Of a DNA stretch of 64,000 nucleotides, positions 1 through 64,000 are shown in pieces. How positions within the stretch are numbered: the stretch's first letter is position 1; each line of letters opens with the position of its first letter. Under the pieces are notes generated by a model. The model saw nothing but the letters and a program-made list of their open reading frames with translations. It did not search any database and was not told the origin of the DNA. The stretch is taken from the NCBI RefSeq assembly GCF_000483485.1, contig NZ_KI519609.1, forward strand, positions 1,889,460 through 1,953,459, written 5' to 3'. A program made the translations under genes and the position numbers. The stretch comes from Thiomicrorhabdus chilensis DSM 12352 (GTDB taxonomy: Bacteria > Pseudomonadota > Gammaproteobacteria > Thiomicrospirales > Thiomicrospiraceae).

Positions 1-121
1 TAGCTGCCTTTTCCGCCTCAATCAGCCAAATTTTCTCTCATTTTTCCTTCGCGTCCTACTCGTGCAAAGCTCTCATAAAACAATAAACGCATCATAACGC
101 GAATTGCTGTTCCTGCAAATC

Positions 122-149
122 AAAAAAGCCCACTTTAAAGTGGGCTTTT
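122..149 (-). terminator. Rho-independent terminator after secA
   Basis: A perfect inverted repeat (GCCCACTTT / AAAGTGGGC) sits just past the secA stop. On the minus strand it is followed by a run of T, and the plus-strand side also ends in TTTTA, so it may work in both directions. The 120 bases left of it hold no recognisable gene. Confidence 0.8.
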
Positions 150-172
150 AGGTACATAAAATTAAAACAGGT

Positions 173-2905
173 TTAGGACAATTTACCACAACACTGCTTG
201 TATTTTTTACCCGAGCCACAAGGGCAAGGGTCATTGCGCCCCACCTTAGGCATCTCACGTCGGTAGGTGCCCTCTTGTTCATCCTCTTCATGGCGATCGG
301 ATTCTGCGGCCATCGCATCGGCAATGCCTTGAGCGCTGGGGTGCGTCGCTTCCAATTGGGTCGGACGTTCTGCCACCTGCTGCTCTTCATAATCCTGAAC
401 GTCCTGGGAGCCTTCAATCTGCACCAGAGACAAGACCTTAACCGTCTCATGCATGACCTCATCCAAGAAAGTGCGGAACAAATCACCGGATTCACGTCGG
501 TATTCCTGAAAAGGATCTTTTTGTGCGTAACCACGAAGATGGATCCCTCTTCTGAGGTAGTCCATTTCCGCCAAATGCTCACGCCACTGTTTATCAATGG
601 TTCGAAGCAGCACCTCTTTCTCGAAATGGTGTCGGGTCGTCGGATCCACCACGGACATTTTAGTCTGGTACTGCTGACTGATTTCCTCTACCAGTTTTTC
701 ACGTAACTTCTCTTCATAAAGGTTTTTATCCTCATCCAGCCAAGACTGAATCGGCAGTTGTGCACCCAACTCCTCATGCAACGCTTTTTCGAGCCCGGGC
801 ACATCCCACTGCTCTTCCAGCGAACCACGTGGGATATACATGTCGGTAATGCCGTTAATCACTTCTTCACGCAAGGAGTCGATGGTTTCGGTGACATCAT
901 CAGATTCCATCAGCTCATTACGCTGCGCATACACTACCTTGCGCTGCTCATTGGAGATGTCGTCAAACTTCAACAGGTTGGCACGTTCATCCTGATGCAT
1001 GCGCTCCACCTGCTTCTGGGCGCGCTCGATCGATTTAGTGACCATCTTGTGTTCAATCGCTTCGTCCGATTTCATGCCCAAACGCTTCATCATCGATTTG
1101 ACTTTGTCCGATGCGAAACGGCGCATCAAGTCGTCGTCGAGCGACAAATAGAAACGCGTGACCCCAACATCACCCTGACGTCCTGAACGGCCGCGCAACT
1201 GATTGTCGATACGACGCGATTCATGACGTTCTGAACCAATCACTTTCAAACCGCCAACGCTGAGGATGAAGTTATGGCGTTCCTGCCACTCGGCTTTCAC
1301 CTTCTCAATTTTTTCCGGGGTCGAGTTCTCAAGGTTCTGAATTTCTAATTCCAGATTGCCCCCGAGAACGATATCGGTTCCGCGCCCCGCCATATTAGTG
1401 GCTATGGTCACCGCACTCGGCATCCCTGCCATGGCAATAATCGTTGCCTCTTTTTCGTGCTGTTTGGCATTCAACACACTGTGCTTTATGCCTTCTTTAG
1501 TCAACAGACGCGACAGCAATTCCGACATTTCAATCGAAGCCGTCCCCACCAGGACGGGCTGTTGACGCTTCTGGGTCTCACGAATGTCTTCCACAATGGC
1601 CGCAAATTTTCCTTCCATATCCAAAAAAATCAAATCGGGCAGATCTTGACGCATAGGTGGTTTGTTAGGCGGCACCACCACCACTTCCAGCTTATAGGTC
1701 GAAAGGAATTCGCCCGCTTCGGTATCCGCTGTCCCGGTCATTCCGGACAGTTTTTCATATTGACGGAAATAGTTCTGGAAGGTGATGGAGGCAAACGTCT
1801 GGCTTTCCTGTTGGATCTTGACATCTTCTTTGGCTTCTACGGCTTGATGCAAACCATCCCCCCAGCGGCGGCCTTCCATCTTGCGCCCGGTAAACTCGTC
1901 AATGATGATGACTTGATTGTCCTGGACGATGTAGTCACGATCTTTTTCAAACAGAAGGTTGGCTCTTAAAGCGGCATTGATATGAATCATCAAACCAATA
2001 TGCGTTGCGTCATACAAGCTTTCATCTTCACCAATCAAGCCGACTTCTGTCAGCATCTGCTCAACTTTCTCGTGTCCCTGGTCGGTTAGGTAAACCTGCT
2101 TGGCCTTTTCATCAATGGTGAAGTCCCCCGTAGAGGTTTTGGTTTCATGATCCTCTTCGCCCTGCTCCAACTCTTTAATCAACGGGTTGATCGTGCGGTA
2201 AAGTTCGGATTTGTCTTCGGCAGGACCGGAGATGATCAACGGCGTTCTGGCCTCATCAATCAGAATCGAGTCAACCTCATCCACCACGGCAAAATGTTGA
2301 CCACGCATCACCTTTTCGGATGAGAAAATCGCCATATTGTCACGCAGGTAATCGAAACCAAACTCATTGTTGGTGCCGTAGGTGATGTCCATCGCATAAG
2401 CAAGCTGCTTCTCTTGCTGGGATTGGCCACTCAAAATCACGCCGGTGGACAGTCCCAAAAACTCAAACAACTGACCCATCCATTCCGCATCACGTTTTGC
2501 CAAATAATCATTGACCGTAATAACGTGCACCCCTTTACCTAATAACGCATTCAGGTAAACCGGCAATGTCGCAACCAGTGTTTTCCCCTCACCGGTACGC
2601 ATCTCGGGAATCTTGCCGTCATGCAACGCCATGCCGCCTATCAACTGCACGTCATAATGGCGCATGCCAAAAACGCGCTTGCCGGCCTCACGCACCACCG
2701 CAAAGGCCTCAGGCAAAATGTCATCTAAAGAGCTTCCATTGGCAAGCGCCGCTTTAAATTCTTCGGTCTTAATCTGAATTTGCTCATCACTGAGCTCCGC
2801 GAAAGAGGCTTCTAATTCATTGATTTTTTGGACATTCTTTTGATAGCGCTTCAAGATGCGTTCATTACGACTACCAAATAATTTTTTGAAGATATTTAAG
2901 GCCAT
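173..2905 (-). CDS. secA: Preprotein translocase ATPase SecA
   Basis: Cytosolic motor that pushes unfolded proteins through the SecYEG channel using ATP. The 910-residue product has the family length and order: Walker A (GEGKT, near residues 105-109), the DEVD Walker B at 209-212, the preprotein cross-linking and helical scaffold regions, and a C-terminal zinc tail ([13 protein letters not shown]) that binds SecB and phospholipid. The start at 2905 opens directly with the amphipathic N-terminal segment [10 protein letters not shown] typical of SecA. It is divergent from the dciA-like gene, as in many gammaproteobacteria where secA, dciA and lpxC lie together. Identity is certain. Confidence 0.98.
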
Positions 2906-3049
2906 TTAGAGTGGTTTCCGATTTAAACTTTTAGCTAAGTGATATTTCATATTTAAGAATGAGAAAAACGATTGCTGCAAATTCTCAAGCCATAAATAAG
3001 AATGCTGTAAAATGGCAAATATTCTAACACATCTGCCGGTTATAACATT

Positions 3050-3481
3050 ATGAAACCCTTATTAAATAAACAAAGCGGTCTCTTAGAAAACTTAATGCAG
3101 GAAGTACAATTATTTCAAGCGCTTCTGGAAGTTGGCCAAGACTGTCTGCCTGACGAGTTAAAACCCCATCTGATTGGCGTTACCTTTGAAGACAAGTGTT
3201 TAATTTTACAGATCGACGACAACATCTGGTCAACCCAGCTGCGCTTTTACGAGCCCAATCTACTGGGCATCTACCAGTCGCACTTTCCGCATCTGCAATT
3301 GAACAAAACCCGAATCCGAGTGATTCCTATCAGCGTCCCGCCCACCAAGAAAAGAAAGGTATCCACATGTCCGACCCAACAGGATGCCGAAGAAATGCGT
3401 CTTTTAGGGGAAAAAGTTGAGTCGGAAGGACTCAAGGCGGCGCTCAACAAACTGAGCCAGAGAAGCCAACATACCGATTAG
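3050..3481 (+). CDS. dciA: DUF721 / DciA-like replicative helicase loader
   Basis: Small basic protein of 143 residues with the DUF721 pattern: an N-terminal helix, then a beta-rich stretch ending in W-x2-x-LR-F (near residues 60-66), where the family has its W-LR motif. In Pseudomonas and Vibrio this family (DciA) helps load the replicative helicase DnaB. The location between secA and lpxC is the usual place for dciA in gammaproteobacteria and supports the call. It is transcribed against both neighbours. The C-terminal third is charged and poorly conserved. The function is taken from the family; the sequence shows only the domain and synteny. Confidence 0.8.
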   Translation: MKPLLNKQSGLLENLMQEVQLFQALLEVGQDCLPDELKPHLIGVTFEDKCLILQIDDNIWSTQLRFYEPNLLGIYQSHFPHLQLNKTRIRVIPISVPPTKKRKVSTCPTQQDAEEMRLLGEKVESEGLKAALNKLSQRSQHTD

Positions 3482-3530
3482 TCGTTGTGACCGTTCAGGA
3501 AAAGAATAAAGGTTGTTTGGAGCCTTAAGC

Positions 3531-3546
3531 AAATCCAACAGGCCTG
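3531..3546 (-). repeat. CAGGCCTG dispersed motif
   Basis: Core octamer at 3539-3546. Read on the minus strand it continues as TTGGATTT, close to the motif tail. It lies between the convergent ends of dciA and lpxC, inside a weak longer inverted repeat (TTAAGCA / TGCTTAA). Confidence 0.7.
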
Positions 3547-3576
3547 CTTAAAATGACTCCGAAATCCAAAACACAA

Positions 3577-4503
3577 TTACACCAGAATCTTGCTGCTGCC
3601 GTATTGGATCGGTGAAGGTTCTTTGTCAAAACTCACGATTTCATAAGCTTCAGGACAGCTTTGCAAAGCGCGCAACAACTGATTATTCAGGGCATGGCCG
3701 GATTTATGAGCGGTGAATTCACCAATGATCGGATGCCCGATCATATATAAATCACCCACTGCATCCAGAATTTTATGGCGCACAAACTCGTCCTTGTCTC
3801 TCAAACCTTCGACATTCATGACACCCTGGTCATCCAATCCAATGGCATTTTCAAGGCTTGCACCCAAAGCCAAATTCCTTTGGCGCAACATCTCCATGTC
3901 CTTCATAAAACCAAAAGTCCTGGCGCGGCTCACCTCTTTGAAATAAGAAGTAGAGGAAAACTCCAGGGTCATTTTTTCAGCTGTCGTGCTGAAGGCCGGA
4001 TGGTCGAATTCGATTGAAAAATTCAAACGGAATCCATTATAGGGATTAAATTCGGCTGACCCGCCTTTGTCATTTTCGACGCGGATCGATTTCAGAATGC
4101 GAATGAACCGTTTTGCAACAGGCTGTATTTCGACCCCAGCGGATTGCAGCAAAAAGATAAAGTGTGACGAACTGCCGTCCATGATCGGAACTTCGTCCGA
4201 GGTGATATCGATAAAGACGTTATCGATTCCCACCCCGGCCAAAGCCGACATCAAGTGCTCAATAGTGGCAATCTTAACGCGCCCTTGAGGCTGATCTTTG
4301 ACGATTGTCGTACAAAGCATGGTTTCCCCGACGATTTCCGGAGAGACTTTAAATTCAATGACGGGATCACAATCTACACGACGGAAGACAATTCCGGTAT
4401 TCGGTGGGGCCGGGCGAAGTGTCATGATCGATTCATGACCGGTGTGTAATCCAATGCCTTTGGCTTTAATTGGATTCGCTAGAGTTCTTTGATTCACTGA
4501 CAA
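3577..4503 (-). CDS. lpxC: UDP-3-O-acyl-N-acetylglucosamine deacetylase LpxC
   Basis: Zinc deacetylase catalysing the committed step of lipid A synthesis in the cytosol. The 308-residue length is normal. Zinc ligands are visible at H83 (in IEHLMSAL) and H243/D247 (in HKILDAVGD). The catalytic base region is AHKSGHALN, with H270. A terminator lies between ftsA and this gene, so lpxC probably has its own promoter in the 220-base gap. In related genomes ftsZ occupies the slot between ftsA and lpxC; here it is missing. Confidence 0.97.
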   Translation of the reverse strand: MSVNQRTLANPIKAKGIGLHTGHESIMTLRPAPPNTGIVFRRVDCDPVIEFKVSPEIVGETMLCTTIVKDQPQGRVKIATIEHLMSALAGVGIDNVFIDITSDEVPIMDGSSSHFIFLLQSAGVEIQPVAKRFIRILKSIRVENDKGGSAEFNPYNGFRLNFSIEFDHPAFSTTAEKMTLEFSSTSYFKEVSRARTFGFMKDMEMLRQRNLALGASLENAIGLDDQGVMNVEGLRDKDEFVRHKILDAVGDLYMIGHPIIGEFTAHKSGHALNNQLLRALQSCPEAYEIVSFDKEPSPIQYGSSKILV

Positions 4504-4678
4504 CTCGTTTTTTTGACTAAATTACCAACAAGACACTTGCTGGCAAGAGTCATTTAAATATTCTCTGCTGGGCAAAAGAGTAGGTTCATAAAAATTTGTG
4601 TAATTTTAACACAAGAGTCACTTTTGACACCTTGATTTTTTCTGGAATCGGAGCACCATCCGAATATGAAAGAAATGC

Positions 4679-4710
4679 AAAAAGGCATCACAATAAAAAT
4701 GCGAATGCCT
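4679..4710 (-). terminator. Terminator after ftsA
   Basis: Minus-strand hairpin with arms AGGCAT / ATGCCT followed by TTTTT. It ends the murC-ddl-ftsQ-ftsA unit before lpxC. Confidence 0.6.
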
Positions 4711-4724
4711 CTTTCAAAGGAGAA

Positions 4725-5972
4725 TCAGAAGCTTTTCTTGAACCAGTTTTTCATGCGGTTGAAGACATCTTCCGCACCGATACCCGACTTGGAGGATTGC
4801 TCTTCAAAAGCGGAATCGCCGACATGTTCTTTTGCGTACATCAACAAGCCAACCGTAGTCGCGTATGAAGGGCTGTTCACCTCTTCAATCAGCCCGGTAA
4901 CCCCTTGCGGATATCCCAATCTAACCGGCATATGAAAGACCTCTTCGGCCAATTCAACTGCCCCTTCCACCAAGGCACTTCCACCTGTTAACACGACACC
5001 AGCGGCCAGCATATCTTCAAAACCTGAGCGACGCAATTCCGCTTGAATCAACTGAAACAGCTCTTCATATCGAGGTTCAATGACTTCCACTAAAGTTCTT
5101 CTAGACAAACAGCGCGAAGGTCGATCTCCGACACTGGCGACTTCAATTTCTTCGTCCTGGTCGATTAACTGCGGAAGCGCGCAAGCGTATTGACGTTTAA
5201 TGCTTTCTGCCGCCTGAGTTGGGGTTCTCAGAGCGACTGCAATATCATTGGTTACCTGGTCTCCTGCGACGGAAATCACGGCCGTATGGCGGATCGCGCC
5301 ATTATGGAAAATGGCGATGTCGGTGGTTCCCCCACCGATATCCACCAGGCAGACGCCAAGTTCTTTCTCATCTTCCGAAAGCACGGATTCACTGGAGGCG
5401 AGTTGCTCGAGAATAATGTCAGACACCCCCAGGTTGCAGCGTTCAACACACTTGATGATATTCTGAGCCGCACTGACGGATGCCGTCACCATATGCACTT
5501 TGGCCTCAAGTCGCACACCCGACATGCCCACAGGCTCGCGAATGCCGCCTTGGTTGTCAATCATGTACTCCTGGGAAAGAATATGAAGAACACGCTGATC
5601 ACCGGGAATGGCAATGGTCTGAGCCGCATCCATGACACGCTCGATGTCTTCCGATTGCACGTCCTGATTGCGAATGGCGACCATTCCGTTAGAGTTAAAG
5701 CTCTTGATATGGCTTCCGGCGATTCCAACATAGACCGATTCGGCAGTAAAACCCGACATCCGTTCCGCTTCATCAATCGCCCTCTGGATTGATTCAACCG
5801 TGGCATCGATATTGACGACCACGCCTTTTTTCAACCCTCTGGATGGATAAGTTCCCATGCCAACAACTTCAATTTCACCATCCGACTTAATTTTGCCGAT
5901 GATGGCGGCTATTTTTGAAGTACCAATATCCAAACCCACGACCGTGTTTGAAGCTTGTTGTTTACGAGCCAT
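4725..5972 (-). CDS. ftsA: Cell division protein FtsA
   Basis: Actin-like ATPase that anchors FtsZ to the inner membrane and recruits later divisome proteins. The 415-residue product opens with the phosphate-1 loop (VVGLDIGTSKIAAIIG), has phosphate-2 (VDIGGGTTDIAIF) and the adenosine motif (GVVLTGGSALVEG), and ends in an amphipathic membrane helix (FNRMKNWFKKSF). It follows ftsQ by 21 bases and closes the murC-ddl-ftsQ-ftsA unit. It is not followed by ftsZ, which is unusual. Confidence 0.97.
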   Translation of the reverse strand: MARKQQASNTVVGLDIGTSKIAAIIGKIKSDGEIEVVGMGTYPSRGLKKGVVVNIDATVESIQRAIDEAERMSGFTAESVYVGIAGSHIKSFNSNGMVAIRNQDVQSEDIERVMDAAQTIAIPGDQRVLHILSQEYMIDNQGGIREPVGMSGVRLEAKVHMVTASVSAAQNIIKCVERCNLGVSDIILEQLASSESVLSEDEKELGVCLVDIGGGTTDIAIFHNGAIRHTAVISVAGDQVTNDIAVALRTPTQAAESIKRQYACALPQLIDQDEEIEVASVGDRPSRCLSRRTLVEVIEPRYEELFQLIQAELRRSGFEDMLAAGVVLTGGSALVEGAVELAEEVFHMPVRLGYPQGVTGLIEEVNSPSYATTVGLLMYAKEHVGDSAFEEQSSKSGIGAEDVFNRMKNWFKKSF

Positions 5973-5993
5973 GCTTTACTTTACCTTTCCCAC

Positions 5994-6737
5994 TTAACGA
6001 TTGTTATCTGACAGCGTAGAAGCCTTAGCTTCTTTAAGCTTTATTGCAAAACCATTACTATAGCGTAAATCATAAACTTGTGCTGATTTTCTAAAGCCAT
6101 TCTTTAAATCGGGGTAGGCGGCCAAAAACCGTTGAAATTTATGATGCTGATCTTGTTGGTCGAGAATCAGGGTCGGCCCATCCAGAATATGAATTTCCCA
6201 CACGCCGTTTGCCGTTTCTTGCAAACGCTCAACGGTCCAACCGATCTCATTCAACTTCTGCTGAAATTCCGCCAGCTTTGCCAACAGGCCTGCCGAATTT
6301 TCAATCCGTCCCTCCAGCCTGACGAAATGCTCAAACCTTTGCAAGTTATTGGGAAAAAACACTTCCCCCTTGTGGTTGACCAACCCGTCATTTCCCCAGC
6401 GCGCTACCGGATTCTGCTCGACGATACTGATTTTGAGCTGATCAGGCCAACTTCTTTTGACCACTGCCTGACTCACCCAATCCAAACGGACCAGATCGGC
6501 TTGAATCTTATTCAGCTCAACATCCCAAAAAGACTTCCCTAAATAGGGTTCAAGCACCTCATCCACCTGCGCCCTATCGAGTTCTTTAAGCTCCATGCTC
6601 AAATGAAACTCTTCTATCGGTCGCTTACTGCTGAGCTCCTGATGAAATAACAGCCAGATCGCAATGCCGAATAAAACCAACCCGAGACCACTCATCCACA
6701 AGAACCTGCGCCCCTTCATCTCAGTTTTTCCGTCCAA
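5994..6737 (-). CDS. ftsQ: Cell division protein FtsQ
   Basis: Single-pass inner-membrane protein of the FtsQLB complex. The 247-residue product has a short basic cytoplasmic N-terminus, one membrane segment (about residues 12-30), a POTRA domain (about 38-108) and the FtsQ beta domain. Family features include the WV..A.V.R.WP..L.I.V.E..P.ARW pattern around residues 75-115. It sits 27 bases after ddl and 21 before ftsA. One copy of the dispersed CAGGCCTG motif lies inside the coding region and encodes S-A-G-L. Confidence 0.93.
   Translation of the reverse strand: MDGKTEMKGRRFLWMSGLGLVLFGIAIWLLFHQELSSKRPIEEFHLSMELKELDRAQVDEVLEPYLGKSFWDVELNKIQADLVRLDWVSQAVVKRSWPDQLKISIVEQNPVARWGNDGLVNHKGEVFFPNNLQRFEHFVRLEGRIENSAGLLAKLAEFQQKLNEIGWTVERLQETANGVWEIHILDGPTLILDQQDQHHKFQRFLAAYPDLKNGFRKSAQVYDLRYSNGFAIKLKEAKASTLSDNNR
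6285..6302 (+). repeat. CAGGCCTG dispersed motif with tail, inside ftsQ
   Basis: CAGGCCTGCCGAATTTTC: full core, CCG, and an ATTTTC tail with one extra A. It lies inside the coding sequence of ftsQ. Confidence 0.8.
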
Positions 6738-6764
6738 ACATGTTTCTCACCTCCGCAAACCCAA

Positions 6765-7670
6765 CTAATCGCACGTGCTTGCCAAAATCTCAACAACCAA
6801 CTGTTCAAAGCTCAAGCCTTGCTGTTTGGCGGCCATCGGCACCAAGCTGTGGTCGGTCATCCCCGGCACGGAATTCAACTCGATCAGCCACGGTTGATTT
6901 TTCGCATCAAGCATCACGTCCACTCGTCCCCACACACGAGCCCCCATTACCGAAAACGCCTGCATACACAAACGTTGAATATTTGCCTGCAGAGCTGAAT
7001 CCAATTCACAGGGACAAATGTACTGGGTATCATTGGATTGGTATTTGGCCTCAAAATCGTAAAAATCATGCGTAGTCTTCAACTCAATCAACGGCAAGGC
7101 CTCTCCGTTCAAGATTCCCACCGTGAACTCGCGTCCGTGAACCCATTGTTCAATCAGCACTTCGGAATCAAATTGCTGGGCAAAACTTACCGCCTCCTGC
7201 AACTTTTCCATTGAATCCACCTTGCGCATGCCAATACTGGAGCCCTCGTGACAAGGTTTGACAATGACCGGAAACGGAATTGAAAACTGGCTTGCATCAA
7301 AAGGCAGATCAGCGCTCACCCATACAAACTCCGGTGTCGGCAGACCGGCTCCACGCCACATCCACTTGCTTCGCAATTTATCCATCGCCACGCTGGAAGC
7401 GGCCATGCCACTGCCCGTGTATGGCAGCCCCAAGTCTTCCAAAATGGCTTGAACCGTGCCGTCTTCCCCCCAACGGCCATGTAGGGCGATAAAGGCACGG
7501 TCGTATTCCCGGGCAACGGCTTGCAAGCCTTCAATATCCGTCACATCACAGGCGGTCGCATCAATGCCCTGATGCTGCAACGCTTTGCATACGGCCTGGC
7601 CGCTTCTCAAAGAAATCTCCCTTTCTGCGGCCTTGCCTCCCATCAACACTGCAACTCTACCGAACTCCAC
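6765..7670 (-). CDS. ddl: D-alanine--D-alanine ligase
   Basis: ATP-grasp enzyme joining two D-alanines for the peptidoglycan pentapeptide, in the cytosol. The 301-residue product has the DdlB-type N-terminus (VAVLMGGKAAEREISLRSG), the HGRWGEDGTVQ motif, and the C-terminal ELNSVPGMTDHSLVP motif with metal and substrate ligands. The start is GTG and overlaps the murC stop by one base (TAGTG), so translation is coupled to murC. murB, which often lies between murC and ddl, is absent here. Confidence 0.96.
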   Translation of the reverse strand: MEFGRVAVLMGGKAAEREISLRSGQAVCKALQHQGIDATACDVTDIEGLQAVAREYDRAFIALHGRWGEDGTVQAILEDLGLPYTGSGMAASSVAMDKLRSKWMWRGAGLPTPEFVWVSADLPFDASQFSIPFPVIVKPCHEGSSIGMRKVDSMEKLQEAVSFAQQFDSEVLIEQWVHGREFTVGILNGEALPLIELKTTHDFYDFEAKYQSNDTQYICPCELDSALQANIQRLCMQAFSVMGARVWGRVDVMLDAKNQPWLIELNSVPGMTDHSLVPMAAKQQGLSFEQLVVEILASTCD

Positions 7671-9064
7671 TACGCTTTACCCTCTTCTGACACCTGCCAA
7701 CTCTTGGCCAATTGCCCAATATTTCCAGCCCCCATGATCAACACCACATCATCGTCCTGAAGCACATCAGCGGCAATCTCTTCAAGTTGATCAAAGTGCT
7801 CGGCGTAAATTCCCTGCTGCCCACCTCGTAAACGCATCGCCTGAAGCAGTGCTTTGGTATCAAAACTCGGAATTACAGCCTCTCCTGCCGCATACACTTC
7901 AGTCAAAATCACCACATCCGGTTCCAATAAAGCCTGTACAAAATCGTCAAACAAATCGCGGGTTCGGGAATAACGGTGCGGCTGAAACACCAATACCAGA
8001 CGTTTACCGGGAAAGGCCTCTTTTGCGGTCTGAATGGTGGCCGTCAACTCAGTCGGATGATGCCCGTAATCGTCCACCAAAGTCACTTTATGGCCGGCGA
8101 TGATTCGGTTAGGGTAGACCTCAAAACGGCGTCCAACGCCGCCAAATTCCGCTAATGCCTGCTGAATGGCCTCAATCTCGACCCCCAGTTCCAAACCGAC
8201 TGCAATAGCGGCCAGTGCATTTTGTACATTATGCAAACCGGGAATATTCAGGGTGATTTCAAAACTTTTTTCTCGCCCCACCAATACCTGAAAAAACATC
8301 TGCAAACCCACCGTACGAACATTAATTGCACGTATGTCAGCCTCCTCATCAAAACCGTAAGTCAGGGATTTACGGGTTAATTTGGGAAGCATGTTTCTGA
8401 CATTGGGGTCGTCCAGACAAACAATCGCCAAACCGTAAAAAGGCAGCTGCTGAATGAAATCTATGAAGGTATTTTCAAGATTTTGATAATCCCCTTGATA
8501 GGTGTCCATATGGTCTTCATCAATATTGGTGATAACCGACATCATGGGTGACAAATGCAAAAAAGAGGCATCGGACTCATCGGCTTCGGCCAATAGATAA
8601 TGACTGGATCCCAGGCGTGCATTGGCTCCAACCTGATTGAGCTGACCGCCGATTACAAAAGTCGGATCCAGCTCTCCCTGGGTTAAAACCGCCGCGGTGA
8701 GACTGGTGGTCGTGGTCTTGCCATGCGTTCCGGCAATGGCGATGCCAAAACGCATGCGCATCAACTCGGCCAACATTTCCGCACGCGGGATCACCGGAAC
8801 ACGGGCTTCTTTGGCCCAGGCGACTTCCTGATTGTCTTTTGGAATCGCGGTTGAGATCACCACAACATCGGACTGTTGAACATGTTCGGCATTGTGTCCG
8901 AGCTGTATCAAAGCGCCCAGTTCTATTAAGCGGGCCACGGTGGGATTATGCTTCAAATCCGATCCGCTGACCACATAGCCTAAGTTTAAGCAAACCTCTG
9001 CGATGCCAGCCATACCGACACCGCCAATACCAACAAAATGAATCTGCTTAACTTTCTCTTTCAT
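7670..9064 (-). CDS. murC: UDP-N-acetylmuramate--L-alanine ligase MurC
   Basis: Cytosolic Mur ligase adding L-alanine to UDP-MurNAc. The 464-residue product has the N-terminal nucleotide loop GIGGVGMAG (12-20), the ATP loop AGTHGKTTTT (111-120), and the conserved DDYGHHPTE and FQPHRYSRT segments that mark MurC rather than another Mur ligase. It is first in the murC-ddl-ftsQ-ftsA unit. It is separated from murG, its usual upstream neighbour, by about 17 kb of unrelated genes. Confidence 0.97.
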   Translation of the reverse strand: MKEKVKQIHFVGIGGVGMAGIAEVCLNLGYVVSGSDLKHNPTVARLIELGALIQLGHNAEHVQQSDVVVISTAIPKDNQEVAWAKEARVPVIPRAEMLAELMRMRFGIAIAGTHGKTTTTSLTAAVLTQGELDPTFVIGGQLNQVGANARLGSSHYLLAEADESDASFLHLSPMMSVITNIDEDHMDTYQGDYQNLENTFIDFIQQLPFYGLAIVCLDDPNVRNMLPKLTRKSLTYGFDEEADIRAINVRTVGLQMFFQVLVGREKSFEITLNIPGLHNVQNALAAIAVGLELGVEIEAIQQALAEFGGVGRRFEVYPNRIIAGHKVTLVDDYGHHPTELTATIQTAKEAFPGKRLVLVFQPHRYSRTRDLFDDFVQALLEPDVVILTEVYAAGEAVIPSFDTKALLQAMRLRGGQQGIYAEHFDQLEEIAADVLQDDDVVLIMGAGNIGQLAKSWQVSEEGKA

Positions 9065-9213
9065 TCAAAACCACTTCTGTAAAACCAATCGTAAAATGCG
9101 TGTTAATTTATGACAATATGATACCGTGCTTTTCTCGCACAGACGTAGCATTCTTGGGGTTAATGGAATAAATCGACGATATCAAAGATTTTTTAGAGAG
9201 CAATGACTTCACC

Positions 9214-9558
9214 TCACTGCAGATTTCGTGAATCTTTATCAGAAAATTCGGAATCAGGCAGGCCTGGTGACTTTACCGGTTGGGGAATTACCCAAAAATA
9301 TTGCGCCAGAATCGCAGCCAATTCAGAAGGTTTGGCAAGAGGATCCGTCAATTCGACATGATTGAAACGCGAATCATTAATACGCTTTAACGCCATGGCA
9401 TCATCGATCAATTGCAAAATCGATTCTGCTCCCTGGCCCTCCAGACGTTTTTCATCGGGGTTCCACCATAAAAGCAGTTCAGGGAATTTCGGCTCACTGG
9501 AAGGCAGTGGAATCAATTCCAGTTGAATCCAGTGCAAAGGTTGCGGTTCGGTTGTCAT
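9214..9558 (-). CDS. Hypothetical protein, 114 residues, downstream of sufS
   Basis: I do not recognise this protein. It is acidic overall, has a tryptophan-rich middle (LLLWWNPDEKRLEGQG), no signal peptide, no membrane segment and no cysteine. It follows sufS by 23 bases on the same strand and is probably the last gene of the suf transcript. A coding call is supported by the operon position, an ATG start, and the absence of a better frame. No function is claimed. Confidence 0.6.
   Translation of the reverse strand: MTTEPQPLHWIQLELIPLPSSEPKFPELLLWWNPDEKRLEGQGAESILQLIDDAMALKRINDSRFNHVELTDPLAKPSELAAILAQYFWVIPQPVKSPGLPDSEFSDKDSRNLQ
9259..9266. repeat. CAGGCCTG core
   Basis: Core octamer only; the following GTGACTTT does not match the usual tail. 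It lies inside the unknown gene after sufS. Confidence 0.55.
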
Positions 9559-9581
9559 AAAGCAACCTTACACCAAATTTT

Positions 9582-10811
9582 CTAAAGAAGCATCTCTTTT
9601 GCATCGAGAATGGAGGCCACCAAACGGTCAATATCCTCGCGATTATTGTACACGCCTAAGGAGGCACGAATCGTCGCAGGCACTTTGAAGTGCTGCATGA
9701 CCGGCATGGCACAATGATGGCTAGCACGTACCGCCAAACCATCTTGATCCATTAAGGTGGCCATATCATGCGGATGAACCCCCTCCAGCACAAAGGAAAT
9801 CACTCCCCCTTTGTTTTCAGCCTCACCGATAATGCGTACGCCCTCAATTTCTTTAAGGCGCTCGGTTGCATAAGCCAACAGCTCTGCCTCATAAGCCGCA
9901 ATCCGATCCAACCCAATGGATTGCATAAACTGCATTGCCGCTCCCAAACCGATTGCGCCGGCAATATTCGGGGTACCCGCCTCGAACTTATAAGGCAGAA
10001 CGTTATATTCGGTTTTCTCAAAAGTTACCGAATAAATCATATCCCCACCGCCTTGGTAAGGCGGCATGACTTCCAGAAGCGCCTCTTTGGCATAGAGCAC
10101 TCCTATTCCGGTCGGGCCATACATTTTATGCCCTGACAAGGCATAAAAATCGCAATCCAGGTCTTGAACATCAACCTGCATATGCGGTGTGGCCTGGGCA
10201 CCGTCCACTAAGACTTTAGCCCCGACTGAATGGGCGATTTCAGCCATCTCCTTAACCGGATTGATGGTTCCCAAAGCATTGGACATGTGAGTGACAGCCA
10301 AGAGTTTGGTTTTTTCGGAAACCAGTCCTTTCAGGGCGTTCATACAGACCTCACCCAGGTCGTTCATACGCAACACCGTCAAACGAATTCCAAGTTGGTC
10401 ACGCAACAATTGCCAAGGCACGATATTCGAGTGATGCTCCATCTCCGTGACAATCACCTCATCCCCGGCTTGAAGATTCATACGCCCCCAACTATGCGCC
10501 ACTAGATTAATGGCTTCTGTGGTTCCCCGCACAAACACAATCTCTTTGGTTGAGCGGGCATTCAGAAAGCCGCGGCTAATCTCACGTGCACCTTCATACA
10601 ATTCGGTGGCACGCTCACTCAAACCATAAACACCACGATGCACATTGGCATTTTGTTTCCGATAATAGGTGTCGATTGCCTCAATCACCTGAAGGGGTTT
10701 TTGCGAGGTTGCTCCGCCATCCAAATACACCAGTGGGTGGCCGTTTTCAGTCTGCTCCAAAATCGGAAACTGCGCGCGAACTTGAGAAAAATCCAACAAG
10801 GTTTCAGCCAT
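9582..10811 (-). CDS. sufS: Cysteine desulfurase SufS
   Basis: PLP enzyme that removes sulfur from L-cysteine and passes it on as persulfide for iron-sulfur cluster assembly. The 409-residue product has the PLP lysine K229 in LSGHKMYGPTG and the catalytic cysteine C367 in RASHHCAMP, the group II desulfurase arrangement. The usual SufS sequence at this site is R-x-G-H-H-C; here the glycine is serine. It lies 6 bases after sufD in the operon sufB-sufC-sufD-sufS. No sufE or sufU partner is visible in the window. Confidence 0.96.
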   Translation of the reverse strand: MAETLLDFSQVRAQFPILEQTENGHPLVYLDGGATSQKPLQVIEAIDTYYRKQNANVHRGVYGLSERATELYEGAREISRGFLNARSTKEIVFVRGTTEAINLVAHSWGRMNLQAGDEVIVTEMEHHSNIVPWQLLRDQLGIRLTVLRMNDLGEVCMNALKGLVSEKTKLLAVTHMSNALGTINPVKEMAEIAHSVGAKVLVDGAQATPHMQVDVQDLDCDFYALSGHKMYGPTGIGVLYAKEALLEVMPPYQGGGDMIYSVTFEKTEYNVLPYKFEAGTPNIAGAIGLGAAMQFMQSIGLDRIAAYEAELLAYATERLKEIEGVRIIGEAENKGGVISFVLEGVHPHDMATLMDQDGLAVRASHHCAMPVMQHFKVPATIRASLGVYNNREDIDRLVASILDAKEMLL

Positions 10812-10817
10812 AGACGT

Positions 10818-12179
10818 TTACCCGTTCAACTTTTGTGAAAGCGCGCCCGCCAACCAGTCACGAATCGCCGGTTGACTCACCGTTTCCAAAGGCTCAAGCA
10901 AGAAGGCTTCGGTAATCATTCTGATCGCCTGTGGCTTGCGGATGCCGCGAGCCTGCAGATAGAAGATTTGATCCCGATTGATCTGACCGGTGGCCGAACC
11001 GTGCGAACACTTCACATCGTCCGCATAGATTTCCAACTTTGGCTTGGTGTCCATTTGAGCACTGTCCGACAACAGCAGGTTTTTGTTATCCATTTGCCCA
11101 TCGGTTTTTTGAGCCGCTTGTGCGACCTTGATCATGCCATCAAAGACTCCGACAGCCTGACCCGACAAAACATATTTATGCAGCTGTCGACTTACACCAT
11201 TGAACTCATTATGCTCGGTATAGGTGCGAGAATCCATAATCTGAGAATCCTCTGCATAACAAGCGCTGTTTTGACTGCTTTCGATATTCTTGCCATTCAT
11301 TTTCAGATGGTTTTGATGGCGTGATGTCTGACCACCAATCCCGGCATACAAGGTATTCAACACACTGTTTTCTGCCTGCTCAATGAATTGATTATTGAAG
11401 TAATAACTGCGTGGTGCCAGAGCCTGAAGTACAACCTGTTTGCAACGTGCAGCCTGCCCAACCTCTATCTCGGTCACTACATTGGTGAACCCGGAGAATT
11501 CTGACTCAGAGGCATTAAGACTCACAAACGACTCCACCAGAGTAAGTTCGGCATTTTCTTCCAACAATACCCGGTTGCGAACATTGGAAACCTGATGATC
11601 TTGTGCCTGAACGTGCAGAACAAAAATCGGCATTTCCATACTGACATTTCGGGAAACTTGTAGGTAATACCCATCGTTTAACAACATCGTATTTAAAACA
11701 CCAAAAGGCTCATCTTCGATCTGTTTCTCCTGATGAGTCACTCTATCTGTCAGCTCAGGCGTCTCCAATACATCACAAACGGATTCGATGGTCACGCCTT
11801 TCGGAAGACCAGACAAATCGTCAGACAGGCTTTCGCTGAACCAGCCATCGACCATCACAATGCGCACCGCCGGGTAATCTGGAAGATAGGCTTCGATGTC
11901 GTTATGGGTCACATGGATTCCGGCCTCAAGACGAAAAGGTTTTTGAATGAAGTCGGTTAATTTCGTATACCCCCAGTCCTCGTCACGACGGGTAGGGAAG
12001 CCCTGCAGTAGAAACTGCTGTTTAGCGGTTTCTCGCAACGAAGCAAGACCGGGATTTTCAGTTATTTTATTTAGGTCGTCCGTCAGCTGAGCATAATGCT
12101 CCATGGCAGCTTTGACGACTGGTGCGAACTTCTTGGCCAATGGCTTATTCCCCCAGGTACTGCTGGATAATGTTGTCAT
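10818..12179 (-). CDS. sufD: Fe-S assembly scaffold protein SufD
   Basis: Partner of SufB in the SufBC2D scaffold complex. The chosen start is the ATG at 12179, not the longer open frame up to 12335, because that extension is sufC read in another frame. A GGAGG lies nine bases before 12179, whereas the ATG at 12185 is too close to it. The product is then 453 residues and overlaps the end of sufC by 35 bases. The C-terminal core has the SufB/SufD-family pattern KCSHGSATGQINRDQIFYLQARG written with D-V in front (near residues 390-410). Confidence 0.93.
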   Translation of the reverse strand: MTTLSSSTWGNKPLAKKFAPVVKAAMEHYAQLTDDLNKITENPGLASLRETAKQQFLLQGFPTRRDEDWGYTKLTDFIQKPFRLEAGIHVTHNDIEAYLPDYPAVRIVMVDGWFSESLSDDLSGLPKGVTIESVCDVLETPELTDRVTHQEKQIEDEPFGVLNTMLLNDGYYLQVSRNVSMEMPIFVLHVQAQDHQVSNVRNRVLLEENAELTLVESFVSLNASESEFSGFTNVVTEIEVGQAARCKQVVLQALAPRSYYFNNQFIEQAENSVLNTLYAGIGGQTSRHQNHLKMNGKNIESSQNSACYAEDSQIMDSRTYTEHNEFNGVSRQLHKYVLSGQAVGVFDGMIKVAQAAQKTDGQMDNKNLLLSDSAQMDTKPKLEIYADDVKCSHGSATGQINRDQIFYLQARGIRKPQAIRMITEAFLLEPLETVSQPAIRDWLAGALSQKLNG

Positions 12180-12903
12180 AACCATTTTCCTCCAACTCAT
12201 GTACCAACTCAAAACCACCTGACTTGACAATTTTACCGTTGAACAAGACATGGACGTGATCCGGCTTGATGTAATCCAACAAACGCTGATAATGGGTGAC
12301 GACAATAAAGCTACGCGCTTCAGAACGCAACGCATTCACCCCGTTTGCGACCACTCGCAAGGCATCGATATCCAAACCGGAGTCGGTCTCATCAAGAATG
12401 CATAACTTTGGTTCGAGCAATGCCATCTGGAAAATATCATTGCGTTTTTTCTCGCCACCTGAGAAACCGACATTGACGGAACGTTCCAGCAGGTCGGCAC
12501 TCATACCCAACAGATCGATTTTGGCCTGGGCATACTCATCAAAGTCAAACATATCCAACGCCGGCAAGCCTTTTTCTTCTCGCACCGCATTGACTGCAGT
12601 TTGCATAAACAATTTATTACTGACACCGGGAATCTCGACCGGATACTGAAAGGCTAAAAACACACCTTTTCTGGCACGCTCTTCCGGGTCCATCTCCAAT
12701 AAGTCTTCCCCGTCGAATTCAACATTTCCTTCGGTCACCTCATAGTCATCTCTGCCGGCCAGTACGTTGGCAAAGGTACTTTTCCCCGATCCGTTCGGTC
12801 CCATGATGGCGTGGACCTCACCTGGCTTCACTTCGATGTTGAGCCCTTTTAAAATCTGTTTTTCGTCAATTTGAGCTTGGAGATTTTCAACTTTTAGTAA
12901 CAT
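12145..12903 (-). CDS. sufC: Fe-S assembly ATPase SufC
   Basis: ABC-type ATPase, not a transporter, that drives SufBC2D. The 252-residue product has Walker A GPNGSGKST (35-43), the signature SGGEKKR followed by NDIFQMALLEPKLCILDE (Walker B), and the D-loop SGLDIDAL. The histidine switch lies in VVTHYQRLL. It is in the suf operon between sufB and sufD, with overlapping coding ends. Confidence 0.97.
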   Translation of the reverse strand: MLLKVENLQAQIDEKQILKGLNIEVKPGEVHAIMGPNGSGKSTFANVLAGRDDYEVTEGNVEFDGEDLLEMDPEERARKGVFLAFQYPVEIPGVSNKLFMQTAVNAVREEKGLPALDMFDFDEYAQAKIDLLGMSADLLERSVNVGFSGGEKKRNDIFQMALLEPKLCILDETDSGLDIDALRVVANGVNALRSEARSFIVVTHYQRLLDYIKPDHVHVLFNGKIVKSGGFELVHELEENGYDNIIQQYLGE

Positions 12904-12963
12904 AGCTTTAAATTCTTTTAATTGATGTAATGTAATTCATCCGTTGCAGATCTGTTTTCAGAT

Positions 12964-14451
12964 TTACCCTACGGATCCTTCCAGGCTGATGGCGAGCAAC
13001 TCTTCGGCCTCTTGCGCGAATTCGAGAGGCAACTCACTGAATACCTCTTTACAGAAACCGTTCACGATCATTGAAATCGCATCCTGCTCACTGATTCCTC
13101 GCTGCTGACAATAAAACAACTGGTCTTCACCGATTCGCGAAGTGGTTGCCTCATGCTCGATCTGAGCAGTCGAATTTTCGACCTCGATGTAGGGAAAAGT
13201 ATGGGCTCCACACTGGTCGCCAATCAGCATCGAATCACACTGTGTGAAATTACGCGCTCCCTCGGCCGTGGGGGTAATCTTGACCATGCCTCGGTAGGTG
13301 TTATCACTTTTTCCCGCCGACAACCCCTTGGAGATAATCGTGCTTCGTGTGTTTTTTCCGATGTGAATCATTTTGGTTCCGGTATCGGCCTGCTGACGAC
13401 GATTGGTCAGCGCTACGGAATAGAACTCGCCGATGGAGTTATCTCCTTTGAGCACACAACTCGGATACTTCCAGGTAATAGCCGATCCTGTTTCCGCCTG
13501 AGTCCACGAAAGCTTTGAGTTTTTACCTTCACAAATACCGCGTTTGGTCACGAAATTTAAAATTCCACCTTCACAATCTTCATCACCTGGATACCAGTTT
13601 TGCACCGTTGAATATTTGACCTCGGCATCCTCATGAACAATGACCTCAACCACCGCCGCATGCAATTGGTAGGTGTCACGAACCGGGGCTGAACACCCTT
13701 CCAGATAACTCACATAACTGCCTTTATCTGCAATCAAGATGGTACGCTCGAACTGTCCGGTTTTGGCCTCATTAATCCGGAAGTAGGTGGAGAGGTCAAT
13801 CGGACTGCGTACACCTTCAGGAATGTATACAAAGGTACCATCGGAAGCCACCGCTGAATTCAAAGCGGCAAAATAGTTGTCATGATAAGGCACCACCGTG
13901 CCTAGATATTTCTGCACCAACTCCGGATAATCCTGGACCGCTTCCGAAAAAGAGCAAAATATGATTCCCAACTTGGCGAGTTCTTCACGTTTGGTGGTGG
14001 AGACGGAAATAGAGTCGAAAATGGCATCAACCGCCACATTTGAGTTTTCATCTTCTATCGGTACGCCTAAGGCGGCAAACGCTTTCGCCACTTCCGGATC
14101 AATGCCCTCTTGTTGGGCTTCAGTACCGCAGGCGTCTCCGCAAGCACTGCATTCCGGTGCAGAGTAATAGCTGTAATCCTGATAGTCTAACGGCTCATAT
14201 ACTGCTTTAGCCCAATGAGGCTCTTCCAGGCTTTTCCAGTGTTCAAAAGCCTTTAAACGAAAATCCAACATCCATTGAGGTTCGTTCTTTTTTGCGGATA
14301 TGGCGCGCACCACCGTCTCATTCAAGCCTTTTTCAAAGGTCTCGACATTGGCAGTGGTCACAAAGCCTTCTTTGTAATGCTTATTCTTACTCAGCAGATC
14401 GTTAATCTCTTGGTACTGAGTCAATTCGGCGTTATTTTGCACTTCAGACAT
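12964..14451 (-). CDS. sufB: Fe-S assembly scaffold protein SufB
   Basis: Main scaffold subunit on which clusters form. The 495-residue length is normal. Visible family segments are the [19 protein letters not shown] stretch, NFVTKRG, and [21 protein letters not shown] near the C-terminus. A local cysteine cluster, [10 protein letters not shown], is seen near residues 102-111. It is the first gene of the operon; a promoter with a possible IscR-type site lies 35-60 bases upstream. No sufA, sufE or Rrf2-family regulator gene is nearby. Confidence 0.96.
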
Positions 14452-14474
14452 GGATATTATTCACTTAAGATTTA

Positions 14475-14513
14475 ATTTCATAGTATTTTAGTTGGTTATT
14501 CTATAAATGTCTA
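14475..14513 (-). promoter_or_regulatory. suf promoter with IscR-like operator
   Basis: Minus strand: TAGACA (14508-14513), 17-base spacer, TAAAAT (14485-14490), a good sigma-70 match. A 25-base site at 14475-14499 covers the -10. Its left half ATAACCAACTAAAATA is close to the type 1 IscR half-site (ATASYYGACTRWWWYA); the right half is degenerate. The promoter is well supported by sequence; the regulator is inferred. Confidence 0.45.
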
Positions 14514-14570
14514 CATCAAGGCCATTAAAGAATTATATACGTGCGGCTTTTATTCTTACTTTTCAAGCAC

Positions 14571-15311
14571 CTACACCCTAAAGGAACTTGCCTTAACAAT
14601 CTCATCCAACCAGTCTTTTTGCAGACCGACTCCCTCAATTCTTAAATAACCTTCTTGCTGTCTTGAATCGGCCGCGTAAGTATCCCAACCAAATGGCGTA
14701 CCCTCAATGGCCACCAAATTCTCATACTCATAGGTCGCCAACACCGCCTGGACACGCCAGATCTGCATGCCTAAATTCTCTCTGGAATTGTCCAATCCCA
14801 TCAACAGATGATCCAGACTCACCTTGTCGAGCCTAAACTCAAGCGTTTCAAATGAATGTTCCAGGTTCGAGAGCGCTGAATCTCGGCACTTAGCTACCGT
14901 AAACTGCGGAACCTTCTCAAAGCCTGACCAAGATCTGGGGAAGTCGTTCTGGTTGAGACGCACCACCGGCAATCCCGGCCTTTGTCGCTTAACCCACTGT
15001 ACCCAGGCACTTTGCCTATCCAATTCAGCCGCTTCTGAAAAACTAAACACAACACCCGTTGCGTTGTGAAGCATCGTTTCCAGTTGCTTGAATGCCAAAC
15101 TGGTCTCATCCAACAGAAATCGTGCCCGCATATCAATCACACACCAGGCCTGCTCATATTGAGATAAGTCTTGGCAAGACCAGTCTGAGGCGACAGAAAT
15201 TGCCTCCTGTGGCAGCTCGAATCGAGTCATCAAGGCCTGTTTGACAGTATTTTTACCGCTTCCGGGCAATCCCAACAACAACACGTTTGAAATATTCAGA
15301 CATTCCGTCAT
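14571..15311 (-). CDS. P-loop protein resembling COG0523 (CobW-like) metallochaperones
   Basis: The 246-residue product starts at ATG 15311, overlapping the znuA stop (ATGA), so it is translationally coupled to the zinc-binding protein gene. It has a Walker A (GLPGSGKNT, residues about 13-21). A stretch VVFSFSEAAELDRQSAWVQW aligns by eye with the VVLNKADL region of CobW/COG0523 GTPases, but the NKxD base-recognition motif is gone. The CxCC metal motif is also absent. The C-terminus (RVQAVLATYE...LRIEGVGLQKDWL) resembles the COG0523 C-terminal domain. A role in zinc delivery is inference from the operon and this distant similarity. Confidence 0.5.
   Translation of the reverse strand: MTECLNISNVLLLGLPGSGKNTVKQALMTRFELPQEAISVASDWSCQDLSQYEQAWCVIDMRARFLLDETSLAFKQLETMLHNATGVVFSFSEAAELDRQSAWVQWVKRQRPGLPVVRLNQNDFPRSWSGFEKVPQFTVAKCRDSALSNLEHSFETLEFRLDKVSLDHLLMGLDNSRENLGMQIWRVQAVLATYEYENLVAIEGTPFGWDTYAADSRQQEGYLRIEGVGLQKDWLDEIVKASSFRV
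15145..15161 (+). repeat. CAGGCCTG dispersed motif with tail
   Basis: CAGGCCTGCTCATATTG, inside the P-loop gene. On the coding strand it encodes E-Q-A-W (in QYEQAWCV). Confidence 0.75.
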
Positions 15312-16291
15312 GGCTTTTCCATTGAACCCGCCAGGCATGCATCGAACGCCTGTGCCATATTGATCAACAGTTCGTCATAAGGACGGTACCTTACCTCAAT
15401 TGTTTGTGTTCCTGGCTGATAAACCCCCATCGGATCCAAACTTCCGACCTTTACCTGAAGGCCTGAAATCACCGCCAAAACCCTTTTTTCAGGAAACTGG
15501 GGCTCCTTGAAAACGCAATGGACATTGTGCTGGGATATTTTTTTCCTCAGGCTTTGAATGCGTTTTAGGCTGGGGGACAAAGCGGGATTAAGTCGAATCG
15601 AACCAACACCGTTCAAGCCATAATACCGCTCAAAATACTGATAGGCATCATGCAGCACGATAAAAGGCTTATCCTTCAACAAAGCCATTTGTTGCCTAAG
15701 TGCCTGATCGACCCTTTCAAGTTCTGCCAGCCAAATCTCGGTTTTACGCTCTATCGCATGCTTCCGTTCGGGTTTCAGGCTTTGCAAATGCAAGCTGACG
15801 GCCTGAATCAAAAGCTTGGCATTATGCAGGCTCAACCACAGATGCCCATCATAATTCTTAAGCGCATCGCTCACCTTGTCTTCATCGTGATCACGTTCTC
15901 GCTCATGATCATGATCATGACTGGCTTGATCCGCTTTTTCCCAAACGCCGCCCCGACGAATCGGCAACAACTCAACACCATTCAAATCGCGCATTTTCAA
16001 CACTGGCATTGAATCATGCGCCAAAGACTTATCCAACCAAGCATCCACCGGAGTGCCCACCGTCAAAACCAAATCACTTTTCTGCAGTGCCCACAAATGA
16101 GAAGGCTTTAACTGAAACCCGTGTGGCGAAACGCCTGGGTCCAGCAACACATTCAAACGATCGTCATCCTCCAACAAGGGGGCAACAATCCCCGCCAATG
16201 GCGGAATACTGACTGTCACTTCAACGGCATAAAGAGGCCAAACCCATAAAATCGATAGCAAACCCACTATTTTTTGCATTTTTCGTGTCAT
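15308..16291 (-). CDS. znuA: Zinc ABC transporter substrate-binding protein ZnuA
   Basis: Periplasmic zinc-binding protein. The 327-residue product has an N-terminal signal peptide (about residues 1-22), the metal-ligand region PHGFQLKPSHLWAL, a histidine/aspartate-rich loop (DHDHERERDHDED, near 125-137) typical of ZnuA, a second ligand region DGHLWLS, and the late histidine in VLHDAYQYFERYYG. It is divergent from znuC-znuB across a 98-base gap holding a palindromic site. It shares an ATGA overlap with the downstream P-loop gene. Confidence 0.93.
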   Translation of the reverse strand: MTRKMQKIVGLLSILWVWPLYAVEVTVSIPPLAGIVAPLLEDDDRLNVLLDPGVSPHGFQLKPSHLWALQKSDLVLTVGTPVDAWLDKSLAHDSMPVLKMRDLNGVELLPIRRGGVWEKADQASHDHDHERERDHDEDKVSDALKNYDGHLWLSLHNAKLLIQAVSLHLQSLKPERKHAIERKTEIWLAELERVDQALRQQMALLKDKPFIVLHDAYQYFERYYGLNGVGSIRLNPALSPSLKRIQSLRKKISQHNVHCVFKEPQFPEKRVLAVISGLQVKVGSLDPMGVYQPGTQTIEVRYRPYDELLINMAQAFDACLAGSMEKP

Positions 16292-16350
16292 CCGTCCGTT
16301 CCCACCCCGATTAATTTACGCAATCGGCTGAAATTATCTATAAAATAGAG

Positions 16351-16364
16351 GGCATTATATTACC
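16351..16364. promoter_or_regulatory. Candidate Zur operator between znuA and znuC
   Basis: GGCATTATATTACC is an imperfect palindrome of the AT-rich form expected for Zur. On the minus strand it includes a perfect TATAAT -10 hexamer for znuA. A shared operator for both divergent units is expected from known znu loci. No zur gene is in the window. Confidence 0.4.
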
Positions 16365-16389
16365 GAATCGACAACCGACCCTAACCTCT

Positions 16390-17202
16390 ATGTCCCTACT
16401 GATTAAAGCGACTCAAATCTCACACAGCTTTGACGAAAACCAAGTTCTGCAAAACATCTCCTTAGAAATTCACGCAGGAGAGATCGTGACCCTGATTGGA
16501 CCCAACGGTGCAGGCAAGTCGACTCTATTAAAAATATTACTTAAATTGATACGCCCGACCTCGGGTGATGTTTGGCAAAAATCCAATCTGCGCATCGGCT
16601 TTATGCCGCAAAAAATCCAGATTGATCCAACTTTGCCAATGACCGTCAAACATTTTTTAAATCTCGGGCGCACCAAATCATCCACCCAACCTAAAAGCTG
16701 GAAAAACCACTTCAATTTCAGCGCGCATGATACCACAGAGATACAATCCGTAGTCGAGGAACTCAATATCGCACACCTGCTCGAACAACCGATTCAAAAC
16801 GTTTCCGGCGGTGAAATGCAACGCATTCTGCTGGCACGTGCACTGATTCGCAATCCAGAGCTGTTAGTATTGGATGAACCGGTACAGGGCGTCGACCTAC
16901 AAGGCCAGACGGAACTTTATCATTTCATCAATGAATTGCGAAGAGAGCGAAATTTGGGCATCCTCATGGTCAGCCACGACCTGCACATAGTCATGAAAAA
17001 TACCGACCAGGTTTTGTGCCTTAACCAACATCTATGCTGTTCGGGCACACCACAAAGTGTCAGCAAATCGCCGGAGTTTCTTGCCATTTTCGGCCAAGGA
17101 GCGGAAGAACTGGCCCTATACGAACACCATCATGATTCTTCGCAATGCGGACACACGCACGGTTCGGCCTCCCAAGCGACTCAAGACAAGGAGGGGCATT
17201 AA
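16390..17202 (+). CDS. znuC: Zinc ABC transporter ATPase ZnuC
   Basis: ATPase subunit of the ZnuABC zinc importer. The 270-residue product has Walker A GPNGAGKST (residues about 38-46), signature VSGGEMQR, Walker B LLVLDEP, and the switch histidine in VSHDLH. The C-terminus is histidine-rich (YEHHHDSSQCGHTHG), a likely zinc-binding tail. Its stop overlaps the znuB start (TAATG). Confidence 0.95.
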   Translation: MSLLIKATQISHSFDENQVLQNISLEIHAGEIVTLIGPNGAGKSTLLKILLKLIRPTSGDVWQKSNLRIGFMPQKIQIDPTLPMTVKHFLNLGRTKSSTQPKSWKNHFNFSAHDTTEIQSVVEELNIAHLLEQPIQNVSGGEMQRILLARALIRNPELLVLDEPVQGVDLQGQTELYHFINELRRERNLGILMVSHDLHIVMKNTDQVLCLNQHLCCSGTPQSVSKSPEFLAIFGQGAEELALYEHHHDSSQCGHTHGSASQATQDKEGH

Positions 17203-17996
17203 TGGAGTGGTTCCCCAACTTTCTGGTTTTTGCGCTCTTGGGTGGTTTGGGCATCGCGGTTATTGCTGCCCCTTTAGGCGTTTTCATGGTTTGGCAACGA
17301 CAATCTTATTTCGGGGCTACCTTGGCGCACTCCGCACTACTTGGCGTCAGCCTAGGGTTGTTCTGGGAAATTGACCTGACATTAAGCGTATTGATTTTCT
17401 CCATGCTGATTGCATTCGGAATCCACCAACTCGCACAAAAAACCCAGCTCTCCTCGGACACCTTGCTGGGCATTCTGGCTCACAGCAGTCTGGCTTTGGG
17501 GCTGGCAACCTTGAGTCTGCAAAATACCGTGCAAATTGACATTATGGGTTATTTGTTCGGTGACATACTCAGCGTCACCCCATCTGATCTGATTTTAATC
17601 TTTTCGGTAGGATTCATCACCTTGATATTTTATCTTTACCATTGGCGGGATCTTCTCAACATCACGCTGAATCCTGAATTGGCACAGGTTGAAGGCATTC
17701 GCGTCAAACCCATTCAATTGCAGTACGTACTGCTGTTAGCTTTGATGATTGCGCTGTCGATGAAAATTGTCGGCGTCCTGCTGGTGACTTCACTGCTGAT
17801 CATTCCCGCAGCGGCCGCACGAAGACTTGCGAGAACACCCGAAGCGATGTTGCTATTCAGCATACTGCTGGGAATCTCTTCAGTCATTCTTGGGCTGCTG
17901 ACCTCAATGAGCCTGGACATTCCGACCGGACCCGCCATTGTTCTGGTCGCCACCTTAATTTTTCTACTGCTCCTAATCAAAAAAGCCCCGGGCTGA
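17202..17996 (+). CDS. znuB: Zinc ABC transporter permease ZnuB
   Basis: Inner-membrane permease of the zinc importer, with about seven to eight hydrophobic segments and the ABC-3 family pattern (MKIVGVLLVTSLLIIPAAAARRLAR). The start is the ATG at 17202 overlapping the znuC stop, with GGAGGGG ten bases upstream. The longer frame from 17145 only re-reads the znuC end. Length is 264 residues, normal for the family. It closes the znuCB unit and converges with the chemoreceptor gene. Confidence 0.95.
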   Translation: MEWFPNFLVFALLGGLGIAVIAAPLGVFMVWQRQSYFGATLAHSALLGVSLGLFWEIDLTLSVLIFSMLIAFGIHQLAQKTQLSSDTLLGILAHSSLALGLATLSLQNTVQIDIMGYLFGDILSVTPSDLILIFSVGFITLIFYLYHWRDLLNITLNPELAQVEGIRVKPIQLQYVLLLALMIALSMKIVGVLLVTSLLIIPAAAARRLARTPEAMLLFSILLGISSVILGLLTSMSLDIPTGPAIVLVATLIFLLLLIKKAPG

Positions 17997-18063
17997 AACC
18001 AGCTCGAGGCATGAGTTAGTTTGCCGCGTACAAAACACTTATGCGGCACAACACTTAATAGCG

Positions 18064-20532
18064 TTAAAGAGAATCAATTAATCCGTAGAGCAGTTCAACT
18101 ACCTTCTCACTGTGCTTGTCGACTGCAGCCAGGCCGGCTTCAACGCTCTCCAGATCATCTATCTGCTTGGCATCCATGACCTGCTTGATGGCCTGATGCA
18201 TTTCCATATGCTCATCACCCAAGGCCTGCATCAAAGGCAAATGCATATACGCCTGCCCTTCTCCGTAATACCACTGACCCAACGCACACGCAGTATGGTC
18301 GGTAGCGGTTTCATAAGTGACGCCAATATCCACTCCTTCAACGAAGCCACGGATTTTGGACTTCCAAGACTGGTGAGCTTCAATCATTTTTTCAAATTGA
18401 CTGGCTTCATGATGGCGAACCAAACGTTGCATTCTGTTTTGATTGTCCTGATCGACGGTAAAGCTCGCCACCTGATCCCTCAGCATCTCGGCATCCGACA
18501 ACAGCTCCCCACTGCTTTCAGCCGCTTTCTCGACCACGGAAGCATTGCGTTGCGTCATCTGATCCATGGAAGAAATAGTCTGGTTTACCTGCTCAATCCC
18601 CTGGGCCTGCTCAATACTGGCCTGGCTGATTTCTGAAATCATCTGTCCAACGGTCTGCATACTGTCATTGATTACGCCCATCACATCACTGGTTTGCTGA
18701 ACATAATGCCCGGATGTCTGGCTGATTTTGACGCTGTTCTCAATCAAGCCTTTGATTTCGCCGGCGGCTTCCGCCGATTTGCCCGCTAAATTCCTGACTT
18801 CCCCGGCCACCACGGCAAAGCCTCGACCATGCTCACCCGCTCTGGCCGCTTCAACCGCCGCATTCAATGCCAGCAAGTTGGTCTGGAAGGCAATGCCGTC
18901 GATAATCGTGATGATATCGTTGATCTTCTGACTGGCCGCCGACATCTCCGTCATAGACTCCAAAGCTTCCTGCATGGTTTTCAAACCTTCCGCAAGTTGC
19001 TTCTGGGCATCACCGGTCACATGGTTGGCTTGCTGCGCGTTATCGGCGTTCTGACGTACGGTGGAAGTCATCTCTTCCATGGTCGCAGAAGTCTCTTCCA
19101 ACGCAGCAGCCTGTTGCTGAATACTGTGTGAAATCTGCTCATTGCCCTTGGCCAAACCATCGGCTCCGTCGGCGACGCAACTGGCTATGGCGCCGACTTT
19201 CCCGACCATGATTTCGGTATTGGAGACCGAACTGTTCATCGAATCCTTAAGCACCGCCATCTTGCCTTTATAGGAGCCTTTGACTTTCTGCGTCAGATCA
19301 CCTTCGCTGATTTTAGCCTGAACAGAAGCCACTTCATCCACAAACTGTTCCAAATCGTTCAGTGTTGTATTGATGGACTCTTTCAATGGGATGAAATCAC
19401 CACGAGCATCCACTTCGGAACGCACCGAAAAATCACCCAAACTCAATGCATTAAGGGTTTGCGCAATGCTCTCCAAAGTGGCGCGCATCTGCACAGCGGA
19501 TCGATCCAAATCATAAAGCACATCCGAGAAGGTCCCTTTCAGCTCAACCGTATCTGACTTGGCCACATCCAACTCTCCGGAACGGAAATTATTGGCCGTC
19601 TGTTGAAGCATCGACATCACCCCATCAATTTGATTCAAAGACTGATTGACCCCATCCTTTAACAGTAAAAACTGGCCTCTTTTGCCCACTTCAACTCGTC
19701 TCTCAAAACGGCCTTGGGCTATCTCCTGCATGACCTCCACTACATCGGCAATCGCACTATCCATGCGACTGAACAAATCATTCATCTCGATTGAGACTTG
19801 AGCCAATTCATCTTTACCGTAGACTTGCACGCGATGACTCAAATCACCGCTTTTAGAAATGGTATCTACGGTTGAGACAATTGCATTAATGGGTCTCAGG
19901 AAACTTCTGGCGACAAACCAGCCCACCAGGCTGAAGAGCACCACACTGATGGCCAACCAAGACCAGATAAGGATTTCACCGCTATTTTGCTCTTTATACA
20001 GCTTGGACACTGCCAAAGAATTTTGCGCCACCTCGTAATCGCGGAATTCCTTAACGATTTTAGTAAAACCTAAATATTTTTTCTGGAAGTCGTTCATGAG
20101 AATATCAATCGCTTCCTCGGTAAACTCTTCGTCCACCGCCATCATAAAGCTGCCGAATACGGCATTGGCACTTGAAACATTGGATTTCAAAGCTTCGTAG
20201 AGTTCACTCTCTTTCTTATCCAGCTTAATCTGATTCAAACGCTCAAAAATGTTGAAAATCTGTTTAGCGCTTTCATCCAGACCTTTTTTTACTTCCGCTT
20301 GACGTTCTGGATCTTCAACTAGAACCAGATTGCGTTGCAATACCGCACGTTCATCGGACACGCTTTTCAAATTATTCAGCAAGGAAAGTTTGACGCCATT
20401 GACTTTAATGATCTGGTCAACCGTCCGGTTGGTCTCGTTGATCAAAAACTGGGTGACAAGATTACTGGCCAGTAAGAAAAATATTGCACCGGCAATACCG
20501 ATTATCATCCGAGTTTTTATAGTCATTTCCAA
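18064..20532 (-). CDS. Methyl-accepting chemotaxis protein with HAMP array and C-terminal CZB domain
   Basis: The 822-residue chemoreceptor has TM1 (about 9-30), a roughly 155-residue periplasmic helical sensor, TM2 (about 187-208), then a series of HAMP-like repeats to about residue 450. Five GDL/GRF-type starts are seen by eye. The methyl-accepting signalling domain follows, with hairpin tip region [18 protein letters not shown]. The last 115 residues match the chemoreceptor zinc-binding (CZB) pattern: histidine in [16 protein letters not shown], and [10 protein letters not shown]. It lies directly beside the zinc uptake genes. CZB domains are known to bind zinc; a zinc-taxis role is inference. 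Confidence 0.92.
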
Positions 20533-20572
20533 TCCTCTGTATTTCTACTTATTCTATATTTTTATAACAAAT

Positions 20573-20589
20573 GCCTTGTTTTACAAGGC
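20573..20589 (-). terminator. Hairpin between folA and chemoreceptor gene
   Basis: Perfect inverted repeat GCCTTGT / ACAAGGC with a 3-base loop. The T-run after it is weak, so termination of the lgt-thyA-folA transcript here is only probable. Confidence 0.4.
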
Positions 20590-20640
20590 TACGGGCCATT
20601 CTATAGAAGCGACAAGAGACACATCATCAATTTTTTTTAG

Positions 20641-21129
20641 TCAGACTTTATCCAATGTTATGAACTCAAACGCATAGGCGTGCCGTTCATCTTTATCATG
20701 TTTTGCCAGCTCGACTGTTTTCCATTCATATCCACGCCAATCGGGGAACAGGGTATCACCTTGAATTTCAGCATCTATCAGCGTTAGATACAGACGGTCG
20801 GCAAAAGGTAGCATCTGAGAATACAGTTGACCACCTCCCATGATAATAACCTCTTCATAGTCGTTAAGCGTCGCCAAGGCGGACTCAACGGAATCAAACA
20901 CAGTCACGCCATTTAATTCCAATTCAGAGTTGCGACTGATAACAATATTCGGACGATTAGGCAAAGGTTTGGAACCAATCGATTCAAAGGTTTTACGTCC
21001 CATAATCACCGGTTTTCCGGTGGTTTTGGCTTTAAAAAACTTCAGGTCATCTGGCAGATGCCAGGGCATTTCGTTGTCCAAACCGATGACTCGGTTTTTA
21101 GCCATAGCGGCAATCATGGCGATCTTCAT
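20641..21129 (-). CDS. folA: Dihydrofolate reductase
   Basis: Reduces dihydrofolate with NADPH, regenerating tetrahydrofolate used up by thymidylate synthase. The 162-residue product has the family landmarks: [23 protein letters not shown], the cofactor segment [12 protein letters not shown], and [11 protein letters not shown]. Its ATG overlaps the thyA stop (ATGA), so the two folate enzymes are translationally coupled. Confidence 0.97.
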
Positions 21130-21959
21130 ACCGACACCTTGGCCTTGATATGGGGATGGGATTCATAATTCACAATTTCAAAGTCATCGAACTGATAATC
21201 AAAAATACTCTCCGGCTTGCGCTTGATCAGCAACTTGGGCAAAGGATAAGGTTCTCGCTGTAACTGGGTTTTAGCCTGTTCCAAGGTATTGTTGTACAGG
21301 TGCACATCCCCTCCCGTCCAGATAAATTCCCCTACATCGTATCCGATCTGCTGTGCCATCATATGCACCAACAGCGCATAACTGGCGATATTGAAAGGCA
21401 CTCCTAGAAAGGTGTCGGCACTGCGCTGATACAACTGGCAAGAGAGTCGTCCGTTGGCGACATAAAATTGAAAAAACGCGTGACAGGTCGCCAACGCCAT
21501 GCGCCCCTGCTCCACATTTTGCTGCGGACTCATGGACTCATCAGGCAAATCGGCAGGATTCCAGGCAGTCACAATCATGCGGCGGCTGTTGGGGTTGTTT
21601 TTTAGTGTCTCGACCACTTCGGCAATCTGATTAATGGTTTCACCATTAGGCTTTTCCCAAGCAACCCACTGCTTGCCGTATAAAGGGCCTAAATCACCCG
21701 AATCGGTCGCCCATTCATCCCAAATACGCACTCCGTTGTCTTTGAGGTATTTGATATTGGTATCCCCCGACAGAAACCATAAAAGCTCATGGATAATGGA
21801 ACGTAAATGCAGTTTTTTGGTGGTCACCAGGGGAAACCCTTGCTGAAGATCGAAGCGCATCTGATATCCGAATACGGAACGCGTTCCGGTGCCGGTTCGA
21901 TCGCCTTTATCGGTGCCGTTTTCAATAATGTGGTTAAGAAGCTCTAAATACTGTTTCAT
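21126..21959 (-). CDS. thyA: Thymidylate synthase ThyA
   Basis: Converts dUMP to dTMP with methylene-tetrahydrofolate. The start used is [11 protein letters not shown] at 21959, the common ThyA start, leaving 277 residues; the longer frame to 22007 runs into lgt. The nucleophile region ([12 protein letters not shown]), [16 protein letters not shown], and the C-terminal [13 protein letters not shown] are present. It forms an operon with lgt upstream (13-base gap) and folA downstream (4-base overlap). Confidence 0.97.
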
Positions 21960-21972
21960 AAAACTCAAATCT

Positions 21973-22785
21973 TTAGTTGTTTGAAAAAACGATCTGTTTT
22001 TTGGCATTGGAGTAACGCCAAACCATCAATCCAATTCCTGCCAGAATCATCGGCAAGGACAACACCTGCCCCATCGTCAACCAATCCCAGGCTAAATAGC
22101 CGATGTGCGCATCCGGCATGCGATAGAACTCCACAAAAAAACGGAACACGCCATAGCCCAGCAAAAACAAACCGGCTATCGCGCCATCCGGTCTGGGTTT
22201 GTTGGCATACCAGGCCAACAGAATAAAGAGCACCGCCCCTTCCAATAAGGCTTCCAAAAGCTGGGTCGGGTATTTAACCACCACCTGCTGAAGCGATGGA
22301 TCGTATACCGCCATGCCTAAAGGCGAATCGGTCACCTTTCCCCATAGTTCGCCATTGATGAAGTTGCCGATTCGACCGGTCAACAAGCCGATTGGAATCA
22401 AGGGTGCGACAAAGTCTGCGACCTGGAACAATGACAGATTGACTTTACGCGCAAACAGCCACATCGCAAGCGTGACCCCGATCAATCCGCCATGAAACGA
22501 CATTCCCCCTTGCCAGACATGGAAGATGGCCATTGGTTGATCCAGATAGAAAGCCAAATCGTAAAACAGGATGTAGCCTATACGTCCGCCGAGAATCACG
22601 CCCATGGCGATATAGAATAGTAGATCGCCAACCCGCTCGGTTGTCCAGTCCACCAGTTTCCGCGCACGCCAGACACCGTACCACCAGCCCAGCAAAAAGG
22701 CCAAAAGATACATCAAACCATACCAGTGAATTTGAAAGAAACCCAAGTCCAGAGCGACCGGGTCGAGATTAGGATAATGCCACAT
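21973..22785 (-). CDS. lgt: Prolipoprotein diacylglyceryl transferase Lgt
   Basis: Inner-membrane enzyme that attaches diacylglycerol to the lipobox cysteine of prolipoproteins. The 270-residue product is strongly hydrophobic, has the signature [13 protein letters not shown] and the HGGLIG motif with its essential histidine. It is followed by thyA and folA, an arrangement common in gammaproteobacteria. It provides the modification needed by lipoproteins such as LpoA at 49 kb. Confidence 0.97.
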
Positions 22786-22847
22786 AAGAATTCTCAGATA
22801 TTAGGAACCTGAACATCATAACAGAAGCCCTTATGAGACGCATTAGA

Positions 22848-22864
22848 CAGGCCTGCCGATTTTC
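22848..22864 (+). repeat. CAGGCCTG dispersed motif with tail
   Basis: CAGGCCTGCCGATTTTC, an exact consensus copy between lgt and a chemoreceptor gene. Confidence 0.85.
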
Positions 22865-22902
22865 ATAAATTGGAATTAAGCGAGCAATCCAGTGGAAACG
22901 GA

Positions 22903-22910
22903 CAGGCCTG
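22903..22910. repeat. CAGGCCTG core
   Basis: Second core, 55 bases from the previous one in the same intergenic gap. It lacks the usual tail and overlaps the hairpin at 22906-22925. Confidence 0.7.
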
Positions 22911-22925
22911 TCGAGAATGACAGGC
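22906..22925 (-). terminator. Hairpin after chemoreceptor gene
   Basis: Perfect arms GCCTGTC / GACAGGC with a 6-base loop, ten bases past the chemoreceptor stop on the minus strand. No T-run follows, so its efficiency as a terminator is uncertain. Confidence 0.35.
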
Positions 22926-22934
22926 GGGTACAGA

Positions 22935-24965
22935 CTAGATCTTGAACTGATGCACCAATGTCTCGAGCTTATCGGCCAAGGCCTGCATGTTATGCCCGGC
23001 GGACTCGGTGTTTTCGGTCCCCAAAGCGGCCTTTTCGCTTACCGCATGAATCTGGCTGATATTCAAATTGATCTCTTGCGCCAACTGGCTTTGTGAATGC
23101 GCGGCATTGAACATCTGCTCACTCATTTGATTGATGTCATCCATCAAAATGGTCACCGGATTCAACGCCTGCTCTGAAGCGTAAACCGCCTCACAACTGG
23201 CTTCGGTTGCCGATTGACTACGCTGCACCATCTCCACGGTGGACAACGTGGCCTGACGGATCTTGTCGATGATGTTCTCGATTTTAAGCGTCGATTCCTG
23301 GGTTCTTTGCGCCAAGCCACGAACTTCATCGGCCACGACCGCAAAGCCACGACCATGTTCGCCGGCACGGGCCGCCTCAATGGCCGCATTCAGAGAAAGC
23401 AGGTTGGTCTGTTCGGCAATTTCGCGAATCACATTGACCACGGTTCCAATCTGCTCGCTGTCGTTACGCAGCTGAGAAACCGCCTCGGTCATGGCCAGCA
23501 TACCTTCAGACAAGTTCTGAATCTCGCTAGCGGTCCCCTTGACCATGCTGCCGCCCTCTTTCACTCTGGAGGCGGCCTGCTGTGTCGCTCTTGAGGTATT
23601 GTGTGAATGATCTTCTACACTTTTCGCCTTATTGGTCATATCCACCATTGCTTCAGACAGGTGACGTGAAGAAGCCAACTGCTGCTGCGTGCCCTCCTTG
23701 GTTTCATGAGTGATTTCCAGCAGGGCTTGAGATGAGACCTCCAACTCTTCGATGGTCTGCGACACCTCTTTCAACATGACCTGAATCTTTTCGATAAACT
23801 GGTTGAAATACCTCGACAGATCCGCCAGTTCGTCTTTGCCTTTTACCGGCAGACGCTGTGTTAAATCGCCGTCTTCCTCGGCAATCGCTTTCATCGCACC
23901 GGACGCCTGCTGAATCGGATCGACCACCGCATAGGTCACACGGCGCGACACCAACATGCCCAGAATCTGCCCCAGGATAGAAACCGTCAATACAAACACG
24001 ATGTTATAAAAACTTGAATCCACCACCGATTGACTGACCTCGACCATCTCTTTAGTCGCGGCGTTGGAAATGGAAACCAACTCATTATCCAAAGTCTGGA
24101 AAATCGGCTCAATCTCATTCTTCATCAGCCAGGTGTCCATTCGCCATTTCTCACCCTGATGAATACTCTTAAGCTGCATGAAATGCTCTCGATAGGCCTG
24201 ATACACTTCCCAGACTTTGATTAAACCATCCTCTTCTTCCAAAGTGAGTTCAACTCGTTCCTGGGAGTTCAGACGGTTGATCATCTGTTCCGTGGTATTC
24301 AAATAACCTTCCGTCAACTCAGCCATCTCTTCGGTTCTGAACGCCACATAACCACGGACATTGGAAACTACATTCAACCAGCTTTTCTGCATATTCAAAA
24401 GATCGGTCAACACCCCTTGACGTTCTGGCTCCAAAGACGCCAATTCCGATGCAACCATCATATTGATCTGATTCTGCATGCTATTCGCCAAACTCAACAT
24501 ATGTTCGTTCACATACTGAAAAGCCGGAAACTTCTTGCTGCGATCCTCTTGCAATTCCACAAGCTGGTCAACCAGACCCGGCAATTGATCCAACTTCTTC
24601 TCGATCAGGCCGTAGGCTTCAAGCACCTGTTGATCACTGTCTCCGTTGACGCGAATCGATACCGAGGCTTTTTGAACACCCTGAATCACTTGGGCAAATC
24701 CTGCCTGATAAGCGGCAAGCAACTCTTTGTCATGCGTCAACATATACATGCTCAAAGCGTTCATACTTTTCTCTAACGACAGAGCCAATTCGGACGCGCC
24801 AATGGCAACAGGCTGCTTCTCATTGACCACCACCGAAACATTCTGCCGAACCAGATAGAGGTTAATGACCGCCTGCAAGGTGATGATCGCCAAGACTGTC
24901 CAAATGACTCCAAAGCCGAAGCGCATTTTTTGCTTGATTGTTAGATTCTGTAAAAATGAACGCAT
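22935..24965 (-). CDS. Methyl-accepting chemotaxis protein
   Basis: The 676-residue chemoreceptor has TM1 (about residues 14-34), a long periplasmic sensor of about 270 residues predicted helical, TM2 (about 319-340), a HAMP domain ([21 protein letters not shown] onward), and a signalling domain with tip region [19 protein letters not shown]. The ligand is unknown. It differs from the other receptor in the window in lacking a HAMP array and a zinc tail. A sigma-54-like promoter lies 50-60 bases upstream of the start. Confidence 0.95.
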
Positions 24966-25012
24966 AATGTATTCTTCACTATTTTGACAGTTAAAAGTAT
25001 TTGGAATTTACA

Positions 25013-25028
25013 AGCAAATTAAATGCCA
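25013..25028 (-). promoter_or_regulatory. Candidate sigma-54 promoter for chemoreceptor gene
   Basis: Minus strand TGGCATTTAATTTGCT: GG and GC are exactly ten bases apart and ten of twelve key bases match TGGCACG-N4-TTGCW. The predicted start would leave a leader of about 37 bases before the ATG at 24965. Confidence 0.5.
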
Positions 25029-25144
25029 ATTAAAAACTGACCTTACAATTCAGAAGAATGCCGCCTCATCAAATCCGTAAATCTGCAGAAGACAAAAAGA
25101 ATAGTCAAAAATACCTATTATGGCAAAGAGTGCCGATCTGATGA

Positions 25145-25930
25145 TCAGCGTAAAGGATAATTGCCCCGGGCAATCAGCCCGCCATCGATGGTCAGTATCG
25201 ACCCGGTCATCCATGAGGTCACATCCGACAGCAGATAAGCGGTCGCTTCACCCATCTCTTCGACATTGCCGTATCGGCCTGCTGGCATTCGCTCAGACCA
25301 GTACTGCTCCATCTCGGGCTTCAGTAGAATATCAAAGGTGCGTTCTACCGGTACGACGCCCGGTGCCAAACCATTGACGCGAATTCCATGGCGCCCCCAT
25401 TCAACCGCCTGAACCTTGGTAATCGCATCCAGACCGGCTTTAGATGCGGCGTAAGCGGAAAACCACTCACAGGTTGCCTGGCCGTGAATGCTGCTGTTAT
25501 TGACGATAGCGCCTGGCTGATCGGCCCGAATGCAGGCCTGGGCAAATTCGGTACTGATTTGATAGGGAGCCTGTAAATTCACCGCCAAAGTTTCAGCAAA
25601 CTGCTCACCAGAAGAGTCGTTGACTGCCGTCGTCTTGGTGACAACTCCAGCATTATTCACCAAACCGTCCAAACCATCGAACAATGACCAGGCCTGCTTG
25701 AAAAAACCGGCAATGGCTGACAGATCGCGGAAATCACACTGTACAACCTGCGCTTTGGCCCCCAGAGCTTCAACCTCTGCCAGCGTTTGCCGTATGCCCG
25801 AATCGTTTTGATTGTAATGCAGCACCAGCCGGCAGCCCTCTCTGGCCAGTACCTTGGCCATGCCAGCGCCAATACCACTGGAAGCACCTGTAATTAGAAC
25901 TCGTTTACCTTGCAATCCCTGCATATCCAA
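25145..25930 (-). CDS. Short-chain dehydrogenase/reductase (SDR), classical type
   Basis: NAD(P)-dependent oxidoreductase of 261 residues. The cofactor motif TGASSGIG (about 14-21), NNAG (about 91-94), catalytic serine in NNSSIHG, and YAASK active site are all present, as is the classical C-terminal TGSILTIDGG. The basic/acidic cofactor determinants do not settle NAD or NADP, and the substrate cannot be told. It lies 26 bases after murG on the same strand and may share its transcript. Confidence 0.9.
   Translation of the reverse strand: MDMQGLQGKRVLITGASSGIGAGMAKVLAREGCRLVLHYNQNDSGIRQTLAEVEALGAKAQVVQCDFRDLSAIAGFFKQAWSLFDGLDGLVNNAGVVTKTTAVNDSSGEQFAETLAVNLQAPYQISTEFAQACIRADQPGAIVNNSSIHGQATCEWFSAYAASKAGLDAITKVQAVEWGRHGIRVNGLAPGVVPVERTFDILLKPEMEQYWSERMPAGRYGNVEEMGEATAYLLSDVTSWMTGSILTIDGGLIARGNYPLR
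25533..25540. repeat. CAGGCCTG core
   Basis: Core inside the SDR gene; the tail GGCAAATTC is only loosely like the consensus. Confidence 0.6.
25689..25696. repeat. CAGGCCTG core
   Basis: Second core inside the SDR gene. On the minus strand it continues GTCATTGTTC, a partial tail. Confidence 0.6.
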
Positions 25931-25956
25931 TCACCTTATCTGTATTACTTAAACTG

Positions 25957-27036
25957 TCAGCTCTGGGCCTTGATGATGGCCAATAATAGCTTGGCAATCT
26001 TCTGGGTGGCCTGGCTTGGAGCTCCGCTGCGAATATTCTGAGAGGCCGCCATGCGCTTTGTGGGGTTCTCACACCACTCTTTTAAAACCAACGCCAATCC
26101 GCTCGCCGTCAAGTCATTCTGCTGAATGATCTCTCCACCATCCAGATCCACCAACACCTGCGCATTGGCGGTTTGATGGTCATCTACTGCGTGAGGATAC
26201 GGCACCATAATGGCCGGGCGCGCCGTGGCCATCAACTCACTGACGGTTAAGGCACCAGAACGACAAATTACCATATCTGCCGCTTCATAGGCTTGTCGCA
26301 TGTCATCGATAAACGGCACCACTTCAGCCTTAACCCCTGACTCGCTATAGGCTTTCTGCGCTTGATTTAAAGTTTTTTCACCGGTTTGATGGATTACTTT
26401 CGGACGTATCTCCTCGGGCAATAAGGCCAAAGCCTTGGGAACGGTTTCGTTAAGAGCCAAGGCCCCTCGACTGCCACCCAATACAAGCAAACGACAAGGT
26501 GTATGCTCTGCAACCACTGAAAGCTCTTCGAGACCGGCACGCACCGGATTACCAAGCCTCTCTACGTGTTCGCCATGAATACGAGACTGTGGAAAAGCAG
26601 TGATGACCTTGGCCGCCAAGGGCGCCAATAATTTATTGGTCAATCCGGGTATGGCGTTCTGCTCATGCACCACCAAAGGAATGCCCAAGGTTTTCGCAGC
26701 CAAACCGCCGGGGCCGCAGACAAATCCCCCCATTCCCAATACCAAATCCGGTTTCTGTTCACGCAAAATAGTCCTTGCCTGCCAGCAAGCACGAGTCACA
26801 TTGATTGGCGCCTTTAGCCAGCCAATCAGGCCGTTGCCACGCAAACCCTTAATGGAAATCGCCTTAAAAGGGATCATCGCGCGCTCCACCCAATCCCGTT
26901 CCATACCGCCTTGCGTTCCCATCCAGCAAACTTCCACGTCGTGATCTTGAAGCTCTTCCGCAATGGCAATGCCCGGAAACACATGACCGCCGGTACCGCC
27001 GGCCATAATACAGACTTTGGTTTTTTTGGACTTCAT
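25957..27036 (-). CDS. murG: Lipid II synthase MurG
   Basis: GT-B glycosyltransferase adding GlcNAc to lipid I on the inner face of the membrane. The 359-residue product has the glycine-rich loop MAGGTGGHVFPG (residues about 12-23), the second loop GMGGFVCGPGG, and GGSRGA, with the UDP-GlcNAc region CRSGALTVSEL. It overlaps ftsW by four bases. In most relatives murC follows directly; here the SDR gene does. Confidence 0.97.
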   Translation of the reverse strand: MKSKKTKVCIMAGGTGGHVFPGIAIAEELQDHDVEVCWMGTQGGMERDWVERAMIPFKAISIKGLRGNGLIGWLKAPINVTRACWQARTILREQKPDLVLGMGGFVCGPGGLAAKTLGIPLVVHEQNAIPGLTNKLLAPLAAKVITAFPQSRIHGEHVERLGNPVRAGLEELSVVAEHTPCRLLVLGGSRGALALNETVPKALALLPEEIRPKVIHQTGEKTLNQAQKAYSESGVKAEVVPFIDDMRQAYEAADMVICRSGALTVSELMATARPAIMVPYPHAVDDHQTANAQVLVDLDGGEIIQQNDLTASGLALVLKEWCENPTKRMAASQNIRSGAPSQATQKIAKLLLAIIKAQS

Positions 27037-28205
27037 ACAGCCTCCTTATCGGCAGCGGGTTCCGTTTGCGGGTTGCGATTGATGGTTCGACGGGTTTCGT
27101 AATCGACTCTAAATACAATCGCCATGGCGGCAATCAGCAGCAACAGACTGCTCCCCCCGTAACTCATAAACGGTAGGGTCAGCCCCTTGGTTGGAAAGGC
27201 GCCCATGTTAACGCCCATATTGATCATCGCCTGCAGAATAATCCAGATTCCAATTCCGTAAGCGACCATCCCGCCAAAAAAGGCTTCATTGTCAAACGCC
27301 TTACGACCGATTCGAAACAACCGGTAGAGGATCAATAAATAGAGCCCCACCAAAAAGACAACTCCGATAAAGCCGAACTCCTCGGCATAAATCGAAAACA
27401 GAAAATCGGTGTGCGCATCCGGCAAATAAAGCAATTTCTGCACACTTCCACCGATTCCGACTCCGCTCCACTCGCCGCGGCCTAATGCAATCAGGGCTTG
27501 TGTCAGCTGATAGCCACTGCCAAACGGATCCTGCCAAGGATCCAAAAAACTGCTGACACGGGCCATTCGATAAGGCGAGATGATGACCAAAACCGCTAGC
27601 AGACTGGCCATCGGCAACACGGTCAGCACAAAGTAACGCCACGGCGCGCCGGCAATCAACAACATTCCGGTAATCACCACGGCGATGACAAAGGTACTCC
27701 CGTAATCCGGCTCCATCAATAGCAAAATCGCCATGACCCCAAACGGAAGCGCCAAACGAATCACCGCCTCAAAACTCTCTTTGACCGCAGAGGCGTGGCG
27801 ATCAAGATAACCCGCCATGAAAATGACGATGACCAATTTCATGAATTCGGAAGGCTGGAAGTTCATCACCACCAGCGGCAACCAGCGCTTACTGCCGTTG
27901 ATTTCGCGTCCGAAAACCAGCACCATAATCAACAAGAACAAGGCAAAAAGAAACAGTTTACCGCGGTGCTTTTGCCAAAAAGAGAGGGGAATCTGAAACA
28001 GAACATAGGCGGCCGCCAAGCCCAATCCCAAGGAGATGAACTGACGGATAAAATAATGACTGGTATCCGCAAAACGTTTTTCACTGATGGCAACCGAACT
28101 GGATGCCACCATCATCAAGCCGATGACCATCAATACACTGATCAGCCCCAGTAACCAATAATCGATTGGCCAATCCTGACTAGACTGCCGCCAACGTTTG
28201 AGCAT
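27033..28205 (-). CDS. ftsW: Peptidoglycan glycosyltransferase FtsW
   Basis: Septal SEDS glycosyltransferase that polymerises lipid II with FtsI. The 390-residue product has about ten membrane segments and family motifs NGSKRWLP, the periplasmic-loop PDAHTDFLFS, and LPFMSYGGSSLL. It overlaps murG by four bases and lies two bases after murD, so the three are one unit. Confidence 0.97.
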   Translation of the reverse strand: MLKRWRQSSQDWPIDYWLLGLISVLMVIGLMMVASSSVAISEKRFADTSHYFIRQFISLGLGLAAAYVLFQIPLSFWQKHRGKLFLFALFLLIMVLVFGREINGSKRWLPLVVMNFQPSEFMKLVIVIFMAGYLDRHASAVKESFEAVIRLALPFGVMAILLLMEPDYGSTFVIAVVITGMLLIAGAPWRYFVLTVLPMASLLAVLVIISPYRMARVSSFLDPWQDPFGSGYQLTQALIALGRGEWSGVGIGGSVQKLLYLPDAHTDFLFSIYAEEFGFIGVVFLVGLYLLILYRLFRIGRKAFDNEAFFGGMVAYGIGIWIILQAMINMGVNMGAFPTKGLTLPFMSYGGSSLLLLIAAMAIVFRVDYETRRTINRNPQTEPAADKEAV

Positions 28206-28207
28206 TC

Positions 28208-29560
28208 TTATGCCTTCTCCTGAGTCAGAATCCAGTCACGCAGGTAGGTTTCAAAAGCTTGGCCGCGCTGTGCATAGTTGTCAAACTGATCAAAACTGGC
28301 GCAAGCCGGCGACAACAGAACGCTGTCATGCAGCTGGGCCAATTCCGTGGCTTTTGTCACGGCTTCGGCCAGGGTTTCAACCTGGATTACCGCCTCGTGT
28401 GGTAAAGCCTCGGCCAGCTTCTGTCGATCACGTCCAAACAGAATCACCTGCCGGCAATACTGATGCACCGGCGGCTGCAGCGGGCTGAAATCAGCATCTT
28501 TTCCGACTCCGCCTGCCAGCAGAATCACCTTTCCGTGACGATGAGCCGCTTGCTGACCAATGCTTTCAATCGCGGTCAAAGTCGCCCCGACATTGGTCCC
28601 TTTGGAATCGTTAATCCACTCGATATCGCGATAATTAACCACCAATTGGGTACGATGCGGCAAGCCCTTAAATTCGCTCAACACGGTTGCAAATACCTGA
28701 GGCGGCAAATCAAAGGGTTCACATAACGCCATCATCGCCAAGGCATTCAATTGATGGTGTTTACCTTGCAAGGCCATATCCGAGACTTTTACCAACGGGG
28801 TTTGGCCCTTTGCCAACCAGGCCTGTTCATTTTGCCAGAGCAAACCATAATCGTTGGCACTGTGAATAAAGCCTTCACTCAACCCAAACCTTACCACCGG
28901 ACAGTGATGAATCACCCCTTGCTCGGCAAAACCTTCAGGCAGGACCGCCCATTCGGTATGCTCAAATAGTTTGGTCTTGGCTTGGATATAATCTTCAAGT
29001 TCATCATAGCGGTCCATATGGTCTTCTGAAATATTCAACACGGCTGATGAGATCGTTTGCAGCGAATAAGTGGTTTCCAATTGAAAGCTCGACAGCTCCA
29101 GAACATAAACGTCGTATTCGGTTGCATCCATCAGCAGATCAAGTGCCGGCTCTCCCAGGTTTCCGCCTACCCCAACCTGATATCCCGCTTGCTCCAAAAC
29201 CTTGCCTGTCAGCGTAGTGACACTGCTCTTGCCGTTTGACCCGGTAATGCCGATCACCGGCTTGCCTACTGCACGCGCAAACAGCTCAATGTCACCGACC
29301 ACCTGTTTACCGAGTTTCAATAAATGCTGCACCCAAGGTTCAGACTTGGCAATTCCCGGACTCAGCACAATGGTTTCAAATTGACTGACCCACGCCGTGG
29401 GCACATGCCCGGTCGCAAACGCCACCGCGGGGAATTGAGCCGCCAATTGTTTGACGTCCAGCTCCGAGCGCGTGTCATACGCAAAGCACTTTTCTCCTTG
29501 CGCCTGAAAATATCTCAAAACGGATTGCCCGGTTATACCTAATCCTGCTACTAAATACAT
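28208..29560 (-). CDS. murD: UDP-N-acetylmuramoyl-L-alanine--D-glutamate ligase MurD
   Basis: Cytosolic Mur ligase adding D-glutamate. The 450-residue product has the N-terminal GLGITGQSVLRYF motif, ATP loop GITGSNGKSSVT (residues about 109-120), LNISEDHMDRY, and NDSKGTNVGAT. It contains a consensus copy of the dispersed CAGGCCTG word, read as NEQAW in the protein. Confidence 0.97.
   Translation of the reverse strand: MYLVAGLGITGQSVLRYFQAQGEKCFAYDTRSELDVKQLAAQFPAVAFATGHVPTAWVSQFETIVLSPGIAKSEPWVQHLLKLGKQVVGDIELFARAVGKPVIGITGSNGKSSVTTLTGKVLEQAGYQVGVGGNLGEPALDLLMDATEYDVYVLELSSFQLETTYSLQTISSAVLNISEDHMDRYDELEDYIQAKTKLFEHTEWAVLPEGFAEQGVIHHCPVVRFGLSEGFIHSANDYGLLWQNEQAWLAKGQTPLVKVSDMALQGKHHQLNALAMMALCEPFDLPPQVFATVLSEFKGLPHRTQLVVNYRDIEWINDSKGTNVGATLTAIESIGQQAAHRHGKVILLAGGVGKDADFSPLQPPVHQYCRQVILFGRDRQKLAEALPHEAVIQVETLAEAVTKATELAQLHDSVLLSPACASFDQFDNYAQRGQAFETYLRDWILTQEKA
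28818..28834 (+). repeat. CAGGCCTG dispersed motif with tail, inside murD
   Basis: CAGGCCTGTTCATTTTG. On the coding strand it encodes N-E-Q-A-W. Confidence 0.8.
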
Positions 29561-29641
29561 CTTCTGTCCGCTTCCTAACGTCTAACCCTAACGATTTTCC
29601 AATCTCGACCCAGCCCTTTCGGACGCTTGCTTTTTCGCCAA

Positions 29642-30724
29642 TCAGCGAATTTTCAAACTGGCCAGGCCGATCAGAACTAAAATAATAGTGATCACCCAAA
29701 ACCGCACGATCACCTGAGATTCATGCCAACCCTTCTGCTCAAAATGATGGTGCAAAGGCGCCATCAAAAAGATACGTTTTCCTCTGAGTTTGAAAGACCC
29801 CACTTGTAAAATCACCGACAGGGTTTCTGCCACAAAGATGCCTCCCATCACAAACAGTACCAACTCTTGTTTGACGGCAATCGCCATCCCGCCCAGAGCC
29901 GCACCGATCGCCAAAGAGCCGACATCCCCCATGAACACCTGCGCCGGGTGGGCATTGAACCATAAAAAGCCAAGCCCGGCGCCTACCAGCGCGGCCGCCA
30001 AAATGGTCATCTCACCCACACCCGGAATGTAGGGGATATTTAAATAATCAGCAAAATAGACGTGCCCTGACAGATAGGCAAAGACGCCCAGTGCCCCGGA
30101 AATCATGACCGTCGGCATAATGGCCAAACCATCCAGCCCGTCGGTCAGGTTCACCGCATTGGAAGTGCCGACAATCACAAAATAGCTCAACAGAATGGTC
30201 CAGGCGCCCAGCTCGATGACCGTGTCTTTCATATACGGAATCAGCAACTGCGTTTCGGCCGGCACCGTGGCCAACGAAAACAAGGCATAAGCCGTCAGCA
30301 ACCCAATAATGGATTGCCACAGATATTTGGTTCGGGCGCGCATGCCGTTCGGGTCTTTGTAAACGACTTTTTTATAGTCATCAATAAACCCGATGATGCC
30401 AAAGCCCAACATCGACAAGGTCACCACCAACAGATAGTGGTTACTCAAATTACCCCACAGTAATACCGCAATGGAAATCGAGAACAGAATCAAGGTCCCG
30501 CCCATGGTGGGCGTACCGGACTTCACCAAATGGGTTTGCGGGCCATCGGAGCGGATGCTTTGCCCGACTTTAAGACGCGTCAACCAACGAATCATCGGAG
30601 GGCCGATCAAAAAAGAGATGATCAAGGCGGTCAACACACTCATGATGGCGCGCATGGTAATGTAGCTGAATACACCAAACCCTGAGACGTATTGCTGGAG
30701 GTACTCGGTCAAGTAAATTAACAT
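29642..30724 (-). CDS. mraY: Phospho-MurNAc-pentapeptide translocase MraY
   Basis: Inner-membrane transferase making lipid I from UDP-MurNAc-pentapeptide and undecaprenyl phosphate. The 360-residue product has about ten membrane segments, the GTPTMGG motif, DDYKKV, the [10 protein letters not shown] motif, and the [11 protein letters not shown] histidine motif near the C-terminus. It lies three bases after murF. The 81-base gap to murD shows no clear signal. Confidence 0.98.
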
Positions 30725-30727
30725 TGA

Positions 30728-32269
30728 TTATCCTTTGGTGTCTTCATCTTTTGTATGGCCGTGTCGACTCAGTCCTTGCTGAATCAACTCGACCACCTTC
30801 TCCATCTTTGCGCTGCGCGAACCTTTGACCAGGACATTATCGACCTCACCCGATAATATCCTCTGCAAAATCTGCTGTGCCATCCTTTCATGATCGGCAA
30901 ACCATTCGCTCTTTTCGCCAAACAAAGACGGCATCTTCCGGGTCGCATCACCGGTTACAAATAAATACTTCAATCCCTGGCTGCGGGCGTACTTTGCAAT
31001 CATGGCATGGGATGCGGCGCTCTCAAGACCCAACTCGGCCATAGTTCCCAAACAGAGCATGGATTCACCCGGCAGTGAGGACAAGGTCTGAATCGCGGCT
31101 TTAACCGATTCGGGATTGGCATTATAGCTGTCATCAATCAGCCAGCCTTGGCCAATTTGTCTTTTATGTAAACGCCCGGCCACGCCGCTGAAATTCTGCA
31201 GGCCTGTCAGAATGAACTTCCAGTCAAGTCCAGCAGCCAAAGCAACCGCTGCACAAGCGGCCGCATTGAGGGCATTGTGTTTTCCCAAAAGCGGCATTGT
31301 AACCGTTTGTTTCTGCTGATTCACAAGCAAATCGAAACCAATTCGATCCCCAAGACTTTGGTAATCACTGAGACAGACATCGGCCAGCTTGGATTCACCG
31401 AAACGCCATATCCGCTCCACCTCTAAGTGCTGCAATTGTGACAGCCAGTATTCAAATCCTGGCGAATCGGTATTAATGACAGCCACCCCGCCCTGATTCA
31501 AACGGTTCAGGCCAAGGAAAATCTCCCCTTTTGCCTCAATCACGCCCTGCAAACTGCCAAAGCCTTCCAAATGCGCACCGGAAGCATTATTGAGCAACGC
31601 AATATCCGGTTCCGCCATCAGACTCAAATATTCGATTTCCTTGAGATGGTTGGCTCCCATCTCGATAATGGCGTATTCATGCTCGGGGCGCAGCTCCAAC
31701 AGGGTGCGAGGCACGCCAAAGTCGTTATTCAGGTTGCCCTGAGTGGCGAGCGTTCGGCCTACTTCGGAAAATATATTAAGCAGCATGCCCTTGACCGTGG
31801 TCTTACCGTTACTGCCGGTAATGGCGATCAACTTTTTCAATGGCATCCGGCGACGATGCCATTGCGCAAACTGCCCCAATGCCAGCCGGGTATCTTCCAC
31901 CAATACGCCTGGCACAATGGTGTCAACGGCTTCGGACACCAATACGGCGGCGGCGCCTTGCTTGACAGCTTCGGACACAAAATCATGACCGTCAAAGTGT
32001 TCGCCTTTGATGGCAATATAGAGCGCGCCGGGCTGCAAGGTTCGCGTATCGGTGCTGATACTGTCAAAATGCACCTTGCCGAGCTCAGCCAACGTGCCCA
32101 GCAACGTGCCCTCCGCACCCTGCAACAGTTCTTCAAGCGTCCAATAAAAGCCCGCTTCGTCTGAATCTTGTCGTGCATTATCCATAGGATCTTGTTTTGA
32201 TGAAAACTCCATATTCCTCAACTGCCTCTGCATAAACGCCAATACATTCTGTGGATGCTCTTTTTGCAC
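30728..32269 (-). CDS. murF: UDP-MurNAc-tripeptide--D-Ala-D-Ala ligase MurF
   Basis: Adds D-Ala-D-Ala to complete the pentapeptide. ATP loop AITGSNGKTTVKG, NNDFGVPRTLLEL, EMGANHLKEIEYL and DDSYNANPES are present. The longest frame, 513 residues from GTG at 32269, directly abuts the murE stop; the ATG at 32212 (494 residues) and 32185 are alternatives, since MurF is usually about 450 residues and the first 40 residues show no family similarity. The start is therefore uncertain. Confidence 0.95.
   Translation of the reverse strand: MQKEHPQNVLAFMQRQLRNMEFSSKQDPMDNARQDSDEAGFYWTLEELLQGAEGTLLGTLAELGKVHFDSISTDTRTLQPGALYIAIKGEHFDGHDFVSEAVKQGAAAVLVSEAVDTIVPGVLVEDTRLALGQFAQWHRRRMPLKKLIAITGSNGKTTVKGMLLNIFSEVGRTLATQGNLNNDFGVPRTLLELRPEHEYAIIEMGANHLKEIEYLSLMAEPDIALLNNASGAHLEGFGSLQGVIEAKGEIFLGLNRLNQGGVAVINTDSPGFEYWLSQLQHLEVERIWRFGESKLADVCLSDYQSLGDRIGFDLLVNQQKQTVTMPLLGKHNALNAAACAAVALAAGLDWKFILTGLQNFSGVAGRLHKRQIGQGWLIDDSYNANPESVKAAIQTLSSLPGESMLCLGTMAELGLESAASHAMIAKYARSQGLKYLFVTGDATRKMPSLFGEKSEWFADHERMAQQILQRILSGEVDNVLVKGSRSAKMEKVVELIQQGLSRHGHTKDEDTKG
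31199..31206. repeat. CAGGCCTG core
   Basis: Core inside murF, followed by TCAGAATGA rather than the usual tail. Confidence 0.6.
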
Positions 32270-33847
32270 TCAAACCCCATCCCGGTTCTGCCGCAACCAA
32301 TCCATCACCACCTGTTCATCACTAAACGGTTGTTTGACACCCTCGATATCCTGATAGGCTTCATGCCCTTTGCCGGCAATCAATACCAAATCCTCAGGTT
32401 TTGCCGAGCGCATCACTTTCTGAATCGCCTGTTTGCGGTCAAGCAGCACCTTAATCTCTTGCGGTTTCACAAAGCCGGTCATGATTTGTTGTGCAATAGC
32501 CTGCGGATCTTCGTAACGGGGGTTATCACTGGTCAGCACCACCTTATCCGCACCGTCTTCGGCCACCTTGGCCATCAATGGACGCTTGCCTGTGTCACGA
32601 TCGCCTCCGCAACCAAACACCACCCACAAATCGCCACCGCCGCTGCCAGCCTCTTCACCCCCTAAGTGCTGGCGAATCGCCGTTAGCACATGCTGCAAAG
32701 CTTCAGCCGTATGTGCAAAATCCACGATCACAGTCGGATGGCTGGCCACAATCTGCATTCGCCCCTTGACCGGCCTGAGTTTGCCAAGCGCTTGGCAACA
32801 GGTCGGCCAATCAAACCCGCAGGCCTTCATAATGCCGACAGCACACAAAACATTTTCAACATTGAACCGTCCCATCAAAGGCACGTCTGTTCGACAATGT
32901 GCGGTCTCAAAAACCAACTCCAGCTCCATGCCTTCCAGCTTCAAATCACTGCGTTGACACTGCAAATTGCCAGGCAATTCATCACGGCATTGCTCCTGCC
33001 CCTCTATGACAGTCTGCGAACAATCCTCATAAAGCAAGGCGTTGGGCAAAACTGCTTTTAATTTCTGCCCTAGAGAGTCACAGTTGTTCAACACCTGAAA
33101 ACGACTGTCATAATCGGTAAAGAGCTTGGCTTTGGCCGCATGATAAGCTTGCTCACTGCCATGAAAGTCCAAATGATCACGTCCTATCTGTGTCAAGGCC
33201 ACGCATTCAAAAGACAGCTTTTCAATACGGCCCAACTCCAAGGCATGGGAGGAAACCTCCATCACCACCCAATTGACACCTTGCTGCCTGAATTCAGACA
33301 GCAAACGCTGAACCATAATCGCATCCGGGGTAGTATTGGCAGTGGCCTTCAGTTCATCCAAACTGTATTGAATCACTCCATTGCCCAAAGTACCGATCAG
33401 AGCAGGCGTTTGACCGCTCGCCAATAACAGCTGCGCCACATAATGGGCGCTTGAGGTTTTGCCATTGGTTCCGGTAATCCCGATCACTTTGATAAAGCGA
33501 CTGGGTGAGTCATAAAACCAATCTCCCAATTGCCCCAGAAACCTGCCCAGTCCGGCCACCACCATCACCACCGGTGGATTGGAACAAGCCTCACAGCAGG
33601 CCTGCTCATTTTCATTTAACGGTCGGTCACTGATGATACAGTGAACTCCCGCATCCAGCACGGACGGTAAATAATCAAGCCCATGCTGAACCTGCCCCTG
33701 AAGTGCAACAAACCCATCCCCCGCCTGTATACTCCTTGAATCCAGAGACAGATTGCTGACCCTTAAGGATCCACAAGCCTGTCCATAAAACCCAACCACC
33801 TCGGTTAAGGCATTTAAAAAATCGGCCATCGCTTGGGTTGTTTTCAT
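32270..33847 (-). CDS. murE: UDP-MurNAc-dipeptide--meso-diaminopimelate ligase MurE
   Basis: Adds the third peptide residue. The 525-residue product has GITGTNGKTSSAH, the TTPDA motif, SSHAL, and the DNPRYEDP substrate motif that marks the meso-diaminopimelate-specific enzyme. It abuts murF and lies 18 bases after ftsI. A perfect copy of the dispersed motif lies in its coding region and encodes the segment NEQACCEAC. Length is slightly above the usual 490-500 residues. Confidence 0.97.
   Translation of the reverse strand: MKTTQAMADFLNALTEVVGFYGQACGSLRVSNLSLDSRSIQAGDGFVALQGQVQHGLDYLPSVLDAGVHCIISDRPLNENEQACCEACSNPPVVMVVAGLGRFLGQLGDWFYDSPSRFIKVIGITGTNGKTSSAHYVAQLLLASGQTPALIGTLGNGVIQYSLDELKATANTTPDAIMVQRLLSEFRQQGVNWVVMEVSSHALELGRIEKLSFECVALTQIGRDHLDFHGSEQAYHAAKAKLFTDYDSRFQVLNNCDSLGQKLKAVLPNALLYEDCSQTVIEGQEQCRDELPGNLQCQRSDLKLEGMELELVFETAHCRTDVPLMGRFNVENVLCAVGIMKACGFDWPTCCQALGKLRPVKGRMQIVASHPTVIVDFAHTAEALQHVLTAIRQHLGGEEAGSGGGDLWVVFGCGGDRDTGKRPLMAKVAEDGADKVVLTSDNPRYEDPQAIAQQIMTGFVKPQEIKVLLDRKQAIQKVMRSAKPEDLVLIAGKGHEAYQDIEGVKQPFSDEQVVMDWLRQNRDGV
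33597..33613 (+). repeat. CAGGCCTG dispersed motif with tail, inside murE
   Basis: CAGGCCTGCTCATTTTC, an exact consensus copy in coding sequence, reading N-E-Q-A-C in MurE. Confidence 0.85.
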
Positions 33848-33865
33848 CTACCTAACTCCATGCGG

Positions 33866-35800
33866 CTAAAGCGAATCCAGCGTCTGATCGTGTGGTACAT
33901 TGCGCAATCTCAAAGCCTGCTGCATGACCTCTTTAAACACGGGGGCCGCCACCGAGCCGCCATAATAGATACCGCGGCCCGGTTCATCCACTACCGTCAC
34001 CATCACCATATCCGGGTCCGACACCGGCACAATTCCGGCAAACACCGACAAATACTGGTTCTGTTCGTAACCGCCTTGTTTGGTCTTATGCACGGTTCCG
34101 GTCTTGCCCGCCACCCGGTAACCCGATATCTGTGCTTTTGGCGCGGTTCCGCCTCGAGCGACCACTTTCTCCATCATCGACAAGACCGCATCAGCCGCTT
34201 CAGCCTTGACCACCTGCTGTTTCTGCGGAGCCTGGTCCAGCTTAAACAGACTCAAAGGCATGATCTTTCCTTGATTGGCAAACATCAAATAGCCATGCGC
34301 CAGATTCAACAGGTTCACACTGAAACCATAGCCGAAAGACGCCGACACCTGATCAAGCTCCTGCCACTGCGAAACCGGCTTCAAATAACCGGAAGCTTCC
34401 CCTGGCAAATACAAACCGCTATCTCGGTTGAAGCCCACATCCTTCCATAACTGCCACTCCTGTTCGGTGGTCAATTTGAGAGCGATTTTGGACGCCCCGA
34501 CATTACTCGATTTCTGAATAATCTCCACCGGTGTCAAGACCCCGTTATTATGCGTGTCGGTAATGCGATAGCCCTGCACCCTAATTGATCCGGGATGAGT
34601 GTCGATCTTTTCATCCACTTCGATTACGCCGGCATCCAGCGCTTTGGCCACGATAAAGGGCTTTACCGTAGAACCAGGCTCAATCAGATCGGACACCACG
34701 CGGTTTTTAATGGCTCTTCCGTGAAGCTGGGCGCGGTCATTGGGGTTATATCCTGGCAAACTCACCATCGCCAAAATCTCCCCGGTTTTAGCATCCAAGA
34801 CCACCGAGCTCGCCGATTTGGCTTGATGTTCGACCATCACTGATTTCAAGGCACGATAAGCAAAAAACTGAATATTCTTATCCAAGCTCAAGGTAATGTC
34901 CGAACCGGATTTGGCTGGCACCACATCCTTAACGAAATCAATCACCCTTCCGGCACGATCCTTAATGACCTGTTTCTGACCCGGTTTTCCTTTTAGCCAA
35001 TCTTCATAGGCCAGCTCCAAGCCTTCCTGACCATGATCATCGATATTGGTAAAACCCAATAAATGAGCACTGATCTCACCCGCTGGATAATAGCGTTTAT
35101 ATTCATCCTGAATGTATACGCCGTAGAGGTTCAAGTCTTCTATCTGTTTCGCCAATTGCGGTTCGATCGAACGTTTCAGGTAAACGAATCGACGTTTTGA
35201 AAACGCTTTGACTTTGTCTGCTATTCGGTTTGAAGGAATTTCCAGAAGAGTGGCCAACTTGGAATAGGCTTGCTGATAGCCCAACATCTGCTCACCATCC
35301 ACCCATACGGATGGAGAGTCCGAGCTTATGGCAATGACTGCTCCGGCATCTTTAGGAGTGAGAGCCATCTCCACCTTTTTCAGATAAATCCCCGGTAACT
35401 CGAGACTTTCGACCGCCTCAACAAGCTTGGCATCCTGAATCTGGCGAATAAAACTCAGTCTTTTATGGCGGTTCCGTTGAGCTAAATTCCTCAACTCAGA
35501 TTCTTGCAGGCCCATTAACTGCAAAAAACGTACATAGGACTGTTGATAATTGTACATCACCTTGGCGTCCACCCATACAGAGGCCATCGGCGTGCTTAAA
35601 GCCAGAAGATCCCCGTGGCGGTCGTAGACAGTACCTCGAGGTGCTGGTATATCAATTGTCCTGACCTGACGTTTACTGCCCTCCTCCTGAAGAAACGAAG
35701 ATTGCAGAATTTGCACATAAAAAGCGCGCACAAGAACGGCCATAAAGCCTAAAACAATCAGTGCAAACACCACCTTATCACGGCGCAATTTAGAGTTCAT
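33866..35800 (-). CDS. ftsI: Septal transpeptidase FtsI (PBP3) with duplicated N-terminal segment
   Basis: Class B penicillin-binding protein cross-linking septal peptidoglycan. The start is ATG 35800 (MNSKLRRDK), giving 644 residues and an 11-base overlap with ftsL; the longer frame to 35857 re-reads ftsL. TM is at about 10-28, then the PRGTVYDRHGD motif. SxxK is in EPGSTVKPF, SSN in KSSNVG, and KTGT in AGKTGT. A segment of about 78 residues (67-144) is repeated at 157-234, sharing SVWVD, YQQxY and L-x-G-x-Y-x4-E. This makes the protein about 70 residues longer than usual (570-590). Confidence 0.96.
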   Translation of the reverse strand: MNSKLRRDKVVFALIVLGFMAVLVRAFYVQILQSSFLQEEGSKRQVRTIDIPAPRGTVYDRHGDLLALSTPMASVWVDAKVMYNYQQSYVRFLQLMGLQESELRNLAQRNRHKRLSFIRQIQDAKLVEAVESLELPGIYLKKVEMALTPKDAGAVIAISSDSPSVWVDGEQMLGYQQAYSKLATLLEIPSNRIADKVKAFSKRRFVYLKRSIEPQLAKQIEDLNLYGVYIQDEYKRYYPAGEISAHLLGFTNIDDHGQEGLELAYEDWLKGKPGQKQVIKDRAGRVIDFVKDVVPAKSGSDITLSLDKNIQFFAYRALKSVMVEHQAKSASSVVLDAKTGEILAMVSLPGYNPNDRAQLHGRAIKNRVVSDLIEPGSTVKPFIVAKALDAGVIEVDEKIDTHPGSIRVQGYRITDTHNNGVLTPVEIIQKSSNVGASKIALKLTTEQEWQLWKDVGFNRDSGLYLPGEASGYLKPVSQWQELDQVSASFGYGFSVNLLNLAHGYLMFANQGKIMPLSLFKLDQAPQKQQVVKAEAADAVLSMMEKVVARGGTAPKAQISGYRVAGKTGTVHKTKQGGYEQNQYLSVFAGIVPVSDPDMVMVTVVDEPGRGIYYGGSVAAPVFKEVMQQALRLRNVPHDQTLDSL

Positions 35801-36128
35801 CGGGCTTTTCTTGTAAATAAATAGTCTGCAAATTATGATTTTTCTGAGATTTCTCAAACACCATATTCAATTTGGATTGAGCAATCTGTTCAATTCGGGC
35901 GGGGGAACTCAGATGCGTTTTTTCCAACATCAAACGCCCCCATTCCTCTTTCGCTTCAATGTTTTTTTTCAACGCCAGATAATAGGCGGTTTCTGTATGA
36001 CGGATTTCATGCTGCACCTGAACAATCGCCAACAGAGTCAGCAATATCACCAGCAGCAAGCTGAAAAGAAAAAACCCACGCCACCCGAATAAATTCAAGT
36101 GTGTGGGCTTGGGGAATCTTCTTAACAT
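35790..36128 (-). CDS. ftsL: Cell division protein FtsL
   Basis: Small bitopic protein of the FtsQLB complex. The 112-residue product has a basic cytoplasmic N-terminus, one membrane segment (about 17-39) and a periplasmic coiled-coil region (about 45-95). Identity rests on size, topology and its position directly before ftsI, as FtsL is weakly conserved. Its 3' end overlaps the ftsI start. ftsZ lies upstream instead of rsmH. Confidence 0.85.
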   Translation of the reverse strand: MLRRFPKPTHLNLFGWRGFFLFSLLLVILLTLLAIVQVQHEIRHTETAYYLALKKNIEAKEEWGRLMLEKTHLSSPARIEQIAQSKLNMVFEKSQKNHNLQTIYLQEKPDEL

Positions 36129-36158
36129 ATCCGTTACCGGACTACAGACCGAACTTAC

Positions 36159-36175
36159 CAGGCCTGCTCATTTTC
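36159..36175 (+). repeat. CAGGCCTG dispersed motif with tail
   Basis: CAGGCCTGCTCATTTTC, an exact consensus copy in the 85-base gap between ftsZ and ftsL. Confidence 0.85.
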
Positions 36176-36213
36176 AAAAAATATTCTTTTGAACAAAGCT
36201 GGCCGGATAAACT

Positions 36214-37449
36214 CTAGTCCGCCTGGCGTCTTAGGAACGCAGGGATATCAAGGTAGTTCGAATTCGGCAAGCTGCCGGCTAAACCACCGTTTGCAACCAT
36301 CTTCGGACGCTCCACTTCGGTTTCCTGAACCGCTTTGGCTGCGCTTTCCAATTTAACGCTTTGCTGCACTGGCTGTGGCGCGGCCTCAGGCTGGACGGCC
36401 TCCGGCTTCGCAACCGGCTCAGCGGTTTCTTTATTGGCTTGCACTGCGGTTAAGTTCGGCTTGACCATTTCTGGTTTTTTAGCCACGGCACCCGCTTCTT
36501 CCAGCCCTGTTGCCACTACCGTAACACGAATTTCATCCTGCATGGTTTCATCGATTGAAGTCCCGATGATGACTTTGGCATCGCCGGCGGCGACCTGGTC
36601 AATCACATCACCCACTTCATTGAATTCACCCAAGGTAAAGTCCAAACCGCTGGTGATGTTGACCAACAGCCCTCGCGCACCGGAAACCGAAATGTCTTCC
36701 AGCAACGGATTGGCGATCGCCTTTTCTGCCGCTTTGATGGCTCGGTCTTCACCTGTGGCGTGACCCACGCCCATCATCGCCATACCGCGTTCGGTCATGA
36801 CGGTACGCAAATCTTCAAAGTCGACGTTGATCATACCCGGACGCGTCACCAACTCAGAGATCCCTTGAACGGCACCGTGCAACACTTCATTGGCATAATC
36901 AAAAGCTTTAGCCAAAACAAAGTCACGCCCCAACACTTTCAACAACTTGTCGTTTGGAACGGTAATCAAAGAGTCCACATGTTGTGACAAGGCATCAATC
37001 CCCTCATCCGCAATCTTTTGGCGGCGCTCAAAACTGAATGGACGACTGACCACACCAACGGTCAAAATCCCCATTTCACGCGCCGCTTGCGCCACAACCG
37101 GTGCCGAACCGGTACCGGTTCCGCCACCCATGCCAGCGGTAATAAACACCATATCGGCATCTTTCAACTGTTCCTTTACTTGGTCGATGTCTTCTTTAGC
37201 CGCTTGTGCGCCGCGCTCCGGATCGGCACCCGCACCCAAGCCGCCCGAACCCAACTGGATACAAGTGGCCACCTGAGAGTTGGCCAAGGCTTGCGCATCG
37301 GTATTCGCACACATAAATTCGACACCCTCAACATTTGAGCGCACCATATAGTCGACAGCGTTGCCGCCGCCTCCGCCGAGACCAATCACTTTAATGACAG
37401 GCATGCCAGGTGTCCGGACTGGCGTGGTTTCTTTTCCTACAAATTTCAT
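36214..37449 (-). CDS. ftsZ: Cell division GTPase FtsZ, at an unusual place
   Basis: Tubulin-like GTPase forming the Z ring. The 411-residue product has [10 protein letters not shown] near residues 23-32, the GTP signature GGGTGTGS (108-115), the T7-loop segment [11 protein letters not shown], a glutamine/alanine/glutamate-rich linker (about 330-390), and the C-terminal FtsA/ZipA-binding peptide [10 protein letters not shown]. All functional motifs are intact. It lies between rsmH and ftsL, not next to ftsA, and no other ftsZ is seen in the window. AAGGGGAA is positioned as ribosome site. Confidence 0.98.
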
Positions 37450-37538
37450 GACGACGATTCCCCTTAATCAGCATGATAATGATGGTGTTGTGTTTTGTGC
37501 CAAAAATTTAACCTCCCTGACACAAGCCCCAACCTTGA

Positions 37539-38498
37539 CTACAAACGTTCCGCAATGCGCAATACAGCACTGCGTGACCGAGCATTCAACCGACACTCTT
37601 CTTCGGTTGGAAAAATGGGTTTGCCGACTTTTTTCAAAACCGGCTCAATCACTTCCAACTGTATCGGTGAATCTGGGAACAAATCCTTCATGGTGGACTG
37701 ATCCCGAATAAACTGTTTTACAATTCGATCTTCCAAAGAGTGAAAACTGATGACGGCCAAGCGTCCTCCTGGTGCTAAAATCGCCACGGCGGCTTCAAGC
37801 ACGGTCTTCAGCACATCCAACTCTTTATTCACTGCAATGCGTATGGCCTGGAAGGTACGCGTTGCAGGGTGTTTATTACGTTCTGTTTTAGGCGACACTT
37901 TTTTCACCAGCTCGGCCAAATCCAAAGTGGTCTGCAGTGCGTCCTTTTCACTGACTTCTTTAATCGCTCGTGCGATTCTTCCGGCGAAACGTTCTTCACC
38001 ATACTGTCTGAGCACCTTCACCAAAGTTTGCTCGTCGACTTGTTTCAACCACTCTCTGGCGCTCAACCCATCTTGCGGATTCATGCGCATATCCAAAGGC
38101 CCTGAGCGCATAAAACTGAACCCACGCTCGGCCTCGTCCAGCTGCGGCGAAGAGACACCCAAATCCAACAGCAAGCCATCCACTTTTCCGTTCAAGCCTC
38201 GTGCTTCACAGTATTCCGCCACTTTCTCGAAACTGCCGTGCTGAATTTCAAACCTTGGATCCTGAAAATTCTGTTTCGCATACTCAACGGCTTGCGGATC
38301 CTGGTCGATGCCGATCAAATGGCCGTTTGGCCCCAACTGTTCCAAAATCGCCCGACTGTGTCCGCCGCGCCCAAAGGTTCCATCGATGTAAACCCCATCC
38401 GGCCGGATATCCAAACCTTCCACGGACTCTTTCAATAAAACCGAATAATGTATCTGCTGACTGTCTTCCATGGCTGTCCCTTTTTCGCCTTCAGACAT
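37539..38498 (-). CDS. rsmH: 16S rRNA (cytosine1402-N4)-methyltransferase RsmH (MraW)
   Basis: SAM-dependent methyltransferase acting on 16S rRNA. The 319-residue frame starts with ATG overlapping the mraZ stop (TAATG); an internal ATG at 38471 is a possible alternative. The SAM region [36 protein letters not shown] and the C-terminal [13 protein letters not shown] are family signatures. It is the second gene of the dcw cluster. Confidence 0.97.
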
Positions 38499-38956
38499 TA
38501 CAGACTCAAACTCGCAAGCGATTCGGATATCTCATTGGACAAAGCGGTATCCAACATATCCGGACGACTCGCATCCCAAGCCTCTTGCGACCAAAGTTCA
38601 AATTTATTCCCCTGCCCCAATAAGATTGCGGCTTTTTCCAGCTTGGCGTGCTCACGCAGCAGGCTAGGTAAAAGCACACGTCCTTGGGAATCCATCTCCA
38701 TCTCCGAGGCATGCCCTAATAACAAACGCTGGTAAAGACGTGCTTGAGGATCCACATTGGGAAGCGACATCAGTTTTCGTTCGATGACTTCCCACTCATC
38801 CAGGGTGTAGACAAGAAGGCAAGGGCTGTGCAGGTCGATGGTGGCAATCAATTGATTTTCGCTGGCTTCGGAAATCGACTCACGATAGCGCTTCGGGATC
38901 GCTAAACGCCCCTTCGCATCGATATTGATTGAATTGATTCCCCGAAAAAACAACAT
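38498..38956 (-). CDS. mraZ: Transcriptional regulator MraZ
   Basis: AbrB-like DNA-binding protein that controls the dcw cluster. The 152-residue product has two SpoVT/AbrB repeats. The first is seen in [20 protein letters not shown] (about 6-25), the second in [19 protein letters not shown] (about 80-98), both with the DxxGR pattern. It is first in the cluster. The operator repeats directly upstream, one of them overlapping the ribosome site, suggest autoregulation as known for the E. coli protein. Confidence 0.97.
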
Positions 38957-38963
38957 TTAAATT

Positions 38964-39020
38964 TCCACTTTTCGCCACTTTTCCCCACTTGTCGCCACTA
39001 TATTGTTCTTGCCCGCCACT
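38964..39020 (-). promoter_or_regulatory. MraZ operator: direct GTGG repeats
   Basis: Minus strand: four direct repeats of AGTGG[C/G]GA-A/C-A at exact 10-base spacing (38961-39000), plus one GTGGC at 39015-39020 two periods upstream. The known MraZ site is GTGGG repeats with 5-base gaps, the same geometry. The boxes run from the promoter spacer over the -10 to the ribosome site. Confidence 0.8.
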
Positions 39021-39025
39021 GTCAA
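38997..39025 (-). promoter_or_regulatory. dcw promoter before mraZ
   Basis: TTGACA (39020-39025), 17-base spacer, TATAGT (38997-39002) on the minus strand. A near-consensus sigma-70 promoter with MraZ boxes in its spacer and over its -10. Confidence 0.8.
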
Positions 39026-39529
39026 CCCCGAGAGAGCGCTTAAAAACTAAAATTTCATTACAGGACAATAACTTACCGATACTTACAGAAAACCCAAGGC
39101 GCATATTAGACACCTCTAATAAAGACATTAATTCAATAAGTTAGGAGCATAAAGATAAGTATTATTTTAAGTATTTTATACAAGGGGTTAATTTAAAAAA
39201 GACAACTCATGAAAATGGGCAAAAAACCCTATAGACACAACATATAGTAATAGATGAAAATAAAAACACTACATAGGATGGGTAGGCTGGGTTGAACGGC
39301 CTGATTTAAGGCATTGGGGTGTTTTTTCCCTAATTTTTCAAAAAAATCAAAAAAACGCCATTGTTTTTTTTAATTGAAAGCGAAAAATCAGTAAAAAACA
39401 TTAAAAAATGCACATCAAAACCATCAAAAGAGCATTCGGAAACAAAACGGCCAGCACTCAAACAGGTGGACTGAAAAACGCAGAACGCCAACTGACACAA
39501 GAATAAAAACAGGAGCTGGGCGCCTCGGC
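39026..39529. other. About 500 bases without a gene between mraZ promoter and rnpB
   Basis: AT-rich, with long A and T runs around 39330-39420. No coding pattern was convincing on either strand, and no further repeat or promoter was supported. The small minus-strand frames here run into rnpB and were rejected. Confidence 0.5.
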
Positions 39530-39533
39530 CAAA

Positions 39534-39552
39534 ATGGTTGATAGGCAACCAT
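39534..39552 (-). terminator. Probable rnpB terminator
   Basis: Minus strand hairpin ATGGTTG / CAACCAT with a 5-base loop and a short TTTT run, 19 bases past the 3' end of rnpB. Confidence 0.45.
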
Positions 39553-39570
39553 AAAGAAGGGAAAATGGGC

Positions 39571-39951
39571 AAAAGTGGGTCTGTAAGCCGGGTTCTGTAC
39601 TCCAAAGAGCGACAATCATTCATCTGGAAGAAACATCACTGCTCTCCTCAAGCGACCTACCCGGAAACTCGTGCGAGCCACACGATGTCACTGGCGAACC
39701 AGTGGCGTTGTTTCCCTATTTGGTCTTGCACCGGATGGGGTTTTCACTGCCACTTCTGTTACCAGAAGCGCGGTGCGCTCTTACCGCACCATTTCAACCT
39801 TACCTGTTCGTCCGAAGACGCCATCGGCGGTATATTTTCTGCTGCACTGTCCATCGGCTCACGCCGCCCAGCCGTTAGCTGGCATCCCGCTCTGCGGTGC
39901 CCGGACTTTCCTCCGAAGCCAAAAACTTCCGCGATTGTCCAACCCACTTTT
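39571..39951 (-). ncRNA. rnpB: RNase P RNA, bacterial class A
   Basis: Catalytic RNA that trims the 5' ends of tRNA precursors. On the minus strand the conserved core GGAGGAAAGTCCGGGC, the P10-P12 region TGGTGCGGTAAGAGCGCACCG, CAAATAGGGAAACA, and the 3' motif AGAACCCGGCTTACAG are all present in order. The ends are set by the P1 helix: AAAAGTGGGT at the 5' end pairs with ACCCACTTTT at the 3' end. Length is about 381 nt, as for E. coli M1 RNA. It sits next to mraZ, as in pseudomonads. Confidence 0.95.
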
Positions 39952-39960
39952 GCGTGGCGT

Positions 39961-39989
39961 ACAGTACCCGAATTCACACTTAAAGTCCA
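39961..39989 (-). promoter_or_regulatory. rnpB promoter
   Basis: TGGACT (39984-39989), 17-base spacer, TACTGT (39961-39966) on the minus strand. It places transcription start about ten bases later, at the 5' end of the P1 helix. Confidence 0.5.
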
Positions 39990-40017
39990 TTAATTAGATA
40001 AAAATCCGAGCGACCAT

Positions 40018-40044
40018 TCAAGCTTTCAAGATACTGGCCGATAA
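40018..40044 (+). promoter_or_regulatory. Sigma-28 (FliA) promoter
   Basis: TCAAGCTT, 11-base spacer, GCCGATAA. The -10 is a perfect match to the FliA consensus and the -35 matches six of eight bases of TAAAGTTT with the exact spacing. It is 33 bases upstream of the YjfB-like gene. Confidence 0.75.
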
Positions 40045-40077
40045 CCTTGAAAGATTTCCTCAAATGAGTCACAAAAC

Positions 40078-40296
40078 ATGCAGATTTCAGCCAATGCCGC
40101 GGTTTCCGCCGCCCTACACCAACAACAGGTCAATACCCAAGAACAGGTTCAGGTTTCCGTGCTGAAAAAAGCCATCGACACCCAGGCAAGCAATGCCTTA
40201 AGCCTGATAGCCAGCCTGCCAACGCCAGCCGGCACGGCGACAAGCACTCAAGGCCTGCCGGACAACCTGGGCAACCATATCAACACCCAGGCTTAA
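40078..40296 (+). CDS. YjfB-like putative motility protein
   Basis: 72-residue protein with no signal peptide or membrane segment. The pattern VSVLKKAIDTQASNALSLIA, a proline-containing link, then a C-terminal NLGNHINTQA matches the YjfB family (putative motility proteins), where VLKKALDxQA and LG-x-x-I/L-D/N are conserved. The sigma-28 promoter just upstream, independent evidence of flagellar-class expression, supports the call. The molecular role of the family is unknown. Confidence 0.75.
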   Translation: MQISANAAVSAALHQQQVNTQEQVQVSVLKKAIDTQASNALSLIASLPTPAGTATSTQGLPDNLGNHINTQA

Positions 40297-40333
40297 AAAT
40301 TCACGCCACTTCTTAAAACTTCTTAAATATGAG

Positions 40334-40350
40334 CAGGCCTGCTCACATTC
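40334..40350 (+). repeat. CAGGCCTG dispersed motif, two-sided
   Basis: CAGGCCTGCTCACATTC on the plus strand and CAGGCCTGCTCATATTT on the minus strand, so both flanks resemble the tail. It lies 3' of the YjfB-like gene and dacB. Confidence 0.75.
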
Positions 40351-40352
40351 AA

Positions 40353-41624
40353 TTAATCGCCGTCATTGCCAGCCAATGACTTGCTTAAGGTGAGCGCCAC
40401 CTTATTACGGTAATGATAATAAGGCACCTGCTGATTGATCATTAACACAAACGGGAGCCAATCCTGGCGATGCTCTATGTAGCCAGCCAAGGCGCTGACC
40501 CCGATCAGAGAGCCGGATTTAGCAAACACCTTCTCTTCCACTTCCGGTAAAAGATGCTTCCAAGGTCGAAACACCTCAAGCACCTCCACCAGCTGTTGCG
40601 GCGTTAGGCGGTTTTGGCGCGACAACCCGGCACCCTCTTCTATCAAAGCGCCGTTCCAATTGAAATGTTTGGCCAGTTGTTCAGCATACATAAGCGCCAC
40701 CTTGCGCTCGGTCGCTGGTTCGCCATAAAACTCGACACTGAGCATCAACGCCAGCTGGTTGGCGATAAAATTGGTCGAATACCGCATCATCGGACGCACG
40801 ATATCAGCCAGCGTGTGCTGGTTATAGTGCCGATAAAGCCTTGGCCACTGTGAATCCACCCCACCCCAGTCAATAGTTTGGCCAACCTGAACGCCTTGCT
40901 GACGAAGCAATGTGGCCAGCAGTTCCGCAAAATAGCGTTGCCCGGTCTTGGGATCATCGCCGGTATTGAAACGTAACTCATCTTTCACCTTATGCTGCCC
41001 CAACGTCCGCGCCAAAGGCGTCAAAGGCGTCTGCTCCTCCGCAGAAAGCACGCGCCCGTTGTCTTTACGTAAAAACAGCGTATTGAAGTTGGCCGCAATC
41101 GCTGAAGGGATTGCATCATAAGGGTTGTCGCTGTGCCCGGTACCCGGGAGCACCAGAGAATCGGCAAAATAGCCCGTGTCAAGGACGATGCCGTCAATCG
41201 ACTTTATACCTTCACTGAAAAGCCTGTGCTTGATCTGTCTGACGGCCTCCGTCAGCTCCTCAGAAATCAAAAACGGGTCACCATAGCCTTTGACATATAG
41301 CATCGTTTTATTGTCATGCTGATGACCATCACCTAGCTTGCGCACAAAAAAATCGGTTTTGAAACGATGCTGCTCTCCCCAATGCGACAAGGCCAGAAAT
41401 GCGGTCACCAGCTTGGTGGTCGAAGCGGGCACAAAGGCTTTCTGCGCATCTTTGACTTTAATGACTCGCCCCTGATGATCTAACAGAAGCAGCCCTGACT
41501 GGGCCATATCAGCCAATTCCGGCAAGGCCTCCAGCCCTATCACCGAACTCTCGCCCGCCTTGACCGGGGCCACCAAAAGGCCGCCCAGTAGCACACAAAA
41601 CAGCCCCATCATTCGAATCGACAC
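40353..41624 (-). CDS. dacB: D-alanyl-D-alanine carboxypeptidase/endopeptidase (PBP4, S13 family)
   Basis: Periplasmic peptidoglycan-trimming enzyme. The 423-residue product has a signal peptide (about 1-23). The active-site SxxK is in VPASTTKLVTAF (about residues 66-77), SxN in MRYSTNFIANQ, and KSG in AKSGSLIG. The three are spaced as in peptidase family S13. It stands alone between two divergent/convergent neighbours. DacB is preferred over class A5 PBPs because of the long insert between SxxK and SxN. Confidence 0.92.
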   Translation of the reverse strand: MSIRMMGLFCVLLGGLLVAPVKAGESSVIGLEALPELADMAQSGLLLLDHQGRVIKVKDAQKAFVPASTTKLVTAFLALSHWGEQHRFKTDFFVRKLGDGHQHDNKTMLYVKGYGDPFLISEELTEAVRQIKHRLFSEGIKSIDGIVLDTGYFADSLVLPGTGHSDNPYDAIPSAIAANFNTLFLRKDNGRVLSAEEQTPLTPLARTLGQHKVKDELRFNTGDDPKTGQRYFAELLATLLRQQGVQVGQTIDWGGVDSQWPRLYRHYNQHTLADIVRPMMRYSTNFIANQLALMLSVEFYGEPATERKVALMYAEQLAKHFNWNGALIEEGAGLSRQNRLTPQQLVEVLEVFRPWKHLLPEVEEKVFAKSGSLIGVSALAGYIEHRQDWLPFVLMINQQVPYYHYRNKVALTLSKSLAGNDGD

Positions 41625-41823
41625 AATACCCTTCCATCCCTATCAGTCATGCTTAAATCAGACCTGTCTAAAATTGAAATTACAGCCCACTATCTTACTT
41701 GATAGCCCGGCCAATTTCGCAATCACTTCTAAAAAGCCCTCATTCATCGATCAAAATCTGTTCACCCAGTTTTTCGAGATAAGCGATAATAAAGCCAATT
41801 AAATCACTTTTCAGCCATTAACC

Positions 41824-42642
41824 ATGACCCAAATCACTGTCTGCTCACATCTTTGTCCGCATCAAGCACTCCATCTGAGCAAGGTTTTGGGGTTACCCTT
41901 AATTTCAACGCCGCCTCCTGCAAAACAGCTCGGCGAGCAGATGATACTCGACTGGTATCATTACAAGAACCAATGCCCTGAAGAGGCACCCAAACTAGGA
42001 CTGTTCTCTTCGCACAGCGGCCCGGTGAGCATCGACTTCATCAGCGGCAAAAAAAACCATCGTCGCCAATTTGGCGGAGGCAAAGGCCAACCTTTGGCAC
42101 GCGCCATCGGCATCAGCGGAGAAAACACACCCAGTGTACTGGATGCCACCGCTGGAATGGGCGGCGACGCCTTTGTGTTTGCCACACTGGGATGCCGGGT
42201 TGTGATGGTCGAACGTTCACCGATTGTTGCCGCGCTACTGCAAGACGCGTTGGACAGAGCCCTCAATGCGTCAAATCTCGACCCCGATGTGCGGGAGATT
42301 GTCGGCAGACTGTCACTGGTTAATGCCGATGCGGCCGACTACCTGTTAAACCAACAGCCTCAAGTTGAGGTGGTCTATATGGATCCGATGTATCCGGACA
42401 AGAAAAAAGCGGCATCGGCCAAAAAAGAAATGAAGGTATTGCAACAATTATTGGGGCCGGACATGGATAGCGAGAAACTGCTGGACGCGGCCCTGAGAAC
42501 CGCCAACAAACGCGTGGTGGTCAAACGCCCCGCCAAAGCCCCAACCATAAAAGGCATTCAACCCAATGCAGAAATCAAAAGCCCCAACACCCGTTACGAC
42601 ATTTATTCCATTAAGGCCCTGAAGGCGGCCGGTTTGATTTGA
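41824..42642 (+). CDS. rsmJ: 16S rRNA (guanine1516-N2)-methyltransferase RsmJ
   Basis: SAM-dependent methyltransferase of 272 residues. The SAM loop LDATAGMGGDAFVFATLGC (about residues 100-118) and the catalytic MDPMYPDKKKAASAKKEM segment are typical of RsmJ (YhiQ). The ATG start at 41824 directly follows an AT-rich leader. It converges with recQ. Confidence 0.95.
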   Translation: MTQITVCSHLCPHQALHLSKVLGLPLISTPPPAKQLGEQMILDWYHYKNQCPEEAPKLGLFSSHSGPVSIDFISGKKNHRRQFGGGKGQPLARAIGISGENTPSVLDATAGMGGDAFVFATLGCRVVMVERSPIVAALLQDALDRALNASNLDPDVREIVGRLSLVNADAADYLLNQQPQVEVVYMDPMYPDKKKAASAKKEMKVLQQLLGPDMDSEKLLDAALRTANKRVVVKRPAKAPTIKGIQPNAEIKSPNTRYDIYSIKALKAAGLI

Positions 42643-42660
42643 TTCAGGTTGGATTAACAT

Positions 42661-42678
42661 AAAAAATGAACAGGCCTG
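42661..42678 (-). repeat. CAGGCCTG dispersed motif, reverse orientation
   Basis: Read on the minus strand CAGGCCTGTTCATTTTTT; core at 42671-42678. The clearest reverse-oriented copy. The inner 14 bases GAACAGGCCTGTTC are a perfect palindrome, and it lies between the converging rsmJ and recQ. Confidence 0.8.
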
Positions 42679-42850
42679 TTCAGTTTGCAAACGCCATTTA
42701 AACCCGCGTTAACTTGATTGCTAGGTAAGCTCTTTTTACGAAGAAATCGAATGGAATATCGGAAAAGGAAGCGGTTAAAAATTGATATTGATACCACGCC
42801 CCGTCTCCGCGCTTCGACTGAGTGTCTTTTGTTTTTTGCTGGAAAAGAGA

Positions 42851-44680
42851 CTATTTAAGATGGTGGCGTAACAACGTCAAAAACTCAAAGCCGTAACGCG
42901 CCAGTTTGCTTTCGCCCACACCGCTGATTTTCAACAATTCCGTATCGTCTTGCGGCTTATGGGTCGCCATTTCCACCAAAGCGGCATCGCCAAACACCAC
43001 ATAAGCCGGCACCTCTTCGCTTTCGGCAATTTCTTTGCGCAGGGTTCGCAAGGCTTCGAACAAATCGCGGTCGGCATCCGATAATTTATCCCGAGGCGAT
43101 TTACCACCAAGCCTGCCCGTTTTGGACAAGACTTTTTTGGGCAAGGCCAGTTGCAGTTCAACCTTACCCTTTAACAAGGGGCCAGCGGATTCGGTGAGGC
43201 GCAACACCGAAAAATGCTGCACGTCCTGAAACAAATAACCCAGATGAATCAGCTGCCGGATCAGGCTCGACCACTCGTCGACACTGTACTCCTTGCCAAT
43301 GCCATAGGTACTGAGTTGCTGATGACCCGATGAGCGAATGCGTTCATTGTCGGCACCGCGCAACACATCAATCACATGACGCACACCAAACCCCTGATCC
43401 AGACGGTAAACGCAGGACAGCGCCTTTTGCGCCGCCAATTTGCCATCAAACAGAGTCGGAGGGTTCAGGCAGACATCGCAGTTTCCGCAGGGTTTCTGAC
43501 TGGCTTCACCAAAATAGTTGAGCAATACATTACGTCGGCAAGTCTGCGATTCGGCAAACGCCACCATGCTGGAGAGTTTGAAATTCTCGATGCGGCGCTG
43601 CTCTTCATTCGCCACCTGCTCCACAAAATGCTTGGCGGTGGCCACGTCCTGCATGCCGAACAACAGCAAGGCTTCCGACTCCAGGCCGTCACGGCCTGCA
43701 CGGCCGGTCTCCTGATAATATCCTTCGATATTCTTGGGCAGGTCGTAATGCACCACAAAACGCACATTGGATTTATCGATGCCCATGCCAAAGGCGACCG
43801 TGGCGACCACAACATCCACTTCGTCGCGCAAAAACTGATGGTGCACTTTCTGGCGGATTTCACCCGGCAGCCCAGCATGATAGGCCTTGGCGTTATAGCC
43901 TTCGTCGATCAACTTCTGCGCCACCTCTTCAACACGCTTGCGGCTCAAGGCGTAAACAATGCCGCTCTCCTTGCGGGTTTCCTGCTCGCGCTGTTCGAGA
44001 AAGGCCAACAGCTGTTTCATAGGCTGACGCTTTTCAAGAACGGTATAACGGATATTGGGTCGGTCAAAACTGCTGACGTGAATTTGCGGCTGATGCAGGT
44101 GCAAACGCTGCAGAATATCATGGCGTGTGGCATGATCGGCGGTCGCCGTCAAAGCGATAAAAGGCACGCTTGGAAACAGGTCACGCAAGCGCCCCATTTG
44201 CGCATATTCCGGTCTGAAGTCATGGCCCCACTGCGAGATGCAGTGCGCCTCGTCGATCGCAAACAAGGCAATCGGCAGGCTTTGCAAGGTTTGCAGAAAG
44301 TGGGTATTTAAAAGCCGCTCCGGCGACACATACAGCAGATCCAATTGGCCGTTATGCAGCTGCATCATGACCTGGTCTGCAGCTTCGTAATCTAGCGAGG
44401 AGTTATAATAGGCTGCACTGACGCCGTTGGCTTTCAATGCCGTGACCTGATCCTGCATCAGCGCAATCAAAGGCGAGACCACCACTGCGGTTCCTGGGCG
44501 TATCAGAGCCGGAATCTGGTAACACAAAGACTTTCCGCCACCGGTGGGCATCAACACAAAACAGTCTTGACCCGACACCACATCATCAATAATGGAAGCT
44601 TGCTGCGGACGAAACTCGTCGTAACCGTAGACGCTCTTCAAAAGCTGAAGAGCCTGTGTCTGAATGGAAAAGTGCGTCAT
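42851..44680 (-). CDS. recQ: ATP-dependent DNA helicase RecQ
   Basis: 3'-5' DNA helicase used in recombination and fork repair. The start used is ATG 44680 (MTHFSIQTQAL), 609 residues, as in other RecQ; the longer frame adds an unlikely N-terminus. Walker A MPTGGGKSLCYQ, DEAH (AIDEAHCISQWGHDFRPEY), the RQC zinc ligands (CRRNVLLNYFGE..KPCGNCDVC), and a C-terminal HRDC domain (last 75 residues) are all present. Confidence 0.97.
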   Translation of the reverse strand: MTHFSIQTQALQLLKSVYGYDEFRPQQASIIDDVVSGQDCFVLMPTGGGKSLCYQIPALIRPGTAVVVSPLIALMQDQVTALKANGVSAAYYNSSLDYEAADQVMMQLHNGQLDLLYVSPERLLNTHFLQTLQSLPIALFAIDEAHCISQWGHDFRPEYAQMGRLRDLFPSVPFIALTATADHATRHDILQRLHLHQPQIHVSSFDRPNIRYTVLEKRQPMKQLLAFLEQREQETRKESGIVYALSRKRVEEVAQKLIDEGYNAKAYHAGLPGEIRQKVHHQFLRDEVDVVVATVAFGMGIDKSNVRFVVHYDLPKNIEGYYQETGRAGRDGLESEALLLFGMQDVATAKHFVEQVANEEQRRIENFKLSSMVAFAESQTCRRNVLLNYFGEASQKPCGNCDVCLNPPTLFDGKLAAQKALSCVYRLDQGFGVRHVIDVLRGADNERIRSSGHQQLSTYGIGKEYSVDEWSSLIRQLIHLGYLFQDVQHFSVLRLTESAGPLLKGKVELQLALPKKVLSKTGRLGGKSPRDKLSDADRDLFEALRTLRKEIAESEEVPAYVVFGDAALVEMATHKPQDDTELLKISGVGESKLARYGFEFLTLLRHHLK

Positions 44681-44789
44681 GAACCTAAAAGCCGAGGAAG
44701 AATCAAATGGGTCGTCAAGATAGACGATTGCCAAGCAAAACACAAGACCTTAAAGCCGCAAAACAGGATGAAGCCAACCTAAGATCAAG

Positions 44790-44806
44790 CAGGCCTGTTG
44801 ATTTTA
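44790..44806 (+). repeat. CAGGCCTG dispersed motif with tail
   Basis: CAGGCCTGTTGATTTTA, close to the consensus, intergenic. Confidence 0.8.
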
Positions 44807-44915
44807 AAAAACGCTTTTAATTCAATCCACTGCCGCCATAGAAGCCAAAAAACACCACTAAAACCTAATCCCTACCAAATTACTCAACTTTTATCGATTT
44901 ACAAGGTAAAATGGT

Positions 44916-44933
44916 CAGGCCTGCCGATTTTTC
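44916..44933 (+). repeat. CAGGCCTG dispersed motif with tail
   Basis: CAGGCCTGCCGATTTTTC, consensus with one extra T, 126 bases after the previous copy. Confidence 0.8.
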
Positions 44934-45027
44934 GCAGCTTGCTCAATGTTGTTAGCTGGCTTGCTATAAATAACCTTAAGCAAACTTTTATAGATGTAAA
45001 AATCATTAAAAAGGGACAAATACGAAA

Positions 45028-45444
45028 ATGACCAAATCGATTTTGCTACTGACCATGATTCTGACGTGGATGCCATTCAGCAGTCAAGCTGAAGACTTCA
45101 AACCCTCCTCCGCCGTCACCGCTTTAATGCCGATTGTGATGGACAATCTCGACACCCTGAAACTGACACCGAAACAACTGGATGAGGTACGCGCCATCGC
45201 ACGCGCCAACTTTTCGGAAGTGGAATACATCAATGCCCAATACCATAACCTCAAAAGCGCGCTCAAGGACGAGACATTGGACTTAAGCGGCAACAAGACA
45301 CAAAGCCTGAAACTCATTAGCGAACTGGCGGAACTTGACCGCAAACGCATGACCTTGACAATCGAATGCGTCTACGGCCTCAAACAGATTCTGAGCGACG
45401 TTCAATACGATGAAGTGATTGCAATCCTGGAGTTTCACGGCTGA
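45028..45444 (+). CDS. Periplasmic Spy/CpxP-like protein
   Basis: 138-residue secreted protein with a signal peptide (about 1-21, cut after SQA). The mature part is all-helical and contains LTPKQLDEVRAIA, which fits the LTxxQ motif of the Spy/CpxP/ZraP group of periplasmic chaperones and metal-stress proteins. A second, weaker LTxEx pattern (MTLTIECVYG) follows. It is a single gene with no sensor kinase next to it. Family membership is moderately supported; a stress role is inference. Confidence 0.55.
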   Translation: MTKSILLLTMILTWMPFSSQAEDFKPSSAVTALMPIVMDNLDTLKLTPKQLDEVRAIARANFSEVEYINAQYHNLKSALKDETLDLSGNKTQSLKLISELAELDRKRMTLTIECVYGLKQILSDVQYDEVIAILEFHG

Positions 45445-45465
45445 CTCTCCATCATCGAAAGGCCT

Positions 45466-45484
45466 GCCTGTTTTCAAAACAGGC
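45466..45484. terminator. Palindrome between Spy-like gene and LysR gene
   Basis: Perfect arms GCCTGTTTT / AAAACAGGC around a single C, with AGGCCT on each side. T-runs face both converging genes, so it may end both transcripts. The right arm includes the LysR stop codon. Confidence 0.55.
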
Positions 45485-46385
45485 CTTCATCCCAATAGGC
45501 CTGATTACCAAAATGCGCCACCAGAAAATCGATGAACACGCGCGCCTTATGGGACAAATAACGGTTCTGGGGATAGACCGCATAGGCATGTATGAAAGGC
45601 AGTTGATACTCTTTTAACACCGGAACCAACTCGCCTTGACGCAGGGACTGCCAAACAATAAAGGTAGGTGAGAAAATCACCCCATGTCCGCTCACGGCCA
45701 TCTGCCGAAGAAAGTCGCCGTTATTTGCATGAATCTGCCCGGATGCCTGCACCGGGTGTGCATAGCCGTCAGAGTCGGTCAAATGCCAAACTCCGTTGCG
45801 ATCTCCGGTGTAATGCAGCACCTTATGCGACTTCAAGTCTTCCGGAGTCTGCGGTTCGCCACATTGCTGCAAATAATCCGGGCTAGCACACAACACAAAG
45901 CGAATCGGCACAATTTTACGCGCCTGAATGGACGCGTCTTTAAGCTCGCCGATGCGAAACGCCAGATCAAAGCCTTCCTCGACCATATCCACCTCGCGGT
46001 CCGAAAAATCGATTTTCAAAACCAAATTGGGATGCGTTTTGGCAAAAGCATCAAACGCTGAGGTCAGATGCGCCAGCCCAAAAGATAAGGGCACCGCCAC
46101 CCTCAAGGTTCCGCTTAGCTGCTGCTCATCCCGATGAATCGCCGAATTCATCTCCTCAACCGACTCCACCACCTTAAGTGCACGTTCGTAATAGAGCTTG
46201 CCGGCCTCGGTCAAACTCGAGGTTCGAGTGGTGCGCTGAATCAATTTGCAAGCCAAGCGCGATTCCAAATCGGCCAAACGACGACTGACTGCAGACTTTG
46301 CCAAGTTTAATTGCTCCGCGGCTTTGCCGATGCCTCCGGATTCGACAATGCGAATGAAAATCTGCATCTCTTCCAGCTGACCCAT
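45474..46385 (-). CDS. LysR-family transcriptional regulator
   Basis: 303-residue LTTR: N-terminal winged helix-turn-helix (IFIRIVESGGIGKAAEQLNLAKSAVSRRLADLE, about residues 9-41) and a C-terminal effector domain with two Rossmann-like subdomains. It belongs by appearance to the common group of LTTRs next to pirin or quinone-reductase genes. It is divergent from the pirin gene over a 115-base gap that holds a symmetrical site. The start has a strong AGGAGGGGGC ribosome site. Confidence 0.92.
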   Translation of the reverse strand: MGQLEEMQIFIRIVESGGIGKAAEQLNLAKSAVSRRLADLESRLACKLIQRTTRTSSLTEAGKLYYERALKVVESVEEMNSAIHRDEQQLSGTLRVAVPLSFGLAHLTSAFDAFAKTHPNLVLKIDFSDREVDMVEEGFDLAFRIGELKDASIQARKIVPIRFVLCASPDYLQQCGEPQTPEDLKSHKVLHYTGDRNGVWHLTDSDGYAHPVQASGQIHANNGDFLRQMAVSGHGVIFSPTFIVWQSLRQGELVPVLKEYQLPFIHAYAVYPQNRYLSHKARVFIDFLVAHFGNQAYWDEGLF

Positions 46386-46407
46386 GCCCCCTCCTTGTGT
46401 TGTTTTT

Positions 46408-46424
46408 GTTCTTAAAACAAGAAC
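46408..46424. promoter_or_regulatory. Candidate LysR-type operator
   Basis: Symmetric GTTCTT-N5-AAGAAC between the divergent LysR and pirin genes. It fits the dyad form of LTTR sites, though the T-N11-A spacing is slightly wider here. Confidence 0.45.
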
Positions 46425-46500
46425 AGTGTTTTGGTATTTTGGCGGTTTTTCACGGTTTAATCAATCGCTAAACTGATCCATAAATTATGGGAGACAAAAC

Positions 46501-47361
46501 ATGGAAAACAGCATTCGCCAACTACAACAAATTTACCAAGGACTGCCCGCTTCCGACGGGGATGGCGTCAAGCTGACCCGCATCATCGGTCAGCCGAAAC
46601 TGAAAAACCTGGATCCTTTTTTAATGCTGGATGCCTTCGGCACCGACCAACCGATGGACTACATCGGCGGCTTCCCTCCGCATCCGCACCGCGGTTTTGA
46701 GACGGTCACCTATCTGCTCGCCGGAAAAATGCGCCACCGTGACAATCAGGGCAACGAAGGCGTGATAGAACCCGGCGGCGTGCAGTGGATGACGGCCGGA
46801 AGCGGCATTGTCCATTCGGAAATGCCGGAACAGGAAGAAGGTCTACTGATGGGATTTCAGCTGTGGGTGAATCTGCCCGCTTCCGCCAAAATGACACCGC
46901 CGGCCTATCAAGAATACACCCCAGATCAAGTTCCGCAAGAGCTTTGGCCAAGCGGCACCAAGATCAAAGTCATTGCCGGCCGCACCGATCAAGGCACTTC
47001 CGGAATCATTCAAAACGACATGGTGCATCCGACCTATCTGGACGTTGAACTGCAAGCTGGAGAAGTTTTTACGCAAACACTTAAACCGTTTGAAACCGCT
47101 TTTTTCTATCTTCATCAGGGCCAGCTCGCAATTGAAGATACTGAACAACAGTCAGGATCCCAGCTTGAAAGCAAACAGCTTGGCCTTTTAGGTCCTGGGC
47201 AACAGGTGCGAATTAAAAACACCGACCAACAGGCAAGCCGCTTTTTGCTGATTGCCGGCACCCCGCTGAACGAACCCATTGTCCAGCGCGGCCCCTTTGT
47301 CATGAACAGTGAAGCCGAAATCCGCCAGGCCTTCGAGGATTATCACAACAATCGTTTTTAA
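46501..47361 (+). CDS. Pirin family protein
   Basis: 286-residue bicupin. The N-terminal cupin has the metal-ligand pattern FPPHPHRGFETVTYLLAG (about 58-75), then GSGIVHSEMPEQ with a further histidine and glutamate. Some pirins have quercetin dioxygenase activity; others act as co-regulators. Divergence from a LysR gene is a known arrangement, consistent with induction by electrophile or quinone stress, but that is inference. Confidence 0.93.
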   Translation: MENSIRQLQQIYQGLPASDGDGVKLTRIIGQPKLKNLDPFLMLDAFGTDQPMDYIGGFPPHPHRGFETVTYLLAGKMRHRDNQGNEGVIEPGGVQWMTAGSGIVHSEMPEQEEGLLMGFQLWVNLPASAKMTPPAYQEYTPDQVPQELWPSGTKIKVIAGRTDQGTSGIIQNDMVHPTYLDVELQAGEVFTQTLKPFETAFFYLHQGQLAIEDTEQQSGSQLESKQLGLLGPGQQVRIKNTDQQASRFLLIAGTPLNEPIVQRGPFVMNSEAEIRQAFEDYHNNRF

Positions 47362-47362
47362 C

Positions 47363-47379
47363 CAGGCCTGCCGGTTTTC
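47363..47379 (+). repeat. CAGGCCTG dispersed motif with tail
   Basis: CAGGCCTGCCGGTTTTC, starting one base after the pirin stop. Confidence 0.8.
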
Positions 47380-47435
47380 ATCTCAACCTGAATGGGTACT
47401 GGATTATTTGACCCCAGAATTAGCATACATATATT

Positions 47436-47467
47436 AGGCGTTCCAATCACAAACGATTGGAACGCCT
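47436..47467. other. Long perfect hairpin after pirin gene
   Basis: Arms AGGCGTTCCAATC and GATTGGAACGCCT, 13 base pairs without mismatch, loop of six. No T-run follows on the plus strand; it may still end pirin transcription or be a processed structure. Confidence 0.6.
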
Positions 47468-47558
47468 CAAGCCTCCACAAAACAGACTTTTCCGAGTCAC
47501 ACAGATTTTGCCGGTTGCTCAACGCCACCCAACACCACAATTTAATTTCAGTAAACGC

Positions 47559-47586
47559 TTGACAAAAAAAACAAAGGCTGTATAGT
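47559..47586 (+). promoter_or_regulatory. Promoter of cold-shock gene
   Basis: TTGACA (47559-47564), 16-base spacer, TATAGT (47581-47586). A strong sigma-70 match for the csp gene. Confidence 0.8.
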
Positions 47587-47592
47587 CCATCC

Positions 47593-47738
47593 TAAGAAAG
47601 AAATTCAATTGTTTACCTGCTCGATCATCGTAGTTATTATTCATAATCTCCGTTCTCCGTAGTTTTAAGTACCAGTCTATTTTTTTCGCACAACGCCTTT
47701 CCAGGCACCCATTTTTTATAAATTACAGGATAATTATT
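47593..47738 (+). promoter_or_regulatory. Long 5' leader of cold-shock mRNA
   Basis: The promoter and the ATG imply a leader of about 145 bases. Such long leaders are known in cspA-type mRNAs, where they refold at low temperature. No exact cold-box sequence is claimed. Confidence 0.5.
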
Positions 47739-47948
47739 ATGTCTAATACATCTACAGGAACTGTTAAGTGGTTCAACGAAGCTAAAGGTTTTGGTTTTAT
47801 CGAACAGGAATCAGGTCCAGACCTATTTGCTCACTTCAGCGCTATTACTGGTGCGGGCTTCAAAACCCTTGCTGAAGGTCAAAAAGTTGAGTTCACTGTT
47901 GCTCAAGGTCCAAAAGGTCCACAAGCTGAAAACATCGTTGCTCTTTAA
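47739..47948 (+). CDS. Cold-shock protein, CspA family
   Basis: 69-residue single-domain OB-fold RNA chaperone. The RNP1 motif KGFGFIEQ and RNP2-like DLFAHFSAI are present, with the GTVKWFN start. Codon use is strongly of the highly expressed type (repeated GGT, GCT, CCA) compared with the neighbours. It has its own promoter, a long leader and a strong terminator, so it forms a separate transcript. Which CspA paralogue it is cannot be told. Confidence 0.96.
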
Positions 47949-47973
47949 TTAAGCAACTTTGATTTAAGCCTTT

Positions 47974-48008
47974 AAAAAGGGCGAGACCATCCGGTCTCGC
48001 CCTTTTTT
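47974..48008 (+). terminator. Rho-independent terminator of csp
   Basis: AAAAAGGGCGAGACC pairs with GGTCTCGCCCTTTTT, followed by a T-run. With flanking A/T runs it could also act on the minus strand. Confidence 0.9.
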
Positions 48009-48056
48009 ATTGCCCAAAATATTTCTTCAAAGATTCACATCAGGTTCCTTTACCAA

Positions 48057-48064
48057 CAGGCCTG
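48057..48064. repeat. CAGGCCTG core, palindromic
   Basis: CAACAGGCCTGTTG palindrome between csp and rsmI, lacking a clear tail. Confidence 0.65.
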
Positions 48065-48071
48065 TTGAAAC

Positions 48072-48944
48072 TCAGGAACCTTTTAACTCCAGCACACGAC
48101 TGTAAATGGCCTTTTTCTTTTGCCCGCTATAATCGACCAGAATGTCGGTAATCTGTTTGACGGGCAGATTCTGCTTCAACATACTCACAATCAGCTCATC
48201 ATAATCCCCTGCTTCCTGCTGAGGCTCGGCCACATCCCCCATCACCATCAACACGAATTCGCCGCGAACCTTGTCAGGATGATCCGTAAAGTACCGCAAG
48301 ACCTCTTCAATACTGCCCGGCACGAACTGTTCAAAGGCTTTGGTCATCTCCCGTGCCGCAACCATTTGGCGCTTTTCTCCCAGCACCGTTTTCAACGCCT
48401 GCAAAGAATCCATTAAACGATGTGGAGATTCGTAAAACACCAAGGTTCGAGTATCCGTCTGAAGACTTTCCAGCACCTGAAGGCGCTTTTGGTTTTTTGC
48501 CGGCAAAAAACCCTCATAGCTAAAACGGTCGGTTGGCAAGCCCGCCGCGGACAAAGCGGTAATCACCGCGGAAGGCCCAGGAATGGGCACCACCTTGACG
48601 TCCTGTTGACGCAAAAGTTTGACCAAGTGAAAACCAGGGTCATTGATCAACGGCGTACCGGCATCGGAAACCAAGGCTCCGCTCTCACCTTGCTGCAAGC
48701 GTTCCAACAGTTGTTCACTGCGGGCCTGCTCATTATGATCGTGCAAGCTGATTAAAGGCCGCTTAATCGCCATGGCCTGCAGCAGCTTCTGGGTATGTCG
48801 GGTGTCTTCCGCCGCCACCCAGTCCACCGATCCAAGCACTTCGATTGCCCGGTGGGTAATGTCCTTAAGATTGCCGATAGGCGTGGCCACGATATAAAGA
48901 GTGCCACTGTTGATTGCACTGGGGGACTGGCTGTTGTTTTCCAT
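48072..48944 (-). CDS. rsmI: 16S rRNA (cytidine1402-2'-O)-methyltransferase RsmI
   Basis: SAM-dependent rRNA methylase of 290 residues with the tetrapyrrole-methylase fold: LYIVATPIGNLKDIT at the N-terminus, EDTRHT, HDHNEQ, SDAGTPLINDPG and VPGPSAVITALSAAGLP. It acts at the same 16S position as RsmH, whose gene is also in the window. It is divergent from lpoA, as in most gammaproteobacteria. Confidence 0.97.
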   Translation of the reverse strand: MENNSQSPSAINSGTLYIVATPIGNLKDITHRAIEVLGSVDWVAAEDTRHTQKLLQAMAIKRPLISLHDHNEQARSEQLLERLQQGESGALVSDAGTPLINDPGFHLVKLLRQQDVKVVPIPGPSAVITALSAAGLPTDRFSYEGFLPAKNQKRLQVLESLQTDTRTLVFYESPHRLMDSLQALKTVLGEKRQMVAAREMTKAFEQFVPGSIEEVLRYFTDHPDKVRGEFVLMVMGDVAEPQQEAGDYDELIVSMLKQNLPVKQITDILVDYSGQKKKAIYSRVLELKGS

Positions 48945-49048
48945 AAAATCCTTCTGGTATATGTTTGGCTTATCTTCTATTGTTTTTTATTTGCTGCAAT
49001 TGCGGATAAACCGTCCTAAACCATTCAATTCGCTATATAATCTGCACC

Positions 49049-50743
49049 ATGATCAATCGTGAACCATTCTATAAAAAAATGCACCAGACCACTGCTTTAA
49101 TTATCGTTTCTTCGCTGTTAACCACCCTGTTTTTGGGTCTTTCCGGCTGTAGCATGCCCGGCGACAGCAAACGCGCCGAACCGCAAGCGGACATTGTCTT
49201 GAGCCAGGCACAGCAAAAATCCGCCCAAGAATTGAAACTTGATGAACTGCAACAGCAGATTCGCATGGCACAGCAGCAAAAAAACTGGAAACGTTATGTA
49301 GCCTTAAGCGAACAACTCTGGCAACAAGCCGATGAGGAAAACCAGGCGGCCATCGAATACATGGTCTGGCACACTTTATCCCAGGAGTTTGACAGCCCGG
49401 AGAAAATCGCATTACTCGAGCAATCCCAAGATCGCGCACTGCAGAGCTGGGCCAGCCTGCTTGACGCACAACAACAACCCGGACTCTATGCACTCCAGGC
49501 CTTGGCGGATGCCGCCACTTTTCATAGTGACGCCCTTTATGTAAAACACTTGGTTCCGGCTCTGCAGATGCGTTTTAAAAACCGTCAAACGGTTCGCCAA
49601 CTCGCGATTCTATTGCCCTTCAAAGGCAAATACCAGCAGGTAAGCTCGCAAATCCGCAACGGCTTGCTCAAGGCCTATATGCTCTCCAATCGCACTATTG
49701 AACTGAGGTTTTACGATTCCAGTGAAACCGATGAAGTCGCCCAACGTTACCGTCAAGCCAAACAAGACGGTGCCGACCTGGTGATTGGCCCCTTGACCAA
49801 AGAAGCGATTGAAGCCTTAATTGCCGAGAACATTACCGGTTTTCTGGCCTTGAACAGCGTCGACAATGCAAACATCAAAGCGTTCAACTTCCGCTCACAA
49901 AGCGAAAGCCTGCAAATCACTCAACAACTGCACCGTATGCAATACCAGCGCATCGGCATTCTCAGCAGCGAATCCAGCCGGGACACCAGCACGGCCATGG
50001 AACTGCGCGCCAAGTGGTTGAACACCCCGGAAAACCAAGCCTTATTACACCAATACCCGTTGAAAAACCCAAACCTCAGAAAAGCCCTGGGCGGACTGAT
50101 CAATGAAGAGGCCAGTCAGGCGCGTTACAATAATTTGCGCTGGCTGCTGCGTCAAAAGCTGGAGTTTTTCCCGCGAACCCGCCAGGACTTGCAAGCGATT
50201 GTATTGATTGGCAACGCCAACCAGGTGGCGGTATTCCATCCGCAATTCGAGTTCTTTCAGCTGGACATTCCGGTTTATGCCACCTCAAACCTGACGCCAA
50301 GCAATCTCCAAAACATCGAACGCAACCAGGACTTGGCCAAGGTCATTTTCCCGACCATGCCGGCACTGTTCAAAGCGCACACCCTCAAGACCCCGCTGGA
50401 AGCGTTTGGCTGGGACAGCTTCCTGCTGGCCACGCAACTGGCTAATCTGGCCCCCAACCTATGCCTGACTCAAGGGCAAGGCGGCCTGCTTTATCAGGAC
50501 GAAAGTCAACAAATAGACAAGAAACTGATCTGGGCGCAATATTCTGATAACGGTATCTTGATGCGTTGGGTACCGCCCGCACCCTCTCCTGAAAACAAAG
50601 ATGAGATGCAAAACCCTCTACAGGATAAAATCACCCCCACTCAGACACCTGATAAGAAGTTATCAGCGCCGGAAACGAACAGTGGTGAAATCAAACTGGA
50701 AAGCGAGCCCTCTCCACGCCGCCAACCGATTATATTGCAATAA
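49049..50743 (+). CDS. lpoA: Penicillin-binding protein activator LpoA
   Basis: Outer-membrane lipoprotein that activates PBP1A from outside the peptidoglycan. Lipobox LSGC is near residue 34 of the 564-residue frame, after a hydrophobic stretch. The N-terminal part is helical, glutamine-rich and TPR-like. The C-terminal part (from about 185, RQLAILLPFKGKYQQVSSQIRNG) is a type 1 periplasmic-binding fold. A TATAAT at 49036 sits too near for a leader, so either the mRNA is leaderless or ATG 49079 (MHQTTALII) is the true start. Confidence 0.9.
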   Translation: MINREPFYKKMHQTTALIIVSSLLTTLFLGLSGCSMPGDSKRAEPQADIVLSQAQQKSAQELKLDELQQQIRMAQQQKNWKRYVALSEQLWQQADEENQAAIEYMVWHTLSQEFDSPEKIALLEQSQDRALQSWASLLDAQQQPGLYALQALADAATFHSDALYVKHLVPALQMRFKNRQTVRQLAILLPFKGKYQQVSSQIRNGLLKAYMLSNRTIELRFYDSSETDEVAQRYRQAKQDGADLVIGPLTKEAIEALIAENITGFLALNSVDNANIKAFNFRSQSESLQITQQLHRMQYQRIGILSSESSRDTSTAMELRAKWLNTPENQALLHQYPLKNPNLRKALGGLINEEASQARYNNLRWLLRQKLEFFPRTRQDLQAIVLIGNANQVAVFHPQFEFFQLDIPVYATSNLTPSNLQNIERNQDLAKVIFPTMPALFKAHTLKTPLEAFGWDSFLLATQLANLAPNLCLTQGQGGLLYQDESQQIDKKLIWAQYSDNGILMRWVPPAPSPENKDEMQNPLQDKITPTQTPDKKLSAPETNSGEIKLESEPSPRRQPIILQ

Positions 50744-50755
50744 TCGCCCCTGGCC

Positions 50756-51133
50756 ATGAAAGTTATTCAACACCTGAAAAACAAGTTGATTGGCCAACAA
50801 AAAGAGCAGCAAGCTGCCGCCTGGTTAAGAAAACAGGGTTATGAGATTCTTGCTGAAAACTACCTCTGTCGCGGAGGAGAAATCGATCTGATCGGATTCA
50901 AGCAGGCCTCCAACCAATTGATTTTCTTTGAGGTCAAGTACCGAAAATCCACTAAATACGGGCATCCGGCGGAGTTTGTGACTTCGCAGCAACAGCAAAG
51001 AATCATCCGCTGCGCCGAGCTGTTCCTACTCAAACATCCTTTATATCAAAATGCCCGCATGCAGTTTGACGTGCTCACATTTGTGGACGATCAGGCCTTG
51101 CCGGTTCGCATTGAAAACGCCTTCGGCCAATAA
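50756..51133 (+). CDS. yraN: YraN-family endonuclease-like protein
   Basis: 125-residue UPF0102 protein with a Holliday-junction-resolvase-like fold: GEIDLIGF (acidic residues), FFEVKYRKSTKYGHP (E-x-K motif) and basic helices. It follows lpoA by 12 bases, the standard lpoA-yraN order. The biochemical role is not well established in the family. Its stop converges on the ppsA stop with three bases between. Confidence 0.93.
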   Translation: MKVIQHLKNKLIGQQKEQQAAAWLRKQGYEILAENYLCRGGEIDLIGFKQASNQLIFFEVKYRKSTKYGHPAEFVTSQQQQRIIRCAELFLLKHPLYQNARMQFDVLTFVDDQALPVRIENAFGQ

Positions 51134-51136
51134 GGC

Positions 51137-51164
51137 TTATCCACTTATCCCAAAGTTATCCACA
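51137..51164. other. Three clustered DnaA-box-like sites in the 3' end of ppsA
   Basis: TTATCCACT (51137-51145), TTATCCCAA (51145-51153) and TTATCCACA (51156-51164), all in one direction. The third is a perfect match to the E. coli DnaA box. They lie inside the last codons of ppsA. Confidence 0.5.
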
Positions 51165-53617
51165 GGTAAGTCCAAACTTAGTTTGTCCGCTTGTTTGCGC
51201 TTTTCGGCATTCAGTACCACCGGCAGGGTTTTCAAAACCGAGTCTGGATTGAGGCTCATCGCATCAATGCCCAACTCCACCAAAAACTCGGCAAACTCCG
51301 GATAATCTGAGGGCGCCTGTCCGCAAATACTGATGTGTTTGCCATGTCGGTGTGCACCTTCAATCGCCATTTGCACCATCTTCTTGACTCCGGGGTCGCG
51401 CTCATCATAATCGAAGGCCACCTTGGCGGAATCCCGGTCCACCCCCAAAACCAGCTGGGTAAGGTCGTTGGTGCCTATCGAAAAGCCGTCAAAATACTGG
51501 GCAAACTCATCAATCAACAGAACGTTATTAGGGATTTCCACCATCATGTATACCTGCAAGCCGTTCACGCCTCTCACCAGACCGTTTTCAGCCAGGTTTT
51601 CAATCACCCGCTTTGCCTCTTCGACCCTGCGGCAAAACGGAATCATGATAATCACGTTATCCAACCCCATAACATCGCGAACGCGTTTGATTGCTTGGCA
51701 TTCCAACGCAAAACTGGCTTTATAATCGGCATCGTTGTAACGGGATGCGCCTCGAAAGCCAAGCATCGGATTCTCCTCTTCGAGCTCGAAATCAGAGCCG
51801 CCAATCAGCGCCGAGTATTCGTTGGACTTAAAATCCGATAATCGCATCACCACCGGTTTTGGATGAAAACCGGCTGCAATGGTACCGATTCCCTCCGATA
51901 GTTTTTGTACAAAATACTGTTCACCGTTGACAAAGCCCTGGGTCAATTGCGCAATCGTGACGCGCTCTTTTTCACTGCTGACCCGCTCGGGATTAAGCAA
52001 TGCCTGCGGATGGACTTGAATGCTGTTATTGATAATGAACTCCATACGCGCCAAGCCGATGCCGGCATTGGGAATCGAATTCAACTGAAACGCCAATTCC
52101 GGATTGCCGAGGTTCATCATCATTTCCGTTGTTGGCGACTCTAAATCACACAAGTCGGTCTGATTGATTTGATAAGCCACTTCACCGGCATACACACGCC
52201 CTTCATCGCCTTCCGCACAGGAGACCGTCAACAGCTGACCATTCTGAATCAGCTCGGTTCCTTTGCCGGTGCCGACTACAGCGGGAATTCCCAACTCACG
52301 GGCAATAATGGCCGCATGACAGGTGCGTCCTCCACGGTTGGTGATGAGGGCGGCGGCTTTTTTCATCACCGGCTCCCAGTCGGGCGTGGTGATGTCCGAA
52401 ATCAGGATTTCACCCTCTTGAAACTCATGCAGAAATTCCACTGACGAAATCACGCGCGCGCGTCCACTCGCCACTTTACTGCCGACAGAACGTCCGGTCA
52501 CGATGGGTTCTGGAGGTTGTTCGGTCAGCTCATAACGCTCCAATATGGAACCTTTTCGTTGAGACGACACGGTTTCCGGACGCGCCTGAACCACAAACAG
52601 GTTGCCGCTTACTCCGTCTTTTGCCCACTCCATATCCATTGGACGCGCCTGTCCGGCTTTTTCACTGTAATAACGCTCAATTTTGATGGCATACTCGGCC
52701 AGGCTCAAAGCCTCCTGATCACTGATGCAATAACTTTTACGTTCCGCTTGAGTGGTGGGAACATTCTTGACCGGCTGTCTGCGGTTGCTGTCTGTCGCGT
52801 AAATCATCTTGATTTTCTTGGCACCCAGGTGGCGTTTAATGACACTCCTGAAGCCCTTATTAAAGGTAGGTTTGTGCACATAAAACTCATCCGGGTCGAC
52901 CGCGCCTTGCACCACATTCTCCCCCAGCCCGTACGCGCCGGTAATCAGCACTACATCTTTGAAACCGGTTTCGGTATCAATGGAAAACATCACGCCCGAT
53001 GAAGCCATATCGGAACGCACCATCAATTGCACCCCGATCGAAAGCGCCACCTCAAAATGCCCAAACCCCTGGTCGATACGATAGTGAATCGCACGATCGG
53101 TAAACAGACTGGCAAAACAGTGTTTACAGGCATCGATATAGGCGCTCAAACCGGAAATATTCAAATAGGTATCCTGCTGGCCGGCAAAACTCGCGGTCGG
53201 TAAATCTTCAGCCGTAGCCGAGCTGCGTACCGCCAGAGAGATCGTATGGTCATATTCGGCCACCAAGGTCTCGTAAGCATCCACCATCTCTTGATAAAGT
53301 GCATCCGGCAGTTTGGCGTTGTACAGCAATTCGCGCGCCTGCGCGCCACGCCGCTGAAGATCCTGAGTGCTGTCCGAGTCCAGTGGATCCAATATCTCAT
53401 GCAAGGTGTTCAACAGGTCATTCTCATCCAATATCGCACGATAGGCCGCCGAGGTGATGGCAAAACCGTTTGGAATCGGCACGCCTTGCGGCACCAGACT
53501 CTGATACATCTCCCCCAGAGAAGCATTTTTACCCCCCACCAATGGAATATCGTCAATTCCCAACTCGGCAAAAAAACGAATAAAACGGCTGGAAGAAAAG
53601 GACTGTTCAACAGGCAT
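51137..53617 (-). CDS. ppsA: Phosphoenolpyruvate synthase
   Basis: Makes PEP from pyruvate and ATP, a gluconeogenic step. The start is ATG 53617, with AGGAGG six bases upstream, giving 826 residues; the longer frame adds an unlikely N-terminus. The ATP-grasp N-terminal domain, the phosphohistidine segment GGRTCHAAIIARELGIPAVVG, and the C-terminal PEP-binding TIM barrel ending in SICGQAPSDYPEF are all seen. The gene stands alone. Confidence 0.97.
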   Translation of the reverse strand: MPVEQSFSSSRFIRFFAELGIDDIPLVGGKNASLGEMYQSLVPQGVPIPNGFAITSAAYRAILDENDLLNTLHEILDPLDSDSTQDLQRRGAQARELLYNAKLPDALYQEMVDAYETLVAEYDHTISLAVRSSATAEDLPTASFAGQQDTYLNISGLSAYIDACKHCFASLFTDRAIHYRIDQGFGHFEVALSIGVQLMVRSDMASSGVMFSIDTETGFKDVVLITGAYGLGENVVQGAVDPDEFYVHKPTFNKGFRSVIKRHLGAKKIKMIYATDSNRRQPVKNVPTTQAERKSYCISDQEALSLAEYAIKIERYYSEKAGQARPMDMEWAKDGVSGNLFVVQARPETVSSQRKGSILERYELTEQPPEPIVTGRSVGSKVASGRARVISSVEFLHEFQEGEILISDITTPDWEPVMKKAAALITNRGGRTCHAAIIARELGIPAVVGTGKGTELIQNGQLLTVSCAEGDEGRVYAGEVAYQINQTDLCDLESPTTEMMMNLGNPELAFQLNSIPNAGIGLARMEFIINNSIQVHPQALLNPERVSSEKERVTIAQLTQGFVNGEQYFVQKLSEGIGTIAAGFHPKPVVMRLSDFKSNEYSALIGGSDFELEEENPMLGFRGASRYNDADYKASFALECQAIKRVRDVMGLDNVIIMIPFCRRVEEAKRVIENLAENGLVRGVNGLQVYMMVEIPNNVLLIDEFAQYFDGFSIGTNDLTQLVLGVDRDSAKVAFDYDERDPGVKKMVQMAIEGAHRHGKHISICGQAPSDYPEFAEFLVELGIDAMSLNPDSVLKTLPVVLNAEKRKQADKLSLDLPVDNFGISG

Positions 53618-53796
53618 GAGTCGCCTCCTATTTTGATCGATACTGGACAAATTCAAAGATGCATTTGCAGTCAATCCAAACCGAATCGACTGCTTCACAG
53701 CTTACGCCTATTAAGTAGTATTATCCAGACCGAACCGATACTTTTTAAACAACGTTTTTCAACAAAAAAAATTGCACAACTACAGGATTCCAAAGC

Positions 53797-53822
53797 GAAA
53801 ACAGGCAGGCCTGCCTGTTTTC
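53797..53822. repeat. 26-base perfect palindrome containing the CAGGCCTG motif
   Basis: The sequence from 53797 to 53822 is identical to its reverse complement. It is built from core CAGGCCTG with CTGTTTTC on both sides, so each strand reads the motif and its tail. It is 27 bases 3' of the methyltransferase gene and upstream of ppsA. Confidence 0.85.
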
Positions 53823-53848
53823 AGAAATGCGTTCAGACGGCTATAAAG

Positions 53849-54532
53849 CTACTTTTGAACCACAATGCGAACAAAACGCCCATCCCGCAAAGGGGTGTTC
53901 TCTACCACCTTAAATCCAAGACTGCGTAACATAAACACGATGTCATCGGCATGATATCGATTGTGCTCCAGGAAATGGTCAAACACATCCTCTACTTCAT
54001 CGCGCTCCACTGCTTGGTTCCATAAGGTTTTTTGTGGGTATTTGTGCGTCAAATAATTTTCTAAAGGCTGACGAACCAAATCGATAATACAAAAACGTCC
54101 ACCGGGTTTAAGCCATTGATAAACGGCTTTAAACATCAACACCGGTTGAGGCAGTTCATGCACCAGCATATTCGCCATGACCACCGCTACACTCTCAACG
54201 GCAATATTCGCCTGAGGCTGGTTTAAATCGTCTTCAATCAAATGCCCATTATCCGGCAGAGCCAAGGGCGCGCTCAACATATAAGGCGCCGCCTCAATCC
54301 CCAAAACCCGGTTATGCGGATAACGAAGCGCCAAATCCTTGACGAACTGACCGATGCCTGCCCCTAAATCCAGCAGCACATCCTGTTTATCAATGACGGT
54401 ACCCATTTGAGCATTCCAAAATTCCCAAAAGTCGTTATCGTGACGAGACTCATAGGTGGATGTGATCATCTGCCGAGCATGCTCGCCATCCCCACCGTGA
54501 TGTTTCAAAATCTGTGCCTGCGTTTTTTCCAT
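53849..54532 (-). CDS. Class I SAM-dependent methyltransferase, substrate unknown
   Basis: 227-residue cytosolic protein. Motif I LLDLGAGIGQFVKDLA (about residues 53-68), the acidic end of beta-2 in VLGIEAAPY, and a methyltransferase-type ANMLVHELPQP and LKPGGRFCIIDLV are present. Nothing identifies a substrate. The gene is alone on the minus strand and reads away from a 377-base intergenic region. Confidence 0.85.
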   Translation of the reverse strand: MEKTQAQILKHHGGDGEHARQMITSTYESRHDNDFWEFWNAQMGTVIDKQDVLLDLGAGIGQFVKDLALRYPHNRVLGIEAAPYMLSAPLALPDNGHLIEDDLNQPQANIAVESVAVVMANMLVHELPQPVLMFKAVYQWLKPGGRFCIIDLVRQPLENYLTHKYPQKTLWNQAVERDEVEDVFDHFLEHNRYHADDIVFMLRSLGFKVVENTPLRDGRFVRIVVQK

Positions 54533-54909
54533 AATTGCTTCACCTTATTTGGCCATTACCGAAGCGTTTGCCCTGCGTAATCGCCGTTTTCTGTTATTCA
54601 TATGTCCATTATCTCTGCTTTTGAAGCGGCCATAAAGAGACTGTCTCCATTCAATCATTGTTTTTTTTGCCTCCAAAAGAGGAATCACCTTAGTCTATAA
54701 GACTGTTGCAAAAAAGCTCTTTTGGCAAATGGAGTCTTAACACCATGTCTTAATTCATTTTTTCATAAAAATAAACCCGGACTATTCCATTAAAAAAACT
54801 AGGGAATAAAAGCTTGGATTAAAAAAGAATATGTTAAAATTTGCCGTTATTATGACCATTAAACACACCATATCGGCGTTGCCTAAGCCATCGCCTTAAA
54901 AGGAAAATT
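54533..54909. other. 377-base gap before PhnD-like gene
   Basis: AT-rich, with no coding pattern seen and no strong promoter hexamer pair. TTGGAT and TAAAAT occur near 54813-54840 but only 15 bases apart. Nothing further is claimed. Confidence 0.5.
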
Positions 54910-55770
54910 TTGAAACGGATTTCAATCTTTGCCGCGTTTTTGTTAAGCACGCTGTTCTCGTGGAGTGGCCACGCCGAGACTGGCGGTGCTTCTCCCGTGT
55001 ATTTTGCGCCCTTGCCAATGAGCAATGCCAAACTAAATTTGGTGAAAAGTCAGCTCATCATCCAAACCATCGAAAAGGCTTTGGATCGCCCCGCCATTCC
55101 CAAACTTTACGACACTTATCAAGCTATCATAGATGCCTTTCTAGCCGGAGAAGTGGATTTTGTTGAACTGGGTCCCCTTACCTATCTTGCGCTTAGCGAA
55201 CGAACCGAACAGGTTTCCCCGCTGGTTTCCGTCAACCAAACGACCGAACAGAAGCAATATCAGTGCGTAGTCGCCGCTCCGATTGACGGCATTGACCGAC
55301 TCTCGCAACTGAGCAAAAACCCTGATAGCAAAGTCGCTCTGACCCGCCCTCTATCCACTTGCGGTTGGTTACTGACGGAACACCTGCTGAAACAAAATGA
55401 CATCCAATTGTCCGAACTGCCCACAAAATTTCTGGGCACTCATCAAGAAGTCGCTTTGGCTTTGGTGCGCAAAGAATATGCGATTGGCGGTCTTGCCAGC
55501 TTTGTGGCGGAACGTTACGCCCCACTGGGTTTGAAAATTCTTGAAACATCCGATCCCTTGCCGCAATTCATTGTTGCAGGAAACCCCAAAACCGTGAGCC
55601 GGGAAGAACTTCAAAAGGTGCAAGAAACCTTGCTGAACACCCAACCCAAGCAAGGATGGGGCATAGGCTCCCAAGGGTTCAGTCGTTTTTCAGAAGACCT
55701 GTTTGAAGGTTTAAAAGCCATCCAGGCCAAGGGAACACGGGACTTGATGCCTCTGGAGAACCAACAATGA
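54910..55770 (+). CDS. PhnD-like periplasmic substrate-binding protein
   Basis: 286-residue secreted protein. The start is TTG at 54910, with AGGA seven to nine bases upstream. Signal peptide about 1-22 (cut after GHA). The mature part fits the phosphate/phosphonate-binding PhnD group (PF12974-type): YDTYQAIIDAFLAGEVDFVELGPLTYL, GTHQEVALALV and IPQFIVAG-like SDPLPQFIVAG. No ABC permease or ATPase is nearby; instead it overlaps a c-di-GMP sensor gene by four bases, suggesting a ligand-presenting role. Confidence 0.8.
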   Translation: MKRISIFAAFLLSTLFSWSGHAETGGASPVYFAPLPMSNAKLNLVKSQLIIQTIEKALDRPAIPKLYDTYQAIIDAFLAGEVDFVELGPLTYLALSERTEQVSPLVSVNQTTEQKQYQCVVAAPIDGIDRLSQLSKNPDSKVALTRPLSTCGWLLTEHLLKQNDIQLSELPTKFLGTHQEVALALVRKEYAIGGLASFVAERYAPLGLKILETSDPLPQFIVAGNPKTVSREELQKVQETLLNTQPKQGWGIGSQGFSRFSEDLFEGLKAIQAKGTRDLMPLENQQ

Positions 55771-58700
55771 AGTGGCAAAAAGTCCGTAAAAACCTTTTAC
55801 TCAAAGACGCCGTGGTGGCATTTTCGGTTGCAATCTTAATCTGGATAATACTGTTCCAGAGCATCCAGCGTGAATATCAAGGAGACATCGAAAACCATTT
55901 ACATGAAACCATCAACAATCAGAATATGAGCTGGTTGGCGGCCACCAAAATGTTTCAACGTGGTGCTCAGGCACGTTTCCAAGCCTCTATCTATCAGCCG
56001 GAGGTGCTCGATTTGCTGGAAAAGGCGCTTGACCCCCAACAAACCCAACAGGCCCGGCTTGAACTTTATCGTCTTCTCTACCCCTACTATCAGCAACGCC
56101 TGCTGTTGAACAGCGGCCACTTTCACCTTCACTTTCATACGCCGGACAATCGAAGTTTCTTGCGATTTCATCAGCCTGACAAGTTTGGCGACGACCTGAG
56201 CGACGCGCGCCCGACCATTGTCAAAGCTAATCAGACTTTAAAACCAGTGTTTGCCTTTGAAAGCGGAAAAGTGATTTCCGGATTACGTCATGTGTTTCCG
56301 ATTATCTACAAAGGAAAGCACCTTGGAAGCGTGGAATTTGGCCAAAAATTCGAATCCCTGCGTAAGGAGATTGCGCTTTTCAACCCACAGCACGAATACA
56401 CCATTATCTATCAGGCCACCCCCTTAAAAGCCAAGCAGTTCAAGCAGTTCGCCTACCTATATGCCCCCAGTCAGTTTTCGGCTGACTGGCTAGAAGAAGA
56501 TCCTTTCCGCCTGTTGCCGCAAACGCCGTTACCCCTGTCTCAAAACTTTCATCAAATTGCCAAACAAGCGAGTGCTGACACAGCTTTAAAACAGGCTTTG
56601 GCCAATGGCGAAAATTACGCCAATACCTACCTTTGGAACAAAAGCTATTTCATCTTGGCTTTTACCACCATTAAGGATGTCAACAATCAGACCATGGCCT
56701 ATCTGGTGTCCCTCAAGCAAACCGACAACATCACCACCCACCACGAAAGGGTTTCGGATTTCAATGCCATCCTGACATTAATCATGGTTTTGGTGGCACT
56801 CGGACTCTGGCGCATTCTCATCTCCAGACGAAATGAAATTCACCGCAAGAGCTATCTTGAGAGCATCAACAACACCATGAGTGAAGGTTTGTATGTGGCC
56901 GATAACAATGGTTTGATCACCACCGCCAATGTCGCCGCCCAAAAAATGCTGGGCTATAGTGAAAACGAATTAATGGGGCAAAACGCGCATAAACTTTTCC
57001 ATAAAGCCAATGCTGAAAAATCCGCCGCTACGCGCTGCCCGATTGAAATGGCAGCCAAACATAAAAAGGCGTTTCATGGCGAATTGATGTTCCGCACTAA
57101 ACAGCAAGAGCCAGTCATGGTTTCCGTGTCCAGTCGCCCCCTGTTTGTCAATCAACTACAGGAAGGGGCTGTTGTCAGCTTTACCAATATCACCGAACAA
57201 AAAACCCAGGACGAAGCACTACGCATTGCCGCCACCGCCTTTGAAACCCAGGAAGGCATCATGATCACCGATCCCAAAGGCACCATCCTGCGGGTCAATC
57301 AAGCCTTTACCCGACTCACCGGCTATCACCAGAAAGAGGTGATCGGCAAAAAACCCAACATTCTCAGCTCCGGCCGACAGGACAAAGACTACTACCGCCA
57401 TATGTGGCAATCTTTATACAAAGACCACTTCTGGCAAGGTGAAATCTGGAACCGCCGTAAAGACGGACGTGTTTATCTGGAGTGGCTGACCATCACGGCC
57501 GTGCTCAACAAGAAAAACCACATCACGCATTTTGTGGCGAACTTTTCCGATGTAACCGAACGCCATCACGCCCAAGAGGAAATTCAGCAACTGGCCTTTT
57601 TTGATCCACTCACCAAGCTGCCAAACCGGCGCTTACTGCTGGATCGCTTGGATCATGCGTTACTGAACTCGCAACGCAATCATCAATGCGGCGCCCTGTT
57701 CTTTATAGACCTGGATAATTTCAAGACCCTGAATGATTCCAAAGGACACATGACAGGCGATCTGCTGCTTATAGAAGTGGCCAACCGTTTGACCCGCTCA
57801 GTCCGCGAAGTGGATACGGTCTCCCGGATCGGCGGCGATGAATTCGTTATTTTGATGGAAAATCTCGGAGAGAATATCGACAAAGCCAGCCACCAAGCTG
57901 AAGAGGTCGCACTAAAAATTCTGGAGGTCTTCAGGCAACCTTTCAAACTTAAGGATGCCTTGCATCACACTTCTCCCAGTATTGGCGTTGAAGTGATCAA
58001 CTGCAAACACATGCATTCCGATGAGATTTTGATGCATGCCGATTTGGCCATGTATCAGGCCAAAAAACACGGTCGCAACACCGTGCGTTTCTTCGATCCG
58101 CAGATGCAAATCAGTGTCGAAAAAATCGCCAACTTGCAGAATGACCTGCGCAACGCCATAGAAAACCAAGAGTTTGAGCTTTATTACCAGCCTCAGGTCA
58201 ATCAGCACGCCCAGATCATTTATGCAGAAGCCTTGATACGCTGGAACCACCACGAAAGAGGTTTTGTTTCCCCTGCCGAGTTTATTCCTCTGGCCGAAGA
58301 TTCCGGTTTAATCATTCCAATTGGAGATTGGGTGCTCAAATCTGCATGTGAGACTTTGGTCAACTGGCAATCTGACCCGGCTCTGTCGCACATCAAGCTG
58401 GCGGTCAATGTCAGCGCCAAACAGTTTGCGGAAAAGGCCTTTGTGAACAAGGTCAAACAGATACTCATGGAAACCGGTGCCACCCCGGACAACCTGAAAC
58501 TTGAACTGACCGAATCCATGATTCTCAACAATATCGAAAAAACCATAGATAAAATGAACTCACTCAGAGATATTGGCGTTAGATTCTCGATGGACGACTT
58601 CGGAACCGGACACTCGTCACTGGCGTATCTGAAACGTCTGCCTCTGTCCCAACTGAAGATTGACCAATCCTTCATCCGTGACCTGGAAGTGGATTCAGAC

Positions 58701-58913
58701 GATGCCGCCATTGTTAAAACCATCATCGCGATGTCCAACACCCTAAAACTGGAAGTCATCGCCGAAGGTGTGGAAACTTTTGCACAAAAAGAATTTTTAA
58801 GGGAAAACCAGTGTTTTGTCTACCAAGGTTACCTGTTTAGCCGCCCGCTTCCCAAAATTGAATTTGAAAACCTGGTGAATACCGCGCAAAACATCAACAA
58901 TCTGGATTTTTAA
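55767..58913 (+). CDS. Membrane sensor with Cache-like, PAS-PAS, GGDEF and EAL domains
   Basis: 1048-residue inner-membrane protein. TM1 about 17-35, a 290-residue periplasmic region with Cache-like traits (GLRHVFPIIYKGKHLGSVEFG), TM2 about 332-352, two PAS domains (about 365-480 and 490-610), GGDEF at 689-693 (intact, RIGGDEF) and EAL at 821-823. The EAL domain has VNVS, LELTES, DDFGTG, LKID and IAEGVET, so both cyclase and phosphodiesterase activity are possible. Its start overlaps the stop of the binding-protein gene (ATGA), suggesting the two work together. Confidence 0.92.
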   Translation: MKWQKVRKNLLLKDAVVAFSVAILIWIILFQSIQREYQGDIENHLHETINNQNMSWLAATKMFQRGAQARFQASIYQPEVLDLLEKALDPQQTQQARLELYRLLYPYYQQRLLLNSGHFHLHFHTPDNRSFLRFHQPDKFGDDLSDARPTIVKANQTLKPVFAFESGKVISGLRHVFPIIYKGKHLGSVEFGQKFESLRKEIALFNPQHEYTIIYQATPLKAKQFKQFAYLYAPSQFSADWLEEDPFRLLPQTPLPLSQNFHQIAKQASADTALKQALANGENYANTYLWNKSYFILAFTTIKDVNNQTMAYLVSLKQTDNITTHHERVSDFNAILTLIMVLVALGLWRILISRRNEIHRKSYLESINNTMSEGLYVADNNGLITTANVAAQKMLGYSENELMGQNAHKLFHKANAEKSAATRCPIEMAAKHKKAFHGELMFRTKQQEPVMVSVSSRPLFVNQLQEGAVVSFTNITEQKTQDEALRIAATAFETQEGIMITDPKGTILRVNQAFTRLTGYHQKEVIGKKPNILSSGRQDKDYYRHMWQSLYKDHFWQGEIWNRRKDGRVYLEWLTITAVLNKKNHITHFVANFSDVTERHHAQEEIQQLAFFDPLTKLPNRRLLLDRLDHALLNSQRNHQCGALFFIDLDNFKTLNDSKGHMTGDLLLIEVANRLTRSVREVDTVSRIGGDEFVILMENLGENIDKASHQAEEVALKILEVFRQPFKLKDALHHTSPSIGVEVINCKHMHSDEILMHADLAMYQAKKHGRNTVRFFDPQMQISVEKIANLQNDLRNAIENQEFELYYQPQVNQHAQIIYAEALIRWNHHERGFVSPAEFIPLAEDSGLIIPIGDWVLKSACETLVNWQSDPALSHIKLAVNVSAKQFAEKAFVNKVKQILMETGATPDNLKLELTESMILNNIEKTIDKMNSLRDIGVRFSMDDFGTGHSSLAYLKRLPLSQLKIDQSFIRDLEVDSDDAAIVKTIIAMSNTLKLEVIAEGVETFAQKEFLRENQCFVYQGYLFSRPLPKIEFENLVNTAQNINNLDF

Positions 58914-58925
58914 TTCCACCTGATT

Positions 58926-58978
58926 GTTGAATCGAACTTCATAGACCTAAACTTAATTGGCCTGAAGTTCGATCCAAC
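58926..58978. terminator. Inverted repeat between sensor gene and addA-like gene
   Basis: Arms of 16 bases (58926-58941 and 58963-58978) pair with one mismatch around a 21-base loop. The right arm is in the addA 3' end, whose stop at 58953-58955 lies within the loop. It could end both converging transcripts. Confidence 0.4.
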
Positions 58979-61900
58979 GGTCCATATAACTGAAATACAG
59001 CACCCATCTCTGCGGAACCTCTGGCTCAAGCTGTTCAAACAAGGCGCCATATCGCGCCAACTGGGCCCGATAAAGCGACACCTGCTTGTCGATAAAGACC
59101 TCTATCTGCGCTTCACTGCCTTCAAAAAAACTGGTTTTGTAGTCGATAATCCAACGCACTCCGTTTTGATCCACAAAGGTTCGGTCGACTATATGATTGG
59201 CGATGCCCTGTTCATCAAACGAGGTCAACGGATATTCACTGGCCGACTGCGCATGCCCGGACTGCAGACTCCAAACCAGCTTTTCATTTGACAGTGCATT
59301 GCTTAACGACTGCATCACCCTGCGTTCACCCTCGGCCAACAGTCCGTCTTGCAAGCCCTGCTGCTTCAACCACAGTTGACATTGCTCCCTGCGTGCCTGT
59401 AAATTCTCAAGCGGCCACTGTTCAATGCCATCTTGCGCCACCAACTCCAACACTTCATGCACCAGGTTACCGACCGAGGTATTCAACAAGGCCTGATCAG
59501 ATGAAATGCCACTTGTTGCCATCCCGTCTGCCGATTGCCCCTCTACTTTAAGATCAAAATCATCAAGATCCTGCAAGATTTTATCGGCAGGCGGCACTGA
59601 TTGATGCCATGCGGGCTCAAAGACCAAGCTTTCGGTCAAGCGGATACGCTGAAACGGCAAACGGCTGACTTTAGGAATTACCGTTGGCGCATCCAACAGC
59701 GTCTCGGATAGCTCAAAATCCTCAGCCAATTGCTGGAATTCACTGTCCACACAGGGCCACAAAGGTTCGAGCAGACTGCCCTTAGTGGGTTTGACGGGTT
59801 TAATAAAGCTGTCTAACTGGTCGCTTTCCGATTTGGAAGGCTGGTAGTCCGTACTGCCGAACAGATGCAGTTGTGATTTCGCTCGGGTGGCCGCCACATA
59901 AAGCAGACGGGCCAATTCGTAATCCTGTTTTTCCTGTTCGAAGCGTTTCAACAGGCCTGTCAGTAATGACTCGCTCTGTCCGCGCTGATCCAATGGCGCA
60001 ATCACCAACCACTCACGCACCTTGTCTGGCACATATTTAGATTGACTCTGCGGGCTCGGGTTTTCCGGTCCCAGAAACTGCAACCATGAGACCAGCGATT
60101 TATCATTGGCTCGCGGCTTACGCCCCAAACCGGGAAGAATCACCGTATCAAACTCCAGGCCCTTGGATTTATGCATGGTCATCAATTCGATTTGCTGACT
60201 CTGTGGCGATGAATCCGCCTTGGCATACAGACTGGTAATCAACTCGTCGAGTTTCTGGCCGTTGAGGCTCTCATGATCGACGCTGGCCAAAGTCTGCCAA
60301 TAAACTTCGACATTATCCAGAGCGGTTTCGCTTTCGACACTTTGCGGACCATCCAGCTGCAACCAGCACTCCCGCACCAATACCGAAAACGGCAAGCTTC
60401 CAAAGCGGTTCAAAGCGACTTCCAGTACCGGCAAGACCTGTTTCAAACGTTGGACGCCGATGTCGCTCAGAGCATTTTCCTGCCACTGATCCGTCTGGAT
60501 CAACGACCAAACCGGACGGTAGAAATCCGCCCCCAAAAGTGCATGTAAATCAGGTAAAGACAACCCCACCAACGGCGAACGCAATAGCGCAATCCACGCA
60601 GGCCGGTCGGCCAGATGCATCAAAGCGCGACTCAATGCCAAGCAGTCCTGAATCTCCTGACGGGCCTGCAGAGATTCGAGCTCCACCGCCCTAAAACCGA
60701 TCGACTGTTGCTTCAACAGGCTGGCAATCGTCATCAGGCTGGAACGCGTGCGTCCCAACAAAGCGATTTTTTTGTCAGGGTGGTCTTGGAGTTGTTGCAG
60801 GCGCTGCTTGATGAACTGCACCACCTCCACGGCTTCAGACTCGGAGGATTGATTCAGTGACCAATGGCTGAACACTGCCTGTTCGGTATTGCTGGAATTG
60901 GCTTGAGCCGCACTGTAACAGACCGCCCCGGTTTCAATGTTATCGTCTTTTGGAAACACCTTACGGAAGGTTTGGTTCACCCATTCGACCACCGCTTGGC
61001 TGGATCGGAAATTGATCTCCAGATTCAACGAAGTCAATTCAACCGGCCCCAAACGCCCCTGCCAAGCTTTGAGGAAATTGCCCACCTCGGCTTCGCGAAA
61101 GCGGTAAATCGACTGCATCGGATCACCGACGATGAACAGGGTGCGTCCGTCACCCGGCTGCCATCCTGCAACCAGTTTGCCAATCAGCGCATATTGCTCA
61201 CTGCTGGTGTCCTGAAATTCATCCACCAGCAGATGCTGAATCTGATAATCGAGCTGCTGCGCCAGCTCGGTCGGTTCCAATTCGCTACCTAACGCCTGAC
61301 TGGCGGCTTGCGCGACTTCAATAAAATCGGCCTGCCCTTGCGATCGAAACACCACTTTCAGATAGGCGGCCGCATGGGTCAGCAACTGAATCAAACCTTG
61401 CAGACTCTGCCACTGCTGGTCACTGTAAACGGGATCCGGCAGCCCTTTAAGAATCACCAGACTCTGCAAAATCTGCTCGGAGTGCGGCTGCTCCCTCAAG
61501 CCCGCCAAAACATTCAAAAAACGCGCCTTATTTTCTTTGGCTTCACCCTTCCCGGCCGGAAAACCGTTGTTTTTCGTCACGCTTTTACGCAACCCCTTAT
61601 TGTCATTGGTCAACAGCCAGGTTGCGACAAGCCGCCACTTCGGCAACTCTTCAAGCCCGTCGGCCGGTATCCAGCCGCATAACGGCTGCAACCAGGCCTG
61701 CTCATTTTGCACCGCAAAATCGGCCAGTTCACAGGCCTCGGCCAATAGCGGCCATACCGCTTTCAAATGCGCCAACTGGGTCTGCATCTCCTGTTCCACA
61801 ATCAATTGCAGAGCCGTTTCCAAATGCTCACGCGCGGCCTCTCCGCGCATCGCCAACAGGCTGCCCATCCATTGATCACGTTTTTGCAACATGCTTACCA

Positions 61901-62561
61901 ATAGATTTTCAGCGCGGTTGTAGCGGCCATTGACCAGACGCAGCAAATTGGCCATGGCTTCCGAACAATCGGCATCGCGCAGCGCCAAACGTGCCGCCTC
62001 CAGATAATGAGGATCGGCCTTTTGCGCCACTTGCGGCTGCGCACCCATTTTGGAGAGCAAAGGCATCTGCCCCACCAAAAAACCATTCAAGCCGTCAATG
62101 GTCTTGATGCGCAAACGGTTCGGGTTTTCCAGCAAGGACCAGGCCTGCTCATTATTGCGCTGTATGACTTTTTGTGCGAGTTTCCAGGTGTTGATTTCAT
62201 AGAGCGACGCCTTCTCGTCTAGACTTGCCTGCAAGCCTAACTTCAAGGCGCTGATGATACGTTCACGCATCTCCGCTGCGGCTTTTTTGGTAAAGGTCAT
62301 GGCCACAATCTTCTCCGGCTGATCCACCTGAGAAAGCAAAGCCAAAAAACGCTGGGTCAGCAAGGCTGTCTTACCGGAACCGGCCGGAGCCTGAACGATG
62401 AACGATGCAAACGGACTGATTGCCTCAAAACGCGCTGCGCCGTCGCTCAAGGCCGTATCCGCTTCTATGCAAAACAGACTTTGCAAATCGGGTAAAGCCG
62501 GGGACTCGGCAGGTTTATCAAACAAGTCATCTATGGTGTTAGAAGCGGTCAGGTTCTTCAT
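58953..62561 (-). CDS. AddA-like UvrD/RecB-type helicase-nuclease
   Basis: 1202-residue superfamily 1A helicase with a C-terminal RecB-like nuclease. Walker A APAGSGKTALLTQRFL (about residues 58-73), the TFTKKAAAEMRER motif Ia, DEFQDTSSEQ (Walker B), IVGDPMQSIYRFR (motif III), and a UvrD-type MHKSKGLEFDTVILPG are present. The nuclease motif VDRTFV...WIIDYKTS is at about 1135-1155. It overlaps the addB-like gene by four bases. It is an AddAB-type end-processing enzyme by layout; the exact subgroup is not settled. Confidence 0.85.
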   Translation of the reverse strand: MKNLTASNTIDDLFDKPAESPALPDLQSLFCIEADTALSDGAARFEAISPFASFIVQAPAGSGKTALLTQRFLALLSQVDQPEKIVAMTFTKKAAAEMRERIISALKLGLQASLDEKASLYEINTWKLAQKVIQRNNEQAWSLLENPNRLRIKTIDGLNGFLVGQMPLLSKMGAQPQVAQKADPHYLEAARLALRDADCSEAMANLLRLVNGRYNRAENLLVSMLQKRDQWMGSLLAMRGEAAREHLETALQLIVEQEMQTQLAHLKAVWPLLAEACELADFAVQNEQAWLQPLCGWIPADGLEELPKWRLVATWLLTNDNKGLRKSVTKNNGFPAGKGEAKENKARFLNVLAGLREQPHSEQILQSLVILKGLPDPVYSDQQWQSLQGLIQLLTHAAAYLKVVFRSQGQADFIEVAQAASQALGSELEPTELAQQLDYQIQHLLVDEFQDTSSEQYALIGKLVAGWQPGDGRTLFIVGDPMQSIYRFREAEVGNFLKAWQGRLGPVELTSLNLEINFRSSQAVVEWVNQTFRKVFPKDDNIETGAVCYSAAQANSSNTEQAVFSHWSLNQSSESEAVEVVQFIKQRLQQLQDHPDKKIALLGRTRSSLMTIASLLKQQSIGFRAVELESLQARQEIQDCLALSRALMHLADRPAWIALLRSPLVGLSLPDLHALLGADFYRPVWSLIQTDQWQENALSDIGVQRLKQVLPVLEVALNRFGSLPFSVLVRECWLQLDGPQSVESETALDNVEVYWQTLASVDHESLNGQKLDELITSLYAKADSSPQSQQIELMTMHKSKGLEFDTVILPGLGRKPRANDKSLVSWLQFLGPENPSPQSQSKYVPDKVREWLVIAPLDQRGQSESLLTGLLKRFEQEKQDYELARLLYVAATRAKSQLHLFGSTDYQPSKSESDQLDSFIKPVKPTKGSLLEPLWPCVDSEFQQLAEDFELSETLLDAPTVIPKVSRLPFQRIRLTESLVFEPAWHQSVPPADKILQDLDDFDLKVEGQSADGMATSGISSDQALLNTSVGNLVHEVLELVAQDGIEQWPLENLQARREQCQLWLKQQGLQDGLLAEGERRVMQSLSNALSNEKLVWSLQSGHAQSASEYPLTSFDEQGIANHIVDRTFVDQNGVRWIIDYKTSFFEGSEAQIEVFIDKQVSLYRAQLARYGALFEQLEPEVPQRWVLYFSYMDRWIELQAN
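59952..59959. repeat. CAGGCCTG core
   Basis: Core inside the addA-like gene, followed by TCAGTAATG. Confidence 0.6.
61693..61709 (+). repeat. CAGGCCTG dispersed motif with tail, inside addA
   Basis: CAGGCCTGCTCATTTTG, encoding N-E-Q-A-W (in QNEQAWL). Confidence 0.8.
62150..62167 (+). repeat. CAGGCCTG dispersed motif with tail, inside addA
   Basis: CAGGCCTGCTCATTATTG, encoding N-E-Q-A-W (in NNEQAWSL). Confidence 0.8.
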
Positions 62562-64000
62562 TCGAGCGCCTCCTGGCAGATTCCGGCTTCGGCCAACTGC
62601 GCTTCCACCTCCGGCAGCCTCAGAGCCAACAAGCTGGCGGCATAGGCTACATCGGCCGGTTTATCAAACGTCATATCGGCCACACCCTGCTGAATCGATT
62701 TCGCCAAATCCAATACCTCCTGACGCAAACTGTCCAAAAAATCTTGCCAGCGCACGCCGTAAAAGTCGTCTCCCTCTTTTTCGGATTTCTTGGCGAACAC
62801 CGTCACCGAGCGCAGTTTGCTCAAAATCTCGTCTTCAGCGACCAACGCATTCAGGCTCACACCATCATCCGAGTGCAGCAGCCCATAACCGATTCCAGAC
62901 ACCGCATCCTGCTCTTCCATGGCATGCAAATAGACCGCTAATTGCGGCGCTTTGATTGGCGACTTTAACAAGTCACCGACGCTGGCCTTACCCGTTTTGT
63001 AGTCCAGAATCACCTTCTGCCCCTCCACCAGATCGATTCGATCAATGACGATCCTAAATTCAATGCCCGCCAATTCAATGAACGTTTCCCGTTCGGTTTC
63101 CGCCACGGCAAACGGCGGACGCTGTTTTTCAACCTCCAACCACTGTAGCAGCAGTTCCATAATTCGAGCCTGCTCAAGCTTTAAATAGGCCCCATCAAAG
63201 GCATTTTTCAACGCATCAAAACGGTTTTCGATTTGAGTCTGCAGGCGATCTGCCACCTGCTCATCGCTGAGCATCAGTAAATTCGACTGGCTACGGGTTT
63301 CTTGCCAAAAACATTCCAAAATCTCATGCACCAACGTCCCTTGGTTGGTGCTCTGCAGCCCCTCTTCGACATCCTGCAATCCATTACGCGCACCCAACCT
63401 GAAATCCAGAAACGCCATCAACGGACATTTGCTCTGCGCCTGCAGGATTCCGCTGCCGCCGGGTGCATGACTGCCTGCGGGAATTTGCGGCCCGCGGTTA
63501 TCCAATTCCCACTGCAAGTCACTGCGCCGGGCAAAATGCTCGTACGCCAGACTCTGATAAGCCTGGGGCAAAAACGGCTGTGATTCGGCCAACCAGCGCG
63601 ATTCCAACAGCGGACTGGCGAGCATCTCAGCCTCACCCAAAAAGGCGGCAAAACTCCACACCTGTTGCGGCGCAGCCTGACTAAGGCGCTGTGTGACCTG
63701 ATGAGCGTACTTCAACTCCCGCTGCGCATCACAGCGCGGCAAGCTGTACTGCCGCTGCAAATCCATTGGCAAAAACGGATTGGGGCTGGGCATGCGCGGC
63801 CAAGCCTCGTCAGTCAGCCCCAAGACCCACAGGGCGTCAAAATGCTGCCCTCCAGCCTCCAGCATTCCCATGATCTGAATAGGCTGAAGACCGCGGCTTT
63901 GCGACTGATGCACGGTTTCCGATACAAACCGCTGCAACACTGCCAACCAGGAGTCGACCGACTGCTTCTGCTGAATCGAGGTTAACTGTTTGAATTGCGC
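62558..64000 (-). CDS. AddB-like PD-(D/E)XK nuclease subunit, cut by window edge
   Basis: Partner of the AddA-like protein. At least 480 residues are seen; the frame stays open to the right edge, so the true start is outside and the TTG at 63946 is not the start. The visible part has the UvrD-C-like LWVLGLTDEAWPRMPSPNPF segment and a C-terminal RecB-type nuclease, with FRIVIDRIDLVEGQKVILDYKTG holding the metal and catalytic residues. The pairing resembles the gammaproteobacterial 'probable DNA repair protein' partner of AddA. It overlaps addA by four bases (ATGA). Confidence 0.8.
   Translation of the reverse strand, partial: AQFKQLTSIQQKQSVDSWLAVLQRFVSETVHQSQSRGLQPIQIMGMLEAGGQHFDALWVLGLTDEAWPRMPSPNPFLPMDLQRQYSLPRCDAQRELKYAHQVTQRLSQAAPQQVWSFAAFLGEAEMLASPLLESRWLAESQPFLPQAYQSLAYEHFARRSDLQWELDNRGPQIPAGSHAPGGSGILQAQSKCPLMAFLDFRLGARNGLQDVEEGLQSTNQGTLVHEILECFWQETRSQSNLLMLSDEQVADRLQTQIENRFDALKNAFDGAYLKLEQARIMELLLQWLEVEKQRPPFAVAETERETFIELAGIEFRIVIDRIDLVEGQKVILDYKTGKASVGDLLKSPIKAPQLAVYLHAMEEQDAVSGIGYGLLHSDDGVSLNALVAEDEILSKLRSVTVFAKKSEKEGDDFYGVRWQDFLDSLRQEVLDLAKSIQQGVADMTFDKPADVAYAASLLALRLPEVEAQLAEAGICQEALE

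Follow-up and report, generated by a model that had tools for sequence, protein, structure and literature searches.

The FtsI of Thiomicrorhabdus has a tandemly duplicated pedestal head, with probable strand exchange between the two copies

The pedestal of FtsI (PBP3), an enzyme essential for cell division, passes the activation signal from FtsQLB and FtsN to FtsW, and the isolated head sub-domain of this pedestal from E. coli reportedly bound none of the partners tried in affinity chromatography. In P. aeruginosa, FtsI contacts the FtsL helix through L64, P72-P78 and F151-P156 (PMC7614612), and in the E. coli models both FtsL and FtsN pack on FtsI V84-P87, R167 and Y168, i.e., on the two neck strands (PMC10390529). 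The E. coli head, crystallised alone as PBP3 88-165 (4bjq), comprises three antiparallel strands and three helices, and in these crystals it swaps β1 and a two-turn helix (residues 88-105) between molecules, an exchange which its authors deemed unlikely in the full-length protein (PMC4038516). In the subclass B5 PBPs, the head carries a 60-residue four-helix insert (PMC4038516). The literature searched contains no mention of FtsI in connection with Thiomicrorhabdus, nor of a duplicated PBP head.

The window analyzed here, a stretch of 64,000 nucleotides from the 2.44 Mb genome of Thiomicrorhabdus chilensis DSM 12352, contains an ftsI gene at 33866..35800 (minus strand, stop included) coding for a protein of 644 aa. 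Its ATG at 35800 overlaps the end of ftsL (35790..36128, minus strand; 112 aa, Pfam FtsL), and an alternative, longer start, a TTG at 35857, extends back into that gene. The open reading frame matches the Pfam Transpeptidase and PBP_dimer families, its best PDB matches are FtsI/PBP3 structures, and both orthology and the dcw gene order at the locus (mraZ-rsmH-ftsZ-ftsL-ftsI-murE-murF-mraY-murD-ftsW-murG) identify it as FtsI. Neither a second ftsI nor a second ftsZ was found in the genome, the second FtsI match being a distant PBP that covers residues 183-626.

Like the P. aeruginosa and E. coli proteins, with which it also shares its dcw position, this FtsI combines a single N-terminal transmembrane helix (residues 4-32, 35705..35791, minus strand; helical in the AlphaFold2 model), a pedestal of anchor and head (PBP_dimer, PF03717, E = 8e-26, split over two stretches) and a transpeptidase domain (residues 332-627, 33920..34807, minus strand; PF00905, E = 7e-71). 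The last displays the SxxK (S377xxK380), SxN (S431-S-N433) and KTG (K566-T-G568) motifs, which are invariant or almost so. The model aligns with P. aeruginosa PBP3 over 510 of 513 residues at 2.2 Å; what distinguishes it is an extra head of about 90 residues that is unaligned to any part of PBP3. The protein possesses the transpeptidase motifs, membrane helix and pedestal of a class B PBP together with two heads instead of one; a single head is constant among the other FtsI sampled, but does not define the family.

A sequence-only reading of the window had proposed that residues 67-144 and 157-234 of FtsI are tandem copies of one segment. Self-alignment recovers the same register, pairing residues 63-141 with 153-231 over 79 ungapped positions at an offset of 90, with 21 identities (27%). 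The BLOSUM62 score of this pairing is 117, as compared with a mean of 25.6 (sd 4.4) and a maximum of 48 over 1000 shuffles. Further, profile-profile comparison of the genus alignments of the two copies gives E = 1.1e-15, the copy 1 and copy 2 profiles match the single-copy heads of relatives with E = 1.8e-30 and 5.9e-35, respectively, and the P. aeruginosa PBP3 sequence aligns twice to FtsI over one and the same stretch of its own, once per copy. It is thus nearly certain that a segment of the N-terminal pedestal has been duplicated in tandem and in frame. Together with a head HMM (see below), these comparisons delimit copy 1 to residues 63-145 (35366..35614) and copy 2 to residues 153-235 (35096..35344), both on the minus strand; the copies are joined by a turn at residues 146-152 (35345..35365, minus strand) that is variable in the alignment, with 0-4 extra residues in relatives. 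The accompanying proposal that the protein exceeds the usual length by one copy holds in kind, but the excess is about 90 rather than 70 residues, FtsI of family members without other head inserts having about 541-559 aa versus 644 here. At the DNA level only 94 of 237 positions (40%) are identical between the copies, indicating that the duplication is old. That the repeat reflects chance similarity or an error of assembly or annotation is vanishingly improbable: nothing was found in its favor, and it is ruled out by the low DNA identity of the copies, by the decisive shuffle and profile statistics, and by the identical architecture of 31 independent genomes, several of them assembled in one to six contigs.

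The duplicated unit, with a period of 90 residues, is the head sub-domain along with its two neck strands. Each copy alone matches the head of PBP3 structures, including that of 4bjq: the copy 1 profile retrieves 4bjq with E = 1.6e-4 and PBP3 with E = 2e-7, and the copy 2 profile retrieves 4bjq with E = 1.5e-11. In the AlphaFold2 prediction, both copies present a three-stranded sheet and three helices in the order of the head, at a pLDDT of about 90. As the unit amounts to an independently folding sub-domain plus its neck strands, its duplication in frame could have been tolerated.

Each of the 31 Thiomicrorhabdus genomes that yielded an FtsI match encodes a protein with two heads, and these proteins all align end to end; one further member of the genus (8% contamination) yielded no FtsI match and was left out of the counts. 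The two-head FtsI is therefore a trait of the whole genus and not of one genome. By comparison, a single head is present in every one of the 41 FtsI that were aligned from outside the genus, which represent six further genera of the family and 12 other families (the order-level search yielded the same 63 genomes as the family-level search). An HMM of the head, built from single-copy relatives only, finds two full-length domains in 31/31 of the two-copy proteins (i-E 1e-10 to 1e-29), and one domain in E. coli FtsI and in each of 20 long-frame FtsI from other families. The latter had been considered as hidden duplications, but with one head apiece their surplus is upstream frame. Likewise, FtsI from the other family genera and other gammaproteobacterial families sampled match the protein only from about residue 160 onward, equivalent to one head, and among the matches listed for 369 genomes sampled across the class, those outside the genus all begin at residue 157 or later. 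These observations bear out, for the sampled FtsI outside the genus, the earlier claim that other FtsI have one copy. In a tree computed without the head region, the two-copy proteins all lie beyond a single branch (SH-aLRT 85), requiring one change; the duplication therefore most likely arose once, before the diversification of the genus. No loss of the second head was seen among the 31 genomes.

Both copies are evolving under purifying selection and diverge at about the pace of a single head. In close pairs, dN/dS is 0.01-0.13 for copy 1 and copy 2, and at matched transpeptidase divergence their conservation is 0.56 and 0.49, respectively, versus 0.56 for the single head of sister genera; a second such comparison gives 0.68 and 0.63 versus 0.70. 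With such low dN/dS and conservation near that of single heads, both copies are functional parts of the protein as opposed to decaying remnants.

The features of a canonical head are divided between the copies. Neck strand 1 (residues 65-71, LLALSTP; 35588..35608, minus strand), equivalent to E. coli FtsI V84-P87 (PMC10390529), is conserved only in copy 1, with 72% identity to single-copy heads against 14% for its copy 2 counterpart. Conversely, neck strand 2 (residues 232-239, DEYKRYYP; 35084..35107, minus strand), equivalent to E. coli R167/Y168 (PMC10390529), is conserved only in copy 2 (45% against 1% in copy 1), and β2 with its R-x3-P signature shows 49% identity in copy 2 against 12% in copy 1. 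This pattern, which is new here, indicates that copy 1 has retained the N-terminal edge of a canonical head, and copy 2 its C-terminal part.

The structural predictions point in the same direction. The full-length AlphaFold2 model has a pLDDT of 90.3 and a pTM of 0.81; a model of fragment 58-243 (pLDDT 91.1, pTM 0.80) is free of bias from single-copy rows, as its input consisted of two-copy sequences only. Against the P. aeruginosa head (77-152), the fragment model superposes 73 residues at 1.4 Å, running from model residue 70 in copy 1 to residue 235 in copy 2, and against P. aeruginosa 65-160 it superposes 93-96 residues. The identities reported by the structural aligner (32 of 93, of 94 and of 96; 20 of 73) are reproduced exactly only if the match leaves copy 1 for copy 2 at residues 80-91, and no earlier switch fits. 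This switch point coincides with the hinge of the E. coli fragment swap. Additionally, helix α1 is predicted to be unbroken in copy 1 (79-96) and broken at residue 177 in copy 2, which would be the pattern expected from an opened hinge.

On the basis of the AlphaFold2 models and aligner identity counts, together with the mosaic conservation, strand exchange between the copies in a "bracelet" architecture is probable, as the edges are split between the copies and the model superposes as a composite. The outer, canonical head would then be composed of residues 63-89 of copy 1 (neck 1, β1 and the first half of α1; 35534..35614, minus strand) and residues 180-239 of copy 2 (α1b, α2, β2, α3, β3 and neck 2; 35084..35263, minus strand). 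The intervening residues 90-179 (35264..35533, minus strand), spanning copy 1 α1b to β3, the hairpin, and copy 2 β1 and α1a, would form a second, circularly permuted head; we regard this partition as fairly likely. The simpler picture favored by the sequence-only reading, i.e., two complete, closed heads stacked on the pedestal like beads on a string, is consistent with the presence of all head elements in order in each copy and with the match of each copy profile to the E. coli or Pseudomonas head over its full length. However, it fails to account for a structural match that runs from copy 1 into copy 2 and whose identity counts require copy 1 β1, for the loss of one canonical neck strand per copy and of the β2/R-x3-P signature from copy 1, or for the differing state of α1 in the two copies, and we consider it unlikely. 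Of the structural expectation in that reading, the repeated fold is thus present in the AlphaFold2 model, but the stacking of two copies is probably wrong in detail.

Co-variation was considered as a proof of strand exchange and set aside. W76 of copy 1 varies with F205 of copy 2 (normalised MI 0.84, versus 0.21 for L115), strongly in favor of exchange, but its variation with Y139, likewise in copy 1 (0.65 versus 0.35), is what separate closed heads would give. As these signals are mixed and come from a single clade, they are taken as a hint only. The substitutions themselves (W76 to E, Q or I, and F205 to H or Y) occur in an identical set of six genomes within one clade of the genus. The swapped monomer of 4bjq is absent among the structural matches listed for the model.

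The strand-exchanged arrangement has its closest parallel in 4bjq, a domain-swapped dimer of the same sub-domain in which β1 and the two-turn helix are likewise exchanged between copies (PMC4038516). In 4bjq, however, the partners in the swap are two crystallised molecules of an isolated fragment, whereas in Thiomicrorhabdus FtsI the swap is predicted within one chain and between diverged copies. A comparable topology is seen in the potato type II proteinase inhibitors, tandem repeats with out-of-register structural domains, where the N- and C-terminal parts form one domain and the inner part is circularly permuted (PMC2259423), as predicted here; these are unrelated proteins, and their architecture comes from solved structures while that of FtsI is a prediction. 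If strand exchange is correct, FtsI would offer a case from cell division in which tandem copies have settled into an architecture both nested and permuted, reached by a clear evolutionary route from a swap-prone domain.

These considerations suggest the following scenario, which as a whole we judge to be rather likely. It starts with a tandem duplication of about 270 bp, in frame, which doubled the head sub-domain of the FtsI pedestal in the ancestor of Thiomicrorhabdus. Separate beads would not form; rather, copy 1 up to residue 80-91, comprising its first strand and half of a helix, would join the C-terminal part of copy 2, yielding one canonical outer head on an ordinary neck, and residues about 90-179 would close into a circularly permuted second head projecting from the α1 hinge of the outer one. 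Docking of the neck on the FtsL helix (and FtsN) would be retained once and unchanged: the equivalents of the E. coli contact residues are 68-71 in copy 1 and 236-237 in copy 2, which argues for a single, intact activation interface. In this regard, the region had earlier been taken to contact FtsW and the FtsQLB complex; contact with FtsL via the neck (and with FtsN in the E. coli models) agrees with the published structures and models, but FtsW is approached by the anchor sub-domain instead (PMC7614612, PMC10390529). The inner head, lying away from the neck, would enlarge the surface on the far side by about 90 residues. There, we infer, it most likely offers a further docking site or spacer to a divisome partner by which FtsWI activation is tuned.

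Alternatively, the second head could lack a role of its own: the duplication would have been neutral when it became fixed in this lineage, and would be retained only because half of the canonical head resides in each copy. Since the canonical contacts are split between the copies, neither sequence copy could, on this account, be removed whole without harm; further, no change in a partner gene was seen, the FtsL lengths of two-copy and other genomes having overlapping distributions with no clear matching change. Against this, deletion of any internal 90-residue period should leave the canonical composite, restoring an ordinary head, yet none of the 31 genomes, nor any other sampled, has dropped such a period, and constraint on the inner part equals that on single heads. 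A second head without function therefore appears somewhat unlikely, and the preferred reading is that the inner head serves for docking or spacing. That Thiomicrorhabdus divides with an additional head at the FtsI pedestal shows how far the activation interface can be rebuilt and provides a natural test of head function.

In 13 sister-genus genomes, FtsI contains helical inserts of 22-40 residues in head helix α1, at the same site as the second head. As these inserts occupy the same helix, the α1 hinge could be viewed as a tolerated point of growth in the family. Both they and the B5 PBP insert resemble the second head in elaborating the same sub-domain; unlike it, they are foreign helical additions and not a second copy of the head. 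They were also considered as remnants of a lost second head, but show no similarity to the inner head (z -0.9 to 0.8). The α1b segment of the sister-genus FtsI is closer to copy 1 than to copy 2. A broader proposal, which we advance only tentatively, is that the permuted inner head of a nested, strand-exchanged FtsI might be a lineage-specific docking module for FtsWI activation, and that the α1 hinge might repeatedly gain such modules with the FtsL-binding neck being spared.

The dcw locus also shows peculiarities of gene order. The sole ftsZ of the genome (36214..37449, minus strand) sits between rsmH and ftsL and not downstream of ftsA. The order rsmH-ftsZ-ftsL is seen in none of 12 other gammaproteobacterial families, nor in E. 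coli, and recurs in all members of the family whose locus covers it (seven genera). Additionally, ftsQ (about 5994..6737, minus strand) lies distant from murG, with a chemotaxis receptor, thymidylate synthase and lgt intervening, and the dcw cluster is therefore split in the window.
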